DNA from: Synechococcus sp. CCY 9618
GTDB lineage: Bacteria > Cyanobacteriota > Cyanobacteriia > PCC-6307 > Cyanobiaceae
DNA length: 64,000 nucleotides
Assembly: GCF_019038415.1 (NCBI RefSeq)
Contig: NZ_JAFKRG010000034.1
Location: forward strand, 62,001-126,000
Direction: 5' to 3'
Position numbers and translations under genes: made by a program. The notes under the pieces are model-generated. The model did no database searches, had not been told where the DNA came from, and saw nothing but the letters and a program-made list of their open reading frames with translations. Positions within the stretch are counted from its first letter, which is position 1; every line of letters begins with the position of its first letter. Below, one piece after another: positions 1 through 64,000 of the stretch.

Positions 1-181
1 GCACGGCGGCCCGGTCCACCACGAGCAGATCACCGTGGCGGATGCCGGCGCCGAGCATCGAGTCGCCGCAGACCCGCAGCAGCAGGGTGCGGCCGGGGTG
101 GAGGTTCAGCTGCTCGTTGAGATCGATGCCGCGGCTGCCCGGGCCGGTGGCTGGATGGGTGGCTGGATCGGGCACGGGCAC
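1..181 (-). CDS. umuD: UmuD-like S24 family peptidase (DNA polymerase V accessory), 5' part only
   Basis: The first 60 codons of a minus-strand gene run off the left edge of the window. The protein is a LexA/UmuD-type S24 peptidase: residues 35-44 read LRVCGDSMLG, where Ser41 is the expected nucleophile, followed by IRHGDLLVVDRAA, the conserved strand after it. The catalytic Lys would lie outside the window. There is no N-terminal helix-turn-helix before the peptidase domain, which favours UmuD over LexA. UmuD is cleaved after DNA damage and supports translesion synthesis with UmuC. The start is a GTG at 181 or at 175; the frame closes at 200-202. A LexA box lies 20-34 bases upstream, which supports SOS control. 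Confidence 0.82.
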   Translation of the reverse strand, partial: MPVPDPATHPATGPGSRGIDLNEQLNLHPGRTLLLRVCGDSMLGAGIRHGDLLVVDRAAV

Positions 182-201
182 CGGGCGACGACCCGCAGCT
201 T

Positions 202-215
202 AGTACTCCTGTACT
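202..215. promoter_or_regulatory. LexA (SOS) box upstream of umuD
   Basis: The sequence AGTACTCCTGTACT is an inverted repeat, AGTAC-N4-GTACT. It fits the cyanobacterial LexA consensus RGTACNNNDGTWCB at every position. It sits just before the start of umuD, a classic SOS gene, and would overlap its promoter. It also lies just beyond the 3' end of the gene at 226-660, which reads toward umuD. Confidence 0.8.
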
Positions 216-225
216 GGTTCAGCGG

Positions 226-660
226 TCAGTCGTCGTCCTCCAGCAGCAGTTGCTGGAAGGCGGTGTAGAGGTCCTGGTGGGGATCGCCGGCGGTGGGCCG
301 AGGCTTCAGGGGGCGCTGTCGCGGGGACCGCCGGCGCCCGGGCGCCACGCCTGCGCCCGGGCCTGCAGCTGAGCCCGGTCCGTCGGCAGGCGTGCCGCTG
401 GGCGGGGGCGGCGCTTCCAGGTGCCGCAGCCGCTCGAGCAGATGGGGGGGGACGCTGCCGTCGGGACTCACGTCCATCAGTTCACGGAACAGCTGGTGCG
501 GATCCTGTTCGGTCTCCACCGGATGGCGGCGATCGACGGCCCGGTCGCCGCTGGCTCGGCCGCCCGCGGAGGCGGTGGGCAGCGTCGGCGCGACGAGCTT
601 CTGGGGCAGCTGGCGGCCGAGGGCCTCGAGGCGTTCCCGGCTGCGGGCATCGAAGCTCAT
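226..660 (-). CDS. Conserved hypothetical protein, 144 aa
   Basis: I cannot assign a function. The protein starts MSFDARSRERLEALGRQLP, which looks like a short amphipathic helix. A second helical block at about 51-82 (DPHQLFRELMDVSPDG...LLERLRHLEA) follows. The middle (about 84-125) is a Pro/Gly/Ala/Arg-rich linker, and the C-terminus is another helix ending in acidic residues (LYTAFQQLLLEDDD). There is no signal peptide or membrane segment. It is transcribed in the same direction as umuD and could be read with it, but the LexA box lies between them. The codon use and ordered helix/linker/helix pattern make a real gene likely. Confidence 0.7.
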   Translation of the reverse strand: MSFDARSRERLEALGRQLPQKLVAPTLPTASAGGRASGDRAVDRRHPVETEQDPHQLFRELMDVSPDGSVPPHLLERLRHLEAPPPPSGTPADGPGSAAGPGAGVAPGRRRSPRQRPLKPRPTAGDPHQDLYTAFQQLLLEDDD

Positions 661-670
661 CGGGACGGGT

Positions 671-1186
671 TCAGGGACAGTTCAGTGTGTCGCGGGTGGA
701 GCGGCCGCTGACGGGGTTGGTGCCGCTGGCGGTAGCGCAGAGCGTCGTCAGGGCATCACCGCGCAGGGGGACGTTGCTGAAGTCGGCGCCGTCGATGCGC
801 ACGTCGCGGAACTTGGTGTTGAAGGCGAAGGCGTCGTCGAGCCGGGCATTGCGCAGGTCGGTGCCCTCGAACACGGCCGAATCCAGGGTCGCGTCCCGCA
901 GATCGCTGCCACTCAGGTCGGCGTCCTGGAGCTTGGCGCCGAACAGGCTGGCGCCCCGCAGGTCGGCCTCCGAAAGGTCGGCGTCGCGCAGGTTGGTGAG
1001 GTTGAAGGTCACGCCGCGCAGGTCGGCGCCGTGGAAATCGGCACCGATCAGCACCTGCTTGGCGTAGTCCATGGCCGCCGCCACCGGGACGGGGCGGGCC
1101 AGCAGCAGGAGGACGCCGAGCATGACCGAGAGGACCACGGACAGCAGCGTGGCTGCGGACCGAGGCGGGGAGAGGGGGCTCGCCAT
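671..1186 (-). CDS. Exported pentapeptide-repeat protein
   Basis: This is a small protein with an N-terminal signal or anchor (hydrophobic LLSVVLSVMLGVLLLLA followed by VPVAAA, a plausible signal peptidase site) and then about ten A(D/N)LxX pentapeptide repeats such as ADFHG-ADLRG, NLRDADLSEADLRGASLFG and ADLSGSDLRDATL. Such repeats fold into a right-handed quadrilateral beta-helix, and cyanobacteria place several in the thylakoid lumen or periplasm. The C-terminal 30 residues lack repeats and contain two Cys. ATG 1186 is the preferred start because it gives a normal signal peptide and lies just after a TAGGCT -10-like element on the minus strand; ATG 1228 with an upstream GGAG is the alternative. 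Its precise role is unknown. Confidence 0.78.
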   Translation of the reverse strand: MASPLSPPRSAATLLSVVLSVMLGVLLLLARPVPVAAAMDYAKQVLIGADFHGADLRGVTFNLTNLRDADLSEADLRGASLFGAKLQDADLSGSDLRDATLDSAVFEGTDLRNARLDDAFAFNTKFRDVRIDGADFSNVPLRGDALTTLCATASGTNPVSGRSTRDTLNCP

Positions 1187-1428
1187 CGGGGAGGGAGCGG
1201 AGCGTATCAGCCTAGGAAAGTGGGGCATCGCCACTCCGGAGCCGGTGGATCCATGCCGATGAGGTCGGGGCGACTAGCGTGGAAAGGGCAGGATTTGCCG
1301 ATCACCCGATCACCGATTCCCTATCCATATCCATTGATGGTCAAGGACGTCCAGCGATCAGGAGTCGGAGGGTGCCACCGCACCGGAGCACCATGACCGG
1401 GCGGAAGAGGGCCGCAGGCGGAGAAGAG

Positions 1429-3024
1429 ATGCCAGGCACCGGAGCGATCGAGGGTCTGCTGAGGAGAATCGAGAAGCCTGCGGCCCTGGCCGATGGTCAG
1501 GGTGTGATCGTGGCGGCGAACGAGGCGTTCTGCCGTCGGGCGGGTCTGGAGCTGGCGGAACTGCGGCAGCGGGATCTGCAGCAGCTCTGCATCGCCGACG
1601 TGACGCCGCTGCTGAAGGGAACGGTGGCGGCGCTCAGCAGCGATCTGCTCGGCTCCCCAGGAGCCGATGGCGCCATCCCCCTGTCGCTGACCCGTCTGGA
1701 GGCCACCGCGACCGATGATGGCGAGCCCCCTGCCCCGGAGCGGGGGTGGTGTCTGCTGGAACTGCTGGATCAGCGGGTCAGCCTGGGGGATCTCGATGAG
1801 CTCGTGTCGGCCCGCTGCCCGGACGGTGCGGTGCTCCTGCACCTGGAAGTGCTGCAGCTCGACCTGGTGCGCGGCCGGCTGGGCATCGCCGCCTGCGAGG
1901 CCCTGATCGAGGAGATCGCCCACCGCCTGGAAGCGGTCCTGCCCTCCAAGGGGTTCTTCTCCCGACAGGGCGGCGATCGGCTCCTGGCCCTGCTGCCGGG
2001 TTCGATGGGCATCGATGCGGTGCGGGACCTGGCCGGCGAGCTGCTCGCCAGCCTGGAGGCCCCCACGACGGTGCTGGAGCACGTCATCGAACCGTCGCTC
2101 AACGTGGGCATCAGCCGCTGTCCCGAGGACGGCAGCGAGTTCGCCCTGCTGCTGGATGCCGCCACCCGGGCACTGGAGGAAACCCACCGCCAGCCCTTCT
2201 CGAGCTGCTGCATCGCCGCGCCGGTGGAACGGTCGGTCCAGCTGCAGGAGCTGCTGGCCCGTCCCCTCGCCCTGGCGATCGAGCAGGAGCAGCTGGAACT
2301 GGCCTACCAGCCCATCATCGAGCTGGAGTCAGGTCGGGTGATCGCCGCCGAGGTGCTCTGCCGCTGGGATGATCCGGTGCTCGGTCGCCAGTCGCCCGCC
2401 GATTTCATCGACGTGGCCGAGGCGACGGCCCAGATCTCCTCCCTCGGTCGCTGGGTGATGGAGCGGGCCTTCGAGGCCCTGCATCGCTGGGATGTGGCCG
2501 GGCTGCAGCTGGAGAAGATCTGCGTCAACGTCTCCCCGCTCCAGGTGCAGGATCCCACCTGGAGCAGCGACCTGCTGATGGCCCTGGAGCGCCACCGGCT
2601 GACCCCCGATCGGATCGTGCTGGAGCTCACCGAGGGCAACATCATGGAGATGTCCAGCCACGTGGCCAACCAGCTGCGGGATCTGCGCCGGCAGGGGTTC
2701 CATCTGGCCATGGACGACTTCGGCACCGGTTACTCCGGCCTGCAGCGGCTCACCGAACTGCCCTTCAGCGAGGTGAAGATCGATCGCAGCCTCATCTCCG
2801 CGATCGACTACGACCAGCTGCAGCAGGCCATGCTCAGCGCCGTCATCCGGCTCAGCGAAGCCACCGGGATCACGGTGGTGGTGGAGGGGGTGGAGCGCTC
2901 GCGTCAGCGGCAGATGCTGCTCACCCTCGGCTGTCGCCACGGTCAGGGCTATCAGCTCTCGGCCCCCCTTTCCGATCTGGATCTGGAGGCCCTGCTCCAG
3001 AGTCAGATCTTCCCTGCGGCCTGA
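1429..3024 (+). CDS. EAL-domain protein with degenerate GGDEF and PAS-like N-terminus (probable c-di-GMP phosphodiesterase)
   Basis: The N-terminal ~100 residues resemble a PAS fold (ALADGQGVIVAANEAFCRRAG). A GGDEF-like domain follows at about 120-270, but its signature reads RQGGDRLL, so diguanylate cyclase activity is unlikely. The C-terminal EAL domain (about 275-525) looks intact: AAEVLCRW (EVL in place of EAL), VNVSPLQ, ELTEGN, MDDFGTGYSGL, EVKIDRS, VVEGVE and QGYQLSAPL supply the expected metal and catalytic residues. The likely job is hydrolysis of cyclic di-GMP, perhaps with the GGDEF-like domain as a regulatory GTP site. ATG 1429 has GGAG upstream; ATG 1393 is an alternative. No transmembrane segment is seen, so it should be cytoplasmic. 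Confidence 0.85.
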   Translation: MPGTGAIEGLLRRIEKPAALADGQGVIVAANEAFCRRAGLELAELRQRDLQQLCIADVTPLLKGTVAALSSDLLGSPGADGAIPLSLTRLEATATDDGEPPAPERGWCLLELLDQRVSLGDLDELVSARCPDGAVLLHLEVLQLDLVRGRLGIAACEALIEEIAHRLEAVLPSKGFFSRQGGDRLLALLPGSMGIDAVRDLAGELLASLEAPTTVLEHVIEPSLNVGISRCPEDGSEFALLLDAATRALEETHRQPFSSCCIAAPVERSVQLQELLARPLALAIEQEQLELAYQPIIELESGRVIAAEVLCRWDDPVLGRQSPADFIDVAEATAQISSLGRWVMERAFEALHRWDVAGLQLEKICVNVSPLQVQDPTWSSDLLMALERHRLTPDRIVLELTEGNIMEMSSHVANQLRDLRRQGFHLAMDDFGTGYSGLQRLTELPFSEVKIDRSLISAIDYDQLQQAMLSAVIRLSEATGITVVVEGVERSRQRQMLLTLGCRHGQGYQLSAPLSDLDLEALLQSQIFPAA

Positions 3025-3037
3025 CCGCCGACCGGTG

Positions 3038-3532
3038 ATGCTCTGGAGCGATCCGCTGCTGCTGTCCCTGGAGGTGGGGGACGCCAGAGGCGTGGCGGGC
3101 CTGTCCCGGGCGATCCAGCTGTCGGTGGCGCCGGTGTTTCTGTTCACGGGCGTCACGGGGCTGCTGAGTCTGTTCACCTCGCGGCTGGCCCGGATCATCG
3201 ATCGCACCCGCGTCATCCAGGAGGCGCTGGGGGCGAGCCTGGCGCGGGGGGAGAGCGAGCGCCAGGAGGCGGAACGGCTGGAGCAGGTGCTGGTGGTCCA
3301 GCGGCGCCGCACCTTCCTGATCAACCGGGCCATCCTGGCGGTCACGCTCACGGCTCTGCTGGTGGCGGCCGTGGTGGCGGTGCTGTTCATCAGTGCGGTG
3401 GCGGCCCTGGACGTGGCCGCGATCGTGGTGCCCCTGTTCGTGACGGCCATGGGCGCGATGATCGTGGGGCTGCTGCTGTTCCTGCTGGAGGTGCAGCTGG
3501 CCATTCGCCAGAATCCGCGCCGCTATTACTGA
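3038..3532 (+). CDS. DUF2721 family membrane protein
   Basis: A 164-residue integral membrane protein of the DUF2721 type. It has an amphipathic N-terminus, a hydrophobic segment around 26-46 (LSVAPVFLFTGVTGLLSLFTSRL), the family motif RLARIIDRTR, a charged helix (about 65-95, rich in Glu and Arg), then two long hydrophobic segments (about 100-125 and 130-152). The function of the family is unknown. It starts 13 bases after the EAL gene stops, so the two are probably co-transcribed. An overlapping GTG at 3035 could also be the start. Confidence 0.75.
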   Translation: MLWSDPLLLSLEVGDARGVAGLSRAIQLSVAPVFLFTGVTGLLSLFTSRLARIIDRTRVIQEALGASLARGESERQEAERLEQVLVVQRRRTFLINRAILAVTLTALLVAAVVAVLFISAVAALDVAAIVVPLFVTAMGAMIVGLLLFLLEVQLAIRQNPRRYY

Positions 3533-3631
3533 TCCCTGGTCACCCGCCTACCCCATCACCGGTTCTGATCACCCTTCACCCGCAGGTTGGCGGCGGCCGG
3601 GAAGTCTGGATCCGTTGATGCCAGGCTCGCC

Positions 3632-3997
3632 ATGTCCCGCAGCCCCGCCCAGCGTCAGGGAGCCTGGGCGGAGCAGCGGGTGCTGAGGTTGCTGCGACTG
3701 CGTGGCTGGCAGTTGCTGGAGCGCAACTGGCGCTGCCGCTGGGGGGAGCTGGATCTGGTGGTCCAAAAACCGGGGCGCCTGCTGCTGGTGGAGGTGAAGG
3801 GGCGCCGTCCCGGCAACCGGGACGGGTGGGGCACCGCGGCCCTGCGCCGGCCCAAGCGCCGCCGCCTGGCGCGGGCCTGGTCCTGCTGGCTGGCGGATCA
3901 CCCCCGCTGGGAACGGACGCCGGTGGAGCAGGTGGCGGCCCTGGTGCCCCTGCCGCCGTCGACCGCTCCGGTGCGCTGGATCCGGCTCGGGGACTGA
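3632..3997 (+). CDS. YraN/UPF0102 family endonuclease-like protein
   Basis: A 121-residue member of the UPF0102 (YraN) family, which has a PD-(D/E)xK nuclease-like fold. The expected pattern is visible: a helix GAWAEQRVLRLLRLRGWQLL, then NWRCRWGELDLVV with the conserved Glu and Asp, then LLLVEVKGR carrying the ExK part. Its physiological role is not settled; a Holliday-junction-type function has been suggested from the fold. The start is ATG 3632; an upstream in-frame TTG at 3587 would add residues that do not match the family. It is followed by the decayed caspase-like gene on the other strand. Confidence 0.85.
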   Translation: MSRSPAQRQGAWAEQRVLRLLRLRGWQLLERNWRCRWGELDLVVQKPGRLLLVEVKGRRPGNRDGWGTAALRRPKRRRLARAWSCWLADHPRWERTPVEQVAALVPLPPSTAPVRWIRLGD

Positions 3998-4050
3998 ACG
4001 TCGTGAGGTCCCTCAAGGGGGGGATGTCCGCGGCCAGGCCAGGAGTCCCG

Positions 4051-5515
4051 TCATGGTGAGGACAGGCTGTACCAAAGGGTCGGGGTCACGCTGACCGCCT
4101 GCGGCTCACTGATCGCGGGCCATGCGGTGCGCTGTGGCCCTGTCGGGGATCGGTGCCGCACTGATAGGGCCGCTGCTGCTGGGGGAAGAGCGTTCCGGAA
4201 CGCTCGGATCGGCAGAGGGGGTGCGGCTGCAGCCGGTGGAGGTGAGGGGGGTGTCCGGGGCTCCAGGACAGGAACAGGGAGGCTCGGTGAGCTGGGGGAT
4301 CGGAACACCGTGTCGCCTTCGACGCGGCGCGGATCACGGAACCTGCCTCTTGCGATTTCTGGCTCGTGCTGTGGGAGGCCATGGCCCGGGGAAGATTGGA
4401 GCCCAGTTCCGCGTCGGTGATGGAGCCATCGCCGTTGATGTCGGCGGCACCATCCAGGGCTCGGATCAACAGTGGGGTGAAAAGACGCTTGGCAGGCACT
4501 TCTGCATGGACATCCCCCGCAGTGATGAACTGTCTGACGGGCATACTGATCTGGCGCTGCGGATAGGTGGGCAGGGGAGATGCGGAGCGGACCTTGAACA
4601 TCGCGCCGGAGACACAACTGTTAAACATGAACAGGACGTGGCGGGCTTCCATCTGCCGTGCCCAGGACATGACCTGCTCCATGCTGAGAGCGGAGGTCGC
4701 GAAGGCCAGATCACCCTCGACCCGATCGTTGGCCGGAGCATCCACGGCTACGAGATAGCCCAAAGCGTTGTTTCGAGTCCATCGATGACCAGCAAAACAG
4801 ATCAACAGACGGATGTAGTAAGCAAACCCGTAGCGTTTGATGAATGAGTCGATCGAACTCTTCAGCCTGATCGAATCAGGATTCGCAACCATTTCCAGCT
4901 TGGAGCCTTGGCGATTCAGGACCTGCCTGAAGTCGCTGGCCATCTGCTGAAGATTGTGCAATGTCTTCCAGAACGAATGCTTGTCGTCCACGGCCCGGAT
5001 CACCAGGACATGACTGCTGCCCTGCCGAAACAGGTGAGTTCCGCCGGCATGCTTGACCTCCGGCTGGCCCTCGGCGGCCGGTCCCTGGATCGCCGGGCCC
5101 AGGCTGATGGCGAAGCCGATCGGCACCCGTTGTGCCAGGCCGACAGCTGTCTTGGCAGCAGAGATTTGATCGCATCGATGACTTCGGCCCGCTTCGGCTG
5201 TTCCTGGACACGGAAGATCCTGAGCTGTCCTGACTGTCCCTGGTCCACCAGAATGGTGCCAGCCGCCAGGCGTCGGTCGTTCTGGACCAGCAGCTTCCCG
5301 TCGTGCTGCCGCCGAACGACGATGCCGCGGTAGCGGATGTCTTTGGACGCGGTCATCAGCGTGTTCACCAGGGCATCGACGCTGACGATCCCGACCAGCA
5401 GGTAGAGCAGGGCAGAGGAGCGCAGCTACCAGCGGATGTCCACCTGACGGTCAACGATCGAGTCCGTCCGTCCAGGGAGAATGCTCTGGAGCAGCAAGAG
5501 AAGCCCCAGGCCCAT
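4051..5515 (-). pseudogene. Decayed membrane-anchored caspase-like (peptidase C14) gene
   Basis: Three minus-strand pieces together read as one caspase-fold protein. Piece 1 starts at ATG 5515 with a membrane segment (GLGLLLLLQSIL) and is cut by an in-frame TAG at 5428-5426. The same frame resumes with a second membrane segment (SALLYLLVGIVSVDALV) and a soluble stretch up to about 5130. A one-base shift there moves to the frame carrying the caspase core: LLICFAGHRWTRNNALGYLV, ALSMEQVMSWARQMEARHVL, FMFNSCVSGAMF (Cys block) and an EF-hand-like DINGDGSITDAELG. A second shift near 4360 restores the C-terminal RGRFRDPRRVEGDTVF in another frame. The block usually read DxCxSG here has Asn. Three independent lesions argue against sequencing error. 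Confidence 0.82.
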
Positions 5516-5721
5516 ACAAGTGGTTGAGGCGCTGCCTGCATGGCCGTAGGAATTTTGGCCGCTTCGGGTGCTGCGGTTCGAAGGGGAAGGGAAGAGTTCC
5601 ATGCCCGGATGGACCGCCATTCTCTGCATTCTGGAGACCACCGGCAGCCAGGGAGCAAGGCACGCCTGAATGCAGCAGTTCCGCTGTTTTGTGAGGGCCT
5701 CCCCGCTCCGATGGCGAGGAC

Positions 5722-5988
5722 TCAGGGCTGGGAGGGGGCCGGCGCCGCTGGATCGGTCGTGTAGAAGACGGTGCACCGGTAGCGGGTGTTGTCCATCCCC
5801 ACCTCCAGGTCCTCGCAGAGTGTGCGGGTGACCCTGGCTCCCTTGGGCACCTGTTCCATGGCCCTCTGGCGGGTCGCCTGGCGATCGAAGATCGATTCGG
5901 CGGTGACGCTGCCGGCGTGGACAGGGCCACTCAGCAGCACCAGGCCGCCCGCCAGGAGGGTGCCGCTCAGCAGGATTCGATGGACCAT
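5722..5988 (-). CDS. Small exported hypothetical protein, 88 aa
   Basis: The protein has a textbook signal peptide (MVHRILLSGTLLAGGLVLLSGPVHAG, cleavage expected after VHA). The mature part of about 62 residues is polar, with a pair of Cys (RTLCEDLEV and RYRCTVFYT) that could form a disulfide. I do not recognise a family with a known role. It is divergent from rsmA with 74 bases between the two starts. The 200 bases beyond its stop, toward the caspase-like pseudogene, hold nothing I can identify. Confidence 0.68.
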   Translation of the reverse strand: MVHRILLSGTLLAGGLVLLSGPVHAGSVTAESIFDRQATRQRAMEQVPKGARVTRTLCEDLEVGMDNTRYRCTVFYTTDPAAPAPSQP

Positions 5989-6062
5989 GGGGATCAGAGG
6001 GGCTGTACCACCCCTGGCCAGGGCTGACGGCCCTGCAATCTGGGGAGACCTGTCGGCGCCCC

Positions 6063-6908
6063 ATGACCTTCAGCGGCCACCGGGCCCGCAAGCGCTTCGG
6101 CCAGCACTGGCTCCAGGATGGCCAGGTGCTGGATCGCATCCTGGCGGCCGCCGAGCTCGACAGCGGCGACCATGTGCTGGAGGTGGGCCCCGGTCGGGGG
6201 GCCCTGACCGAACGGTTGCTGGCCTCCCCGGCCGCATCCGTGCTGGCGGTGGAGCTGGACAGGGATCTGGTGGCGGGCCTGCGCCAGCGCTTCGGAGCTG
6301 ATGGTCGCTTCAGCGTCATCGAGGGTGACGTGCTGGCCCTGCAGCTGCCCCCCCCCGGCCGGCCGGTCCCCACCAAGGTGGTGGCCAACATTCCGTACAA
6401 CATCACCGGACCGCTGCTGGAGCTGCTGGTGGGGCGCCTGGGCCGGCCGGCCCCCTGCCCCTTCGAGCGCCTGGTGCTGCTGGTGCAGCAGGAGGTGGGC
6501 CAGCGCATCCGGGCCAAGCCCGGCAGCAGTGCCTATTCGGCCCTGAGCGTGCGGATGCAGTTGCTGGCCCGCTGCAGCAGCGTCTGCCCGGTGCCGCCGC
6601 GCAGCTTCTCGCCGCCGCCGAAGGTGAACTCCGAGGTGATCCTGATCGAGCCCCTGCCTGAGGCGGCCTTGCCACCGCCGGAGCAGGCCCTGGCGGTGGA
6701 GCGGTTGCTCAGGCGCTGCTTCGCCGCCCGGCGCAAGATGCTGCGCAGCAGCCTGGCGGGGCTGCTGCCGCCACCGGCCCTGGCCGAGCTGGTCGCCACC
6801 GCCGGGGTGGACCTGCGCCAGCGCCCCCAGGAACTGGGACCCGAACGCTGGCTGGCCCTGGCCACCGGCTTGAATCGGGCGTCCACGCCTTCTCCTGGCG
6901 GAGCATGA
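6063..6908 (+). CDS. rsmA: 16S rRNA (adenine1518-N6/adenine1519-N6)-dimethyltransferase
   Basis: KsgA/RsmA dimethylates two adjacent adenines in the terminal hairpin of 16S rRNA late in 30S assembly. The family signatures are clear: [10 protein letters not shown] at the N-terminus, the SAM-binding loop [12 protein letters not shown] at about 40-51, AVELDRDL, a GDVLAL acidic motif, and the catalytic [12 protein letters not shown]. The C-terminal helical domain has [13 protein letters not shown], also typical. At 281 aa it is of normal length. Its stop overlaps the start of ispE (ATGA), the same pairing seen in many cyanobacteria, so the two are translationally coupled. Confidence 0.97.
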
Positions 6909-7864
6909 CTTCGATGGCTGACGTGACGGTGCGGGCCCCCGCCAAGATCAACCTGCACCTGGAGGTGCTGGGTCTGCGGCCCGACGGCTTTCACGAGCTG
7001 GCCATGGTGATGCAGAGCATCGACCTGAGCGACACCCTGGTCCTGCGGACCACCGCCGATGCCGGCATCCGCCTGCGCAGCGACAGCCAGGAGCTGCCCA
7101 CCGATGGCTCCAACCTGATCGTCAAGGCGGCGCAACGGCTCCGGGACCGGGTGGGGCTGCCGGAGCTGGGGATGGAGTGCACCCTCCACAAGCGCATCCC
7201 CATCGGTGCCGGGCTGGCGGGCGGCTCCAGCGATGGCGCCGCCGCCCTGGTGGGCCTGGACGCCCTCTGGGGCCTGGGGCTGGGCCGGGAGCGGCTGCAC
7301 GGCCTGGCAGCGGAGCTGGGATCCGACATGCCCTTCTGCCTGGAGGGTGGCACCCAGCTCTGTTTCGGCCGGGGGGAACGGCTGGAGCCGGTCCCCCATG
7401 CCGGGGCCGCACAGCGGGCGGTGCTGCTGCTCAAGCACCCGGCGGCCAGCGTGTCCACCCCCTGGGCCTACGCCCGGTGCCGCGATCTGCGGGGCGATTT
7501 CTACCTGGACAACGAGGCGGATTTTGAGCAGCGTCGCCTGGCCCTGCGCCAGGGGCCGCTGCTCAAGGCCCTGGCAGGATCCGCTCTCCTGCCGCCCCTG
7601 CGCAACGATCTTCAGGCCGTGGTGGCCCCGGAGGTGGAGAGCGTGCGTCTGGGCCTCGACCTGCTGCGCAGCCAGCCCGGATCGCTTGCCGTTGCCATGA
7701 GCGGTTCCGGGCCCAGTCTCTACGCCCTCTTTCCCGACCTGGCAGCGGCTGAGGCGGCCCGCAGGGGACTGGAGCAGGAGCTGGTGGAGCTCGGCTTTGA
7801 GGCCTGGTGCTGCCGCTGCGGCGGCTCCGGTGTCAGCCTGGTCGCGGATGGATCCCCACCATGA
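6905..7864 (+). CDS. ispE: 4-diphosphocytidyl-2-C-methyl-D-erythritol kinase
   Basis: IspE is the GHMP kinase of the MEP isoprenoid pathway, phosphorylating CDP-ME at the 2-hydroxyl; it feeds carotenoids, phytol and quinones. Signatures: [22 protein letters not shown] at the N-terminus, the ATP loop [18 protein letters not shown] at about 98-115, the glycine block [11 protein letters not shown], and the C-terminal [13 protein letters not shown]. Length (about 319 aa) is normal. The start may be ATG 6905, overlapping the rsmA stop, or ATG 6914. The stop overlaps the next gene by ATGA. Confidence 0.97.
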
Positions 7865-8163
7865 CCGACGAGAGCCCTGCCCCGCCCCCCCGCAAGGGAC
7901 CACTCAGCTTCCTGTCCGGTGCCCTCACCAGCGGCCTGCTGGCCTGGCTGAGCCTGGGGCTGAGCCAGCGGGTGGTGGGCTGGTACGTGAGCCATCCGCC
8001 CCACTTCGATTCACCCTTCGCCCAGAGCATCGCCACCGCCATGAAGACGCTCATGGTGGGGATGTGTTTCCTGGCCACCTTCAGCTTCGCCTTCATCGGG
8101 CTGGGGCTGCTGCTGGTGTTTGTCCGCAGTCTGTTGCCGGCCGGAGCGGAGAGCCCTTCCTAG
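7861..8163 (+). CDS. DUF3082-type small membrane protein
   Basis: A 100-residue protein that begins [20 protein letters not shown] and has two hydrophobic segments (about 19-40 and 62-92, the latter [22 protein letters not shown]). It matches my memory of the cyanobacterial DUF3082 family, whose role is unknown. The start overlaps the ispE stop by four bases, so rsmA, ispE and this gene form one translationally coupled unit. Confidence 0.75.
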
Positions 8164-8189
8164 GCTGCAGACGTCCCTGACCTCCTCCC

Positions 8190-8285
8190 ATGACCCCCCA
8201 CGACCTGGGCCTGCTGGTGGTCCTGCTGCTGCCGGGCATGCTGCTGTCGGTCCTGCTGCTCAGCACCTTCGCCGCCGGAGGCTGA
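8190..8285 (+). CDS. 31-residue single-span membrane peptide
   Basis: A short reading frame, ATG 8190 to TGA 8285, encodes [20 protein letters not shown] followed by [11 protein letters not shown]. It is one hydrophobic helix with short polar ends, the shape of many cyanobacterial photosystem and cytochrome accessory peptides, but I do not recognise it as one of them. It lies between the DUF3082 gene and pdhB in the same direction, and the putative pdhB promoter begins two bases after its stop. No strong Shine-Dalgarno is seen upstream (CCTCCTCCC). It could be real or chance. Confidence 0.5.
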
Positions 8286-8287
8286 GA

Positions 8288-8293
8288 TAGGTT
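8288..8293 (+). promoter_or_regulatory. Putative -10 element for pdhB
   Basis: TAGGTT fits the picocyanobacterial -10 pattern TANNNT and lies 24-29 bases before the pdhB start, so it would give a short leader. The same hexamer occurs before three other genes in this window. No convincing -35 element is visible. Confidence 0.4.
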
Positions 8294-8316
8294 GGCCGCG
8301 CAAAGGCCCCTGCCCC

Positions 8317-9300
8317 GTGGCTGAAACCCTTCTGTTCAACGCCCTGCGCGAAGCCATCGACGAGGAGATGGGGCGAGATCCCCATGTCTGCGTCATGGGA
8401 GAGGACGTGGGCCACTACGGAGGCTCCTACAAGGTCACCAAGGATCTCTGCGAGAAATACGGCGAACTGCGTGTGCTCGATACACCCATCGCCGAGAACA
8501 GCTTCACCGGCATGGCCGTGGGTGCCGCCATGACGGGCCTGCGGCCGATCGTGGAGGGCATGAACATGGGCTTCCTGCTGCTCGCCTTCAACCAGATCTC
8601 CAACAACATGGGGATGCTCCGTTACACCAGCGGCGGCAACTACACCATCCCCGCCGTGGTCCGGGGTCCGGGGGGTGTGGGTCGCCAGCTCGGCGCCGAG
8701 CACAGCCAGCGGCTGGAGGCTTACTTCCATGCGGTGCCGGGCATCAAGATCGTTGCGGTGAGCACCCCCACCAACGCCAAGGGCCTGATGAAGGCCGCCA
8801 TCCGCGACAACAATCCCGTGCTGTTCTTCGAGCACGTTCTCCTCTATAACCTCAGCGAAGATATCCCCGAAGGGGACTACATCTGCGCCCTCGACCAGGC
8901 TGAGCTGGTGCGGGAAGGGAAGGACGTGACGATCCTGACCTATTCCCGCATGCGCCATCACTGCCTCAAGGCGGTGGAACAGCTGGAGGCCGAAGGGGTG
9001 GATGTGGAACTGATCGACCTGATCAGCCTCAAACCCTTTGACATGGAGACGATCGCCCGCTCAATCCGCAAGACCCACAGGGTGATGGTGGTGGAGGAAT
9101 GCATGAAGACCGGCGGCATCGGCGCCGAACTGATCGCCCTGATCACCGAGCATTGCTTCGACGACCTTGACGCCCGCCCCCTGAGGCTTTCGTCCCAGGA
9201 CATCCCCACGCCCTACAACGGCAATCTGGAGAACCTCACCATCATTCAGCCCCATCAGATCGTCGTTGCGGCGCGCGAACTGAAAGCAGGCCGTCGCTGA
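8317..9300 (+). CDS. pdhB: Pyruvate dehydrogenase E1 component, beta subunit
   Basis: This is the beta chain of the thiamine-diphosphate-dependent E1 of the pyruvate dehydrogenase complex, which makes acetyl-CoA for fatty acids and other products. The 327 residues cover the whole family: [68 protein letters not shown] with the conserved active-site histidine, and [15 protein letters not shown] near the C-terminus. The start is GTG 8317. secD begins one base after its stop; in many cyanobacteria pdhB is next to secDF, and co-transcription is likely. Confidence 0.96.
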
Positions 9301-9301
9301 G

Positions 9302-10825
9302 ATGGGACGTCAACAGGGCTGGTTCGCCCTCATCCTCGCCCTCACCATCGCCTCCGGGGCCCTGCTGGCCAGCTACGGGCTGCAGCTGGGTCTGGATCTG
9401 CGGGGCGGCAGTCAGCTCACCCTCCAGGTGATGCCGGCCGGGGCCATCACCCGGGTGGATGCCGAGCAGCTGGAGGCGGTCAAGGACGTGCTGGAGCGGC
9501 GCATCAACGGCCTGGGGGTGGCGGAATCCACCCTGCAGGCCGTGGGCAGCGACCAGCTGGTGCTGCAGCTTCCCGGCGAGCAGGATCCCAGCCAGGCGGC
9601 CCGGGTGCTCGGCAGCACCGCCCTGCTGGAGTTCCGGGCCCAGAAGCCCGGCACCGAGGAGGAGATGCAGGGGCTGCTGGCGCTCAAGCGCCAGGCCGAG
9701 TCGGTCCTGAGGGCCAAGCGCCCATCGGCGGCAGACGCTGCCGATGGGCCCCAGGCACCGCCGCCGCCGGTCCTCTCCACTAAGGATCTGGCGAAGGCCC
9801 TGGCCGCGCTTGGCGTTCAGGTGCCCCCCGGCAGCAGCGAGGTGGACCAGATCGAGCTGCTGCTCCAGGAAGCCAACCGCCGCATCCTCAGCCTCTACGG
9901 CCCGCCGCTGATCACCGGCAAGGACCTCACCAGCGCGGGTCGTCAGCAGCAGGCCACCGGCTCCGGTTGGGAGGTGACTCTGGGTTTCAACCGCGAAGGA
10001 GGCGAGAAGTTCGCTGCCCTGACCCAGTCGATCGCAGGCACCGGAAGGGTGCTCGGCATCATCCTTGATGGCCGCTCGATCAGCGAGGCCAGTGTGGGAG
10101 AGCAGTTCAAGGTGGCGGGCATCACCGGTGGCGCCGCCTCGATCACCGGCAATTTCAGTGCCGACGAAGCCCGCGATCTCGAGGTGCAGTTGCGGGGCGG
10201 CTCCCTGCCCCTGCCGGTGAAGATCGTCGAGGTCCGCACCGTGGGACCGTCCCTGGGGGCCGAGAACATCCGCTCCAGCCTGGTGGCAGGCCTCTCCGGC
10301 CTCGCCCTGGTGGCGGTGTTCATGGTGGTGCTCTACCGCCTGCCTGGGGTTGTCGCGGTGGTGGCCCTGAGTCTCTATGCCCTGTTCAACCTGGCGATCT
10401 ATGCCCTCATCCCGGTCACCCTCACCCTGCCGGGGATCGCCGGTTTCATCCTCTCGATCGGCATCGCCGTGGATGCCAACGTGCTGATCTTCGAGCGGGT
10501 GAAGGAGGAGCTGCGCAGGGGCAACACCCTGATCCGTTCGATCGACACGGGCTTTTCCCTGGCCTTCTCCTCCATCTTCGACGGCCACGTCACGGGCATG
10601 ATCAGCTGCGCGGCCCTCTTCTTCCTGGGCACCGGGCTGGTGAAGGGTTTCGCCGTCACCCTGGCCATCGGCCTTCTGCTCAGTCTGTTCACCGCCCTCA
10701 CCTGCACCCGCACCCTGCTGCGGTTGCTGATGAGCTATCCGGCCCTGCGGCGACCCACCTACTTCCTCACCGCCCGCCAGCTCCCCGGGGCCAAGGCGGC
10801 GGATACCAACCCGGGTCTGGCCTGA
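9302..10825 (+). CDS. secD: Protein translocase subunit SecD
   Basis: SecD works with SecF to pull exported proteins through SecYEG using the proton gradient; in cyanobacteria it serves both plasma and thylakoid membranes. Visible features: N-terminal TM, LGLDLRGGSQLTLQV (the D1 motif), a large periplasmic domain, a Pro/Ala-rich insertion around residues 145-165, and a C-terminal set of membrane helices with FILSIGIAVDANVLIFERVKEE (D4-type motif) and SFSLAFSS. 507 residues is normal. secF follows nine bases later. Confidence 0.96.
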   Translation: MGRQQGWFALILALTIASGALLASYGLQLGLDLRGGSQLTLQVMPAGAITRVDAEQLEAVKDVLERRINGLGVAESTLQAVGSDQLVLQLPGEQDPSQAARVLGSTALLEFRAQKPGTEEEMQGLLALKRQAESVLRAKRPSAADAADGPQAPPPPVLSTKDLAKALAALGVQVPPGSSEVDQIELLLQEANRRILSLYGPPLITGKDLTSAGRQQQATGSGWEVTLGFNREGGEKFAALTQSIAGTGRVLGIILDGRSISEASVGEQFKVAGITGGAASITGNFSADEARDLEVQLRGGSLPLPVKIVEVRTVGPSLGAENIRSSLVAGLSGLALVAVFMVVLYRLPGVVAVVALSLYALFNLAIYALIPVTLTLPGIAGFILSIGIAVDANVLIFERVKEELRRGNTLIRSIDTGFSLAFSSIFDGHVTGMISCAALFFLGTGLVKGFAVTLAIGLLLSLFTALTCTRTLLRLLMSYPALRRPTYFLTARQLPGAKAADTNPGLA

Positions 10826-10834
10826 CTGTCCCCC

Positions 10835-11788
10835 ATGACCACTCTCCCCTCCCCCAGGTTCCGCATCAACCGCCATCGCCGTCTGGCCTGGACGGGTTCG
10901 GTGCTGGCCTGCGGCCTCAGCCTGCTGGGCCTGGCGCTCTGCTGGCTGAACCCCTCGATTCATGCACCGCTCAAGCCAGGCCTCGACTTCACCGGCGGCA
11001 CCCAGGTGCAGGTGGAGCGTGACTGCGCCCCATGCACGGCGATCACCGCGCCCGAAATCCGCCAGAGCCTGGCCCGGTTGAACCTGCCTGTGGCGGAAGG
11101 GGAGCAGCCGCCGAACCTCGACGGCGCCTCGGTCCAGGTGCTGGACGGTGGCCGCTCCCTGCTGCTTCGGCTTCCCACCCTCGCGGCCGACCAGAGCTCG
11201 GCCCTGGTCACACAGCTTTCCAGCAGCTTCGGGCCGCTGCGGGCCAGCGGCACGTCGGTGAACACCATCGGTCCGACCCTTGGTTCCCGTTTGCTGCGCG
11301 GCAGCATGATTTCCCTGCTGGTCAGCTTCGTGGGGATCGCCGTCTACATCTCCTTCAACTACAGCGGCATCTTCGCCTTTCTGGCCCTGCTCTGCCTGGC
11401 CCACGACGTGCTGATCACCTGCGGACTGTTCGCCTGGCTCGGCCTGCTCCAGGGCGTCGAAGTCGACTCCCTGTTCGCCGTCTCCCTGATCACCGTGGCC
11501 GGTTACTCGGTCACTGACACCGTGGTGGTCTATGACCGGATCCGGGAGCAGCGCCGCACCATGGCTGAGCTTCCCCTGGTGGACCAGGTGGACGTGGCCG
11601 TGGATGCCACCCTCACCCGTTCGATCTACACCTCCATCACCACTCTGATGCCATTGGTGGCGCTGATCTTCTTCGGAGGCAGCACCCTGTTCTGGTTCGC
11701 CGTGGCGCTCACCGTCGGCATCGCCGTCGGCAGCTGGTCCAGCATCGGTCTGGCCCCCACCCTGCTGCCGGTGATGTCGAAGCGATGA
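10835..11788 (+). CDS. secF: Protein translocase subunit SecF
   Basis: Partner of SecD. It has the N-terminal TM followed by KPGLDFTGGTQVQVE (the FTGG motif), a short periplasmic domain with a CAPC pair, and five further membrane segments, including the conserved ITVAGYSVTDTVVVYDRIRE. 317 residues is normal for the family. Its stop overlaps the start of the next small gene (ATGA). Confidence 0.96.
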   Translation: MTTLPSPRFRINRHRRLAWTGSVLACGLSLLGLALCWLNPSIHAPLKPGLDFTGGTQVQVERDCAPCTAITAPEIRQSLARLNLPVAEGEQPPNLDGASVQVLDGGRSLLLRLPTLAADQSSALVTQLSSSFGPLRASGTSVNTIGPTLGSRLLRGSMISLLVSFVGIAVYISFNYSGIFAFLALLCLAHDVLITCGLFAWLGLLQGVEVDSLFAVSLITVAGYSVTDTVVVYDRIREQRRTMAELPLVDQVDVAVDATLTRSIYTSITTLMPLVALIFFGGSTLFWFAVALTVGIAVGSWSSIGLAPTLLPVMSKR

Positions 11789-12009
11789 GCGCGTCTCCCC
11801 GCCGCCAGGGGAGCCGGCGGGGTCTGCCGCTTCTCCCCCTGGTGCTGCTGCTCCTGGCCCTGATCGACCTGCGGGTGGAGTTGATGCTCCTGTGGGATCA
11901 CCTCACTTGGACGGCCATCAGCGCCGCTGTCCGCTCCCATCTCCTGGCCGTGACCGTCCTGCTCTCCCAGCCTTCCCTCTGGCGCCACTACCGACGTGCC
12001 CGCGGTTGA
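11785..12009 (+). CDS. Small membrane protein translationally coupled to secF, 74 aa
   Basis: The protein has a basic N-terminus (SASPRRQGSRRG), one strong hydrophobic helix (LPLLPLVLLLLALIDL), an amphipathic segment, a second weaker hydrophobic stretch (LLAVTVLLS) and a basic C-terminus (RHYRRARG). I cannot name it. Its start overlaps the secF stop by four bases, so it should be made together with SecDF and could be an accessory to it, but that is inference from position only. Confidence 0.62.
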   Translation: MSASPRRQGSRRGLPLLPLVLLLLALIDLRVELMLLWDHLTWTAISAAVRSHLLAVTVLLSQPSLWRHYRRARG

Positions 12010-12021
12010 TCTCCGGCCGGA

Positions 12022-13029
12022 TCAGGCCTGGTCCCAGGCATCCATCAGATCACGGACCAGGACCTCTTCGCAGGCCACCTGCAACACCACGACCAGGGGC
12101 AGGGCCAGCAGCAGACCGGGCAGCCCCAGCAGCGCCCCCAGGCTCAGCTGGGCCATCAGGGCCACCGTCGGCAGCAGGTTGACGGTGCGGCGCAGCAGCA
12201 GGGGAGTGAGCAGGAAGGCTTCGCCGTTCTGGAGCAGCAGGCGCAGCACCAGCACCTGCACCACCTTGGCCGGCGAGATCAGCAGCGCCACGGCCAGGGG
12301 CAGCAGGGTGGCGGCGGTGGGGCCGATGGTGGGCACGAAGGTGAGCAGGCCGCAGACCAGGCCGCTCAACAGGGCCAGGGGCACCTTCAGCAGGGCCAGA
12401 CCGGCCCAGGTGGTGACGAACACCACCGTGGCGGAGATGGTCATGCCCGCCAGCCAGCCGCCGAGGGCCAGGCGGCACTCCCGCAGCAGCAGCTCCATGC
12501 GCCGCCGGTAGAACTTCGGTGTCGCGGCCACCACCAGCCGTTGATGGCTCACCGGATCGAGAGCCATCAGGATCGCCAGCAGCAGCATCAGCAGCAGCTG
12601 AACCGTGCTGTTGGCGGCGCCGCCGGCCACCCCCAGCAGCTGGGTGCCGAGGGGCTGGAGCCGGTCCCAGAGGGAGCCCTCGTTCAGCTGGCGCTCCAGG
12701 TCCCGCAGCAGGGGAGCCTTGGGCACCATGTCGCCGAGCCGCTGCATCAGCTGGGGAACCAGCTGGCTGAACTGGCGGACCTGATCGATCAGCTCCGGCA
12801 GCAGCAGATTGCCCAGGAACCATCCCACCACCAGCACAGCCAGCAGCACCAGCGAAAGGGACGCGCCCCGGTTCAGGGGGCTGAGGCGGCGCAGCAGACT
12901 GGTGGGAACGTCAAGGGCCACGGCCAGCACCACGGCCCCGAAGAGGATCAGCAGCACCCAGCGCAGCTCCCAGAGCAGCAGGAACAGGGCCACCAGGGCC
13001 AGGGTTCCGAGGAGGGTGCGTGCCTTCAT
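12022..13029 (-). CDS. AI-2E family (PerM/DUF20) permease, second of a tandem pair
   Basis: A 335-residue polytopic membrane protein of the AI-2E exporter family (PF01594). It begins [20 protein letters not shown] and has the family's pattern of N-terminal hairpins, a central soluble stretch (about 95-150), then a dense C-terminal membrane region with GLLTFVPTIGPTAATLLPLA, the family's most conserved block. The start ATG 13029 overlaps the stop of the upstream paralogue by four bases. Members move diverse substrates, including ions and small organics; the name AI-2E should not be read as evidence of quorum sensing here. Confidence 0.88.
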   Translation of the reverse strand: MKARTLLGTLALVALFLLLWELRWVLLILFGAVVLAVALDVPTSLLRRLSPLNRGASLSLVLLAVLVVGWFLGNLLLPELIDQVRQFSQLVPQLMQRLGDMVPKAPLLRDLERQLNEGSLWDRLQPLGTQLLGVAGGAANSTVQLLLMLLLAILMALDPVSHQRLVVAATPKFYRRRMELLLRECRLALGGWLAGMTISATVVFVTTWAGLALLKVPLALLSGLVCGLLTFVPTIGPTAATLLPLAVALLISPAKVVQVLVLRLLLQNGEAFLLTPLLLRRTVNLLPTVALMAQLSLGALLGLPGLLLALPLVVVLQVACEEVLVRDLMDAWDQA

Positions 13030-14099
13030 GTCAGGCGCCGTTCCCGCTTCCAGGGGTCGAGGATGTCGCGGATCAGCACCTCCCGGAGAATCACCTGCAG
13101 GCACACCGCCAGGGGCAGGGCGAGCAGCAGCCCGAGCGGGCCGAACACCACGGTGAAGATCAGCTGGGCCGTGAGCGTCAGACCCGGCAGCAGACGCAGC
13201 TGGTGGTGCATCACCGAAGGGGTGATGACGTAGCTCTCCAGGTTCTGGACCAGGATGTAGACCAGCAGGACAGCCACGGCCTTCCACGGCGCATCCAGCA
13301 GGGCCACCGACATCGGGAAGATGGTGCTCAGTGTCGGACCCACGTTGGGGATGATGTTGAGCAGGCCGGCCAGCAGGGCGTTGGCCGCCACCAGCTTGAT
13401 GCCCAGCAGGGAGAGGCCGATGGCGGCCAGCAGCCCCACGCACACGGAGCTGATCAGCACCCCCACCATCCAGCTGCTCAGAGCGGTGCCGCAGGCCACC
13501 ACCACCTGGCGCAGCCGTCGCCGATAGAAGGAGGGACACAGGAGCAGCACCACCTCCCTGTAGGCGTCCGGCTGGGCGGCCACCATCAGGGACACCGCCA
13601 CCACGAACAGGGTCTGCACCAGGCCTGTGCCGAGGTTGCCGGCCACCCCCACCAGTCCGATCGCTCCCCCACCGATCCGGTCGAGCAGGTCAGGAGGCAG
13701 GGTCCTGGGAATTCCCAGACTCGATTTCAGCCAGTCCAGGGAGCCGTCAGTCTGTCCGTAGAGCATGCGCGAGGCGCCCTGCAGGGTCTGGCGCAGCAGT
13801 TTCAGCAGCTCCTCCCAGGCCTGGGGCACCTGGAGCAGCAGTTCCCGGAACTGCTCCACGAAAGGCGGAATCACCGCCGTGGCGACGACCACCACCACCA
13901 GAACCACCACCAGCAGGGCCAGCAGCAGGGCCAGGGGCCTGGGACAGCCGATCCGCTGCCGGATGGCGCCCACCAGGGTGCAGAGGGCCATGGCGAGAAC
14001 CACGGCGGCGAACAGGAGCACGAGGGCGTCCCGCAGGTTCCACAACAGAACCAGCGCCGCCAGCAGCGCGATCAGGCCCAGCCACTGGCCGAATTTCAA
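13026..14099 (-). CDS. AI-2E family (PerM/DUF20) permease, first of a tandem pair
   Basis: A 357-residue paralogue of the gene just downstream, with the same start ([20 protein letters not shown]) and the same conserved block ([20 protein letters not shown]). The two are clearly related but differ through most of their length, which points to an old duplication. The start overlaps the psb28 stop (ATGA), and its own stop overlaps the next start, so psb28 and both permeases form one translationally coupled unit. Substrate unknown. Confidence 0.88.
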
Positions 14100-14479
14100 G
14101 CCTCCTCCTGCCCCTCCGCGGCGGCCTCGCCTTCCCCATCCCCCTGGCCGGCGAAGCCGAGGCCGTGGCCGTCGGCGTAACGCTGGGCGAAGCGCATGAA
14201 GCGCTCGAAGTCGGCGGTGCTCTTCCAGGTGTAGGTGGCCTCGAGGGCGCTGGCCTTGCCGTTCACGAACCTGGCCTTCACTTCGCGGGTCACCATCTCG
14301 CCCTCCTCATCGAGCATGAACATGCCGGTGATGTCGCCCACCGCCTGGGGCGCCAGGGCCTCCGGTTCCTCGAACACGAACGTGGCCTGGCCGGTGCGGC
14401 CATCCCGGGAGCGCGTCAGACGGATGTCGGGCACGACCGTTTCGTCCACCCCACGGAAGAACTGAATGGCGGCGGCCAT
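14096..14479 (-). CDS. psb28: Photosystem II assembly protein Psb28
   Basis: Psb28 binds the CP47 side of PSII assembly intermediates and is absent from mature PSII. The 127-residue protein has the family signature at the N-terminus ([23 protein letters not shown]) and the middle ([33 protein letters not shown]). The C-terminal 20 residues are a Gly/Glu-rich tail beyond the usual end. A TAAAGT -10-like element lies about 20 bases upstream on the minus strand (14504-14499). Confidence 0.94.
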
Positions 14480-14589
14480 GGCACTCGGGCAAAGGGGGAC
14501 TTTAGGCAGAGCCCGCTCCGATTTCTCCGGCCCGTGGCCCCTGACATAGTGGGGCCAGCCATGCTGCCTTTTCGGCTGGTCGTTCTTCC

Positions 14590-15336
14590 ATGCTCTCCGG
14601 TCCCCCGGTTTCCAGCACCGTCGGTGCCGAACAGCTGCTGGAGCGTTTCCTCTCCGGCTCGCTGCGCCAGCGCCGCAGCCTCATGGCCGCCCTTGAGCAG
14701 GCCGGCTCCGAACTTCTCGAGCTGATTCCGGATCGCCTCGACCGACTCGATGCCACCGGCGATGACTGGGCCGCCGGCCACCTGATCCAGCTCCTGCTCA
14801 GCGCCGCCGAGCCCGGAGCCCGGCAGGCGCTGCTGGAGCGCCACCCCGAAGGCTGGCTGGCGGTTCCCAGCGCCGCCGGCCGGAACTATGCCCCGCTGCA
14901 GCGGCAGCTGATGGGCCAGGACTTCGAGCAGGCTGACCGGCTCACCAGTGAGCATCTGCGTCAGCTGGCCGGCGAGGCGGCGGTGCGCCGCGGCTACGTC
15001 TATTACAGCGAGGTGGCGACGATGGCCAGCACCGACCTGGAGAGCCTGGATCGGCTCTGGGTCTGCTACTCCCAGGGCCGCTTCGGGTTCTCGGTCCAGG
15101 CCCGGCTGCTGCAGGGCTGCCAGGGCCAGTGGGATCGGCTATGGCCCCGGCTGGGCTGGAAGGCACAGGGCACCTGGACCCGCTACCCCGGGGCCTTCGT
15201 CTGGTCGCTGGAGGCGCCTGAAGGCCACATGCCACTCATCAACCAGCTGCGCGGGGTACGGCTGATGGACGCCCTGTTGCAACATCCCGCCATCCAGGGG
15301 CGCCTGGAGGCGGCGAGGCTGGACCGTCCGCGTTAG
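14590..15336 (+). CDS. gun4: GUN4-domain protein, Mg-chelatase regulator
   Basis: GUN4 binds protoporphyrin IX and Mg-protoporphyrin and stimulates Mg-chelatase, the first committed step to chlorophyll. The N-terminal ~90 residues form a helical repeat-like domain ([20 protein letters not shown]...HLIQLLLSA), as in Synechocystis Gun4. The GUN4 core spans about 95-235 ([54 protein letters not shown]). 248 aa is typical. Multiple GUN4 proteins exist in some cyanobacteria; the two-domain layout makes this the canonical one. Confidence 0.93.
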
Positions 15337-15339
15337 GTT
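15334..15339 (+). promoter_or_regulatory. Putative -10 element for the anti-sigma-type ATPase gene
   Basis: TAGGTT overlaps the gun4 stop codon and lies 31-36 bases before the next start. It fits the TANNNT pattern. It would allow the downstream gene to be expressed apart from gun4. Confidence 0.33.
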
Positions 15340-15369
15340 CCGATCAGGCGAACCGGAAACCCCTGCTTC

Positions 15370-15795
15370 ATGCCGCTCCGCTGGGCCGATTACATCACGC
15401 CGTCCACCCTGCAGCTGGCCCCTCTGGTGGAGCTGCTTCTTGAACCCATCGGCTGTGCTCTGCGTCAGGCGGAGCTGCAGCTGGGTCTGCAGGAAGCCCT
15501 GGTCAATGCGGTGCGTCACGGCAACGGCTGCGATCCGGGCAAGTGTCTGCGCATCAGGCGGATCGTCACTCCCCGCTGGGTCGTGTGGCAGGTGCAGGAC
15601 GAAGGCCCGGGTCTGCCGATTCATGCCCGTCGCAGCTGTCTCCCCTGCCAGGCCGATTCCATCTCCGGCCGGGGGCTGTTCCTGATCCACCACTGCTTCG
15701 ACGATGTCCGCTGGAGCGGCCGAGGCAATCGCCTGCAGCTGGCCGTCCGCCGGGCGAGGGTCAGCGGCCGTGACGCGGACAGCCCGGGTCGCTGA
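15370..15795 (+). CDS. Anti-sigma regulatory factor (RsbW-like histidine-kinase-type ATPase)
   Basis: A 141-residue single-domain HATPase_c_2 protein. The N-box is visible as LGLQEALVNAVRHGNG (about 38-53), the G1 box as VVWQVQDEGPGLPIH, and the G2 box as SISGRGLFLIHHCFDDVRW. These make it a GHKL ATPase of the RsbW/SpoIIAB type, which binds sigma factors or anti-anti-sigma proteins and phosphorylates the latter on Ser/Thr. No partner STAS protein is adjacent. The 3' end overlaps the convergent gene by 35 bases. Confidence 0.85.
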   Translation: MPLRWADYITPSTLQLAPLVELLLEPIGCALRQAELQLGLQEALVNAVRHGNGCDPGKCLRIRRIVTPRWVVWQVQDEGPGLPIHARRSCLPCQADSISGRGLFLIHHCFDDVRWSGRGNRLQLAVRRARVSGRDADSPGR

Positions 15796-16096
15796 TCTCC
15801 GCCTTCAGCCAGGCCTGGGCATGCTCCAGCAGGGCCAGCGCCTGATCCCGGCCCTGCGTGGTCGCAGCGGCACCGGGGTCGTCGGAGGCCAGGAGCTGCA
15901 CCAGGGCTGCGGCCACCTGCTCGGCGGCCCGCCTGGGCCGCTGCCGCTTGAGGGCATGCCAGTCCCGGTCACTGATGCTCAGCTGCCGGTGCAGCCGTTC
16001 GGCCAGGGGCAGGGCCCCTTCGGGCCAGCCCCGTCCCGGCTGGACGGAGGGATCCGAGGGGGCAGGGGCTTCAGGGGGGATGGTGATGGCAGCCAC
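15761..16096 (-). CDS. Conserved hypothetical protein, 111 aa
   Basis: Helical soluble protein without signal peptide. The conserved-looking part is LAERLHRQLSISDRDWHALK, RRAAEQVAAALVQLLAS and the C-terminal ALLEHAQAWLKAEISDPGCP; the first 28 residues are Pro-rich and probably disordered. It resembles a small cyanobacterial family I recall as DUF6439, but I am not certain. It is convergent with the ATPase gene and divergent from the small gene at 16161. Confidence 0.68.
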   Translation of the reverse strand: MAAITIPPEAPAPSDPSVQPGRGWPEGALPLAERLHRQLSISDRDWHALKRQRPRRAAEQVAAALVQLLASDDPGAAATTQGRDQALALLEHAQAWLKAEISDPGCPRHGR

Positions 16097-16160
16097 TGGA
16101 CGTACGGCCGGAGTGCGTTCATCCTGTCGTCCCCGGGTCCTCCCTGTCGATGCCGCACCG

Positions 16161-16430
16161 ATGAGCCGCCTCCAGCGTCGACGCCGGACCTCCCCGGCCC
16201 GTCTGCTCCATCACCTGGCCGCCGTGCTGCTGCTGGCCGGCCGTCCAGAGGCCGCTCCCCTGAGCGGCCTGAGCCTGCGGCGCCGCCGTCAGCGCCTGGA
16301 GCTGGCCCAGCGGCTGCTCGATCCCCTGCCGGAGGCCCTGCAGCCCAGCACCCGGCACGGGGATCGCTTCTGGTCAGCCCTCCGCTGGGGGGGACTGGGA
16401 GTGCTGCTGGCCTGGCTGCTGCGCCCCTGA
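16161..16430 (+). CDS. Small basic protein with C-terminal membrane anchor, 89 aa
   Basis: The N-terminus is strongly basic (MSRLQRRRRTSPARLLHHLA), followed by a hydrophobic stretch, an Arg-rich helix (GLSLRRRRQRLELAQRLLD) and a C-terminal hydrophobic segment (WGGLGVLLAWLLRP) that could anchor it. No family recognised. It is convergent with the glutamine-synthetase-like gene 18 bases away. Confidence 0.5.
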   Translation: MSRLQRRRRTSPARLLHHLAAVLLLAGRPEAAPLSGLSLRRRRQRLELAQRLLDPLPEALQPSTRHGDRFWSALRWGGLGVLLAWLLRP

Positions 16431-16448
16431 GCGGGACCGGATGGTCGA

Positions 16449-17777
16449 TCAGGCGTTCGGATGGAGGCTGAACTCGTGGGGGTGAGGCCGCTCCTCCACC
16501 GCTTCCACCTCCTGACGCTTGGTTCCGATCCAGTGCTGGATCAGCTCTGAAGGGAACACCCCTCCGGCCAGCAGATAGGCATGGTCCGCGGCGAGGGCGT
16601 CAAGGGAGCCGGTCAGGTCACGGGGCAGGGCAGCGGTTCGGTCGGGCGTCGCGGCCCCGGCCGAGGCCTCCCGATCGCACGGCGGACCAGGATCCAGCTG
16701 TCGACACAGGCCATCGAGACCGGCCAACAGCATGGCCGAAAAGGCCAGGTAGGGGTTCGCCAGTCCATCCCCCTGACGTGCCATCACCTGCCGATGCCAG
16801 GGATCCTCCCCCGTCGGCGGGACGCCGATGACGGTGGAGGGGTCGTGGCGGGCATAGCTGAGCCGCGTCGGCGCCTGCGGACCGCTCGCCAGGCGCCGGT
16901 AACTGTTGGTGCCGCAGTTGCTGAAGGCCGCCAGGGAGGCCCCATGGTGCAGCAGACCTCCCACGTACCAGCGCGCGGTCTGGGACAGATCCGCGTAGGT
17001 GCCCTCGCCGAAGAACAGCGGATGGCCGGCTTTGAAGAGGCTCTGATGCACGGCCAGGCCGGCGCACAGCGGAGCCGGCAGGGGCTTCGGCAGGAAGGTG
17101 GCGGTTCTGCCATGGCGCCGGGCGCCATGGCGCACCACGTAACGGGCGACCATCAGGTTGTCGGCGGCCCGCAGCAGATCGGCGCTCTGCAGGGCCAGGG
17201 TCTGCCGGGGCCCTGCCGGTGGGGCTGAGGACGGGCCCACCGCGATTCCCAGGGCTTCGAGGGTGAGCAGCAGCTCCTGCCGGAAGGCCTCCGGCGGCGG
17301 CTCGCCGGGGATGACGCGGCAGCCATCGCCGCTGGCGTCGGAATGGCAGGTGACCTCCTCGAAGACGAAGAAGTCACTCTCCGTCGCGAAGCGGGCCCCG
17401 TCGGCCAGACCGGTGCTCCCCAGATGGGCCATCGCCCGGGCCGCCAGGGAGCGGGGGCAGTGGCGCAGGCCGTCCACCGTGCCTGCGGGCACCTGAAAGC
17501 TCCCGATCAGACTGAGGCTCCTGGGGGTCAGAAAGGGATCGATCCAGGCGGTGGTCGGGTCGGGTCTGACGGTCAGGCTTCTGGGCAAGGCCGCAGGCCA
17601 GGCTTCGCTGGCGGCGACCTCGAAGCTGATGCCGTGGTGGAAGGCGTCCTCACTCAGCCGCTCGGCGTCCAGGCCGATCGAATGCCAGCTCCCCCCGAGG
17701 TCGCTCAGCTTGAGAACGATCCGTTCGATCCCGTCGTCCCCGAGACGGCGCAGAACGTCCTGGATGGAGGTGGCCAT
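16449..17777 (-). CDS. Glutamine synthetase-like protein lacking catalytic residues
   Basis: Over its whole 442 residues this aligns with cyanobacterial type I GlnA (about 473 aa): start IQDVLRRLGDDGIERIVLKL, DPTTAWIDPF, TATFLPKPLPAPL, GTNSYRRLASGPQAP, NPYLAFSAMLLAGLDG and the end RPHPHEFSL. The active site is lost. By alignment with Salmonella GS numbering from memory: Glu131 is Asp135; Glu212 falls in SSAPP (183-187) and is Ala; Glu220 is Thr193; His269 is Ala242; Arg339 and Arg344 are Pro313 and Gly318; Glu357 is Met332; the Asp50/Ser53 loop (FDGSS) reads FEVAA. About 30 residues around 148-165 are deleted. Only Glu133, His244 and Arg334 remain. The frame is intact with normal codon use, so it is under selection as a protein, probably regulatory or structural. 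Confidence 0.9.
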   Translation of the reverse strand: MATSIQDVLRRLGDDGIERIVLKLSDLGGSWHSIGLDAERLSEDAFHHGISFEVAASEAWPAALPRSLTVRPDPTTAWIDPFLTPRSLSLIGSFQVPAGTVDGLRHCPRSLAARAMAHLGSTGLADGARFATESDFFVFEEVTCHSDASGDGCRVIPGEPPPEAFRQELLLTLEALGIAVGPSSAPPAGPRQTLALQSADLLRAADNLMVARYVVRHGARRHGRTATFLPKPLPAPLCAGLAVHQSLFKAGHPLFFGEGTYADLSQTARWYVGGLLHHGASLAAFSNCGTNSYRRLASGPQAPTRLSYARHDPSTVIGVPPTGEDPWHRQVMARQGDGLANPYLAFSAMLLAGLDGLCRQLDPGPPCDREASAGAATPDRTAALPRDLTGSLDALAADHAYLLAGGVFPSELIQHWIGTKRQEVEAVEERPHPHEFSLHPNA

Positions 17778-17902
17778 GGCGGGGGCTGGGAAGGAGCTGG
17801 CGCCACGATCGTGCCGCCCGGACGGATCCGCGAGCGCGTAACCGTTTCTGTCAGATTCTCCAGAACCAGCCGCAGCACAGGAATCTGGCGGATTGCAAGT
17901 GC

Positions 17903-17908
17903 TACCTT
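17903..17908 (+). promoter_or_regulatory. Putative -10 element for apcF
   Basis: TACCTT fits TANNNT and lies 31-36 bases before the apcF start in the 161-base divergent region shared with the glutamine-synthetase-like gene. No clear -35. Confidence 0.33.
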
Positions 17909-17938
17909 CCGCTGCAGGTGCGTCGATCCGTTTCGTCC

Positions 17939-18457
17939 ATGCGAGATGCCATCACCGGTCTGATCGGTCGGTACGACCAGCTCGGCCGCTACTTCGACCG
18001 CGCCGCGATCGACCGGATCGATTCCTACTTCGGTCAGGCGGAACTGCGGCTCGCCGCCGTGGAACTGATCAACCGCGAGGCCGCCACCATCGTGAGGGAA
18101 GCGGCCCAGCGGCTGTGGCTGGAGGACCCGGAACTCCTCCTTCCCGGTGGCAACGCCTACACCACCCGGCGGCTGGCGGCCTGTCTGCGCGACATGGATT
18201 ACTTCCTCCGCTATGCCAGCTACGCCCTGATCGCCGACGACGTCACCATCCTCGACGAGCGGGTGCTGAACGGGCTCGATGACACCTACAAGAGTCTGGG
18301 AGTGCCCACCGGTCCCACCGTGCGCAGCATCGCCCTGCTGGGCGAGGTGATCAGCGAGATGCTCGCTGATGGCGGCATGGCCGACACCGCCGTGGTGCGG
18401 GCCCCCTTCGATCACATGTGCCGCGGCCTCTCCTCCAGCAACGTCCGCGCCCGCTGA
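17939..18457 (+). CDS. apcF: Allophycocyanin beta-18 subunit (phycobilisome core)
   Basis: A 172-residue phycobiliprotein of the allophycocyanin beta class. It replaces one ApcB in the core trimer that contacts the ApcE linker-terminal emitter. The bilin-binding Cys is Cys82 in RRLAACLRDMDYFLRY, with the methylatable Asn at position 72 (GGNAYTTRR). The C-terminal LGEVISEMLADGGMADTAVV is typical. The N-terminus MRDAITGLIGRYDQLGRYFD differs from ApcB and suits ApcF. It stands alone, away from any apcABC operon, as is usual for apcF. GC content and codon use match the surroundings. Confidence 0.9.
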   Translation: MRDAITGLIGRYDQLGRYFDRAAIDRIDSYFGQAELRLAAVELINREAATIVREAAQRLWLEDPELLLPGGNAYTTRRLAACLRDMDYFLRYASYALIADDVTILDERVLNGLDDTYKSLGVPTGPTVRSIALLGEVISEMLADGGMADTAVVRAPFDHMCRGLSSSNVRAR

Positions 18458-18530
18458 GGCCAACGCTCGCTTCGCCCCCTGAGGCCAACGGCTGCGTCGC
18501 TCACTGACGCCGACGGCCGTTTCCTACTCT
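18456..18530 (+). repeat. Three imperfect ~25-base direct repeats after apcF
   Basis: Starting at the apcF stop, units beginning TGAGGCCAACGCTCGCTTCG, TGAGGCCAACGGCTGCGTCG and TGACGCCGACGGCCG follow one another with a period of about 25 bases. Each carries TGAxGCCxACGGC. Two of the three units place a TGA in register with their start. The function is unknown; the array fills most of the gap to the next gene. Confidence 0.5.
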
Positions 18531-18573
18531 CGGTTCACTTCCGCCGCTCCGCCCGGTCTTGCCTCCTCTCCCC

Positions 18574-19752
18574 GTGCCTTTCTCCATCAGCAGCACCCAC
18601 AGGCTCGGGCTGGATCCCATCGCCACCCCCGAGCGCCTGCTCCTGGGGCCCGGACCCTCCAATGCCCACCCCACGGTGCTGCAGGCCCTTTCCAGGATGC
18701 CCATCGGTCACCTCGATCCGCTCTACATCGAGCTGATGGGGGAGGTGCAGGAGCTGCTCCGCTACGCCTGGCAGACCGACAACCGGCTCACCATCCCGAT
18801 GAGCGGCACCGGCAGCGCCGCCATGGAAGCCACCCTGGCCAACACCATCGAGCCCGGCGACAAGGTGCTCGTGGCGGTGATGGGCTACTTCGGCCTGCGG
18901 CTGGTGGACATGGCCGGCCGTTACCGGGCCGAGGTGGCCACCATCGAACGACCATGGGGTGAGGCCTTCGACCTCGCGGAGATCGAAGCCGCCCTGATCG
19001 CCCACAGGCCCACCATTCTGGCCATGGTGCACGCGGAAACCTCCACCGGGGTGTGCCAGCCGATGGAGGGCATCGGTGAGCTCTGCCGTCGCCACGACTG
19101 CCTGCTGCTGCTCGACACGGTCACGTCCCTCGGCGCCGTGCCTCTCCACATCGACGCCTGGCAGGTGGATCTGGCCTACAGCTGCAGCCAGAAGGGCCTC
19201 AGCTGCCCCCCCGGACTCGGTCCTTTCACCATGGGACCCCGTGCCGAGGCCAAGCTGGCGGCCCGCAGCGACAAGGTGCCCAACTGGTACCTGGATGTCT
19301 CCCTGCTCAACCAGTACTGGGGCAGTGACCGCGTCTACCACCACACGGCCCCGGTGAACATGAACTTCGGCATGCGCGAGGCCCTGCGCCTGCTGGCCGA
19401 GGAGGGCCTGGACGCTGCCTGGGCCCGCCACCGCGCCAATGCCGAGCGTCTGTGGGCCGGGCTGGAGCGCCTGGGTCTGGAGCTGCACGTCAGCGAACCC
19501 CTGCGGCTCGCCACCCTCACCACCGTGCGGATCCCCGAGGGTGTGGACGGCAAGGCCTTCAGCCGCCACCTGCTCGACCGTTTCGGCATCGAGGTGGGGG
19601 GGGGGCTGGGTGCCCTGGCCGGGAAGGTGTGGCGCATCGGCCTGATGGGCTACAACAGCACCCCCGAGAACGTCGATCGCCTGCTGGGTCTGTTCGAGAG
19701 CGAACTGGCGGCCTTCCGCTCTGCCCCGGCAGCCGTCGCTGCCATCGCCTGA
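18574..19752 (+). CDS. Class V aminotransferase, alanine/serine-glyoxylate type
   Basis: A PLP enzyme of the AGXT family, about 392 residues. Signatures: LLGPGPSNAHPTVLQALSRM near the start, MSGTGSAAMEA (phosphate-binding), HAETSTGVCQP, LLLLDTVTSLGAVPL (PLP Asp) and YSCSQKGLSCPPGL with the Schiff-base Lys. In cyanobacteria this enzyme transaminates glyoxylate to glycine in photorespiration, with serine or alanine as donor; the exact donor cannot be read from sequence. GTG 18574 gives a natural start (VPFSISSTHRLGL); TTG 18559 is an alternative. Confidence 0.92.
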   Translation: MPFSISSTHRLGLDPIATPERLLLGPGPSNAHPTVLQALSRMPIGHLDPLYIELMGEVQELLRYAWQTDNRLTIPMSGTGSAAMEATLANTIEPGDKVLVAVMGYFGLRLVDMAGRYRAEVATIERPWGEAFDLAEIEAALIAHRPTILAMVHAETSTGVCQPMEGIGELCRRHDCLLLLDTVTSLGAVPLHIDAWQVDLAYSCSQKGLSCPPGLGPFTMGPRAEAKLAARSDKVPNWYLDVSLLNQYWGSDRVYHHTAPVNMNFGMREALRLLAEEGLDAAWARHRANAERLWAGLERLGLELHVSEPLRLATLTTVRIPEGVDGKAFSRHLLDRFGIEVGGGLGALAGKVWRIGLMGYNSTPENVDRLLGLFESELAAFRSAPAAVAAIA

Positions 19753-19760
19753 ATCAGTCC

Positions 19761-20258
19761 TCAGGCGTCGACGGGTCGCCCGGAGGCAGTGCCCTTTCCG
19801 CGCCTCTGCCGGAACCATTCCTCCAGTTCCCGGCCGGCGCAGTCGCCCAGCACTCCGCCGACCACGCGCATGTGGTGATGCGCACTGGCGTGGCGTGAGA
19901 GATCCAGACAGCCGCCCAGGGCTCCCCGCTTGGGATCCGCCGCGGCGAAGACCACCGTGCCCACCCGGGCCTGGATCAGGGCACCGGCGCACATCGGGCA
20001 GGGCTCCAGGGTGACGATCAGGGTGCAGTCGTTGAAGCGCCAGTCGCCCCTGGCGGCGGCGGCCTGACGCAGGGCCAGCAGTTCGGCGTGGCCCAGGGGA
20101 TCGGCCTGCCGGTGGCGACGGTTGGTGCCCCAGCCCAGACAGCGGCCGGAGCCATCCAGCAGGGCGGCGGCCACGGGGATCTCACCCCCTGCTCCGGCCG
20201 CCCGGGCCCGCCGCAGCAGGCGGTCCATCCACAACAGGGTGAGGGCGTCATCCACCAT
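19761..20258 (-). CDS. tadA: tRNA-specific adenosine deaminase
   Basis: TadA converts A34 to inosine in tRNA-Arg(ACG). The zinc cytidine/deoxycytidylate-deaminase motifs are intact: GHAELLALRQAA (HAE with catalytic Glu) and LEPCPMCAGALIQARV (PCxxC). FAAADPKRGALGG and a C-terminal helical tail follow, as in TadA. 165 residues is normal. It is convergent with the aminotransferase gene. Confidence 0.95.
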   Translation of the reverse strand: MVDDALTLLWMDRLLRRARAAGAGGEIPVAAALLDGSGRCLGWGTNRRHRQADPLGHAELLALRQAAAARGDWRFNDCTLIVTLEPCPMCAGALIQARVGTVVFAAADPKRGALGGCLDLSRHASAHHHMRVVGGVLGDCAGRELEEWFRQRRGKGTASGRPVDA

Positions 20259-20299
20259 CCCTTCCTTCTAGCCATCCGGGCTTGAAGGCAAGCGGCAGA

Positions 20300-21757
20300 A
20301 TGCCGATGCCCTCACTTTCGCCGTTGGCCAGCGTTCCCCCCGCCCAGCGGCTGCCGCCGCCCCTCCGGGACTGCGAACCGTTTGCGGATCCCTCCGTTGC
20401 GGATCCGGCCCTTGAGGCCTTCCTGCAGCAGGCGGCCGCTCTGCTGTGTCGCTGGCTGGGCCAGGCGGGACAGGGCACCCCCCTGCCCGGCCTGAGTGTG
20501 CTGCCCGTGGTGGAACCGGAGCGGGCAGGGCTGGACAGCGAACGGCTGCTGGCCGATCTGCAGCTGGTGATGGAGGGGGCCTACAACCCCAACCATCCCG
20601 GCGCCCTGGCCCACCTGGACCCACCGCCCCTGACGGCGTCGATCGTGGCCGACCTGGTCTGTGCGGGGCTCAACAACAATCTGCTGGCGGAGGAGCTGTC
20701 CCCCAGCCTCAGTCGGCTGGAGCGGGCGCTGTGCGCCTGGATGGCCAGCCGTCTGGGGCTGCCCGGCGGGGCCGGTGGCGTGGCCGCCAGTGGCGGCAGC
20801 CTCAGCAATCTGATGGCCCTGGTCACCGCCCGTCGGCAGCGGGGGCTGGCCTGCCGCGGCGATGCCGTGGTGCTCTGCAGTGAGGATGCCCACGTTTCCC
20901 TGGCCAAGGCCGTGGCGGTCATGGGCCTGCCTCCGGAGGCCCTGGTTCAGCTGCCCGTCGATGCCGCCGGTGCCCTTGAACCCCTGGCCCTCGAGAGCTG
21001 CCTGGCGCGGCTGGATCGTTCCGCCACCCCTGTGATCGCCGTGGTGGCGACCGCCGGCACCACCGTGCGGGGAGCCCTGGATCCCCTCGACACCGTGGCG
21101 ACGCTCTGCAGCCGCCAGGGTCACTGGCTGCATGTGGACGGCGCCATCGGGGCGATCTTCGCGTTCAGCGACCGGCACCGCTCCGGGCTCGCCGGCCTGG
21201 GACGGGCCGATTCCGTCACGGTCAACCCCCAGAAGCTCCTGGGCATCACCAAGACATCCTCCCTGCTGCTGCTGGCCGACCCCTCCCATCTCCAGCAGGC
21301 CTTCCGCACCGGCCTTCCCTATATGGAACCCAGCTGGGGGGGTGGCCATCAGGGGGAGGCGGGGCTGCAGGGCAGCCGGCCGGGGGAGATCCTGAAGCTC
21401 TGGCTCGGTCTGCGCCAGCTCGGCCTGGACGGCATGGCCGCCCTCATCGACGGGGCCGTGGCGCGTCGCGCCGAACTGGAGCGCCGGCTGCGGGCCATCG
21501 GCGGCCTGGCCCTGCGCGGCGGTCCACTGCATCTGATCGCCTTCCGGCCGGAGGGGCTCGATGGCCCCGCGGCGGAACGCTGGAGTATCGCCACCCGCCA
21601 GTGCCTGCTGGAGGAACAGCTGATGCTCTCCCGCCCCCACTACCGAGGGCACCACCATCTCAAGGCCGTGCTGGGCAACCCCCACACCGGTCCGGAGCAG
21701 CTGGATCGGCTGGCCCTGGTGGTACAGCGCAGTCTGATGGGAGGCTGCGGTGCCTGA
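20300..21757 (+). CDS. Group II PLP-dependent decarboxylase (aspartate/diaminobutyrate/aromatic type)
   Basis: A fold-type I decarboxylase of about 485 residues. Features: AYNPNHPGALAHLDPPPLTA (substrate-side motif), NNNLLAEELSPSLSRLE, ASGGSLSNLMAL (PLP phosphate loop), VVATAGTTVRGALDP, WLHVDGAIGA (PLP Asp) and SVTVNPQKLLGITKTSSLL with the Schiff-base Lys. The usual DPHKWL is NPQKLL here. The closest named activities are L-2,4-diaminobutyrate decarboxylase and glutamate/aromatic decarboxylase; substrate cannot be told. The start is ATG 20300 (a second ATG at 20306). Confidence 0.85.
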   Translation: MPMPSLSPLASVPPAQRLPPPLRDCEPFADPSVADPALEAFLQQAAALLCRWLGQAGQGTPLPGLSVLPVVEPERAGLDSERLLADLQLVMEGAYNPNHPGALAHLDPPPLTASIVADLVCAGLNNNLLAEELSPSLSRLERALCAWMASRLGLPGGAGGVAASGGSLSNLMALVTARRQRGLACRGDAVVLCSEDAHVSLAKAVAVMGLPPEALVQLPVDAAGALEPLALESCLARLDRSATPVIAVVATAGTTVRGALDPLDTVATLCSRQGHWLHVDGAIGAIFAFSDRHRSGLAGLGRADSVTVNPQKLLGITKTSSLLLLADPSHLQQAFRTGLPYMEPSWGGGHQGEAGLQGSRPGEILKLWLGLRQLGLDGMAALIDGAVARRAELERRLRAIGGLALRGGPLHLIAFRPEGLDGPAAERWSIATRQCLLEEQLMLSRPHYRGHHHLKAVLGNPHTGPEQLDRLALVVQRSLMGGCGA

Positions 21758-22004
21758 AGCCGGCCCTTCTCCCGACCGTCGCGGCCGCTGGGTGGCGATT
21801 CTCACCGGGGCCCTCTCGATCCTGATCGGGGTCGCCTATCTGGTGCTGATCACGGTGCTGGATTCCCGCGGCCCCCTTCAGCCTCCTCCGCCCGAGGCCC
21901 TGGGCGGGGCGGCAGCCGCCGGGTCCGGCGCTGCTGCAGCGGCTCCACCACCCGCCCCAGGGCCGTTTCCAGGAAGCTGCGCAGCAGGCCCTCCCGCCTG
22001 TTGA
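21750..22004 (+). CDS. Small single-span membrane protein, convergently overlapping a GTPase gene
   Basis: GTG 21750 opens a frame overlapping the end of the decarboxylase gene. The first 52 residues look genuine: a short polar start (VPEAGPSPDRRGRW), one membrane helix (VAILTGALSILIGVAYLVLI) and a conserved-looking LDSRGPLQPPPPEALGG. The remaining ~30 residues are Ala/Pro-rich and lie antisense to the GTPase C-terminus, so they may be a run-on after loss of the original stop. Function unknown. Confidence 0.55.
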   Translation: MPEAGPSPDRRGRWVAILTGALSILIGVAYLVLITVLDSRGPLQPPPPEALGGAAAAGSGAAAAAPPPAPGPFPGSCAAGPPAC

Positions 22005-23445
22005 GGTCGTATTCCCGTTGCAGCACCTCCTGCAGGCCCCCGTCGCCCCAGTCCTGGTTCTGGCGGAAGTAGGTGATGAAGCTCCTGCCCGCCACCCGCG
22101 TCAGCCAGGCCGCACTCACCGCCTGGATGGCACGGCTCACAAGCAGCGTGGGCAGATTCAGACTCAGGGCGCTGCTGATCAGCCCCACACCCCCCTTGAC
22201 CAGGCCCAGGCCCGCCAGGGTGCGGCCCACGGAGAGGGCCAGATCCTGGGCCGTCTCGCGGCTGAGGCTGACGCCGTAGACCTTGCCGATCTCCACCACC
22301 ATCTGGGCGTTCACCGCCGCGGTGCCGAGCAGGTCGATGCCGGGCAGAGGCGTCACCATGACCACCCCGGCGCCGATCCACATGTAGCGGTCGACGATGG
22401 TGGTGGCATCGCTACGACGCTGACGATCCAGCAGGGCCTGGCTGGCATGGCTGAGTCGCCTGCACTGGAGCAGCAGGTTGTCGGCGATCAGTTCCTCCCC
22501 GTCGGCATGGAGCACGGCAGCCATGCGGCGCACCAGGGCCTCCACCTCCGGCATGGGCTGGAGCGGCCTCCCCCCCGGCATCGGCACGCTCTGGGGGGAG
22601 GCGCTGGCGGGGATCACGTCGTCCGGCTCGAGGCGGCCTGCGCAGCGCTGCCGCAGCAGCGCCAGCAGGCGCCGTTCCTCCTCCTCGCCGCGCAGGTCGC
22701 ACTTGTTGAGCACCAGCAGCAGCCGCTTGCCCAGCCCCGCCAGCGCCTCGAACACCTCCAGTTCGCTGGCGCGCAGATCCCCATCGACCACCAGCAGCAG
22801 CAGATCGGCCCGGGCGGCCAGGCCCCGGGCCAGCCGCTCCCGCTCGCGCCCCTCCTGGCCGGCCTCGAGGATGCCCGGAGTGTCCTCCAGGATCACGGCG
22901 CGGGGCAGGCCTCGCAGGCGCAGTCGGTAGCGGCTGGAGGCGGTGGTCGATCCCATCGGCGCGCCCACCTCCCCGACGACCTCCTGCAGCAGGGCCCTGA
23001 TCAGGGAGGTTTTTCCGGCCGACCCCGTTCCGAACACGACGATCACCAGATCGCCCCGCTCCAGTTCGGCCGTCATCCGCTGGCGTTCCTGGCGCAGGGC
23101 TTCCCGCTCCACCGCATGGCGCACCTTCTCCAGGGTGCGGTCGATGGCTCCCAGGTTGCGCTCGGCCGCCTCCCGGCGGCTGGAGGAGGGCGGGACGGCG
23201 GCTGTCCGGCGTCCCGCTGCCGGGCCCCTGCGGCGCCACAGCTTCAGCCAGGGCCAGCCCACCTGCACCCCCGCCACCAGCACGGCCGCCAGCAGCAGCA
23301 GCATCAGCGGCCCCACGAGCCAGTAGGGGAGCCAGGTGCTGAGGGTCCACTGCAGCTGCTGGATCGCCTGCAGCACCATGCCCAGGGCCAGCAGGGCCAG
23401 CAGGCCGAGAACGATCCCGATCCAGAGGCGGGGGGGCAGGTTCAC
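21850..23445 (-). CDS. Membrane-anchored GTPase with DUF697 domain
   Basis: About 531 residues. Two N-terminal membrane segments (IVLGLLALLALGMVL and LVGPLMLLLLAAVLVAGV) are followed by an Arg-rich linker and a GTPase domain with G1 VFGTGSAGKTSLIRAL, G3 EDTPGI and G4 LNKCDLRG. The C-terminal ~150 residues hold a YcjF/DUF697-type hydrophobic region (WIGAGVVMVTPLPGIDLLGT, VGRTLAGLGLVKGGVGLIS). It resembles the large cyanobacterial Era/YcjX-like GTPases of unknown role. GTG 23445 overlaps the stop of the upstream penicillin-binding protein gene (GTGA); an ATG at 23481 also fits. Coupling suggests work at the envelope. Confidence 0.85.
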   Translation of the reverse strand: MNLPPRLWIGIVLGLLALLALGMVLQAIQQLQWTLSTWLPYWLVGPLMLLLLAAVLVAGVQVGWPWLKLWRRRGPAAGRRTAAVPPSSSRREAAERNLGAIDRTLEKVRHAVEREALRQERQRMTAELERGDLVIVVFGTGSAGKTSLIRALLQEVVGEVGAPMGSTTASSRYRLRLRGLPRAVILEDTPGILEAGQEGRERERLARGLAARADLLLLVVDGDLRASELEVFEALAGLGKRLLLVLNKCDLRGEEEERRLLALLRQRCAGRLEPDDVIPASASPQSVPMPGGRPLQPMPEVEALVRRMAAVLHADGEELIADNLLLQCRRLSHASQALLDRQRRSDATTIVDRYMWIGAGVVMVTPLPGIDLLGTAAVNAQMVVEIGKVYGVSLSRETAQDLALSVGRTLAGLGLVKGGVGLISSALSLNLPTLLVSRAIQAVSAAWLTRVAGRSFITYFRQNQDWGDGGLQEVLQREYDLNRREGLLRSFLETALGRVVEPLQQRRTRRLPPRPGPRAEEAEGGRGNPAP

Positions 23446-25628
23446 GGCGCCGGCGGAGCGGTGCGGACGATCTCCCCCCACAGGGAGGCGGCCAGGGCGC
23501 TGCTGGCGGCGGTGGGGCTGTTGTCGTCGTTGCCGAGCCAGATGCCGATCACCCAGTGGCGTCGGGGGACATAACCCACGAACAGCAGATCCCGACCCTC
23601 ATTGGTGGTGCCTGTCTTGCCCCAGCTGCCAGGGCCCACATCGGCGGCTCTGCCGGTGCCGCCGCTGACGACGGCCTCGAGCAGCGATTGCATCGCTTTC
23701 GCCGTGGCGACGCTGGTCACACGGCGCCCGGGACTGGCAACGGCCCTGGCGCCGGCGGCCCGGCAGTCAGCCCCCCCGTTCCCGGCGCTGGACTGGGAGC
23801 CCGGGCAGGCCTCGGCATCGGTGAGACGTCGGATCGTGGTGGGTGGTCGCCAGACGCCTTCCGCCGCCACCGCGGCATAGGCGGCGGTCAGCTCCAGCAG
23901 GGTGACTTCGCTCTGGCCCAGGGCCAGACCGGGCACCGGCGCCAGGGGGCTGGTGAAGCCCAGGTCCCGCCCCTTGCGGACGATCGCGTCCAGCCCGTCC
24001 TTGCGGGCCAGCCGCAGGGCGGCGGTGTTGCTGCTGATCGCCAGCGCCTGGCGCAGGCTGAGGCTGCCCCCGCAGCCGCTGGCGAAGCGCTGGCCTGCCC
24101 ACTCCAGGGGTCCACAGCCGATCCGGTCTCCCGGCTTTGCACCCCGTTCCAGGGCCACCAGGTAGGGCACCAGCTTGAAGGTGCTGCCCGGCTGGCGCAG
24201 GGCCATCGAGGCCCGGTTGAACTGGCTCTGCAGGTAATCCCGCCCGCCGGCGATCGCCACGATGCCACCGCTGCGGCTGTCGAGCACCACCACCGCCCCC
24301 TGGCTCACCCCCAGGGACCGGCTGGCGTCGATCCGCTGCCGCAGCAGCAGCTCGATCCGTTCCTGGAGGGCCGGGTTGAGGTGGGTGTCGATGAGGAAGT
24401 TGCCTTCCGCAGCCACATCCTCGCCCACCAGGTTCTCCAGGTCGCGGCGCACCTGATCGGTGTAGAAGGGGGCTCCTCTTCCCTGGGTGGAGAGACAGGC
24501 ATCCGCCGCCAGCCGGATGGGCTGGCGGCGGGCGCTTCGGGCCCGGTCGGCATCGATGCGGCCGGCGGTCGCCATCTTGTCGAGCACCCGGTTGCGGGAG
24601 GCCAGGGCGGCGGCGGGATCCAGGCAGGGGTCGTAGCCGTTGGGGGAGGGAAGCAGACCCACCAGCAGGGCGGCCTCTTCGAGTGTCAGCGCGGCTGCCG
24701 GCCGGGCGAAGAAGCGTCGTGAGGCGTCCTCGAAGCCCCAGACGGCGCCCAGGTAGACCCGGTTGAGATAGCTCAGCAGCAGCTCCCCCTTGCTGAACCG
24801 GGCCTCCAGCTGGAGAGCCACCAGCAATTCCCGCCATTTGCGGCCCAGGGTCTCCCCCTGTCCGACCTGCTCCGGGTAGAGGCTGCGGGCGATCTGCTGG
24901 GTCAGGGTGCTGCCGCCCTCAAGCACTCTGCCCCCGAGCAGGTTGGTGAGCAGGGCGCGGGCGGTGCCGATCGGATCGACCCCTGGATGCCACCAGAAAC
25001 GGTTGTCCTCGCTGGCCAGCAGGGCCTCGATCAGGACGGGGGGATAGGCCTCCAGGCTGGCCAGCTCCCGATGCTTGCGATCGGCCAGGGAGGCCACGGG
25101 CCGGTCGCCGCGGTCGTAGAGGAGCAGAGGGCCGCGCACCGTGGCCAGGCTGCCCCGGGTGGGCACCTGCACCAGGGAGAGGCCCAGCAGCAGGATGCCC
25201 GCCCCGGCCAGGCCCGCGGCGCAAGGCCCCGCCCAGCGCCCCAGCCGCTTCCAGGCTGGATTCCCGTCGCGCCGGAACAGCAGCGTCGGCAGGTCGGCCT
25301 GGTCGTCCGGACCGAAACGCACCCGGTCGCCGTCGCGCAGCAGCAGCTCCCGCACCCGCCGCCCCTGCCACCAGAGGCCGTTGGTGGAGCCCTCGTCGCT
25401 CAGCAGCCAGTGCTCCCCGTGGTTCTCCAGCAGGGCGTGCCGCCGGCTCACGGCGCTGTGGTCGATGACGATGTCGTTGTCCGAGGCCCTCCCCAGCCGG
25501 TAGCAACCGCCGTGGAGCGGATGGGTCCGCTGCTGCAGTCCGGGGCTGTGCAGCTCAAGTCTGGCCCCCGCGAGCGGGGGCCGGCGGCGCAGCCGCGGCT
25601 CCAGGCGCTCAGGAATGGCGGTCGGCAT
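23442..25628 (-). CDS. Class A penicillin-binding protein with N-terminal FHA domain
   Basis: A 728-residue bifunctional peptidoglycan synthase. Residues ~20-110 form a forkhead-associated domain (YRLGRASDNDIVIDHSAVSRRH, SDEGSTNGLWW), a phosphothreonine reader. One membrane helix follows (GLAGAGILLLGLSLVQV). The GT51 transglycosylase domain shows ASEDNRFWWHPGVDPIG with the catalytic Glu and EGGSTLTQQIARSLYP. The transpeptidase domain keeps all three motifs: PGSTFK (SxxK), ISSNTA (SxN) and WGKTGTTNEG (KTG). An FHA module on a PBP implies that Ser/Thr kinase signalling gates cell-wall synthesis. ATG 25628 overlaps the lspA 3' end by 20 bases. Confidence 0.95.
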   Translation of the reverse strand: MPTAIPERLEPRLRRRPPLAGARLELHSPGLQQRTHPLHGGCYRLGRASDNDIVIDHSAVSRRHALLENHGEHWLLSDEGSTNGLWWQGRRVRELLLRDGDRVRFGPDDQADLPTLLFRRDGNPAWKRLGRWAGPCAAGLAGAGILLLGLSLVQVPTRGSLATVRGPLLLYDRGDRPVASLADRKHRELASLEAYPPVLIEALLASEDNRFWWHPGVDPIGTARALLTNLLGGRVLEGGSTLTQQIARSLYPEQVGQGETLGRKWRELLVALQLEARFSKGELLLSYLNRVYLGAVWGFEDASRRFFARPAAALTLEEAALLVGLLPSPNGYDPCLDPAAALASRNRVLDKMATAGRIDADRARSARRQPIRLAADACLSTQGRGAPFYTDQVRRDLENLVGEDVAAEGNFLIDTHLNPALQERIELLLRQRIDASRSLGVSQGAVVVLDSRSGGIVAIAGGRDYLQSQFNRASMALRQPGSTFKLVPYLVALERGAKPGDRIGCGPLEWAGQRFASGCGGSLSLRQALAISSNTAALRLARKDGLDAIVRKGRDLGFTSPLAPVPGLALGQSEVTLLELTAAYAAVAAEGVWRPPTTIRRLTDAEACPGSQSSAGNGGADCRAAGARAVASPGRRVTSVATAKAMQSLLEAVVSGGTGRAADVGPGSWGKTGTTNEGRDLLFVGYVPRRHWVIGIWLGNDDNSPTAASSALAASLWGEIVRTAPPAP

Positions 25629-26088
25629 GGGGGCGGAGCAGATCGAGGAGGAAGCAGGCCACGGCCAGGTTGATGGCCACGTCGGCAATGTTGAAGATTG
25701 GGAAGTGGATCGGGATGAACTCCAGGAAGTCCACGACCGCACCGTCTCGCCAGCGGTCGATGCCGTTGCCCACGGCCCCGCCGAGCAGCAGTCCTAGGGC
25801 GAGGACGTTCCAGGGTCCGGCGGGTGGGCGCCAGAGGATCCAGCCCAGCAGAACCAGGCTCACCACCGCACTCACCAGCCCCAGCAGAGCCGGTGCCCCG
25901 GTGAGCAGACTGAAGGCAGCACCGGTGTTTCTCACCCTCTGGAGCTGGAGCAGGCCTGGAAGCAGGGGCTGGATGCGGCCGCTGGCGAGGTGCTCCAGAG
26001 CCCATCCCTTGCTCAACTGGTCCAGGGCCACGGTCAGGGCCGCCAGCAGCAGCATGGCCAGCCGTCGCAGGGTCACGCGCACGGTCAC
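25609..26088 (-). CDS. lspA: Lipoprotein signal peptidase
   Basis: LspA removes signal peptides from diacylglyceryl-modified prolipoproteins. Signatures: four membrane segments, ALDQLSKGWALEHL (first catalytic Asp region D), VRNTGAAFSLL (NxGAAF), GGAVGNGIDRWRDGAVVDFL and FPIFNIADVAI carrying the catalytic Asp pair. 159 residues is normal. Its start overlaps the bioY stop by four bases and its end overlaps the FHA-PBP start, so bioY-lspA-PBP-GTPase read as one operon. Confidence 0.96.
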   Translation of the reverse strand: MTVRVTLRRLAMLLLAALTVALDQLSKGWALEHLASGRIQPLLPGLLQLQRVRNTGAAFSLLTGAPALLGLVSAVVSLVLLGWILWRPPAGPWNVLALGLLLGGAVGNGIDRWRDGAVVDFLEFIPIHFPIFNIADVAINLAVACFLLDLLRPHADRHS

Positions 26089-26654
26089 GAGGGCACCAGC
26101 AGCAGCCGGCGCAGCAGCCAGGCCACCAGCCCGGCGGAGCAGCAGAGCAGCAGCTGGGGCAACAGGGCCAGGCTGTAGGTCACCGCCAGTGTCAGGGAGT
26201 CGCCCCCCCAGCGGCCGGCCAGATGGCCCAGCAGCAGGTTGGCGAGACCGCAGAGATGCAGCACCACCAGACCGATGGCGGCGGCGCCGGTGAGGGTGAG
26301 GGGATCGTCCATGCCCTGCTGGCGGGCGAGCTTGCCGGTGATCCAGGCGGCCGGAAGGAAGCCAGCCAGATAGCCGAAGCCCGGATCGAGAAGGTAGCCG
26401 ATGCCTCCTCCTTCATGGAAGACCGGCAGCTGGAAGAGTCCGACGCTCAGATAGGCCACCGCCGCCAGGGTGGCACTGCGGGGGCCGCAGACCAGGGCAC
26501 TCAGCAGCAGGGCCGGCACCTGCAGGGTGATGCCCAGGGGGCGCACGCCCCAGCCGCTGGCCTCGTGAACCGGAAAGGCCGCCGGCACCAGGCCGCCGAC
26601 GAGAATCAGGAGCAGGCCGGCGATCGCTCCGCTCCAGGTGGCAAGGGCCCGCAA
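26085..26654 (-). CDS. bioY: Biotin transporter substrate-binding S component BioY
   Basis: A 189-residue membrane protein with six hydrophobic segments. The BioY pattern is visible: VRPLGITLQVPALLLSALVCGPR, AVAYLSVGLFQLPVF, GYLLDPGFGYLAGFLPAAW and the C-terminal LAVTYSLALLPQLL. BioY imports biotin alone or with the ECF energising module; no bioM or bioN is nearby. It heads the bioY-lspA-PBP-GTPase chain. Its start is 81 bases from the divergent sipA. Confidence 0.92.
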   Translation of the reverse strand: MRALATWSGAIAGLLLILVGGLVPAAFPVHEASGWGVRPLGITLQVPALLLSALVCGPRSATLAAVAYLSVGLFQLPVFHEGGGIGYLLDPGFGYLAGFLPAAWITGKLARQQGMDDPLTLTGAAAIGLVVLHLCGLANLLLGHLAGRWGGDSLTLAVTYSLALLPQLLLCCSAGLVAWLLRRLLLVPS

Positions 26655-26690
26655 TGCTCCGTCCGTGGCTGGCGCCCATCCTGCTGCAGC

Positions 26691-26696
26691 TAGGTT
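26691..26696 (+). promoter_or_regulatory. Putative -10 element for sipA
   Basis: TAGGTT lies 40-45 bases before the sipA start in the bioY/sipA divergent region and fits TANNNT. Confidence 0.4.
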
Positions 26697-26735
26697 CGGC
26701 TGAGAAGGGCACGGTGCCCCTGGAGCGTCGAACCC

Positions 26736-27047
26736 ATGCCGGATGCCACCCCCGCCGATCCCCTGCCCGAGAAGGGACTGCCCGAAAGGGGCCAGGCGGG
26801 TGAACCTGCCGGAGAGGCCCCTGGAGCGACGGTCCGCCTGGGGGATGCGGTCCGGCTGCGCCAGCCTCCCCGCTACCTCAAGAGCGCCGATCCGATGCCC
26901 ATGCTTCGGCCACCTGACCTGGTGGATCCGGAGGAAGTGGGACGGGTGGTGGAGATCCGGGCCCTCACCCTGAGAGCGGTCCGCTTTCGCCGCGGCACGT
27001 TCCTGATCAGCGAAGCGGATCTGGAACCTGTGCCCCCGGGCGACTGA
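26736..27047 (+). CDS. sipA: SipA-like regulatory protein (NblS-interacting, DUF3148)
   Basis: The C-terminal 70 residues match the small SH3-like SipA family: GDAVRLRQPPRYLKSADPMP, MLRPPDLVDPEEVGRVVEIR and VRFRRGTFLISEADLE. SipA binds and stimulates the sensor kinase NblS, which controls high-light and nutrient-stress genes. The first ~33 residues are an acidic, Pro-rich extension not typical of the family. The 3' end overlaps the convergent M16 gene by 41 bases. Confidence 0.85.
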   Translation: MPDATPADPLPEKGLPERGQAGEPAGEAPGATVRLGDAVRLRQPPRYLKSADPMPMLRPPDLVDPEEVGRVVEIRALTLRAVRFRRGTFLISEADLEPVPPGD

Positions 27048-28332
27048 GCGGATGGCTGAGCCAGGCCCGCCGGCAGGCCGCCAGGGCCGGCTCCGGACCC
27101 ACCAGGCTCAGGCAGGGTGCGGCCAGCCAGCGGCGGGCGGCGTCCCGCAGTTCCTGGGCGCTGATCCCTGGAGCCCGCTCCAGAACACGGCGAACGTGAT
27201 CGGTCGGCAGGCCGTGGCTGAGCACGAGTGCCTGGCGCTCGGCGATCTGGGAGCAGGTCTGGCGACCCATGGCGTCCTGGCCCCGGAATTTCGCCAGGGC
27301 CAGCAGGCGGGCTTCCCCATCGAGGGGCTCCTGCAGGATCCGCTCCCATTCCTCCAGCAGACAGGTGGTGGCCTCCGCCGCCCGTTCGGCCGAGGTGGAC
27401 AGGTGCATGACGAACGGGGTTGGGCCTGACCGGGCCGGCAGGTGAACGCCGACGTCGTAGGCCAGGCCGCGTTCCTCCCGCATGGTCACGAACAGCCGAC
27501 TGGACATTCCCATGCCCAGATGGGACTGCAACAGCCGCAGGACCAGGGCATCCGGATGGCCCAGGGGCACGGTGGCGGCCCCGAGCATCAGCACCACCTG
27601 CTCGGTGTCCTGGACCTGCTGGCCGTAGCGCCCGGTGGGCTCAGGGGGGCCGGCGAAGGGCTTGGGTGCAGGCATGCCGGTGGTCCAGGGGGCTGACGCC
27701 AGGCCCTGCTCCAGCAGCGTCGTCAGGGACGCAGGTGCATCACCGCAGAGCACAAGCACGGCGCCGTCTTTGCCGAGCCTTTCGACGAGGGGGTGGAGCT
27801 GTTCCTGTCCGAGACCAGCCAGGTCCGCCTCGATGCCGAGCGGATCGTGGCCGTAGGGGCCGCTGCCGTAGAGCAACTGACACAGCTGGTCGTGAGCCAC
27901 CTGGAAGGGATCCTCCTTCTGGCGCTGCAGCAGCTGCAGGTTGAGCTGGCGTTCGATCGCCACCTGGTCAGGTTCCAGCCGCGGCCTGCGGGCCATGGCC
28001 AGCAGCAGGGGCAGCAGATCGGATGCGTCGGCGGCGGCACATTTGAGAGCCAGCACGAGGCCGTCCTCATGGGCCTCCACCCGCAGGGCCGCCCCGGATC
28101 CTTCCACCCGATCGGCCAGGGCGTCGGCGTCCAGATCTCCGCAACCGCGGGTCATGGTGCCGGCCAGCAGCTGGTGGGCGCCGCGCTGACCCATGGGATC
28201 CAGGCCGCTGCCGCCCGGTACCGCCAGACGGGCCGCCAGGATCGCCGGGCCGGGTCGGTGCAGCACCCGGAGCGGCAGCCCGCCGCTCAGCCGGCGGTGG
28301 TCGTCGTGGCAGGTCGGGGGGGCGATGGTCAT
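27007..28332 (-). CDS. M16 family peptidase-like protein, non-catalytic subunit
   Basis: A 441-residue insulinase-like protein with two M16 half-domains. The zinc motif is missing: where a catalytic member has HxxEH this has RGAHQLLAGTM. The substrate-side features remain in the C-terminal half (LLQSHLGMGMSSRLFVTMREERGLAYDVGV, the R/Y motif). It is the usual partner arrangement, in which an inactive and an active M16 chain form a heterodimer. The start overlaps the stop of the active subunit gene by four bases. Confidence 0.9.
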   Translation of the reverse strand: MTIAPPTCHDDHRRLSGGLPLRVLHRPGPAILAARLAVPGGSGLDPMGQRGAHQLLAGTMTRGCGDLDADALADRVEGSGAALRVEAHEDGLVLALKCAAADASDLLPLLLAMARRPRLEPDQVAIERQLNLQLLQRQKEDPFQVAHDQLCQLLYGSGPYGHDPLGIEADLAGLGQEQLHPLVERLGKDGAVLVLCGDAPASLTTLLEQGLASAPWTTGMPAPKPFAGPPEPTGRYGQQVQDTEQVVLMLGAATVPLGHPDALVLRLLQSHLGMGMSSRLFVTMREERGLAYDVGVHLPARSGPTPFVMHLSTSAERAAEATTCLLEEWERILQEPLDGEARLLALAKFRGQDAMGRQTCSQIAERQALVLSHGLPTDHVRRVLERAPGISAQELRDAARRWLAAPCLSLVGPEPALAACRRAWLSHPLSRPGAQVPDPLR

Positions 28333-29603
28333 GCCGGCACAGCCTCCAGAAGACAGGCCCGGGCGGGGTCCAGCAGGGGAAGCAGCTGCCGCTGCAGGCG
28401 CACGGGTGACCAGCCATCAAGCAGCTGCAGGGGGTGGTCCAGGGGCTGGCTGCGTCCCCAGAGGTGGTTGCTGCCGATCAGGGAAGCGACGCCACCGGCG
28501 GATTCCAGCGAGAAGCGATAGCCGTTGGCCACCAGCCGGCGGGCCCGCAGCCATTCCTGCTCCCCGAGCGGCTCCCGGTGCAGCTCCCCCCAGACCTCCT
28601 CGATCGCCTGGCCCACAGCGGTCAGGTCCTCCGGGTCACAGACCGCCTCCAGCAGGGCGAAGCTGCCGCCTTCCATGGCATGCAGATCCAGGTCGATGCT
28701 TTCCACGATCTGCAGCTGCTCCCGCAGCCGTTCCACCAAGCGGCTGCGCCGTCCCTCCGCCAGCACGGTGGTGGCCAGATCCGCTCCCGCCATGCCCTCC
28801 AGGTCGCTGGCGGGGGGCAGCCACCAGAGCATCAGCAGCCGGGCGGCCTCCAGCCGCGGTACGGCCAGCCGGTGGCGGCCGGTCACCACGTTCAGTTCAG
28901 CCGGATGTCTTGCCCCCTCGGCGGCGGCCAGGGATCCGAGCGGCCCGGCGGCGGCCCGTTCCATCAGCGCGCCGTCGCCGACGGCTCCGGTGAGGGCCAG
29001 CACACAGCGGCGACCTCCATAGAGGCGCCCATGAAAGGCGGCCATCGCGGCCGGATCGTGGGCGAGCAGCGCCTCCCGCCGGCCGAGGATGGGCTGGCCG
29101 TAGGGGTGGTCGGGGCAGGCCAGGGCGAGCAGCCGCTGCAGGGCCACCTCTTCGGGCTGGTCTTCGCTCTGGGCCAGCTCCTCCAGCACCACCTGCCGTT
29201 CCATGGCGAAGCTGCCCGCCTCCAGCCGGGGCCGCAACACCAGATCCAGCAGCAGATCGAGGGCCTCGCTGGCCCCCTCCGGCGGGATCAGAACGTGGTA
29301 GTGAACGTCATCGAAGCCGGTGGCGGCGTTGCTGCTGCCGCCCAGCGCCTCGATGCGACGGTCGAACTCTCCGGCAGCCAGTCCGTCGCTGCCCTTGAAC
29401 ACCATGTGTTCCAGAAAATGGGCGATGCCGCTTTCATCGGCGCGCTCAAAGGCACTGCCGGCACGGCACCAGAAGTCGAGACACACCAGGGGGGCCTCGG
29501 CCTGGTCGAGCTGCACGAGCTCGACGCCGTTGGCCAGGGGGCGGCTGATCGGTGTGGCCAGACCGGGCAGCAAGGAGCCGCAACAACCCAGGGAAATGCT
29601 CAC
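28329..29603 (-). CDS. M16 family zinc peptidase, catalytic subunit
   Basis: A 424-residue insulinase/pitrilysin-type peptidase. The inverted zinc motif is intact: [14 protein letters not shown] (HxxEH), with the downstream third ligand Glu in [18 protein letters not shown]. The N-terminus [20 protein letters not shown] is the usual first strand. GTG 29603 is the probable start and leaves a 42-base gap to the divergent pcyA start. It pairs with the non-catalytic chain encoded just downstream; together they would degrade short peptides, perhaps cleaved transit or signal peptides. Confidence 0.92.
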
Positions 29604-29645
29604 GGACCCATGGCAGGATCCGCATTCTGCTGCGGCGGTGCGTCG

Positions 29646-30389
29646 ATGGGTGAGGTCGGTCGGGATGCGGACGGTGGCATCCACCCCATGGTGGATGCTC
29701 TGGCCGAGCGGATCCGCCTCTGCCGCAGGGATCTTCCGGATCTGGCGCCGCTGCCCATAGACCCGGAACTGGAGGCCATCACCGGCAGCCTGGATGGGGA
29801 TGCTCTCTTCATCCGCAACGAGGTGCACCGCTGCAGGGGGCTGCGCAAGCTGCATCTCGAGACCGCCCGTCTCGGGGCCGGGCTGCAGATCCTGCACTGT
29901 GTCTTCTTCCCCGATCCGCGCCACGATCTGCCGGTCTTCGGCGCCGACATCGTGGCCGGCAAGGCCGGTGTGAGCGCCGCCATCGTCGATCTCTCCCCGG
30001 TGGGGGAGACCCTGCCGGCCCCGGTGGCCGAGGCCCTCGCCGCCCGCCCCCGGGCCAGCTTCAGCCAGGAGCGGGAGCTGCCGCCCTGGGGTTCGATCTT
30101 CTCGCCCCATGTGCTGTTCGTGCGGCCTGGCTCCCCTGAGGAGGAACAGGCCTTCATCGAGGAAGTGGCCGCGTTCCTCGGGGTGCTTTCCGCGGCGGCG
30201 GCGCAGAGCACTTCCCAAGCACCGGAGGATGCAGCTACCGTTGCCCGATGGAAGGGGCAGTTGAAGTATTGCAAGCAACAGAAACTAAACGACAAGACCC
30301 GTCGGGTCCTGGAGAAGGCGTTCCATCCCCAGTGGGCGGATCGCTACATCGAGGAGTTGCTGTTCGACGACCCACCGGCCCCTGGCTGA
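29646..30389 (+). CDS. pcyA: Phycocyanobilin:ferredoxin oxidoreductase
   Basis: PcyA reduces biliverdin IXalpha by four electrons from ferredoxin to phycocyanobilin, the chromophore of phycocyanin and allophycocyanin. Key residues are visible: [19 protein letters not shown], with the Glu and His that sit over the D ring, and [12 protein letters not shown] carrying the catalytic Asp. The C-terminal [20 protein letters not shown] and YIEELLFDD are conserved. ATG 29646 gives 247 aa; ATG 29610 or 29688 are possible. Its 3' end overlaps the devB-like gene. Confidence 0.95.
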
Positions 30390-31279
30390 AAGCCCTGCTG
30401 ATCCTGGGGGCCGCAGGTCTCCTGGTCTGGACAGTGGCATTCGTTCGCCGCAGCCCATCCACACCGTCCGCGGCCACTGCCGTGGTCAATCGTTCGCCTG
30501 CACCGACGAAGGCGGTCGCCGCCCTCGGCCGCCTCGAGCCGGCCGGAGACATCAGGGTGCTGGCGGCCCCGATCACCGGGATCGGTGGCAGCCCCCGCAT
30601 CACCCAGTTGCTAGTCGCCGAGGGCGACAGGGTCAGCGCCGGCCAGTTGCTGGCCCGCTTCGACAACCAGGACAACCAGCGTGCCGAACTGAATCTGATC
30701 CGCACCCGCATTTCCAACCTGAGCCGCCGCCTGACCATTCAGCAGCGGGATCTGGGTCGCTACCGCAAGCTCGCCAGTGATGGTGCCTTTTCCGCCGCTG
30801 ACCTCGATGTCCTGGAGCAGCGGACCCTGGAGCTGCAGGGTCAGCTGCTGGAGGCGAGGGCCGCTCTGGTCAAGGCGTCCACGGATCTGGTCAACACCGA
30901 GCTGAGGGCCCCGATGAACGGCACGGTCCTGAGGATCCACACCCGGGTCGGCGAGCGACCGGGTGACAAAGGCATTCTCGAACTGGGGGCCAGCGACCGG
31001 ATGGAAGCGATTGTGGAAGTCTACGAAAGCGACATCGATCGGGTGCGGCTTGGCCAGGTGGCCACACTCACCAGCGAGAACGGAGGTTTCAGCGGAAACC
31101 TCACCGGCCGTGTCAGCCGGATCAGCCCCCAGGTGCGCCAGAGAGATGTGCTCTCCACCGATCCCACGGGAGATGCCGACGCACGCATCGTCGAGGTCCG
31201 CGTCGTGCTCGATCCCGACGATATCGCCCGTGTCCGTGACCTCACCGGACTGAAGGTGATCGCCCGGCTGACTCCCTGA
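30332..31279 (+). CDS. devB: DevB-type membrane fusion protein of an ABC exporter
   Basis: A HlyD/DevB-like periplasmic adaptor. It has a membrane anchor ([18 protein letters not shown]), a lipoyl-like half ([36 protein letters not shown]), a coiled-coil hairpin (about 95-175, with [20 protein letters not shown]) and the second lipoyl half ([16 protein letters not shown]), then a beta-barrel domain. DevBCA exporters carry glycolipids in heterocystous strains; in unicellular strains the cargo is unknown. The start is unclear: GTG 30332 overlaps pcyA by 58 bases, whereas ATG 30248 would overlap by 142 bases. Confidence 0.88.
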
Positions 31280-31295
31280 AGCCCCCTAGTCGCTG

Positions 31296-32462
31296 ATGCA
31301 GTTCTGGCAGGCTCGAAAGATCCCCCTGGCGTGGCTCCTGCTGACCCGTCAACCGATGCGGCTGGCCGTGGCGCTGGCGGGGATCGGCTTCGCCGGTCTG
31401 CTGATGTTCATCCAGCTCGGTTTCCGTGACGCTCTGTTTGATTCCAGCGTCACGGTTCACAAGATGTTTGACACCGATCTGGTGCTGCTGAGTCCTCGAA
31501 CTACCAGCTCCATCAGGATGGCGAGCTTTCCTCGCCGCCGGCTGGCCCAGGCCATGGCGAACCCTGCTGTTGTTGACATTGTGCCTGTGCACTGGGATTT
31601 CGCCCTCTGGAGAAACCCTGAGAACAAATCCAATCGACCCATCCTGGCCCTGGCCTACGAACCCGGCCACAAGGTGTTTCTCGATGAGAAGATCACCGAT
31701 CAGTCCAGCCGGCTCACGCAGCGGGGCCGGGTGCTTTTCGATGAACTGTCCCGCAACGAATTCGGGCCTGTACCGGAATGGTTCCGGCAGGGCCGAACGG
31801 TGGAGACGGAGGCGGCTGGGAAGCGCCTGAGGGTGGCCGGGCTCTTCAGCGCGGGCCCCTCCTTCGGAGCCGATGGCACGATTCTGCTCAGTAACGAGAC
31901 CTTCCTGAACCTGTTCCCCAACGCCCCTCCAGGCAGCATCGAGCTGGGACTGATCCGGCTCAGAAACGGTTCTGACCCGACCAAAGTCAGGGATCAGCTC
32001 AGGCGTCTTCTTCCCAATGATGTCAGTGTTCTGACCAAGCAGGGATTCATGGATATGGAGATCAATTATTGGCGCACCAGTACGGCCATCGGTTTTATCT
32101 TCGGCCTGGGAGCAGCCATGGGGTTTGTTGTTGGATGCGTGATCGTTTACCAGATTCTTTATTCTGATGTGAGCGACCACTTGCCTGAATATGCCACCTT
32201 GATGGCCATGGGATACAATCTCTTTTCACTCGTCGGAGTTGTGGCCCGCGAGGGTTTTCTGCTTGCGCTCATCGGTTACCTTCCAGCCTTGGGAGTCAGC
32301 AATCTTCTTTACATCGCTATTAAGAGCGCCACAAAGCTTCCTGTCCTGATGATCTTTGACAGGGCGCTGCTTGTCTTCGTCATGATCCTTGTGATGTGCA
32401 TGGGATCGGCAGCTCTTGCCATGCGACGCCTGGGTGATGCCGATCCAGCAGAAATCTTCTGA
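31296..32462 (+). CDS. devC: DevC-type ABC exporter permease
   Basis: A MacB/DevC-like permease of 388 residues: one N-terminal helix (RLAVALAGIGFAGLLMFIQLGF), a large periplasmic domain (about 48-260) and three C-terminal helices (AIGFIFGLGAAMGFVVGCVIVYQ, LVGVVAREGFLLALIGYL, LLVFVMILVMCMGSAALAM). FIQLGFRDALFDSSV and SDHLPEYATLMAMGY are typical DevC motifs. It sits between devB and devA. The 3' third (about 32040-32400) is visibly richer in A/T than its neighbours, with AT-ending codons. Confidence 0.93.
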   Translation: MQFWQARKIPLAWLLLTRQPMRLAVALAGIGFAGLLMFIQLGFRDALFDSSVTVHKMFDTDLVLLSPRTTSSIRMASFPRRRLAQAMANPAVVDIVPVHWDFALWRNPENKSNRPILALAYEPGHKVFLDEKITDQSSRLTQRGRVLFDELSRNEFGPVPEWFRQGRTVETEAAGKRLRVAGLFSAGPSFGADGTILLSNETFLNLFPNAPPGSIELGLIRLRNGSDPTKVRDQLRRLLPNDVSVLTKQGFMDMEINYWRTSTAIGFIFGLGAAMGFVVGCVIVYQILYSDVSDHLPEYATLMAMGYNLFSLVGVVAREGFLLALIGYLPALGVSNLLYIAIKSATKLPVLMIFDRALLVFVMILVMCMGSAALAMRRLGDADPAEIF

Positions 32463-32467
32463 CTCCG

Positions 32468-33199
32468 ATGGTGCTCTCTTCTCCTATCGCCGATACCTCC
32501 AGCCAGACTTTCGCCACCGTCGCCGTGAGAGGGCTCAGTCACTGGTTCGGCACCGGGACGATGCAGCGCCAGGTGCTGCAGGGCATCGATCTGGAGATTC
32601 GCCCCGGCGAGGTGGTGCTGCTCACCGGACCCTCCGGCTGTGGCAAGACCACCCTGCTGACGCTGGTGGGAGCGCTGCGGCAGGTGATGGAAGGATCCGT
32701 GCGGGTGCTGGGCTGCGAGCTGAACGGTTCGAGCCGCCAGGAACGGCAGTTGCTGCGCCGCAGTGTCGGGATGATCTTCCAGGGTCACAACCTGCTGCGC
32801 TGCCTCACCGCCGAACAGAACGTGCAGATGGGTGCCGATCTCCTGCCTGGGCTGGGCTACCGGGCTCGCCGCGACCTCGCCAGGGAGTGGCTGCGGGCCG
32901 TGGGTCTCGATGACCATCTGAGCAAGCTTCCCCACGACCTCTCCGGTGGCCAGAAGCAGAGGGTGGCCATCGCCCGGGCCCTGGCGGCCCATCCCCGCCT
33001 GCTGCTGGCGGATGAACCCACCGCCGCCCTCGACAGCCGCACCGGCCGGGAGGTGGTGGATCTGCTCAAACGCCTGGCGCGGGACGAGGGCTGCTCCGTC
33101 CTGATGGTCACCCATGATCCGCGCATCCTCGACGTGGCCGATCGCCTCGTGCGCATGGAGGATGGCCGGCTCTGGGCCAGTGAGGCCCCGGTCGTTTGA
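32468..33199 (+). CDS. devA: DevA-type ABC exporter ATPase
   Basis: A 243-residue ABC ATPase of the MacB/LolD/DevA class. Walker A is LTGPSGCGKTTLLTLVG, the signature is HDLSGGQKQRVAIARAL, Walker B is LLLADEPTAALDSRTG, and the H-loop is VLMVTHDPRIL. RGLSHWFGTGTMQRQVLQGI is the characteristic N-terminus. It completes the devBCA set; the outer-membrane TolC-like partner is not in this window. Confidence 0.95.
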   Translation: MVLSSPIADTSSQTFATVAVRGLSHWFGTGTMQRQVLQGIDLEIRPGEVVLLTGPSGCGKTTLLTLVGALRQVMEGSVRVLGCELNGSSRQERQLLRRSVGMIFQGHNLLRCLTAEQNVQMGADLLPGLGYRARRDLAREWLRAVGLDDHLSKLPHDLSGGQKQRVAIARALAAHPRLLLADEPTAALDSRTGREVVDLLKRLARDEGCSVLMVTHDPRILDVADRLVRMEDGRLWASEAPVV

Positions 33200-33239
33200 G
33201 TAGGGTGGAGGTTCTCCGTCTCTCTGAAGCGCTGTCCGT

Positions 33240-33395
33240 ATGGCGAAACGCAGGAATCTCAAGAAAGAAAAGCAGGAGCGCAACCGCGCCTACGCCCGCA
33301 AATTCAAGAAGCGCAAGCTGCGCAACGACGGCCGCGGTGAAGGGGCCGGCAACGGCGTGACCGGCACGGCCAACAACGGCGGCGCCGCCGACTGA
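33240..33395 (+). CDS. Small basic protein, 51 aa
   Basis: ATG 33240 to TGA 33395. The first 27 residues are very basic and helical (MAKRRNLKKEKQERNRAYAR followed by KFKKRKL), the rest is a Gly/Asn-rich tail. I recall this start as widely conserved in cyanobacteria, without assigned function; RNA or ribosome binding is plausible from charge alone. A TAGGGT -10-like element lies at 33201-33206 and a terminator follows 30 bases after the stop, so it is probably a single-gene transcript. Confidence 0.72.
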   Translation: MAKRRNLKKEKQERNRAYARKFKKRKLRNDGRGEGAGNGVTGTANNGGAAD

Positions 33396-33424
33396 TCACG
33401 GCAGGCCAGCCACGGCTGATCCGG

Positions 33425-33451
33425 GGGGATTCGATCGGGATCCCCTTTTTT
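33425..33451 (+). terminator. Rho-independent terminator after the small basic gene
   Basis: GGGGAT (33425-33430) pairs with ATCCCC (33440-33445) across a 9-base loop and is followed by six T. It ends the transcript of the 51-aa gene, and possibly that of devBCA. Confidence 0.8.
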
Positions 33452-33536
33452 CATGGCCGCCCCTGATTTCATGGCCAACCCTGAGGCTGCTCGCCCCGTC
33501 ACGCCCCTCCGCGACCCTGAACCGCCCCACCCTCCG

Positions 33537-34475
33537 ATGTTCATCAGCGTCGTCATCCCCACCTACAACCGGCTGCCGATCCTGCGCCAGTGCCTGCAGG
33601 CCCTGGAGCGGCAGGAGGTCGATGGTCCCCTGGAGGCCTATGAGGTGGTGCTGGTGGACGACGGCTCCACCGACGACACCGTGCGCTGGCTGGATGCCCA
33701 TGCCACCGCCTTTCCCCATCTGCGTCTGATCCGTCAGGACCACGGCGGTCCGGCGGAGGGTCGCAACCGCGGGGTGGAGGAGGCCCGCGGCGATGTGATC
33801 GTCTTCATCGACAGCGACCTGGTGGTGACCGGGCGTTTCCTTCACCACCACGCCACCGCCCTGGAGCGGGCCTGGCGGCAGGACGGGGACCGTCTCTGCT
33901 TCACCTACGGCGCCGTGATCAACACCCACAACTTCGAGGATCCCACCGCCGAACCCCACAAGCTCCGGGATCTGTCCTGGGCCTATTTCGCCACCGGCAA
34001 CGTGGCGATCGACCGCCGGGTGCTGGAGGAGGCCGGGCTGTTCGACACCGGCTTCCGGCTCTACGGCTGGGAGGATCTGGAGCTGGGGGAACGGCTGCGC
34101 CGCATGGGGGTGCGGCTGGTGCGCTGCCCGGAGGCCGTCGGTTACCACTGGCATCCGCCCCTCAGCCTTGAGCAGATCCCCGACCTGGTGCGGGTGGAGC
34201 GGGAGCGGGCACGGATGGGGCTGGTGTTCTTCCGCAAGCACCCCACCCGCCGGGTGCGCTTCATCATCCAGTTCACCTGGCTGCACCTGCTGCTCTGGGA
34301 GCTGCTCACCCTGGGGGGGCTGATCAACGAACGCAGCCTCCGGCCCCTGCTGGGCTGGCTGATCCGCCATGGCAAGCCCGGTCTGGCGATGGAGCTGCTG
34401 CGGCTGCCCCTCAACCGTTTCGGGGTACGGGCGCTCCACGCCGAGGCCCGTGGGCAGGGCCGTTTGATAGGTTGA
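33537..34475 (+). CDS. Family 2 glycosyltransferase
   Basis: A 312-residue GT-A fold glycosyltransferase. Motifs: ISVVIPTYNRLPILRQCL at the start, VLVDDGSTDDT, GPAEGRNRGVEEARGDVIVF, IDSDLV (DxD, metal and nucleotide-sugar), and TGFRLYGWEDLELGERLRR (ED acceptor-side motif). The C-terminal ~90 residues form helices with a weak hydrophobic stretch (WLHLLLWELLTLGGL), so it may touch the membrane. ATG 33537 gives the normal GT2 start; ATG 33453 would begin only two bases after the T-run of the terminator. Donor and acceptor unknown. Confidence 0.88.
   Translation: MFISVVIPTYNRLPILRQCLQALERQEVDGPLEAYEVVLVDDGSTDDTVRWLDAHATAFPHLRLIRQDHGGPAEGRNRGVEEARGDVIVFIDSDLVVTGRFLHHHATALERAWRQDGDRLCFTYGAVINTHNFEDPTAEPHKLRDLSWAYFATGNVAIDRRVLEEAGLFDTGFRLYGWEDLELGERLRRMGVRLVRCPEAVGYHWHPPLSLEQIPDLVRVERERARMGLVFFRKHPTRRVRFIIQFTWLHLLLWELLTLGGLINERSLRPLLGWLIRHGKPGLAMELLRLPLNRFGVRALHAEARGQGRLIG
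34468..34473 (+). promoter_or_regulatory. Putative -10 element for rpsB-tsf
   Basis: TAGGTT overlaps the last codons of the glycosyltransferase gene. It fits TANNNT and lies 113-118 bases before rpsB, leaving room for the leader hairpin. Confidence 0.42.
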
Positions 34476-34504
34476 CTCAGTAACCCAACACCGCACACCT
34501 GCAT

Positions 34505-34570
34505 GTTTCGGGTGATCCGCTGCCTTCCCTATGGCGCGGCATCCCTGGCAGGTGGAGGCCAACCCGAAAC
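34505..34570 (+). promoter_or_regulatory. Structured leader (long-range hairpin) upstream of rpsB
   Basis: GTTTCGGGT (34505-34513) is the exact reverse complement of ACCCGAAAC (34562-34570), 48 bases apart, ending 15 bases before the rpsB ATG. The interior also holds a smaller TGCC/GGCA pairing. In E. coli ribosomal protein S2 represses its own rpsB-tsf mRNA through the leader; this could be the cyanobacterial counterpart, but that is inference. Confidence 0.5.
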
Positions 34571-34585
34571 CCAACCCCAACTCAA

Positions 34586-35302
34586 ATGGCTGTCGTCACT
34601 CTTTCCGAGATGATGGAGGCTGGTGCCCACTTCGGACACCAGACCCGTCGCTGGAATCCCAAGATGTCGCGCTACATCTATTGCGCGCGCAACGGAGTCC
34701 ACATCATCGACCTCGTGCAGACCGCCGTCTGCATGAACAACGCCTACAAATGGACCCGCAGTGCCGCCCGCAGCGGCAAGCGTTTCCTGTTCGTGGGCAC
34801 CAAGAAACAGGCTTCCGAAGTGATCGCCCAGGAGGCGGCCCGCTGCGGTGCCTCCTATGTGAACCAGCGCTGGCTGGGGGGCATGCTCACCAACTGGAGC
34901 ACGATGCGGGCCCGCATCGATCGCCTCAAGGATCTGGAACGCATGGAGTCCTCCGGCGCCATCGCCATGCGGCCCAAGAAGGAAGCTGCCGTGCTGCGTC
35001 GTGAACTCGACCGCCTGCAGAAATACCTCGGCGGCCTCAAGAACATGCGCCGCCTGCCCGACGTGGTCGTGCTGGTGGACCAGCGCCGCGAGACCAACGC
35101 CGTGCTCGAGTGCCGCAAGCTTGACATCCCTCTGGTGTCGATGCTCGACACCAACTGCGACCCTGATCTCTGCGACGTGCCGATCCCCTGCAACGACGAC
35201 GCCGTGCGCTCGGTGCAGCTGGTGCTCGGCCGGCTGGCGGATGCCATCAACGAAGGCCGCCATGGAGCCCAGGATCAGCGCGGCAGCGACGACGACGCCT
35301 GA
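34586..35302 (+). CDS. rpsB: 30S ribosomal protein S2
   Basis: S2 sits on the back of the 30S head-body junction. The 238-residue protein has the full set of family blocks: [22 protein letters not shown] at the start, [57 protein letters not shown] and [19 protein letters not shown], with a short acidic tail. tsf follows 37 bases later, the standard bacterial rpsB-tsf operon. Confidence 0.98.
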
Positions 35303-35339
35303 GCCGTTCCCTCCCTCCCGACCATCCTCCCTCCCCCCC

Positions 35340-35999
35340 ATGGCTGAGATCACAGCGAAGCTCGTCAAGGACCTGCGCGACAAGACCGGCGCCGGCATGA
35401 TGGACTGCAAGAAGGCCCTCACCGAATCGGGCGGGGATGCCACCAAGGCCGCCGAATGGCTGCGCCAGAAGGGCATCGCCACCGCCGAGAAGAAGTCCGG
35501 GCGCACCGCGGCCGAAGGGGCCGTAGGCAGCTACATCCACACCGGCGCCAGGGTCGGGGTGCTGGTGGAGGTCAACTGCGAGACCGACTTCGTGGCCCGC
35601 GGCGAGCTCTTCCAGGAGCTGGTGCGCAACGTGGCGATGCAGATCGCCGCCTGCCCCAATGTGGAGTACGTCAGCACCGACGACATTCCCCCCGAGGTGG
35701 CGGAACGGGAGAAGTCGATCGAGATGGGTCGTGATGATCTATCCGGCAAGAAGGAGGAGATGAAGGTGAAGATCGTGGCCGGCCGCATCGGCAAGCGCCT
35801 CAAGGAACTGGCCCTGATGGACCAGCCCTTCATCCGTGACAACACCGTCACCGTGGGCGAGATGGTCAAGTCGGCCGCCGGCAAGACCGGCGAGAACATC
35901 CGGGTGCGCCGCTTCACCCGCTACACCTTGGGCGAGGGGATCGAGGTGGAGCAGTCCGACTTCGCTGCCGAAGTGGCGGCGATGGGCAAGGCGGCCTGA
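35340..35999 (+). CDS. tsf: Translation elongation factor Ts
   Basis: EF-Ts recycles EF-Tu-GDP to EF-Tu-GTP. The 219-residue protein has [20 protein letters not shown] (the N-terminal UBA-like signature), [20 protein letters not shown] and [13 protein letters not shown] (the TDFV motif that inserts into EF-Tu), and a short C-terminus typical of cyanobacteria and chloroplasts. It is the second gene of the rpsB operon. Confidence 0.98.
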
Positions 36000-36036
36000 G
36001 CCGCACCCTTCCCCCCTCTGCCGATCCGGAGCCCCG

Positions 36037-37203
36037 TTGAGCGACCCGTCCGATCCCATTGATCTGCCGGGTCAGCTCGAGGCCCTGACGGGGATGCTGA
36101 CGGACTCCAATCCCCAGCTGTACCGCCATCTGGCCCTCTACCTGCAGGTGCTGCGCCAGGTCCTGCCGCAACGGGTGAGCCAGGCCTGTTTCCATCTGGC
36201 CACCCAGGTTCACCCGCAGCGCTATGCGGAGCTGTCGCAGGAACGGCGCAAGTGGCTCCACCGTCAGGTGGAGCAGCTGGTCCGCCGTTGCTCCAGCCTG
36301 CTCACCGTCGAGCAGCTGGCCATCCTCGCCGACCAGATCGCCCGCGAGAACCAGCGGCGCAGGCGTCACGACCAGCAGCAGATCCTGACGGAACTCACCC
36401 TGGCCGGGGATCCGGAGCCCATCCCCGGCTCTGATGTGTCTGCCGAGCTGCTGCCTCCCGGTTCTGTGCAGCTGGCCCTGGCTCCGCCGCTCTCCGGAAT
36501 GGCGTTCGCCTGGAGCCGGATCGGACACGGCGACAGCCGGCAGGAGGAGGATGGGGAAGAACCCGAGGCCGAAACCGCCGAGACAGGCCTGGAGGATCAC
36601 CAGAGCCTGGCCAGAGTCCTGGCGGCGGGGCAGACCGATCGCAGCGACGAACCTGATCCGACCGGGGAGGAGACCGGCACGGAAGCGGCCACCCAGGGCG
36701 ACGGGAGCATGGACGGTCAGAGTCCGGACTCCATCTGGCAACCGGGACGGTTGCCCCGGGATCCCCGCCAGGTGCTCCGGTGGATGGACGGCATGGAGCT
36801 GGCCCTGGCACGGCGGCTGCGCAACCTCTCCCATGCCATCAACGTCGAACTGCTGCGGGCCGGGGTGAACCGCAGTCTTCTGCCGGTGAGCCTGCTCGAT
36901 GCGGTGCTGACCGGCCAGCTGGACACGATGGCGGCTCCTCCCAACCTGCTGCGGCTGCCACTCCCCTTCGGTGGAGGTGTCGGCAGCACCCAGGCCCAGA
37001 CCATGGCGGTGCTGCTGCGGGCCGTGGAAATGGAACTGGAGGAGCCCCGCCTGAGAACCTGCCGGCGGCGGCTGCAGCAGCATCGCCAGGAGGTCCGCAG
37101 AATGGCCCAGCAGTTCCGTCGCCTGCAAGGGCGTCTCCGGATTCACCAGGCCGAACAGCTTTGGCTGCAGGACATCCGCCCCACCCCGAACCCGGACGAC
37201 TGA
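36037..37203 (+). CDS. Hypothetical coiled protein between tsf and recG, 388 aa
   Basis: TTG 36037, preceded by CCGGAG, opens a frame starting LSDPSDPIDLPGQLEALTGM. Residues ~10-115 are helical and rich in Gln/Arg/Leu (RQVLPQRVSQACFHLATQVH, QEREE-like RRKWLHRQVEQLVRRC). About 150-250 is an acidic, Glu/Asp/Gly/Thr-rich linker. The C-terminal ~135 residues are helical again (ELALARRLRNLSHAINVELL, EEPRLRTCRRRLQQHRQEVR) and end in a charged coiled coil. No enzyme motif, signal peptide or membrane segment is seen. I do not recognise it. Confidence 0.72.
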   Translation: MSDPSDPIDLPGQLEALTGMLTDSNPQLYRHLALYLQVLRQVLPQRVSQACFHLATQVHPQRYAELSQERRKWLHRQVEQLVRRCSSLLTVEQLAILADQIARENQRRRRHDQQQILTELTLAGDPEPIPGSDVSAELLPPGSVQLALAPPLSGMAFAWSRIGHGDSRQEEDGEEPEAETAETGLEDHQSLARVLAAGQTDRSDEPDPTGEETGTEAATQGDGSMDGQSPDSIWQPGRLPRDPRQVLRWMDGMELALARRLRNLSHAINVELLRAGVNRSLLPVSLLDAVLTGQLDTMAAPPNLLRLPLPFGGGVGSTQAQTMAVLLRAVEMELEEPRLRTCRRRLQQHRQEVRRMAQQFRRLQGRLRIHQAEQLWLQDIRPTPNPDD

Positions 37204-39713
37204 GCAGCTCGGCGGCGGCTGGTGCTGGGCTCGCGTCCGGCTCCCCGACGTTCGACGCCTGGTGCACCCCCCTGCAGCAGGCCTGTCGGCTGGAGGCCGA
37301 ACGGGGCTTCGGGGATCTTCAGGGGCGTCAGGACTGCTTCAGCGGCTTCGTTGGCGCAGCCCTGGCGGCTCCGGCGGCAGGGCTCGGGGCACGGGAGCGG
37401 CAACGGCTGACGAGCCTGGCCAGGGAGTTCGCCGGCTACGGCCGACTGGCCCTGGGACACCGCCAGTCGCTGGTCCGGCGGCTGCGCCAGATGCTCCATG
37501 ACCTGCGGCTTCAGCGCCAGGAGGCGCGTCCGGTGGGTCCGCCCCGCCTGCGGCTGGCGACTCCACCCGAGGCCGCGCCCGCCGCCGGGCGGTCGACGCA
37601 GGGGCTGACAGCGGAGACGCCCCTGGCGGAGGTGGCCGGCATCGGTCTGAAGACGGCCACCCGGATGGCCGCCCTCGGCCTGCTGGTGGTGCGCGATCTG
37701 GTGCACCACTATCCGCGCGACTATCTGGATTACGCCCATCTGGTGCGGATCGCGGCCCTGGAGCCGGGGCGTACCGCCACCATCGTCGCCACGGTGCGCC
37801 GTTGCCATGCCTTCGGCAGCCCCCGCAACCCCAACCTGGCCATCCTGGAACTGCACCTCCAGGACGTCACGGGACGCCTGAGGGTCTCCCGCTTCTTCGC
37901 CGGCCGTCGTTTCAGCAGTCCGGGCTGGTTGAAGTCCCAGCAGCGGCTGTACCCGGTGGGCGCCACCGTGGCGGTGAGCGGCCTGGTGAAGGAGAGCCCC
38001 TACGGGCCCTGCTTCGCCGATCCGCTGCTGGAGGTGCTGGAGGCGCCTGGGGCAGCGGTGCGCTCCGAGCAGATCGGTCGGCTCGTTCCGGTCTATGCCC
38101 TCACCGAGGGGCTCAGCGGTGAACGGCTCGGCAGGGCGGTCGCCGCCCTGCTGCCCGAGGTGGGCCGCTGGGATGATCCCCTGCCGGAGTCCCTGCGGCG
38201 GGATCTGGACCTTCAACGTCGTGGCGAGGCCCTTCAGGGCATCCACCGACCCCTCGATCGGGCCGCCCTCCAGGGCAGTCGGCGGCGCCTGGTGTTCGAC
38301 GAGTTCCTGCTGCTGCAGCTGGCCCTGGGGCAGCGACGGGAACGGCTGCGCCGGCTGCCCGCCCCACCCCTGCTGCTGCCCGGCGGCGGCGGCGACCTGG
38401 TGGGTCGGTTCCTGGACCTGTTGCCCTTCGCCTTCACCACCGCCCAGAGCCGGGTGCTGGCGGAGATCCGCGCCGACATGGCACGCCCCCAGCCCATGGC
38501 GCGGCTGGTCCAGGGGGATGTGGGCAGCGGCAAGACCGTGGTGGCCCTGGCGGCCCTGCTGGGCGCCATCGAGGCCGGCTGCCAGGGGGCCCTGATGGCC
38601 CCCACCGAGGTGCTGGCGGCCCAGCATTTCCAGAAGCTGGCCCAGTGGCTGCCGCAGCTCAACGTCAGCGTCGAGCTGCTCACCGGCTCCACCCCCTCCC
38701 GGCGGCGGCGCCAGGTGCTGCAGGATCTCGCCAACGGGCAGGTGAAGCTGCTGGTGGGCACCCATGCCCTGCTGGAGGACCCGGTCCAGTTCGATCGGCT
38801 GGGGCTGGTGGTGGTGGACGAGCAGCATCGCTTCGGCGTGCGTCAGCGCAACCGCCTGCTGGCCAAGGGGTTGCAGCCCCACCTGCTCACCATGACCGCC
38901 ACGCCCATACCCCGCACTCTGGCCCTCTCGATCCACGGGGATCTGGACATCAGCCAGATCGATGAGCTTCCGCCCGGTCGCACCCCGATCCGGACACGGC
39001 TGCTGCGTGGTTCCGAGCGCCCCTCCGCCTGGGAGCTGGTGCGTCAGGAGGTGGCCCGGGGCCAGCGGGCCTATGTGGTGCTGCCGTTGGTGGAGGATTC
39101 GGAGAAGCTGGATCTGCGCTCCGCGGTGGAGGTGCACCGCCATCTCGAGGAGGAGGTGTTTCCCGCCCTGAGCGTGGGGCTGCTGCACGGCCGCATGACC
39201 GGTGAGGAGAAGCAGCGGGCCATCGCCGCCTTCCAGGACGGTCGCTCCCAGGTGCTGGTCTCCACCACGGTGGTGGAGGTGGGAGTGGACGTGCCGGCGG
39301 CCAGCGTGATGGTGATCGAGCATGCCGAGCGTTTCGGCCTGGCCCAGCTGCACCAGCTGCGGGGACGGGTGGGCCGGGGCTCCGCGGCCTCCCACTGCCT
39401 GCTGATCCATGAGGGCGACAACCCCATGGCCCGCCAGCGCCTGGAGGTGCTGGCCCGCAGCAGCGACGGCTTCGAGATCGCCGAGATGGATCTGCGCCTG
39501 CGAGGCCCCGGTCAGGTGCTCGGCACCCGTCAGTCGGGTCTCCCGGACCTGGCCCTGGCCAGCCTCAGCGACGACGGGGCCGTGCTGGAGGAGGCCCGCA
39601 CAGCGGCCCGGCTGATCCTGGAGCAGGACCCCGACCTGGAGGGCCATCCCGGCCTGCGTGAGGCCCTCGAAGCCCAGCGCCGCCGATCGGTGGAGGCGGC
39701 CCAGCTGAACTGA
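37161..39713 (+). CDS. recG: ATP-dependent DNA helicase RecG
   Basis: RecG regresses stalled forks and branch-migrates Holliday junctions. The wedge/OB domain lies around residues 150-340 (LHHYPRDYLDYAHL-type region, LQDVTGRLRVSRFFAGRRF). Helicase motifs follow: QGDVGSGKTVVALAALLG (I), APTEVLAAQHFQKLAQWLP (Ia), VVVDEQHRFGVRQR (II, DEQH), MTATPIPRTLALSIHGDLD (III), GRMTGEEKQRAIAAFQDGRS, VSTTVVEVGVDVPAASVMVI (V) and QLRGRVGRGSAASHCLL (VI). The N-terminal ~140 residues are a cyanobacterial extension. The start is unsure: TTG 37161 is the nearest ordinary start, but a CTG at 37200 overlapping the previous stop is also possible. Confidence 0.95.
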   Translation: MAAGHPPHPEPGRLSSSAAAGAGLASGSPTFDAWCTPLQQACRLEAERGFGDLQGRQDCFSGFVGAALAAPAAGLGARERQRLTSLAREFAGYGRLALGHRQSLVRRLRQMLHDLRLQRQEARPVGPPRLRLATPPEAAPAAGRSTQGLTAETPLAEVAGIGLKTATRMAALGLLVVRDLVHHYPRDYLDYAHLVRIAALEPGRTATIVATVRRCHAFGSPRNPNLAILELHLQDVTGRLRVSRFFAGRRFSSPGWLKSQQRLYPVGATVAVSGLVKESPYGPCFADPLLEVLEAPGAAVRSEQIGRLVPVYALTEGLSGERLGRAVAALLPEVGRWDDPLPESLRRDLDLQRRGEALQGIHRPLDRAALQGSRRRLVFDEFLLLQLALGQRRERLRRLPAPPLLLPGGGGDLVGRFLDLLPFAFTTAQSRVLAEIRADMARPQPMARLVQGDVGSGKTVVALAALLGAIEAGCQGALMAPTEVLAAQHFQKLAQWLPQLNVSVELLTGSTPSRRRRQVLQDLANGQVKLLVGTHALLEDPVQFDRLGLVVVDEQHRFGVRQRNRLLAKGLQPHLLTMTATPIPRTLALSIHGDLDISQIDELPPGRTPIRTRLLRGSERPSAWELVRQEVARGQRAYVVLPLVEDSEKLDLRSAVEVHRHLEEEVFPALSVGLLHGRMTGEEKQRAIAAFQDGRSQVLVSTTVVEVGVDVPAASVMVIEHAERFGLAQLHQLRGRVGRGSAASHCLLIHEGDNPMARQRLEVLARSSDGFEIAEMDLRLRGPGQVLGTRQSGLPDLALASLSDDGAVLEEARTAARLILEQDPDLEGHPGLREALEAQRRRSVEAAQLN

Positions 39714-39775
39714 CCGGTGCCCGTGAACCCTTGCTGGCGGCGATTGAATGGAATCCAGCCGCAGATGCTGCAGCC

Positions 39776-40477
39776 ATGGCGCCCCTGCGTCCCTGGAGTC
39801 CGATCCCCATCCACGATGCGGGTGAGCCGCTGATCGGTCTTCCGGCAGGTCTCTGGCGTCTGGAGCCCCATCCCTATCAGGCCCTGGGGGCCCCCTACGG
39901 CGAGGGGGCCAGCCCGTTCCGGTTGCGCCGGGCCGTGATCACCCGGCTCGAGAAAGCCCAGCAACGGCTTCAGCGGCAGCAACCCCGCTGGCGACTGGCC
40001 ATCTTCGATGCCTGGCGCCCCATCGCCGTGCAGGCCTTCATGGTGCGCCACGCCTTCGTCGAGGCCTGCCGCCAGCGAGGGCTGGATGCGGATGGCACCG
40101 GTCCCGCCCAGCGGGCCCTGGCGGCCGAGGTGGATCGGTTCTGGGCGCCGCCCAGCGCCGATCCGGCCACTCCGCCCCCCCACAGCACCGGCGCGGCCGT
40201 GGATCTCACCCTGGCGGACGGGCTGGGTCGGCCTCTGGCCATGGGCGGTGCGATCGACGCCATCGGGGCCGTTTCAGAGCCCGACCACCACAGGGGCGCT
40301 GCGCAAGGCACCGAAGCCGCCGCGTGGCACCAGCGGCGGGTCCTGCTCGCAGAGGTGATGGCCGGCGCGGGCTTTGTCCAGCACCCCAATGAATGGTGGC
40401 ATTTCAGCCACGGGGACCAGCTCTGGGCCTGGCGGCAGGGAGAACCCCGCGCCCGCTACGGCCGCGTGGATGGCTGA
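39776..40477 (+). CDS. M15D zinc D-Ala-D-Ala dipeptidase (VanX-like)
   Basis: About 233 residues. Zinc and catalytic motifs of the VanX/DdpX family are present: LAIFDAWRPIAVQAFM, PPHSTGAAVDLTL (SxHxxGxAxD, His and Asp ligands) and HPNEWWHFSHG (catalytic Glu and the second His). It would hydrolyse D-Ala-D-Ala, here probably for recycling of cell-wall precursors; no resistance genes of the vanH/vanA type are nearby. ATG 39776 is the chosen start. The 3' end overlaps the convergent gene by 22 bases. Confidence 0.88.
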   Translation: MAPLRPWSPIPIHDAGEPLIGLPAGLWRLEPHPYQALGAPYGEGASPFRLRRAVITRLEKAQQRLQRQQPRWRLAIFDAWRPIAVQAFMVRHAFVEACRQRGLDADGTGPAQRALAAEVDRFWAPPSADPATPPPHSTGAAVDLTLADGLGRPLAMGGAIDAIGAVSEPDHHRGAAQGTEAAAWHQRRVLLAEVMAGAGFVQHPNEWWHFSHGDQLWAWRQGEPRARYGRVDG

Positions 40478-40893
40478 ACCGAGTCCTGTGGCGCCTGGCC
40501 GGGCGGCATGGCACCGGCCGGAGGGATCGGGGTGCCCGGCAGGGTCAGCCCCAGTTCCCGAAACAATGTGCTGGCCTCCTTGCGGAGCAGCAGGCCCTTC
40601 TGGACGCAGCGTTTGAGGCTGGCCAGGGTCATGTCGTCCTGGAGCCGCCGCAACCGGGCCAGCACCACGGGGCTCTGATCGGCGTAGGGCAGCAGATGGG
40701 CCCGGTAGGAGGAGCGGATCGCTTCCGGCTTGCAGGCGAGCGGATCGGAATCGAAATACCTGGTGGGCGGGGGCGGCGACTGGGGACGCTCCGGCTCCAC
40801 CGTCCAGCCGGGGGATGCTGCCCCAGACCAGCACAGCCCCCCCAGGACGGAGGGCAGCAGGATCAAGCGGAGGAAAGAAGCAGGCGTCCGCAT
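40456..40893 (-). CDS. Exported hypothetical protein, 145 aa
   Basis: A signal peptide is visible (MRTPASFLRLILLPSVLGGLCW then SGAAS). The mature protein has a Pro-rich stretch (PERPQSPPPPTRYFDSDPL), a helical middle (RARLRRLQDDMTLASLKRCV-like region) with two Cys, and a Pro-rich tail. No known domain. It is encoded downstream of nothing obvious and converges on the dipeptidase gene. Confidence 0.65.
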   Translation of the reverse strand: MRTPASFLRLILLPSVLGGLCWSGAASPGWTVEPERPQSPPPPTRYFDSDPLACKPEAIRSSYRAHLLPYADQSPVVLARLRRLQDDMTLASLKRCVQKGLLLRKEASTLFRELGLTLPGTPIPPAGAMPPGQAPQDSVQPSTRP

Positions 40894-40946
40894 CCAGGGG
40901 GCCTCACGGCTTCAAGGGTAGGAAACCGGGGGCTCCGGATCAGAAA

Positions 40947-42716
40947 TCAGGCAGGGCTGAGCAGCCGGGCCACCCGTTCGGGACCGATCTTCTCGATGAA
41001 GTCGCCGAATCGGCTGCGCTGCCCGCCCTCGTCCCGCCAGGCCGTCAGCAGGGGTTCCAGGGTGGTCTCCAGGTCCTCCAGGGCCATTTTCTCCAGGTAC
41101 GGCTGAGCAAGTCTGGTCAGGCTGTGGCTGCCGCCGAGCCACAGCTGGTAGGCGTCCACACCGCTGCCCACCAGACCGATCTCCGCCATGTAGGGGCGGG
41201 CGCAGCCATTGGGACAGCCCGTCATCCGCACCAGCAGGGGTTTGCGGATCTCCAGCTTCGCCAGCAGGGCATCGAGGCGGTCGAGCACGGCGGGAAGGAT
41301 CCTCTCGGCTTCGGTGATGGCCAGGCCGCACAGGGGCAGGGCCGGACAGGCCAGGGCATGGCGGGCCAGGGCGGCGGGGGCCTCCGGGCTGGTGATGCCC
41401 AGGGACGTCAGCCCCTCCCGCACCGAGGCCCGCTGGGAGGTGCCGATGTTGCAGAGGAGCAGGTCCTGGTTGGGAGTGAGTCGCACCTCCAGCTGGTAGG
41501 TCTCGACGAGCTGGCGCAGACCCCGCTTCAGTTCACCCTGCAGGCGACCGCAGAGGACGGGAAGACCCACGAACCAGAGGCCGGGTGACTGGCGGTGCCA
41601 GCCCAGGTAATCGGTGAGGGTGGAGGCCGGTTCGCTGCGCAGACCCTTGATCGGATGAGGGAAGTAGCGGCCCAGTTCCTCCCGGAACCAGTCCACCCCC
41701 CGGTCCTGGATGAGGTACTTCATCCGGGCATGGCGGCGCTGCTCGCGGTCGCCGTGATCCCGCTGCAGGGCCACGATCGCCTGCACCAGCTCCAGCACAT
41801 GTGCCGCGGCCACGTAGCCGAGGGGATCGGCGGTCCGGGCGAAGGTCTCCTCCTTGTTGTGGGTCCGGCCCATCCCGCCGCCGACGTAGACGTTGCAGCC
41901 GCGGGGTCGGCCGGATGGATCGGTGAACAGCACCAGGCCGATGTCCTGGGTCAGCAGGTCGACCGAGTTGTCGCCGGGGACGGTGACGGCGACCTTGAAC
42001 TTGCGCGGCAGGTAGGTGGCGCCGTAGAGGGGCTCGGCGGCATCGCCGCTGAAGACGGCCCCGGCCTCCTGGAGCTTGCGTGCCTTCTTCACGGCCCCCT
42101 CGGGCTTGATGCGGTAGCTCAGATCACCGTCCACCCAGAGGTCGAGATAGGAGCCCTCGGCCGCCTGGGGGGCGAGCAGGTCGGCGATGCGATCGGCCAG
42201 CAGGCGGGCCTCCGGATAACCATCGCGCTCAAAGGGAGCGGCAGGGGCCATCACGTTGCGGTTGATGTCGCCGCAGGCCGAGAGGGTGGAGCCCAGGGCC
42301 CGGACGATGCCGCCGATCACCTCCTTGAGGTCGGCCTTGGTCACCCCATGCATCTGGAAGGCCTGACGGGTGGTGATCCGCAGGGTGCCGTTGCCCAGCC
42401 GATCGGCGAGGGCGTCGATGGCGAGGTAAAGGGAGGCAGGAACGCGACCGCCAGGGTTGCGCAGCCGCAGCATCATCTGCCAGTCCTTTTCAGCCCCCTT
42501 GCGGCGCTTGTCCCGGTCGTCCTGCTGGTAGCTGCCGTGGAACTTGAGGATCTGAACGGCCGGTTCACTGAAGCTGGGCCGATCGTTGTCCAGTTCGCCC
42601 GCCAGCGGATCGTGCAGGTGGCCGCTGCCGGCCTTGAGGGCCTCCTGGCGGGTGGGGGGTTTGGCAGGGGAAGCCGATGGGAGCGACGTGCTGTCGGCGA
42701 CCGTCGTCGTGGACAT
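40947..42716 (-). CDS. sir: Ferredoxin-dependent sulfite reductase
   Basis: A 589-residue siroheme/4Fe-4S enzyme that reduces sulfite to sulfide in assimilation. The Fe4S4-siroheme Cys pairs are ACPALPLCGLAITEAER and MTGCPNGCARPYMAEIGLV. Substrate-side residues include RITTRQAFQMHGVTK and GDINRNVMAPAAPF. The NirA alternative is less likely because the N-terminal parachute region and the length match plant/cyanobacterial SiR and no nitrate genes are adjacent. It is divergent from glyS; the 115-base gap shows no clear NtcA box. Confidence 0.93.
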   Translation of the reverse strand: MSTTTVADSTSLPSASPAKPPTRQEALKAGSGHLHDPLAGELDNDRPSFSEPAVQILKFHGSYQQDDRDKRRKGAEKDWQMMLRLRNPGGRVPASLYLAIDALADRLGNGTLRITTRQAFQMHGVTKADLKEVIGGIVRALGSTLSACGDINRNVMAPAAPFERDGYPEARLLADRIADLLAPQAAEGSYLDLWVDGDLSYRIKPEGAVKKARKLQEAGAVFSGDAAEPLYGATYLPRKFKVAVTVPGDNSVDLLTQDIGLVLFTDPSGRPRGCNVYVGGGMGRTHNKEETFARTADPLGYVAAAHVLELVQAIVALQRDHGDREQRRHARMKYLIQDRGVDWFREELGRYFPHPIKGLRSEPASTLTDYLGWHRQSPGLWFVGLPVLCGRLQGELKRGLRQLVETYQLEVRLTPNQDLLLCNIGTSQRASVREGLTSLGITSPEAPAALARHALACPALPLCGLAITEAERILPAVLDRLDALLAKLEIRKPLLVRMTGCPNGCARPYMAEIGLVGSGVDAYQLWLGGSHSLTRLAQPYLEKMALEDLETTLEPLLTAWRDEGGQRSRFGDFIEKIGPERVARLLSPA

Positions 42717-42831
42717 CGGCAGATGGACGGGTAGGAGAGGAATGAAACTAGCGAACGGCAAGTCTCGCCCCGCTGGATCGCCTGCCCTTCTCCCCCATTT
42801 GCATACAGTCTCGTACTGACCGCCCCGCCGC

Positions 42832-44997
42832 ATGGCCACCTTTCTGCTGGAGATCGGAACCGAGGAACTGCCGGCCGATTTCGTGCGCCTGGCTCTCCCC
42901 CAGCTGGAGGCGATTGTGGCCCGCGATCTGGCGGACGCCCGGCTGGCCTCGGACGCGATCACGGCCAGCGGCACCCCCCGGCGGCTGGCCGTGAGCATCA
43001 CCGGGCTCCCCGAGCTGCAGCCGGATCTGGTCGAGGAGCGCAAGGGACCGCCGGCCCTGCAGGCCTTCCGGGATGGCCAGCCCACCGCCGCCGCCATTGG
43101 TTTCGCCCGGCGCTGCGGCTGTTCCCCCGAGCAGCTGGAGATCCGCGACACCGACAAAGGCCCCTTCGTGTTCGCCCGCACCACCGCTCCCGGCCGTGCC
43201 ACCGCTGAGGTGCTGGCCGGCCGGATTCCCGAATGGATCCGGTCGCTCCAGGGACGACGCTTCATGCGCTGGGGTGAAGGGGAGGGACGTTTCAGCCGCC
43301 CCCTTCGCTGGCTGGTGGCGCTCCTCGACGAACGGGTGGTGCCGGTTCAGCTCCCGGATCTGGACCCACCCCTGACCAGTGGCCGCCTCAGCCGCGGTCA
43401 CCGGCTCCACGACACCGAGGTGGCGATTTCCTGCGCCGATCGCTACGTCCCCTCCCTGGCCGAAGCCTGTGTGCAGGTCGACCGGGGGGAGCGGGCCGCG
43501 GGCATCCGGCAGGCCCTGGAGGGGGCGGCGGCCCGGGCGGAGGGCGTCCTCGATCTGCCGCCGGAGCTGTTCGACGAACTGGTGGATCTGGTGGAGTCCC
43601 CCCGGCTGATCGAAGGCGCCATCGACACGGCTTACCTGGCCCTGCCCCCGGAGGTGCTCAGCACCGTGATGCGTCTGCACCAGCGGTATGTGCCCCTGAA
43701 GGTCTCCGCCGTCGCCGCCGATCCCCTCGCCCTGACGTCCGATGGGGTGCTCCTGCCCCGCTTCCTCTGCATCGCCAATGGCCTTGCTGCTGCCGACGCC
43801 ACCATCCGGCGGGGCAACGAGCGAGTGCTGCGGGCGCGGCTGGCCGATGCGGCGTTCTTTCTGGCCGCCGACCGGCGTCAGAGCAGCACCGAGCGGGTGG
43901 CGGCCCTTGATCGGGTCACCTTCGCCGAAGGCCTCGGCAGCCTGGCGGATCGCAGCCGGCGCATCGCCTGGCTCACCGACCTTCTCTGCCGCAGCCTGGA
44001 GATCGATCCGGCCACCGCGGAAGTCGCTCGACGGGCCGCCCCCCTGTGCAAGCACGATCTGGTGAGCCAGATGGTGGGTGAGTTCCCTGAGCTGCAGGGG
44101 GTGATGGGGGCTAAGTACCTGCTGGCCGAGGGGGAACCGCGCGCTGTGGCCCTGGCCGTGCTGGAGCACTACCAGCCCCGCGGTGCCGGCGATGCCCTGC
44201 CCGGATCCCCGGCTGGCGGCCTGCTGGCCCTGGCAGAAAGGCTGGAACTGCTGCTCAGCATCTTTGCCCGGGGGGAACGGCCCACGGGCTCCTCCGATCC
44301 GTACGCCCTGCGCCGCGCCGGCAACGGCCTGCTCCAGATTCTCTGGGATCGGGGCTGGTCCCTGGATCTGGTCAGTCTGCTGGGCCAGGCGACGGCCCAC
44401 TGGCAACAGCTGCTGGAGACCCTGGCGGTGCGACCCCAGGCCCTGGCGGCCGACCTGCTGGAGTTCCTGCGCCAGCGGCTCGCCAGCCTGCTGGAGGAGG
44501 AAGGCTTCGGCACCGATCTGGTGCAGGCGGTGGCTGGTGAGGGGGTGTCCGTGGAGAGGGTGCTGCGGGATCCGGCCGACGCGCGGGCCCGGGTGGACCT
44601 GCTGCGGCGCCTGCGACAGGACGGCCGCCTGCCCCTGGTGCAGGCCGTGGTGCAGCGGGCCTCGCGCCTGGCCGAGCAGGCCGATCTGGAGCCGGAGGTG
44701 GTGACTCCGGAGGGGGCGGTGGACCCGGCCCTGTTCCGTTCCCCCAGTGAAGCTGCCGTTCTGGGCGTGCTGGAGCGGCTGGCGGTCCACGCCGCCGCCG
44801 CCGGCACCTCCCGCTACGAGCCCCTGGCCCAGCTGCTGGGGGAGAGCGGTGAAACCCTGGCCGCCTTCTTCGACGGCGCCGACAGCGTGATGGTGATGTG
44901 CGACGAGCCGGAGGTGCGCCGCAACCGGCTCAGGCTGCTGGCGGTGCTGCGCAACCAGGCCGCGGTGCTCGCCGATTTCAGCCGCCTCGGGGGCTGA
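42832..44997 (+). CDS. glyS: Glycine-tRNA ligase beta subunit
   Basis: The beta chain of the heterotetrameric bacterial GlyRS; it binds tRNA-Gly and helps catalysis by the alpha chain (glyQ, not in this window). Family features: FLLEIGTEELPADFVRLALP at the start, GTPRRLAVSI, RRFMRWGEGEGRFSRPLRW, LVDLVESPRLIEG and HQRYVPLK, a central HD-like domain (LCKHDLVSQMVGEFPELQGV), and a C-terminal anticodon-binding-like domain ending VLADFSRLGG. 721 aa is normal. Confidence 0.97.
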   Translation: MATFLLEIGTEELPADFVRLALPQLEAIVARDLADARLASDAITASGTPRRLAVSITGLPELQPDLVEERKGPPALQAFRDGQPTAAAIGFARRCGCSPEQLEIRDTDKGPFVFARTTAPGRATAEVLAGRIPEWIRSLQGRRFMRWGEGEGRFSRPLRWLVALLDERVVPVQLPDLDPPLTSGRLSRGHRLHDTEVAISCADRYVPSLAEACVQVDRGERAAGIRQALEGAAARAEGVLDLPPELFDELVDLVESPRLIEGAIDTAYLALPPEVLSTVMRLHQRYVPLKVSAVAADPLALTSDGVLLPRFLCIANGLAAADATIRRGNERVLRARLADAAFFLAADRRQSSTERVAALDRVTFAEGLGSLADRSRRIAWLTDLLCRSLEIDPATAEVARRAAPLCKHDLVSQMVGEFPELQGVMGAKYLLAEGEPRAVALAVLEHYQPRGAGDALPGSPAGGLLALAERLELLLSIFARGERPTGSSDPYALRRAGNGLLQILWDRGWSLDLVSLLGQATAHWQQLLETLAVRPQALAADLLEFLRQRLASLLEEEGFGTDLVQAVAGEGVSVERVLRDPADARARVDLLRRLRQDGRLPLVQAVVQRASRLAEQADLEPEVVTPEGAVDPALFRSPSEAAVLGVLERLAVHAAAAGTSRYEPLAQLLGESGETLAAFFDGADSVMVMCDEPEVRRNRLRLLAVLRNQAAVLADFSRLGG

Positions 44998-45030
44998 AGT
45001 TTGTGGCCGCCGGCGCCGGCGGCGGATGCC

Positions 45031-46146
45031 TCAGTGCAGCAGGGCCACCTCCACGCACAGGCCGGGGCCGAAGGCCATGGCCAGGCAGGGGCCGGGTGCC
45101 CCGCTACGCCGCAGTCGCTCGAGGATGAACAGCAGCGTCGGGGAGGACATGTTGCCGCAGTCCCTGAGCACCGAGCGGGAGGGTTCGATCAGCGTGGGGG
45201 CGAGTCCGAGGGCGTCCGTCACCGCCGAAAGGATGCGGGGCCCGCCGGGGTGCACCGCCCAGCTGCCGATCGCCGCCAGATCCAGGCCATGGCCGGCCAG
45301 CCAAGCCTCCAGCCAGGGCCGCAGATGCTCCCCGATCAGCTCCGGCACCCGGGGCGAGAGGTCCATGGCGAAGCCGTGGTCCTCGATGCCCCACGACATG
45401 GCCTCGGCGCTGGCGGGCACGACCAGGGAGCCACTGGCGATCAACCGCCCCAGCGGGGGAAGGCCTGGCCCCCCCACCGTCCTCTCCCCTCCACAGGCCA
45501 CCAGGGCGGCGGCCCCGTCGGCGAACAGGGCATTGGCGACGATCCGCTGGGCATCCCAGCCGTACTGGAGGTGCAGGCTGCAGAGCTCGACGGCGCACAG
45601 CAGAACGCAGGCCTGCGGATCGGCGCCGATGAACCCGGCGGCCACCCGCAGACCGTTGAGGGCCCCATGGCACCCCATGAAACCCACGTGGGTGCGGGCC
45701 ACATCGGCGGCCAGGGGCAGGGCGGCCATCAGGGCGAGATCGACCCCGGGTGCCTGGAATCCCGTGCAGGAGACCGTGACCAGGTGGGTGATCCGTTCGG
45801 GGGGCAGCCGGGCCTGGGCGAGGGCGGCCTGCACGGCCCGCAGGGCCAGGGGGGCCGCTTCGCGGGCATAGCGCCGCATCCGTTCACCCGTGCCGGGGCT
45901 GGTGGGACCGAAGAAGGTCTGGTGGCAGGCGGCGTCGCTGTCTCCGTCCGGACCGCCGGGCTCAAGCAGGACGCTGTGGCGCGTGGCGACGCCGGAGCGG
46001 CGGTGGAGCGTCTCCAGCAGCCGCAGCTGGGTCGGGGAGCGGCCCTGGTTCGGCAGGGCCACCTCGGCAGCCAGAGCCGAGGCCTCTCCCTGGGCGATGC
46101 GATGGGGGGGCAGGGCCGTGCCCAGGCCGTGGATCGTCAGGGCCAT
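45031..46146 (-). CDS. Type III polyketide synthase (chalcone/alkylresorcinol synthase family)
   Basis: A 371-residue homodimeric ketosynthase. The catalytic triad is intact: Cys159 in THVGFMGCHGALNGLR, His299 in GSWAVHPGGPRIL and Asn332 in DCGNMSSPTLLF. The second half also keeps GWDAQRIVANALFADGAAAL and AMAFGPGLCVEVALLH. The bacterial alkylpyrone/alkylresorcinol group extends fatty acyl starters with malonyl-CoA. The gene is third in a minus-strand operon with an FAD oxygenase and a methyltransferase, overlapping the former by 10 bases. The trio fits methoxylated alkylresorcinols such as the hierridins known from Cyanobium. Product is inferred, not proven. Confidence 0.92.
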   Translation of the reverse strand: MALTIHGLGTALPPHRIAQGEASALAAEVALPNQGRSPTQLRLLETLHRRSGVATRHSVLLEPGGPDGDSDAACHQTFFGPTSPGTGERMRRYAREAAPLALRAVQAALAQARLPPERITHLVTVSCTGFQAPGVDLALMAALPLAADVARTHVGFMGCHGALNGLRVAAGFIGADPQACVLLCAVELCSLHLQYGWDAQRIVANALFADGAAALVACGGERTVGGPGLPPLGRLIASGSLVVPASAEAMSWGIEDHGFAMDLSPRVPELIGEHLRPWLEAWLAGHGLDLAAIGSWAVHPGGPRILSAVTDALGLAPTLIEPSRSVLRDCGNMSSPTLLFILERLRRSGAPGPCLAMAFGPGLCVEVALLH

Positions 46147-47291
46147 GGGTCCAGGCTCAACTGTTCCAGGGTTGCACCTTCGAGCTGATGAAACAGCGGC
46201 GCCGCCAGCGCCGGCCAGCGGGCCACCAGCGCCAGCAGGCGGCGACTCAGCCCGGGGCGCCTCAGGGCGAAGGCGAGGCCGTGGCAGAGGCGCTGCCTGG
46301 AACCGATCAGACGGGCATGGCGGCGGGACCATTCCCGCTCGATCGCCACGGACCAATCCTCCTGGCCGCGCAGCACCAGGGGCACCGCCGCCAGTGCCCC
46401 CACCAGTCCCCAGCCCATGCCCTCGCCGGTGAAGGGCTCCACGTAGCCGGCGGCATCCCCCAGCAGCAGCAGGCGCTCGGCCGAGGGCGGGGTGCAGCGG
46501 CGGGTGAGGGCCGGGGTGGCGCGCCAGCAGGCTGCCTCCGCTTCCGGCAGGGGATCGAAGCCTGCGTCCGCCAGAACCCCGGCGCTGGCGGCGGCAGGTC
46601 CCCCGGCGGCGATCACATGGGCCCGGTCGAAGGCGGCGGCCAGGTTGAGGTCGCCGGTTTCGTTCCGCACCAGCCCCACGTACCCGTGGCGACCGATGGC
46701 CATGTGGATCGTCCCCGCTGCGTAGCCGCCGCTGTCGCCGGCCATCCTGCAGCCGGCGCCGATCCTGGCGCCCGGGCGGATCCGCGTCCGGATCGGCAGG
46801 GACTGGTCGAGGCCGGGGCTGCCAAGCCCTGTGGCCAGCAGCACCACCCGGCCGCTGGTGCTCCAGTGGTGGTCGCCGCTGCGCAACAGCACCTGCCGGC
46901 CCCCGGTGCAGGGGGCCGTCACGGTGGCCTCGGTGTCCATCCGCAGCACGGCGCCGGCGGCCTGCGCAGCCCCGCAGAGGGCCTGGTCGAAGCGCGCCCG
47001 GGAGATGGAGAGGCCCATGGGCAGTCCCAGTTCCGCCCCCTGGCCCCCCAGGCCGAGCCGAAGCCTGGCGAGGGGCACCCCCCCGAGCCCTGCGACCAGC
47101 CCGCCGAGGCCCGCCTGCTCCAGCGCCCTGAGGCCGACCCCGCTCAGGCAGCTGCCGCAGACCTTCCAGCGGGGAAACGTGCGCTTCTCCACCAGCAGCA
47201 CCCGCAGGCGGTGGCGGGCCAGCTGCTGGGCGGCCAGGGCCCCGGCAGGCCCCGCCCCGAGCACGATCACGTCCCACTCCGGAGGATTCAT
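46137..47291 (-). CDS. FAD-dependent oxidoreductase (geranylgeranyl reductase/aromatic hydroxylase-like)
   Basis: A 384-residue group A flavoprotein. The dinucleotide-binding motif is VIVLGAGPAGALAAQQLARH (about 8-27), followed by LVEKRTFPRWKVCGSCLSG with a Cys pair, and the second FAD motif LLLGDAAGYVEPFTGEGMGW near 285. The fold is shared by ChlP-type reductases and aromatic monooxygenases. Between a methyltransferase and a type III PKS, ring hydroxylation of an alkylresorcinol is the simplest role. Start ATG 47291 overlaps the methyltransferase stop by four bases. Confidence 0.88.
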   Translation of the reverse strand: MNPPEWDVIVLGAGPAGALAAQQLARHRLRVLLVEKRTFPRWKVCGSCLSGVGLRALEQAGLGGLVAGLGGVPLARLRLGLGGQGAELGLPMGLSISRARFDQALCGAAQAAGAVLRMDTEATVTAPCTGGRQVLLRSGDHHWSTSGRVVLLATGLGSPGLDQSLPIRTRIRPGARIGAGCRMAGDSGGYAAGTIHMAIGRHGYVGLVRNETGDLNLAAAFDRAHVIAAGGPAAASAGVLADAGFDPLPEAEAACWRATPALTRRCTPPSAERLLLLGDAAGYVEPFTGEGMGWGLVGALAAVPLVLRGQEDWSVAIEREWSRRHARLIGSRQRLCHGLAFALRRPGLSRRLLALVARWPALAAPLFHQLEGATLEQLSLDPWP

Positions 47292-48022
47292 CGGTGGGCC
47301 GATGTGCCGTTCGGCTGGTGCCAGCTCAGCAGGTACCGCTCGGGCCAGCTGCGGCGGACCCGGGCGCCCTCCAGACCGGCACGGGCCGCCAGGTCCCGCA
47401 CTTCGTTCAGACGAAAGGCTCCCTGCACCGAGACCGGCCCATCGAACCGGACGATCGCTGACCGGCTCAGCAGACGGCAGCCCACCCAGGCCAGCCCGTA
47501 GCCGAGGGGGCTGCGGATCAGGTCGTTGACCAGCACCAGGGAACGGCTGGCCTGGGCCATGCGGCCCAGCAGATCGATGGCGGCTCCCTCGTCGAGGTGA
47601 TGCAGGAACAGGGAGCACAGGATCACGTCGTAGCTCTCGGGCAACCGGTCCTTGAGGACATCGGCCTGGAAGAAGGTGGCATTCAGATCGCGCTCGGCCG
47701 CACGGCGGCAGGCGATGGAGAGCGCCGTGGGGCTGAGGTCGCAGCCGTCGACCTGCACCGCCAGGCCTGCTGAGCGGGCCTTCCCGGCCAGGGCGATGGT
47801 GTTGTCGCCACCACCGCAGGCCAGATCCAGAACCCTCAGGGGCCGGCCGTGCCGCTCCCTGGCCAGCACATCGATCGGCCCGAACAACGATCCGACCGCG
47901 CCGCTGATGGCATTGATGCGTCGCAGCCCTGCCAGGGCCTCGGCATGGGCCACCGGATCGATGCCGGGCTGATCCATCATTTCGGCTTGCCGGTGCCGCT
48001 GGGCCAGGGGTTGGAAGCGCAT
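47288..48022 (-). CDS. Class I SAM-dependent methyltransferase of the type III PKS operon
   Basis: A 244-residue Rossmann methyltransferase. Motif I is RVLDLACGGGDNTIALAGKA (about 63-82), motif II VDGCDLSPTALSIACRRAAE, and the post-motif block ESYDVILCSLFLHHLDEGAA. The C-terminal SWPERYLLSWH resembles tailoring O-methyltransferases of this operon type. It is first in the operon. Two O-methylations are needed for hierridin-like products; one enzyme may do both or another may act elsewhere. Confidence 0.87.
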   Translation of the reverse strand: MRFQPLAQRHRQAEMMDQPGIDPVAHAEALAGLRRINAISGAVGSLFGPIDVLARERHGRPLRVLDLACGGGDNTIALAGKARSAGLAVQVDGCDLSPTALSIACRRAAERDLNATFFQADVLKDRLPESYDVILCSLFLHHLDEGAAIDLLGRMAQASRSLVLVNDLIRSPLGYGLAWVGCRLLSRSAIVRFDGPVSVQGAFRLNEVRDLAARAGLEGARVRRSWPERYLLSWHQPNGTSAHR

Positions 48023-48283
48023 CGGGTCAGTTCATGGGGCCAACGGCGCCGCAGCGACCTGGAGGTGTGGGAATGGCAGAAGAGTGAGTTTCAGGTTAAT
48101 TCGTTTACCAGAAGGCTGTGACGCCAAGACGAGGCGAACAGCTCAAACGGCAGTGGGCCTTGCTGTTTGCCCGATTCAGCCACTTTCTCCACGGCAAAGA
48201 ATCTGACCGGATAGATACACCACTACCTGTTAATCTTGCCTTCCTATCCGTACGTGGTCTGTACGGCCTCCCTGGCGTCATCA
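48023..48283. other. Intergenic region between the PKS operon and the CNNM/CorC gene
   Basis: About 260 bases between two divergent genes. It is richer in A/T than its surroundings (for example CAGGTTAATTCGTTTACCAG), as expected for a double promoter region. GTAC-N7-GTAC occurs at about 48249-48263 but does not fit LexA spacing. I see no RNA gene and no clear hairpin here. Confidence 0.5.
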
Positions 48284-49603
48284 ATGCTGCTTGAGTGTCT
48301 GTTGATCGTGCTGTTGATTCTCATCAACGGTGTTTTTTCCGGTTCGGAACTGGCCATGATGTCGGCGCGGAAACTTCGTCTGGAGCACCGGGCGGAGCAG
48401 GGTGACCAGAAAGCCTCCGTGGCCCTGAAGCTGATCCGTTCCCCCAATGACTTTCTCTCGACGGTCCAGATCGGCATCACCCTGATCGGCATCCTCAGTG
48501 GGGCCCTGGGTGGGGCCACGGTGGCCCGATCGCTGCGGCCGATGCTCGAGGCCCTGCCCCCGCTGCGGCCCTGGGCCGAGCCCCTGTCCCTCGGAATCGT
48601 CGTCACGCTGATCACCTATCTGTCCCTGGTTCTCGGGGAACTGGTGCCGAAGCGCGTCGCCCTCAGCGACCCGGAGCGCATCGCCTGCTTCGTGGCACCC
48701 CCGATGCGGATCCTTTCGGGCTGGATGGCGCCCCTGGCCCATCTGCTGGGCTCCTCCACCGATCGCCTGCTCTCGGTGATGGGCATCGTCGAGAGTCAGG
48801 AGCCCGACATCACCGAGGAGGAGATCAAGGCCCTGCTGCGCCGGGGTACGGAGTCGGGTCTGTTCGACGTGGAGGAGCACGCCATGGTGCAGCGGGTCTT
48901 CCGGCTGGCTGATCGTCCGGTGAAAGCGATCATGACGCCCCGCACCGAGATCAGCTGGCTGGATCTGGCCGAGTCCCCCCAGACCCATCTGGATCAGGTC
49001 AGGGCGGTGAACCACTCCCTCTTTCCGGTGGCCCGCGACAGTCTCGATGCCTGCGTCGGGGTGGTGCGCGGACGCACCTTCCTGGCGGCCCAGCTCAGCG
49101 GCGGTCCCCGGGAGGTGGAGGCCTTTCTGCAACCACCTCTCTATGTGGGGGAGAGCACCCGGGCCCTCACGGTGATCGAGCAGTTCAAGACTTCGGGCAT
49201 TCACATCGCCCTGGTCACTGATGAATTCGGCGGCGTCGAAGGCCTGGTGACTCTCAACGACATGATGGAGGCCATCGTGGGCGATCTGTCCTCCGCCAGA
49301 GACAGGGAGGACCCGATGATCATCCTGCGTGAAGATGGCTCGTGGCTCCTCGATGGCGCGCTCGACATCGCCGACTTCAAGGACCTGGTGGCCAGGACTC
49401 GCCTTCCGGATGAGCTGCGGGGCGGCTATCAGACCCTGGGTGGTTTCGTGATGCACCACCTCGAGCGCATCCCCCGGGCCGGGGAACATTTCGTATGGGA
49501 AGACCTGCGGATCGAGGTCGTCGACATGGACGGCAAGCGGATCGACAAGCTCCTGGTCAGCCGGTTGCCGTCTGGGTCCAGTTCGGGAGAAGGGTCGGAC
49601 TGA
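48284..49603 (+). CDS. CNNM/CorC (hemolysin C-type) transporter
   Basis: About 439 residues. The N-terminal DUF21 domain has four membrane segments (LLIVLLILINGVFSGSELAMM, VQIGITLIGILSGALGG, LGIVVTLITYLSLVLGELVPKR). Two CBS domains lie around 195-310 (VKAIMTPRTEISWLDL, THIALVTDEFGGVEGLVTL-like FGGVEG). The C-terminal CorC_HlyC domain ends with LGGFVMHHLERIPRAGEHFV. The family moves Mg2+ or Co2+ out of the cell. ATG 48284 is chosen; a TTG at 48236 would add 16 residues with no family match. Confidence 0.92.
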   Translation: MLLECLLIVLLILINGVFSGSELAMMSARKLRLEHRAEQGDQKASVALKLIRSPNDFLSTVQIGITLIGILSGALGGATVARSLRPMLEALPPLRPWAEPLSLGIVVTLITYLSLVLGELVPKRVALSDPERIACFVAPPMRILSGWMAPLAHLLGSSTDRLLSVMGIVESQEPDITEEEIKALLRRGTESGLFDVEEHAMVQRVFRLADRPVKAIMTPRTEISWLDLAESPQTHLDQVRAVNHSLFPVARDSLDACVGVVRGRTFLAAQLSGGPREVEAFLQPPLYVGESTRALTVIEQFKTSGIHIALVTDEFGGVEGLVTLNDMMEAIVGDLSSARDREDPMIILREDGSWLLDGALDIADFKDLVARTRLPDELRGGYQTLGGFVMHHLERIPRAGEHFVWEDLRIEVVDMDGKRIDKLLVSRLPSGSSSGEGSD

Positions 49604-49628
49604 ACCCGGCCCCCCACGGGTCAGTCGA

Positions 49629-51017
49629 TCACTTGCTGGCCAGCACCGGCTCCCGCAGGGACTCTGGCCCCGGTTCCGGATCCACGGCGGTGGTGGGGCG
49701 CCCGCCCGCGGGCTTCATGGCGGAGCGGGGGGCATCGGCCGCCAGGATGGCCTCGGCCTCCTCGGCGGAGCGAACGGCACTGGGCACCGGCCTGTAGCCG
49801 GCCGGGGCCAGGGCCTGACCCCGCAGCACCGCGCCGAGGGTGAGAACCGTCAGCTTGATCTGCTGCCAGGGGTTCATCATCACCACCCGCTTGTAGAGGT
49901 AGCTGTCAAAGGTGAGGCGCTGCACGTCCTTGTCGTCGCACATCTCGACGAAGGCCTCCCGGGCCGCATCGTTGCTGTAGAAAATGTTCTGCAGCAGTTC
50001 GAGCACCTTGTAGGTGGCGCCGTACTTGCGGTCCCACTTGCGGATGTAGACCTTGAGATTCTTCTCGGTGGGGATGCGGGTGCCGGCGGCGCTGGCCGCC
50101 ACGATCTCCTCGGCGCACATGCGGCCGCTCTTGGCGGCGAAATAGATGCCCTCGCCGGAGCTTTTGGTCACATAGCCGGCGGCATCGCCCACCAGTGCCA
50201 TGCGGCCCACCACCCGGCGGGGACGGGGATGTTCCGGAATCGGATGGGCTTCCACCTTGATCACCTCACCGCGAAGCAGCCGGCGGCTGGCCCGTTCCCG
50301 GATGCCCTTCTGCAGTCCCTTGATCAACGACTGGTTGGCCTGCATGGTGCCGGTTCCCACGGCCACGTGGTCGAACTTGGGGAAGACCCAGGCGTAGAAA
50401 TCAGGGGAGACATCGGTGCCGACGTACATCTCGGCCAGATCCTCGTAATAGGCCATCTCCTCGGCCGGCAGGCGGATCCGCTCCTGGAAGGCGATGGCGA
50501 CGTTGTAGTCGCCGGCATCCATGGCCTTGGCCACCCGGCTGTTGGCCCCGTCGGCGCCCACGATCAGGTCGACCTCGAGGGTCTTGAGTTCGCCGGTGGG
50601 CCCACCCGAGGAGTAGTCGGCGTAATGAAGGGTGTAGGGACCCTGCCGGTTGCTGCCGGTGTCGATGCTCTGCACCAGGCCATTGACCAGGTGGGTGCCG
50701 AGCTCGGCGGCCCGGTTGCGCAGGAAGCCGTCGAGCACCTCGCGCCGGCACATGCCGATGTACTCGTTGCTGTTCTCCAGATGGATGTCCACTTCCCGGT
50801 TGGAAGGGGAAATCATCCGCATGTTCCGCACTTTGCGGTCGATGATCGATTCGGGCAGATCGAATTCCTCCACCATGCAGAGGGGGATCGCCCCGCCGCA
50901 GGGTTTGGCGTTGTCAAGCTTGCGCTCGAACAGCCAGGTCTCGATGCCGGCCTTGGCGAGAACTTCCGCAGCACAGGAACCGCTGGGGCCGCCGCCCACG
51001 ACTGCCACTCGCAACAT
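49629..51017 (-). CDS. chlP: Geranylgeranyl diphosphate reductase
   Basis: ChlP reduces three double bonds of geranylgeranyl groups to phytyl for chlorophyll and tocopherol. The 462-residue flavoprotein shows VAVVGGGPSGSCAAEVLA at the N-terminus, ERKLDNAKPCGGAIPLCMVEEF, DLIVGADGANSRVAKAM and LVGDAAGYVTKSSGEGIYFA. These distinguish it from the related oxidoreductase in the PKS operon. The C-terminal ~60 residues form a Pro/Ala/Glu-rich tail longer than in plants. It is convergent with the CNNM gene. Confidence 0.96.
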   Translation of the reverse strand: MLRVAVVGGGPSGSCAAEVLAKAGIETWLFERKLDNAKPCGGAIPLCMVEEFDLPESIIDRKVRNMRMISPSNREVDIHLENSNEYIGMCRREVLDGFLRNRAAELGTHLVNGLVQSIDTGSNRQGPYTLHYADYSSGGPTGELKTLEVDLIVGADGANSRVAKAMDAGDYNVAIAFQERIRLPAEEMAYYEDLAEMYVGTDVSPDFYAWVFPKFDHVAVGTGTMQANQSLIKGLQKGIRERASRRLLRGEVIKVEAHPIPEHPRPRRVVGRMALVGDAAGYVTKSSGEGIYFAAKSGRMCAEEIVAASAAGTRIPTEKNLKVYIRKWDRKYGATYKVLELLQNIFYSNDAAREAFVEMCDDKDVQRLTFDSYLYKRVVMMNPWQQIKLTVLTLGAVLRGQALAPAGYRPVPSAVRSAEEAEAILAADAPRSAMKPAGGRPTTAVDPEPGPESLREPVLASK

Positions 51018-51114
51018 CTTGAAACCTGCTCCGCCATTGGGATGTGAACGGAAACTAACACCGTCGTGCGGTCATCCGACGGGGAGAAAGTCCAATGAAA
51101 TGGGGCCTCCCATC

Positions 51115-51120
51115 TAAGAT
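51115..51120 (+). promoter_or_regulatory. Putative -10 element for the D,D-carboxypeptidase gene
   Basis: TAAGAT lies 25-30 bases before GTG 51145 and fits TANNNT. It lies in the chlP divergent region. Confidence 0.35.
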
Positions 51121-51144
51121 CGCCGCCGGCTTGCAGCACAGGGA

Positions 51145-51870
51145 GTGTCCGCCCCAGGCGTCGGTGATGACATTCCTCTGGCCCGGCGCACCACGCCCCG
51201 CCCCCGCAGGCAAGCCTCACTCCGGAAGCGGCTGGCACGGCTCCTGCTCACCAGCGCCCTGCTGGCCGGCGGGGGCGTGCTGCTGCTTCTGGGGCCCCTC
51301 CGCAGCCTGATCGCCCCACCCCCACCGGTGCCAGGCCTGGCGGCGCGGCTCGGCCCGGACGGCCGGCTGCTGGGCCATTTCCCCTATCCCGACACCGACC
51401 AGGCGGATCTGGTCAGCATCGCTCCCGGGCTGCAACTGCGGCCCGAGGCGGCCCGTGCCCTGGAGGCCATGCGCGCGGCGGCGGACGCTGATGGCATCGC
51501 CCTGTCCGTGCTGAGCGCCTACCGCGGTCGCGATCTCCAGCAGCAGCTGTTCTTCGATGTCAAGGCCGAACGCAACCAGACCTCCGTGGACCGGGCCCGG
51601 GTGAGTGCCCCGCCCGGGTTCTCGGAACACAGCACCGGCTACGCGGTGGATCTGGGCGATGGCCGACGGCCGTCCACCAACCTGATGGAGAGCTTCGAAG
51701 ACACCGAGGCCTATCGCTGGCTCGATCGCCACGCCGCCCGCTTCCACTTCGTGCGCTCCTTCCCCAGGGGGAACCGCCAGGGGGTCAGCTACGAGCCCTG
51801 GCACTGGCGTTTCGAGGGATCCACCGAAGCCCTGGAGATGTTCGAACCGGCCCAGCGGCTGGACCGTTGA
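51145..51870 (+). CDS. M15B D-alanyl-D-alanine carboxypeptidase (VanY-like), membrane-anchored
   Basis: A 241-residue protein with a basic N-terminus and one membrane segment (LLLTSALLAGGGVLLLLGPL). The peptidase domain (about 95-235) has ALSVLSAYRGRDLQQQLFFD, GFSEHSTGYAVDLGD (SxHxxGxAxD zinc motif) and YEPWHWRFEG (catalytic Glu and His). It would trim the terminal D-Ala from peptidoglycan stem peptides. The start is GTG 51145 with GGGAG overlapping upstream. The 300 bases after its stop hold only the typA leader. Confidence 0.88.
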   Translation: MSAPGVGDDIPLARRTTPRPRRQASLRKRLARLLLTSALLAGGGVLLLLGPLRSLIAPPPPVPGLAARLGPDGRLLGHFPYPDTDQADLVSIAPGLQLRPEAARALEAMRAAADADGIALSVLSAYRGRDLQQQLFFDVKAERNQTSVDRARVSAPPGFSEHSTGYAVDLGDGRRPSTNLMESFEDTEAYRWLDRHAARFHFVRSFPRGNRQGVSYEPWHWRFEGSTEALEMFEPAQRLDR

Positions 51871-51915
51871 GGCCAGGGTTCGGGGACCCACCTCCTGGGA
51901 GAAGGAGGCTGGGAG

Positions 51916-51921
51916 TAGGAT
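51916..51921 (+). promoter_or_regulatory. Putative -10 element and long leader of typA
   Basis: TAGGAT fits TANNNT and would give a leader of about 240 bases before typA ATG 52170. The span 51871-52169 has no gene I can support; it is slightly richer in A/T than its neighbours, and I found no strong hairpin by eye. Confidence 0.33.
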
Positions 51922-52169
51922 CAAGAATCGCTTCAACGTTTCGCCATACGTCCACCTCGGGCCGGCGCGGCAGGGCCCTTGCAGGGGATTATTTCTCCAG
52001 AAGATCCCCGCCGGAGCGTCAGAGCGCAGGTTGGCTCGATTTCACCGGCCCGTTTGCAGCGAACCACACCCTCCTTGTGTCGCTTCCAACGCTTCATCTG
52101 CCACCAGACGAACGCCGTCGTTTCGATTCCATCGAACCCTTCTCCCCCCCATCGCAGGACGACATCCCC

Positions 52170-53978
52170 ATGAGCGGCGACATCAAAGGCGCCCCGATAC
52201 GCAATATCGCGATCATTGCCCACGTCGACCACGGCAAGACCACCCTGGTGGACGCCCTGCTCGAGCAGTCCGGCATCTTCCGCGAAGGTGAGGCGGTGCC
52301 CACCTGCGTGCTCGATTCCAACGACCTGGAAAGGGAGCGGGGCATCACGATCCTTTCCAAGAACACGGCCGTCGATTACAACGGCATTCGCATCAACATC
52401 GTCGACACGCCCGGCCACTCCGATTTCGGTGGTGAGGTGGAGCGGGTGCTGGGCATGGTGGATGGCTGCCTGCTGATCGTCGACGCCAACGAGGGCCCGA
52501 TGCCCCAGACCCGCTTCGTGCTCAAGAAGGCCCTGGAGAAAGGGCTGAGGCCGATCGTCTTCGTCAACAAGATCGACCGGGTCCGGGTGGATCCCGAGCA
52601 GGCCGTCGACAAGGTGCTGGATCTGTTCATCGAGCTCGGCGCCGACGACGACCAGTGCGACTTCACCTATCTGTTCGGCAGCGGCATGGGGGGCTACGCC
52701 AAGCCCGACATGGCCACCGAGAGCGACAACATGAAGCCGCTCTTCGACGCCATCCTGCGCCACGTGCCGCCGCCGGTCGGTGATCCGGCCAAGCCCCTGC
52801 AGCTGCAGGTCACCACCCTCGACTACTCGGATTTTCTCGGCCGGATCATGATCGGCCGGGTCCACAACGGCACCATCACCGGCGGCCAGAGCGTCGCCCT
52901 GATCCGCGACGACGGCAGCATCAAGCGAGGCCGGATCAGCAAGCTGCTCGGTTTCCAGGGCCTGCAGCGGGTGGAGATCCCCGAGGCACGGGCCGGCGAC
53001 CTGGTGGCCGTGGCCGGTTTCGACGAGGTCAACATCGGCGAGACGATCGCCTGCCCCGACCATCCCGAGGCCCTGCCCCTGATCAAGGTGGATGAACCCA
53101 CCCTGCAGATGACCTTCGTGGTCAACGATTCCCCCTTCGCCGGCAAGGAGGGCAAGTTCGTCACCAGCCGCCAGCTGCGTGACCGCCTGCAGCGGGAGCT
53201 GCTCACCAACGTGGCCCTGCGGGTGGAGGACACCGACTCTCCCGACCGCTTCTCCGTCTGCGGCCGGGGTGAGCTGCACCTGGGCATCCTGATCGAGACC
53301 ATGCGCCGGGAAGGCTTCGAGTTCCAGGTGTCCCAGCCCCAGGTGATCTTCCGCACCATCGACGGCACCCCCCATGAGCCGTTCGAGACCCTGGTGATGG
53401 ATGTGCCCGAGGAGGCGGTGGGCAGCTGCATCGAGAAGCTCGGCATGCGCAAGGGCGAGATGCAGAACATGGAAGCCACCAGCGACGGCCGCACCCAGCT
53501 GGAGTTCGTGGTGCCCTCCCGGGGGCTGATCGGCTTCCGCGGTGAGTTCATCCGCGCCTCCCGGGGGGAGGGGATCATGAGCCACTCCTTCCTCGACTAC
53601 CGCCCCATGCAGGGGGATTTCGATACCCGCCGCAACGGCGTGCTGATCGCCTTCGAGGAGGGCACCGCCACCTTCTACGCCCTCAAGGGGGCCGAGGACC
53701 GGGGCCAGTTCTTCATCACCCCCGGCACCAAGGTCTACAAGGGGATGATCGTCGGCGAGCACAACCGGCCGCCCGACCTGGAACTCAACGTCTGCAAGGC
53801 CAAGCAGGTGACCAACATCCGCTCGGCCGGTGCCGAGGTGCTGGACACGCTCCAGTCGCCGATTCAGATGACCCTGGAGAGGGCCCTGGAGTACATCGGC
53901 CCCGATGAGATGCTGGAGGTCACTCCTGAGTCGATCCGGCTGCGCAAGCTGCCGGTGAAGAAACCCGCCAAGCGGTGA
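52170..53978 (+). CDS. typA: Translational GTPase TypA/BipA
   Basis: BipA binds the ribosome under stress and cold and helps late 50S assembly. The 602-residue protein has G1 [19 protein letters not shown], switch [17 protein letters not shown]3 [16 protein letters not shown] and G4 VFVNKIDRV, a beta-barrel domain II, and the C-terminal domain signatures [20 protein letters not shown] and [20 protein letters not shown]. The start ATG 52170 gives [17 protein letters not shown], the normal beginning. The DUF309 gene starts within its stop codon (GTGA). Confidence 0.97.
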
Positions 53979-54394
53979 GCCCCGCCGCACGGCCCGGCGC
54001 CGACGAGGAGACCCTGCTGCAGGCCGACCCGCGCCTGTGGCAGGCGGTCGACCGGTTCAACGCTGGCGACTGGTACGCCTGTCACGACGGCTTCGAGGAG
54101 CTCTGGCACGAGACCCAGGGTCCGATGCGCCCGGTGCTGCAGGGCATTCTGCAGATCGCGGTGGCCGAGCTCCACCTGGAGAAGGGCAACCGCCGTGGTG
54201 CCACGGTGCTGATGGGGGAAGGGCTGGGGCGCCTGCGCCGCTGCGGCGATGATGCCCTCGGCCTGGCCCTGGATCCCTTGCGGGCCCTGGCGGCGGTTCG
54301 CCTGGACGCCCTGCAGCAGCAAGGTGATCTCGACCAGCTCCGCCTGCCGCGCCTTGAACTGGCGCGGGATGCCGACACGCCGCCGGTACATTGA
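53975..54394 (+). CDS. DUF309 family protein
   Basis: A 139-residue helical protein with the DUF309 core: ALDRFNAGDWYACHD-like FNAGDWYACHDGFEELWHET, QGILQIAVAELHLEKGNRRG and ATVLMGEGLGRL. The family's function is unknown. GTG 53975 overlaps the typA stop, and its own stop overlaps the lptA start (ATGA-type), so it links typA to the lipopolysaccharide-export genes. Confidence 0.88.
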   Translation: MSPAARPGADEETLLQADPRLWQAVDRFNAGDWYACHDGFEELWHETQGPMRPVLQGILQIAVAELHLEKGNRRGATVLMGEGLGRLRRCGDDALGLALDPLRALAAVRLDALQQQGDLDQLRLPRLELARDADTPPVH

Positions 54395-54909
54395 GCACAC
54401 TCAAGGCCTCTCCGTTCCCCACCTTGACCCTGCCCAACCGACCACTGCTGTTTGTCCTTGCCGCAGGGCTGACCGGATCCGCCCTGCTGCTGGCCCCGTC
54501 ACCTCCGGTGGCTGCCCAGGCGCCTGCAGGACAAGACCAGGCCCAGGCCCAGGGGGCCGCGCCGAAGCCCGTCCCCACGGGCATGGTCACGATCGAGTCC
54601 GATCTGCAGCAGGCCGACAACCAGAACGGCATCGTCACCGCCACGGGCAACGTGCGCATCGTCTACCCCGATCGGGGCATGACGGCCACCTCCCGCCAGG
54701 CCCAGTACTTCAGCAGAGAAGGGCGCCTGGTGCTCACCGGCGACGTCGACGTGATCGACGAGGACGGCCAGCGCCTGCGGGCCGAGAAGCTGGTCTATCA
54801 ACTCGACAGCGAGCGCATGCTGGCCGAACCCCCCGCCGGCAAACAGGTGATCAGCAAATTCCGTCTGCAGCAGCAGGGCAGTGCTCCCCCTGCAGCCGGC
54901 AAGCCGTGA
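54391..54909 (+). CDS. lptA: LptA/OstA-like periplasmic lipopolysaccharide-bridge protein
   Basis: A 172-residue exported protein. A signal peptide is visible (PLLFVLAAGLTGSALLLAP, cleavage near VAAQA). The LptA/OstA-N beta-jellyroll spans about 65-160: VTIESDLQQADNQNGIVTAT, GNVRIVYPDRGMTATSRQAQ, GDVDVIDEDGQRLRAEKLVY. LptA forms the bridge carrying LPS across the periplasm. The next two genes encode the ATPase and a permease of the same machine. Confidence 0.9.
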   Translation: MSTLKASPFPTLTLPNRPLLFVLAAGLTGSALLLAPSPPVAAQAPAGQDQAQAQGAAPKPVPTGMVTIESDLQQADNQNGIVTATGNVRIVYPDRGMTATSRQAQYFSREGRLVLTGDVDVIDEDGQRLRAEKLVYQLDSERMLAEPPAGKQVISKFRLQQQGSAPPAAGKP

Positions 54910-55634
54910 GCCTGGTACTGGAGAGGGTGGCCATCACCCTCGCAGGCCGTCCGCTGGTGAGCGACGTGAGCCTGGATCTCCATCCCGGGGAGGTGGTGGG
55001 ACTGCTCGGTCCCAACGGCGCCGGCAAGACCACCACCTTCAACCTGGTCACGGGACTGCTCAGGCCCGACTGCGGCGAGGTGCTGCTGGACGGAGAATCC
55101 GTGGCCCATCTGCCGATGCCCCGCCGAGCCAGGCTGGGCATCGGTTATCTCCCCCAGGAGGCGAGCATCTTCCGCCAGCTGACCGTGCGCGAGAACCTGA
55201 CGCTGGCCCTCCAGGAGAGCGGCTCCGATCGCTCCCTGCGCCGCCAGCGGCTCGACGAGCTCATCCACGACTTTCATCTGGATTCCTTCCAGCACCGTCG
55301 CGGCTACCAGCTCTCCGGCGGGGAACGGCGTCGCTGCGAGGTGGCCAGGGCCCTGGCCGTCGGCAACCACGGCCCCCGCTATCTGCTGCTGGATGAACCC
55401 TTCGCCGGGGTGGATCCCATGGCCGTGGCCGACCTCCAGTCCCTGATCGACAGCCTGCGCAGTCGTGGCATGGGGCTGCTGATCACCGATCACAACGTGA
55501 GGGAGACCCTGTCGATCACCGACCGTGCCTACATCCTTGCTGAGGGCAGGATCCTCGCCGCCGGATCCTCCCTCTCCGTGGCCAACGACCCCCTGGTGCG
55601 GCGTCACTACCTCGGCGAGGGCTTCCAGCTTTGA
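54906..55634 (+). CDS. lptB: LPS export ABC transporter ATP-binding protein LptB
   Basis: A 242-residue ABC ATPase. Walker A is GLLGPNGAGKTTTFNLVTGL, the LptB-type Q-loop region is RRARLGIGYLPQEASIFRQL, the signature is YQLSGGERRRCEVARALAV, Walker B is RYLLLDEPFAGVDPMAV and the H-loop is GLLITDHNVRETL. This matches LptB rather than other ABC subfamilies. GTG 54906 overlaps the lptA stop, and its TGA overlaps the TTG start of the permease. Confidence 0.95.
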   Translation: MSLVLERVAITLAGRPLVSDVSLDLHPGEVVGLLGPNGAGKTTTFNLVTGLLRPDCGEVLLDGESVAHLPMPRRARLGIGYLPQEASIFRQLTVRENLTLALQESGSDRSLRRQRLDELIHDFHLDSFQHRRGYQLSGGERRRCEVARALAVGNHGPRYLLLDEPFAGVDPMAVADLQSLIDSLRSRGMGLLITDHNVRETLSITDRAYILAEGRILAAGSSLSVANDPLVRRHYLGEGFQL

Positions 55635-56851
55635 TCGGAGCCCTGCTGGAACGGCGCCCCGCCTGGTTGCAGCTGCCCAGCGCGGAGCGGCTGCGGCACT
55701 GGCGGCGGTCCCCCCGCTGGCGGGATCTGCCGCTGCTTGACCGCTGGCTGCTCCAGGAACTGCTCGGCCCCCTGCTGTTCGGCATCGCCGCCTTCACGGC
55801 CGTGTCGCTGTCGGTCGGGGTGGTGTTCGAACTGGTGCGACGGGTCGCCGAATCCGGTCTGCCGGTGCTGGCGGCGGTGAATGTGCTGATGCTGCGCCTG
55901 CCCTCCTTCCTGGTGCTCTCGTTTCCGATGGCCACCCTGATGGCCACCCTGCTGGCCTACAGCCGACTGTCGGGCAGCAGCGAACTCACCGCCCTGCGCA
56001 GCGTCGGGGTGAGCACCCGCAGGATGGTGCTGCCCGCCATGGCTCTGGCCCTGGTGATGACCCTGCTCACCTTCGTGTTCAACGACGTGATCGTGCCGCG
56101 GGCGAACCTTGCGGCCACGATCAGCCTGCAGCGTGAACTGGGCCGGGCGATCGCCACCGAAGAGAGCGATAACACCCTCTACTCCCGTTTTGGTGATGTG
56201 CAGCTCAGTGATGGGAGCACTGATTATCTGCTGAGCCATATCTTCTACGCCAGGAAGTTTGAGAAGGGCATCATGTTGGATGTGACTCTCATTGACTTTT
56301 CCCGATTCAAGTATCGCCAAATGTTGACGGCAAAAATCGGCAAATGGAATGAAGCTGAAGGGATGTGGGAATTCAGAAATGGCCGCACCACCAATATTGA
56401 TACAGAGACCGGATCCACCACCTCGGCCAAGTTCGATCGCTACCTCTATCCCTTCACCCGGGATCCGATCGAGGTGGCCCAGCTCCCCACGGACGCCAGC
56501 ACAATGACAGTGGGTCAGGCCCTCACGGCCGAACGACTGCTGCTGGAAGCGAACAACACGAAGGAGGCCCGGCGCTTGAGGGTGCGGGTCCAGGAGAAGT
56601 TCGCCTTCCCGGCCATCTGCCTGGTGTTCGGACTGATCGGCAGCAGCCTGGGTGTTCGCCCCAACTCCCGCACCAGCCGCAGCCAGGGATTCGGCATCAG
56701 CGTCCTGCTGATCTTCGGCTACTACCTGATGTCCTTCATCTTCAGTTCCCTGGGGATCACCGGAACCGTGTCACCCTTCCTGGCGGCCTGGCTGCCGGTG
56801 GGTATCGGCCTGGCGGGAGGGCTCTGGTTGCTTCTCCAGGCCAGCCGCTGA
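55631..56851 (+). CDS. LptF/LptG family LPS export permease
   Basis: A 406-residue permease with membrane segments near 45-70, 80-105, 125-150 and, after a periplasmic domain (~165-300), 315-405. [21 protein letters not shown] and [20 protein letters not shown] are conserved. Cyanobacteria usually have one LptF/G-type permease, so it may act as a homodimer with LptB. The start is TTG 55631 overlapping the lptB stop. The periplasmic domain is encoded by a visibly AT-richer stretch (about 56200-56410). Confidence 0.92.
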
Positions 56852-56879
56852 GGCCCGTCCGGGATCACGACACGGCAGA

Positions 56880-57818
56880 GTGGACTGGTTCCGCTTTCGC
56901 TGCCTGGTGAACGATCCGGTCGTCGGTCTGGGCCTTGCCGCCTTCGCCCTGCTTCTGCTGGTGCTGCCCCTTGCCTTCTGGTCCCTCAGTGGTGGCCGCA
57001 GCAGCACAGCGGTGCGGATGCTGGTGGCCTCGGCCAATCTCTGCCTCACGGCCCAGCTGGTGCTGCGCTGGTGGCAGTCGGGACACTTCCCGATCAGCAA
57101 CCTCTACGAGTCGCTCTGCTTCCTGGCCTGGGCCTGCACCCTCACCCAGCTCCTGGTCGAGCGCAGCTGGCCCAATCCCCTGGTGGCGGCAGCGGCCACC
57201 CCCATGGGTCTGGGCTGCGTCGCCTTCGCCAGCTTCGCCCTGCCGGATCGTCTCCAGGAAGCCTCGCCGCTGGTGCCGGCCCTGCGTTCCAGCTGGCTGG
57301 TGATGCATGTCAGCGTGATCATGGTCAGCTATGCGGCGCTGCTGGTCGGATCGCTGCTGTCGGTGGCGGTTCTGTTCGTCGACCGCGACCAGGATCTGGA
57401 GCTGCGCAGCAGCTCCATCGGCAGCGGCGGCTTCCGCCAGGCTCGCCTGGCCAGCGACGGGCCCGGTGCGATGGCCCTGAGCAGCAGCAGCTTCCGCATC
57501 AGTGAACAGCTCGACAGCCTCAGCTACCGCACGATCACGGTGGGATTCCTGCTCCTCTCGGTGGGTCTGGTGAGCGGGGCGGTCTGGGCCAACGAGGCCT
57601 GGGGCAGCTGGTGGAGCTGGGATCCAAAGGAGACCTGGGCCCTGATCTGCTGGCTGGTGTACGCGGCTTACCTGCACACGCGCCTGATCCGCGGCTGGCA
57701 GGGCCGGCGTCCGGCTCTGCTGGCGTCAGCGGGTCTGGTGGTGATCGCCGTCTGCTACATCGGCGTGAATCTTCTCGGCATCGGCCTGCACAGCTATGGC
57801 TGGTTCCTGGGCAGCTGA
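56880..57818 (+). CDS. ccsA: Cytochrome c biogenesis protein CcsA (ResC family)
   Basis: With Ccs1/ResB, CcsA delivers haem across the thylakoid or plasma membrane and ligates it to apocytochromes c. The 312-residue polytopic protein shows the tryptophan-rich WWD motif [20 protein letters not shown] near 240, the conserved His in [14 protein letters not shown]-type [15 protein letters not shown], and the C-terminal [13 protein letters not shown] with another haem-ligand His. An insertion around 160-190 is Ser-rich. GTG 56880 is the start. Confidence 0.95.
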
Positions 57819-58404
57819 TCTCCAAGCCCGGGGCCGCCGCTCAGCCGCCTGGAGCAGGCGTATTCCGCCACCCCCGCCAGCAGGGGCCACAACGTGGCGG
57901 GTGGCTGGAAGGACAGGCTTCCCGGGGTCATGCCGAAGCTGCTGGCCCAGTAGAGGAGATCGTTGGGGGCCAGCCACACCAGAAGCAGAGAACTGGAGGT
58001 ACCGAAGCCGGGAGCCTGGCAGAGGAACTGGTCGAGCTGGCAGGCATTTCCCTTCTGGGCGACGGCTGACCGGAAGCCATCGGGTCGGAAGAGGGAGCGG
58101 ATGGCGATGACGTTGACGTTCTCCACCCCCGAGGTGGCTCCGTTGAACGCGTCGTTGGTGCCTCCCGCCAGCGAGGGCCCGGGAGCAGGGGAGTGAGGGT
58201 GAAGGTCTGCCAGAGAGCTTCGGGCGCGACAGGGCCCTTGGAGGCTCGCCCGGCGGCATAGGGCGGTGGCGGCAGGAATGGGGTGGAATCGGCGGGCACC
58301 CCGACCGTCTGGCCAAAGGATTCGGTCAGAATCTTGCCGTTGCCCGTGTCAGTGAGGCTGTCGCCGACCACCCCCAGGACGGCGACAAGCAGCCTCTGGA
58401 CCAC
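57794..58404 (-). pseudogene. Broken GDSL (SGNH) esterase gene
   Basis: Two minus-strand frames together give the front half of a GDSL esterase. The first begins near GTG 58404 with a short hydrophobic start (RLLVAVLGVVGDSLTDTGNG, block I), then PPPPYAAGRASKGPVAPEAL. Near 58165-58195 the frame shifts by one base, and the other frame continues PSLAGGTNDAFNGATSGVEN (block II-like) and LLLVWLAPNDLLYWASSFG (block III, normally GxND). The C-terminal part with the catalytic DxxH block is missing, and the frame ends inside the 3' end of ccsA. The start region contains the rpe terminator, so the original start is also doubtful. Confidence 0.75.
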
Positions 58405-58448
58405 GGCCTTGCTCCCTCCCTTCAGGACTCCGGCAAAGGTAAAAAAGC

Positions 58449-58479
58449 AAAAAAAAGTCGCCACCTGGACGGGGGCGAC
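58449..58479 (-). terminator. Rho-independent terminator of rpe
   Basis: Reading the minus strand, GTCGCC (58479-58474) pairs with GGCGAC (58462-58457) across an 11-base loop and is followed by eight T. It lies about 60 bases after the rpe stop. Confidence 0.83.
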
Positions 58480-58540
58480 CGTTCCATCAAACGTCACAGT
58501 TCGGTACAGGCCTTCATGGCAGGCGGGCCGACTGCGGGCC

Positions 58541-59224
58541 TCAGACCAGGGCAGGCTCGGGGCGCCGGCTGTTGCGGATGCCGGTGATCGCCTCGGCGTA
58601 GTCGGCATGGCCGAAGACGCCGGAGCCGCTGACGATGGCGTTGGCCCCAGCCTCGATCACCTGCCAGGCGTTGCTGCCCTTGACACCGCCATCGACCTCG
58701 ATCCAGGGATCGAGGCCCCGCTCGTCGCACAGGCGCCGCAGCTGGCGGATCTTCTCCACCTGGGAGGGGATGAAGCTCTGGCCGCCGAACCCGGGGTTGA
58801 CGCTCATGATCAGCACCAGATCACAGAGCTCCAGGCAGTACTCGAGCGTGTCCAGCGGGGTGCTGGGGTTGAGCACGGCGCCGGCCATCTTGCCGAGATC
58901 CTTGATCTGGCTGAGGTTGCGGTGCAGGTGGGGGCAGGCCTCCACCTGGACGCTGATGATGTCCGCACCGGCCTTGGCGAAGTCGGCCACGTACCTCTCG
59001 GGCTCGACGATCATCAGGTGCACGTCGAGGGGCTTGGCCGTCACCGGCCGCAGGGCCTCGACGATCAGCGGGCCGATGGTGATGTTGGGCACGAAGCGAC
59101 CGTCCATCACGTCCACATGGATCCAGTCGGCCCCCGCCGCATCCACGGCGCGCACGTCGTCCCCGAGGCGGGAGAAGTCGGCGGAGAGGATCGACGGGGA
59201 GATCACCAGGGGCTTGGTGCTCAT
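58541..59224 (-). CDS. rpe: Ribulose-phosphate 3-epimerase
   Basis: Rpe interconverts ribulose-5-P and xylulose-5-P in the Calvin and oxidative pentose phosphate pathways. The 227-residue TIM barrel has [37 protein letters not shown] (metal-binding His/Asp), [31 protein letters not shown] and [11 protein letters not shown] (C-terminal Asp). It is divergent from glpX, another Calvin-cycle gene, across 192 bases. Confidence 0.97.
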
Positions 59225-59416
59225 GGACGGCCACCGCTGCGGAAGAGTCAAATAATTGTAAGGAGCGGCCTTCCGGGGCTTCCCGGGCGCGCTGATACGA
59301 TGACCCCGCTTCAATTCCGAGAGGCCTTGCAGCGGCTGGAACTTCCCCCGCTTCGCCTGCGGTCCGCCTCCGGCGTGCCGGCCCCTCGTTGAGGCCCCTT
59401 CCCCTGCCGGACCGTT

Positions 59417-60421
59417 GTGGATCGCACTCTCATCCAGGAACTGCTCGAAGTCGTCGAGCAGGCCGCCATCGCCTCCGCCCGCCTCACCGGGCTCGGCAAG
59501 AAGGACGAAGCCGACGCGGCGGCCGTTGAGGCGATGCGGCACCGGATGGGGAGCATCGCCATGCAGGGGCGGATCGTGATCGGGGAAGGGGAGCGGGACG
59601 AGGCCCCCATGCTCTACATCGGTGAGGAGGTGGGCAGCGGCACCGGCCCCGGCGTGGATTTCGCCGTGGACCCCTGCGAAGGCACCAACCTCTGCGCCAA
59701 TGCCCAGGACGGCTCGATGGCCGTGCTGGCCGCCAGTGACCGGGGTGGGCTGTTCTATGCCCCCGATTTCTACATGAAGAAGCTGGCGGCCCCGCCGGCG
59801 GCCAAGGGCAAGGTGGACATCCGCAAAAGCGCCACCGAAAACATCGCCATCCTCAGTGAGTGCCTGGGCATGCCCGCCAGCGACCTGGTGATTGTGGTGA
59901 TGGACCGGGCCCGCCACAAGAGCCTGATCGCCGAGATCCGTGCCACCGGCGCCCGGGTCAAGCCGATCAGTGACGGCGACGTCCAGGCCGCCATCGCCTG
60001 CGGCTTCGCCGGCACCGGCACCCACTGCCTGATGGGGATCGGCGCCGCTCCCGAGGGGGTGATCTCCGCGGCGGCCCTGCGCTGCCTGGGCGGCCATTTC
60101 CAGGGTCAGCTGGTCTACGACCCCGCCATCGCCCAGACCAGCGAGTGGGCCGACTACACCAAGGAAGGCAACATCGCCCGGCTCAACGAGATGGGCATCA
60201 CCGATGTCGACAAGGTGTACGAGGCGGAGGAGCTGGCCTCCGGGGAGAACGTGGTCTTCGCGGGCAGCGGCATCACTCCGGGCCTGCTGTTCAAGGGCGT
60301 GGTGTTCGAGCGCGACTGCACCCGCACCAGCAGCCTGATCATCAGCTCCCTCGACCGCAGCGCCCGCTTCACCGATACGGTGCATATCAAGGAAGGCGCC
60401 CAGAGCATCGCCCTTCGCTGA
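59417..60421 (+). CDS. glpX: Class II fructose-1,6-/sedoheptulose-1,7-bisphosphatase
   Basis: The dual-function GlpX-type enzyme is the main FBPase/SBPase of the cyanobacterial Calvin cycle. Over 334 residues: [20 protein letters not shown] (metal Glu), [20 protein letters not shown] (metal Asp/Pro-Cys-Glu-Gly), [26 protein letters not shown]-like [16 protein letters not shown], and the C-terminal [13 protein letters not shown] 59417 is the start. hemA follows 34 bases later. Confidence 0.97.
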
Positions 60422-60455
60422 GCCCACCAGAGTCAGGACCTCGGAGCCCGTCTCC

Positions 60456-61766
60456 ATGCACATCGCCGTCGTCGGTCTCAGCCATCGCACGGCTCCGGTG
60501 GAAATCCGCGAGCGCCTGAGCATCCCCGAGCAGACCATGGAGGACTCCCTCCAGCGGCTGCGCTCGGATGAGCAGGTGATCGAGGCCTCGATCCTGAGCA
60601 CCTGCAACCGGCTGGAGATCTACACCCTCCTGCGCCACCCGGAACGGGGTATCTCCGCCATCGGCGATTTCCTCAGCCACCAGTCCGGTCTGGCGGTGGA
60701 GGAGCTCAGCCCCCATCTGTTCACCTTCCACCACGAGGAGGCGGTGGGCCACCTGCTGCGGGTGGCTGCCGGGCTCGACAGCCTGGTGCTGGGAGAGGGC
60801 CAGATCCTCTCCCAGGTGAAGAAGATGGTGCGCCTGGGTCAGGAACACCGCTCGGTCGGTCCGATCCTCAATCGCCTGCTCAACCAGGCGGTGAGCACCG
60901 GCAAGCGGGTGCGCACCGAAACCAATCTCGGCACCGGTGCGGTCTCGATCAGCTCGGCGGCCGTTGAACTGGCCCAGCTCAAGGTGGGCCAGGCCCGCGG
61001 CACCGATGAACTGGTGCCCCTGGACCAGGAGCAGGTGGCCGTGGTGGGGGCCGGGCGCATGGCCCGGCTGCTGCTGCAGCACCTGCAGGCCAAGGGCTGC
61101 CGCGGGGTGGTGCTGCTCAACCGCACCGTGGCCCGCGCCGAGGCCCTGGCGGCCGATTTCCCCGCCCTGCCGGTGCAGTGCCGTCCCCTGGACGACCTGG
61201 ACCACTGCCTGAGCACCTGCTCGCTGGTGTTCACCAGCACCGGCGCCGAGGAGCCGATCATCACCGCCCGGCGGTTGGCGGGGCTCAACCGCCGTTCCAG
61301 CCTGATGCTCATCGACATCGGGGTTCCGCGCAACATCAGTGCCGATGCGGCGGATCTTCAGGGGGTCGACAGCTTCGATGTCGACGACCTGCAGGAAGTG
61401 GTGGCCCGCAACCAGGAGGCCCGGCGGGAGATGGCCGCCGAGGCCGAGGGGTTGCTGGCCGAGGAGTCACGCCTGTTTCTCGAGTGGTGGGATGGCCTCG
61501 AGGCGGTCCCCCTGGTCAACCGCCTGCGGCTGCAGCTGGAGGACATCCGCGAGCAGGAGCTCCAGAAGGCCCTCAGCCGCATGGGCCCCGACCTGTCCGC
61601 CCGGGAGAGGAAGGTCGTGGAGGCCCTCAGCAAGGGGATCATCAACAAGATCCTCCACACTCCCGTCACCCGGCTGCGGGCGCCCCAGCCCCGCCAGCAG
61701 CGCCTGGCCGCCATGCGGATGCTGCAGGACCTGTTCGAGCTTCACGACGACCCCCCGGACGACTGA
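60456..61766 (+). CDS. hemA: Glutamyl-tRNA reductase
   Basis: HemA reduces glutamyl-tRNA to glutamate-1-semialdehyde, the first committed step to haem, chlorophyll and bilins. The 436-residue protein has [17 protein letters not shown], the catalytic Cys50 in [33 protein letters not shown], the NADPH domain ([20 protein letters not shown]) and [10 protein letters not shown]. It supplies the precursor for the chlP, gun4 and pcyA products encoded elsewhere in this window. Confidence 0.97.
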
Positions 61767-61885
61767 CCCCCCGGCAACCACCCCGACCCCCCGCAACGGA
61801 ACATGAACCGACGTGCCGCCGCTTCTCGCCCTGCGCCACCCCGCTCCAGTACGGTCTGCCCTGCCAAGGACGGAGGAGTGGGCTG

Positions 61886-63181
61886 ATGAAACGTGTTCTG
61901 GCGATCATCCTGGGCGGTGGGGCGGGCACCCGCCTCTACCCCCTCACCAAGATGCGGGCCAAGCCCGCCGTACCCCTGGCCGGTAAATACCGCCTGATCG
62001 ATATTCCCATCAGCAACTGCATCAACTCGGAGATCAACAAGATCTACGTGCTGACCCAGTTCAACAGCGCCTCACTCAATCGTCACCTGACGATGAGCTA
62101 CAACCTCTCGGCCGGATTCGGCCAGGGCTTCGTGGAGGTGCTCGCCGCCCAGCAGACCCCCGACAGCCCCAGCTGGTTCGAAGGCACCGCCGATGCGGTG
62201 CGCAAATACCAGTGGCTGTTTCAGGAGTGGGATGTGGACCACTACCTGATCCTCTCCGGCGACCAGCTGTACCGCATGGACTACAGCAAATTCGTGCAGC
62301 ACCACATCGACACCGGTGCCGATCTCTCGGTGGGTGCCCTGCCGGTGGATGCCGCCCAGGCCGAGGGTTTCGGCCTGATGCGCACCACCTCCGAAGGACG
62401 CATTCTGGAATTCAGCGAGAAGCCCAAGGGGGCGGCGCTCGAGGCCATGAAGGTGAACACCGAATCCCTGGGGCTCTCGGCAGAGGATGCCGTCAAGCGG
62501 CCCTTCCTGGCCTCGATGGGCATCTACGTCTTCAACCGCAGCACCCTGTTCAACCTGCTGGCCAGCCATCTGGAGGCCACTGATTTCGGTAAGGAGATCA
62601 TCCCCACCTCTCTGGTGGAAGGTGACAATCTGCAGACCTATCTCTTCGACGACTACTGGGAGGACATCGGCACGATCGGGGCGTTCTACGAGGCCAATCT
62701 GGCCCTCACCGATCAGCCCAACCCGGCCTTCTCCTTCTATGACGAGAAGTTTCCCATCTACACCCGTCCCCGCTATCTTCCCCCCAGCAAACTCCAGGAC
62801 GCCCAGGTGACCCGATCGATCATCGGCGAGGGGTCCCTGCTCAAGGCCTGCAGCATCCACCACTGCGTGCTCGGGGTGCGCTCCCGCGTCGAGGATGAGG
62901 TGGTGCTTCAGGACACCCTGGTGATGGGGGCCGACTTCTTCGAGTCGTCCGAGGAGCGGCTGGTGCTGCGCGAGCGGGGCGGCACTCCCATGGGGGTGGG
63001 CCGGGGCACCACCGTCAAGGGCGCCATCCTCGACAAGAACGTGCGCATCGGCCGCGACGTCACCATCGTCAACAAGGACCGGGTCGAGGAGGCCGACCGG
63101 CCGGAGCTGAACTTCTACATCCGCAATGGCATCGTGGTGGTGGTGAAGAACGGCACCATCGCCGACGGCACCGTCATCTGA
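61886..63181 (+). CDS. glgC: Glucose-1-phosphate adenylyltransferase
   Basis: GlgC makes ADP-glucose for glycogen, activated by 3-phosphoglycerate and inhibited by phosphate in cyanobacteria. The 431-residue protein shows [20 protein letters not shown] (nucleotide loop), [47 protein letters not shown] and the left-handed beta-helix C-terminus ([20 protein letters not shown]). The start ATG 61886 is preceded by GGAGGAG. gnd follows after 113 bases. Confidence 0.97.
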
Positions 63182-63294
63182 GGCCTCCTCCGGGAGGGGC
63201 TGGGCCAGCAGTTGCTGACATCCCCCCACCGGAGACCGACGGCCCGCCGACCGCTGGCCACAGTGGCAACGAGATCCAACGGAACAACGGCCCC

Positions 63295-64000
63295 ATGAGC
63301 AAGGCGCATTTCGGACTCATCGGCCTGGGGGTGATGGGTGAAAATCTGGTCCTCAACGCAGAGAGGAACGGGTTCTCGAGCGTCGTCTACAACCGCACCT
63401 ACGCCAAGACCGAGGAGTTCCTGGCCGGCCGAGGTGCCGGCAAGGACATCGTCGGGGCGGCGACCCTGGCGGAGTTCGTGGCGGCCCTGGAGCGACCCCG
63501 TCGCATCCTGATGATGGTCAAGGCCGGCGATCCGGTGGACGCCACCATCGCCAGCATTTCCCCTCTGCTGGAGGAAGGCGACCTGCTGATCGACGGCGGC
63601 AACTCCCTCTACACCGACACCGAACGGCGGGTGGCGGAACTGGAGAGCAAGAGCTTCGGTTACATCGGCATGGGTGTCTCCGGCGGCGCCAAGGGGGCCC
63701 TGGAGGGCCCGAGCATGATGCCCGGCGGCACCCGGGCGGCCTACGACGCCATCGAGGGGCTGGTGCGCAAGATGGCCGCCCAGGTGGAGGATGGCCCCTG
63801 CGTCACCTACATCGGCCCCGGCGGCGCCGGCCACTTCGTCAAGACCGTCCACAACGGCATCGAGTACGGCATCGAGCAGATCCTGGCCGAGGCCTATGAC
63901 CTGATGAAGCGCATCGGCGGCATGGATGGCGATGCCATGGCCGATGTGCTGGGCGGCTGGAACCAGACCGAGGAGCTGGCCTCCTTCCTGGTGGAGATCA
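63295..64000 (+). CDS. gnd: 6-phosphogluconate dehydrogenase, 5' part
   Basis: The first 235 codons of gnd run off the right edge. The NADP-binding loop is FGLIGLGVMGENLVLNAERN, followed by VYNRTYAKTEEF, MMVKAGDPVDATI, IDGGNSLYTDTERR, GMGVSGGAKGALEGPSMMPG and FVKTVHNGIEYGIEQILAEAY (substrate-binding His-Asn). It oxidises 6-phosphogluconate to ribulose-5-P, which rpe then handles. It may be transcribed with glgC. Confidence 0.97.
   Translation, partial: MSKAHFGLIGLGVMGENLVLNAERNGFSSVVYNRTYAKTEEFLAGRGAGKDIVGAATLAEFVAALERPRRILMMVKAGDPVDATIASISPLLEEGDLLIDGGNSLYTDTERRVAELESKSFGYIGMGVSGGAKGALEGPSMMPGGTRAAYDAIEGLVRKMAAQVEDGPCVTYIGPGGAGHFVKTVHNGIEYGIEQILAEAYDLMKRIGGMDGDAMADVLGGWNQTEELASFLVEI

Follow-up and report, generated by a model that had tools for sequence, protein, structure and literature searches.

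The closest described systems are the hierridin operons of cyanobacteria and a related operon of planctomycetes. The published hidABC genes lie in the order hidA (methyltransferase), hidB (oxidoreductase), hidC (type III PKS) (PMC8086630, PMC10896814), and 47 hierridin-like clusters were counted in 517 cyanobacterial genomes (PMC8086630). The planctomycetal type III PKS operon accounts for 58 of 96 PKS genes, and the PKSs of Gimesia maris, R. baltica and S. maiorica, which come from the operon or a two-gene variant, produced C15 and/or C17 (pentadecyl-/heptadecyl-) alkylresorcinols in Corynebacterium glutamicum (PMC10896814). The PKSs of P. limnophila and A. californiensis, which cluster with HidC and are encoded outside the operon, gave no detected product (PMC10896814).

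We analysed 64,000 nucleotides of Synechococcus sp. CCY 9618 DNA (contig NZ_JAFKRG010000034.1, positions 62,001 to 126,000), here called the window. A sequence-only reading had described three genes coupled by 4- and 10-base overlaps, and the frames and overlaps were found where it had placed them:

47288-48022, minus strand, hidA-type SAM methyltransferase (MT), 244 aa, leading gene of the operon, PF13649
46137-47291, minus strand, hidB-type FAD-dependent oxidoreductase, 384 aa, PF01494
45031-46146, minus strand, hidC-type type III PKS, 371 aa, PF00195/PF02797

As read from the sequence, hidA and hidB share 4 bases (47288-47291) and hidB and hidC share 10 (46137-46146). The Pfam assignments are firm for the MT, the FAD protein and the PKS alike, and in the 2.93 Mb genome only the PKS matches PF02797. 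With start codons chosen by a script rule, identical 4- and 10-base overlaps were found in all six nearest loci from named genomes (L032-L037), and 65 of the best 80 loci listed by the named-genome scan, under seven phylum-level labels, have the same gene order with short gaps. Gene order and overlaps that recur in this way are not due to chance. A promoter scan found no sigma-70-like site (0.1 expected); terminator-like sites numbered four (0.8 expected), none of them at the operon end. The window carries an intact operon of the ordinary hidABC (hierridin) type, and we consider it quite probable that this operon makes a methoxylated alkylphenol like hierridin B from an ordinary fatty acyl chain.

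The proposal that the PKS has an intact Cys-His-Asn triad held. In the alignment, Cys159, His299 and Asn332 line up with the triad of PKS18; Cys159 is kept in 107 of 107 homologous PKS rows and His299 and Asn332 in 106 each, so that every triad residue is kept in at least 106, the 107 being 110 rows less three of 330 aa or shorter, with some genomes present twice from overlapping collections (L008/L032, L009/L033, L007/L037 and others). The exception for both His299 and Asn332 is L026 (G036), where the PKS match is divided over two frames, probably by a draft-genome frameshift, or else because the copy is decaying. PKS18 Cys205, the residue mutated in the C205F structure 1tee and one which we take to have a role in the acyl tunnel, corresponds to Cys189 of the window PKS and is Cys in 106 of 107 rows. 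Met261 sits opposite the gatekeeper Cys of PKS18 and is Met in 106 of 107 rows. At this position, that of CHS Phe265, Larsen et al. (PMC8086630) describe Met in the HidC clade and Cys in the PKS18-like clade; Met261 is therefore the HidC-clade residue, and the PKS18-like cytochrome b5 clade was rejected on the same ground. DpgA (3,5-dihydroxyphenylacetyl-CoA synthase) was likewise rejected: NF042429 is the best NCBIfam match, but its 163.3 bits fall far short of the cut-off of 425.

Rates of dN/dS were obtained for five of 15 pairs, none of them for HidA. They were 0.04 and 0.07 for hidC (versus L032 and L037) and 0.11-0.18 for hidB (versus L032, L033 and L035), with dS above 1, and thus saturated, throughout. 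On these values the intact hid copies look to be under purifying selection.

In the PKS tree (82 rows: the window, L027, L028 and 79 of the best 80 loci), the window PKS fell in a picocyanobacterial clade of 26 rows (SH-aLRT 95). Nested within it, a subclade of seven rows (SH-aLRT 100) unites the window PKS with, among others, Aphanothece cf. minutissima CCALA 015, A. saxicola and Synechococcus sp. CS-1332. HidB and HidA fell in the matching picocyanobacterial clade, with SH-aLRT 99 and 98, in trees of 69 and 65 rows from which shorter ones had been removed. All three are quick trees without bootstrap, their support being SH-aLRT. Because the HidA and HidB trees agree with the PKS tree, no operon gene appears to have been exchanged with another phylum, to the extent that such trees can show. 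Among the best 80 loci listed, PKS identity was 75-83% inside the window's own subclade, 51-63% to other picocyanobacterial rows and 43-60% to planctomycete rows. Product details may differ from those of other picocyanobacteria, since the window PKS is not much nearer to them than to planctomycetes.

The hierridin reading is supported by this family membership, which is the basis on which we infer the product as well as its ring hydroxylation and its methylations. HidC would be primed with a long-chain fatty acyl thioester (about C14-C18) supplied by primary metabolism, add three malonyl units and close a resorcinol ring via C2-C7 aldol condensation. HidB would then oxidize the ring, most likely by FAD hydroxylation, and HidA would O-methylate the phenols with SAM, the end product being a methoxylated alkylphenol similar to hierridin B. 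The chain length, the resorcinol rather than the pyrone, the number and position of the methyl groups, and the acyl-ACP or acyl-CoA form of the starter are likewise parts of the predicted scheme.

The alternative that survives best keeps the operon and changes the decoration: the MT would act on a ring carbon and HidB would not hydroxylate, giving a C-methylated alkylresorcinol as suspected in G. maris. When the MT and oxidoreductase of the G. maris operon were co-expressed, one methyl was added (+14 Da), two hydroxyls stayed free and the methyl was probably on carbon; no hydroxylated product is listed (PMC10896814). Further, the window HidB and HidA stand only moderately closer to the remaining picocyanobacterial rows than they do to those of planctomycetes. 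The domain matches of HidA are PF13649 at 8.5e-16 and NF004851 at 238 bits, slightly below its cut-off of 243. All three window proteins nevertheless cluster with picocyanobacteria rather than planctomycetes, and a picocyanobacterium bearing the hid operon is known to make hierridin B, which is O-methylated (PMC10896814). We therefore regard C-methylation as unlikely, though as the foremost competitor to the hierridin-type product.

Very unlikely, in our estimate, is that HidC makes alkylpyrones or another ring and that the operon yields decorated pyrones. The AlphaFold model of the PKS has a pLDDT of 91.3, and among the nearest solved structures, by sequence as well as by fold, are PKS18 and PKS11, mycobacterial enzymes of the alkylpyrone type; pyrones are also not excluded by Larsen et al. 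for some cyanobacterial enzymes (PMC8086630). Against this, planctomycete homologues yield resorcinols (PMC10896814), the gatekeeper is Met rather than Cys, and the flavoprotein and MT companions would suit a phenol.

The sequence-only reading had called HidB an FAD oxygenase. The FAD-dependent part stands (PF01494), but the oxygenase part is unproven, HidB-type proteins matching reductases, monooxygenases and halogenases. HidB has a GG-reductase superfamily match under the cut-off. Structure work on each protein drew on 38 of the best 80 loci. With a good AlphaFold model (pLDDT 89.9), the top fold matches were the flavin halogenases PltA (Z 38.0, rmsd 2.5 over 361 residues), Mpy16 (37.8), ChlB4 (37.7) and Bmp2 (37.5), followed, among others, by the geranylgeranyl reductase-like 3oz2 (Z 33.8, 3.0 over 355) and by aromatic hydroxylases (32-33.5). 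These matches cover flavin halogenases and monooxygenases, and the fold search did not separate a reductase from an oxygenase. By sequence profile the top matches were 3oz2, the best, and the halogenase CmlS, with nearly equal E-values. Flavin halogenases carry the motif W.W.IP. HidB lacks it and has GYVGLVR in its place, which in the profile aligns with CmlS DGWVWMIP and in which Gly203, Tyr204 and Gly206 are invariant across 39 rows. HidB also has no counterpart of the Lys common to CmlS, FasV and Bmp2 near profile position 75, which presumably has a functional role in halogenases. That HidB is a flavin-dependent halogenase chlorinating the ring is scarcely credible: its nearest folds are halogenases (PltA 38.0 versus 33.8 for 3oz2), and the activity would explain the chlorinated hierridin C, whose chlorination is described as of unknown mechanism (PMC8086630), but both the Trp motif and the Lys are missing and the best profile match is a reductase. 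Halogenase activity is thus unlikely and a hydroxylase the better guess, because the Trp motif is absent despite the halogenase-like fold. Hydroxylation is also the best guess because hierridin B carries a third ring oxygen (PMC10896814), and HidB is probably a ring hydroxylase. Co-expression did not reveal the role of the planctomycete HidB, and that of the G. maris oxidoreductase is left open in PMC10896814.

In the window, the operon is flanked on one side by glyS and on the other by a CNNM-like gene and then chlP, and the same setting was found in L032, L033 and L037. The PKS adjoins glyS in five further relatives (L003-L006, L010); in six less similar relatives (L011, L014, L015, L017, L018, L020) glyS is not beside the PKS within 1.5 kb. 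Two genus members retain remnants at the glyS/CNNM locus. In G008 (L021, about 1432-2298) an in-frame deletion has fused the first hidA codons to hidC from about codon 107-113, so that hidB is gone and what is left, 288 residues counted from the hidA start, is a relic of the operon; in G004 hid stubs remain. Among 11 genus members examined via glyS, five have glyS next to the CNNM-like gene with a gap of about 0.07-0.2 kb, no space for the operon: L112 (G014), L113 (G006), L114 (G002), L116 (G035) and L117 (G029). Four of the other six have chlP beside glyS, and two have neither in the stretch examined. BLASTN found no hid sequence in the gaps of L112-L114 save one 23-base match (E 0.005). By glyS, G029 and G035 are less similar (68%). 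Insertion at the glyS/CNNM site in the window's subgroup, with later loss in some members, would fit this pattern. The operon is dispensable, not essential, since same-genus relatives carry relics (two) or empty sites (five). The hierridin-type pathway thus gains a picocyanobacterial lineage with a well-defined locus. Since relatives of the same genus keep the whole operon, retain remnants of it or lack it cleanly, strain pairs exist for testing the function of the phenolic lipid.

In the window's family sample, a clear PKS match (E 1e-40 or better) was found in 70 of 201 genomes, its own included, with fragments in G008 and G180; this tally counts PKS matches alone and not hidA or hidB. A looser tally of 158 of 201 also counts many weak matches, with E-values of about 1e-4 to 1e-12, which were taken for FabH. 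In a set of 60 genomes, 35 (own included) had a PKS match at 0.001, and the 25 at 1e-80 or better all belong to the window's genus.

The 65 loci in hidABC order among the best 80 listed carry the labels Planctomycetota (30), Cyanobacteriota (23), Gemmatimonadota (4), Acidobacteriota (2), Hydrogenedentota (2), Elusimicrobiota (1) and Melainabacteria (1), with two unassigned; the labels were taken from the titles of the records, most of them MAGs, where contamination is possible. The other 15 comprise six cut by a contig end, five with the PKS alone, two with MT and PKS, and two other arrangements. One Gemmataceae locus (L084, 5001-7975) has the order hidC, hidA, hidB, which Larsen et al. give as an alternative arrangement in cyanobacteria (PMC8086630). 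The loci labelled Acidobacteriota, Gemmatimonadota, Elusimicrobiota, Hydrogenedentota and Melainabacteria (L055, L056, L075, L076, L083, L089, L093, L100, L102, L111) go beyond the two phyla for which PMC8086630 and PMC10896814 are cited here. A literature search for hierridin in such phyla gave no paper mentioning hierridin among the 15 of 97 that were listed; we do not claim that the wider spread is unpublished. The order under these five labels hints at a lipid function wider than cyanobacterial defence.

Most of the seven labelled phyla are non-photosynthetic. A long shot is that the hid product is mainly a membrane redox lipid and not an allelochemical, HidB taking the ring to the quinol stage and HidA methylating it to form a methoxy-alkyl-quinol/quinone pair. 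Such a pair would shuttle electrons or quench oxidants, which would explain recurrence under seven phylum-level labels yet dispensability in some strains. As far as the papers cited here go, the exact product, the HidB reaction and the function appear to be questions common to the whole hid family rather than specific to the window.

The surroundings were also consistent with the proposals that no dedicated starter-loading gene lies nearby and that primary lipid metabolism provides the acyl starter. Nine frames at 37-57 kb were scanned; seven match housekeeping functions (sulfite reductase, glyS, a PaeA/CNNM-like transporter, chlP, typA, lptB and an lptF/G-like gene) and two, 37143-39644 and 51145-51867, gave no family match. 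The chlP gene (49629-51017), about 1.6 kb from hidA, belongs to the broad superfamily of FAD reductases that also takes in hidB. The genome has three AMP-binding matches. One is an acetate-CoA ligase, another resembles a long-chain fatty acid ligase but scores below the family cut-off, and the third is weaker. The long-chain ligase-like gene is the only one of its kind in the genome and lies on another contig. A starter drawn from primary lipid metabolism is also the published proposal (PMC8086630).

The srsABC genes of Streptomyces griseus encode a PKS, a methyltransferase (SrsB) and a flavoprotein (SrsC) acting on alkylresorcinols, and SrsB is a membrane methyltransferase of another family than HidA. 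The likeness to the window, PKS plus methyltransferase plus flavoprotein, is one of general description and not of compared sequences. SrsA is named in PMC10896814. The cyl-type [7.7]paracyclophane clusters likewise have a cyanobacterial type III PKS forming an alkylresorcinol, but they use a type I PKS, a halogenase and dimerising genes; a cyl-type cluster was rejected, as no type I PKS, halogenase CylC or CylK was found among the nine frames at 37-57 kb, and the cyl-type gatekeeper is Gln/Asn (PMC8086630) and that of the window PKS Met. The planctomycetal operon matches that of the window in its three genes and in their order, with PKS rows 43-60% identical among the best 80 loci listed; it differs in belonging to another clade and in the G. 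maris MT, which probably C-methylates. Closest is hidABC of Cyanobium sp. LEGE 06113, together with the hierridin-like clusters. Its HidC is absent from the best 80 loci listed, and the window falls in a separate subclade; the likeness is drawn from published gene order and clade, not from the LEGE 06113 sequence itself. The limitation to three genes, presented earlier as a peculiarity, is no difference, because the known hid operon also has three. The suggested comparison with the Cyanobium hid cluster came out well: gene content and order equal those of published hidABC, the gatekeeper is Met, and all three proteins fall in the picocyanobacterial clade. In sum, the window operon belongs to a known, widespread pathway and is not a new system.
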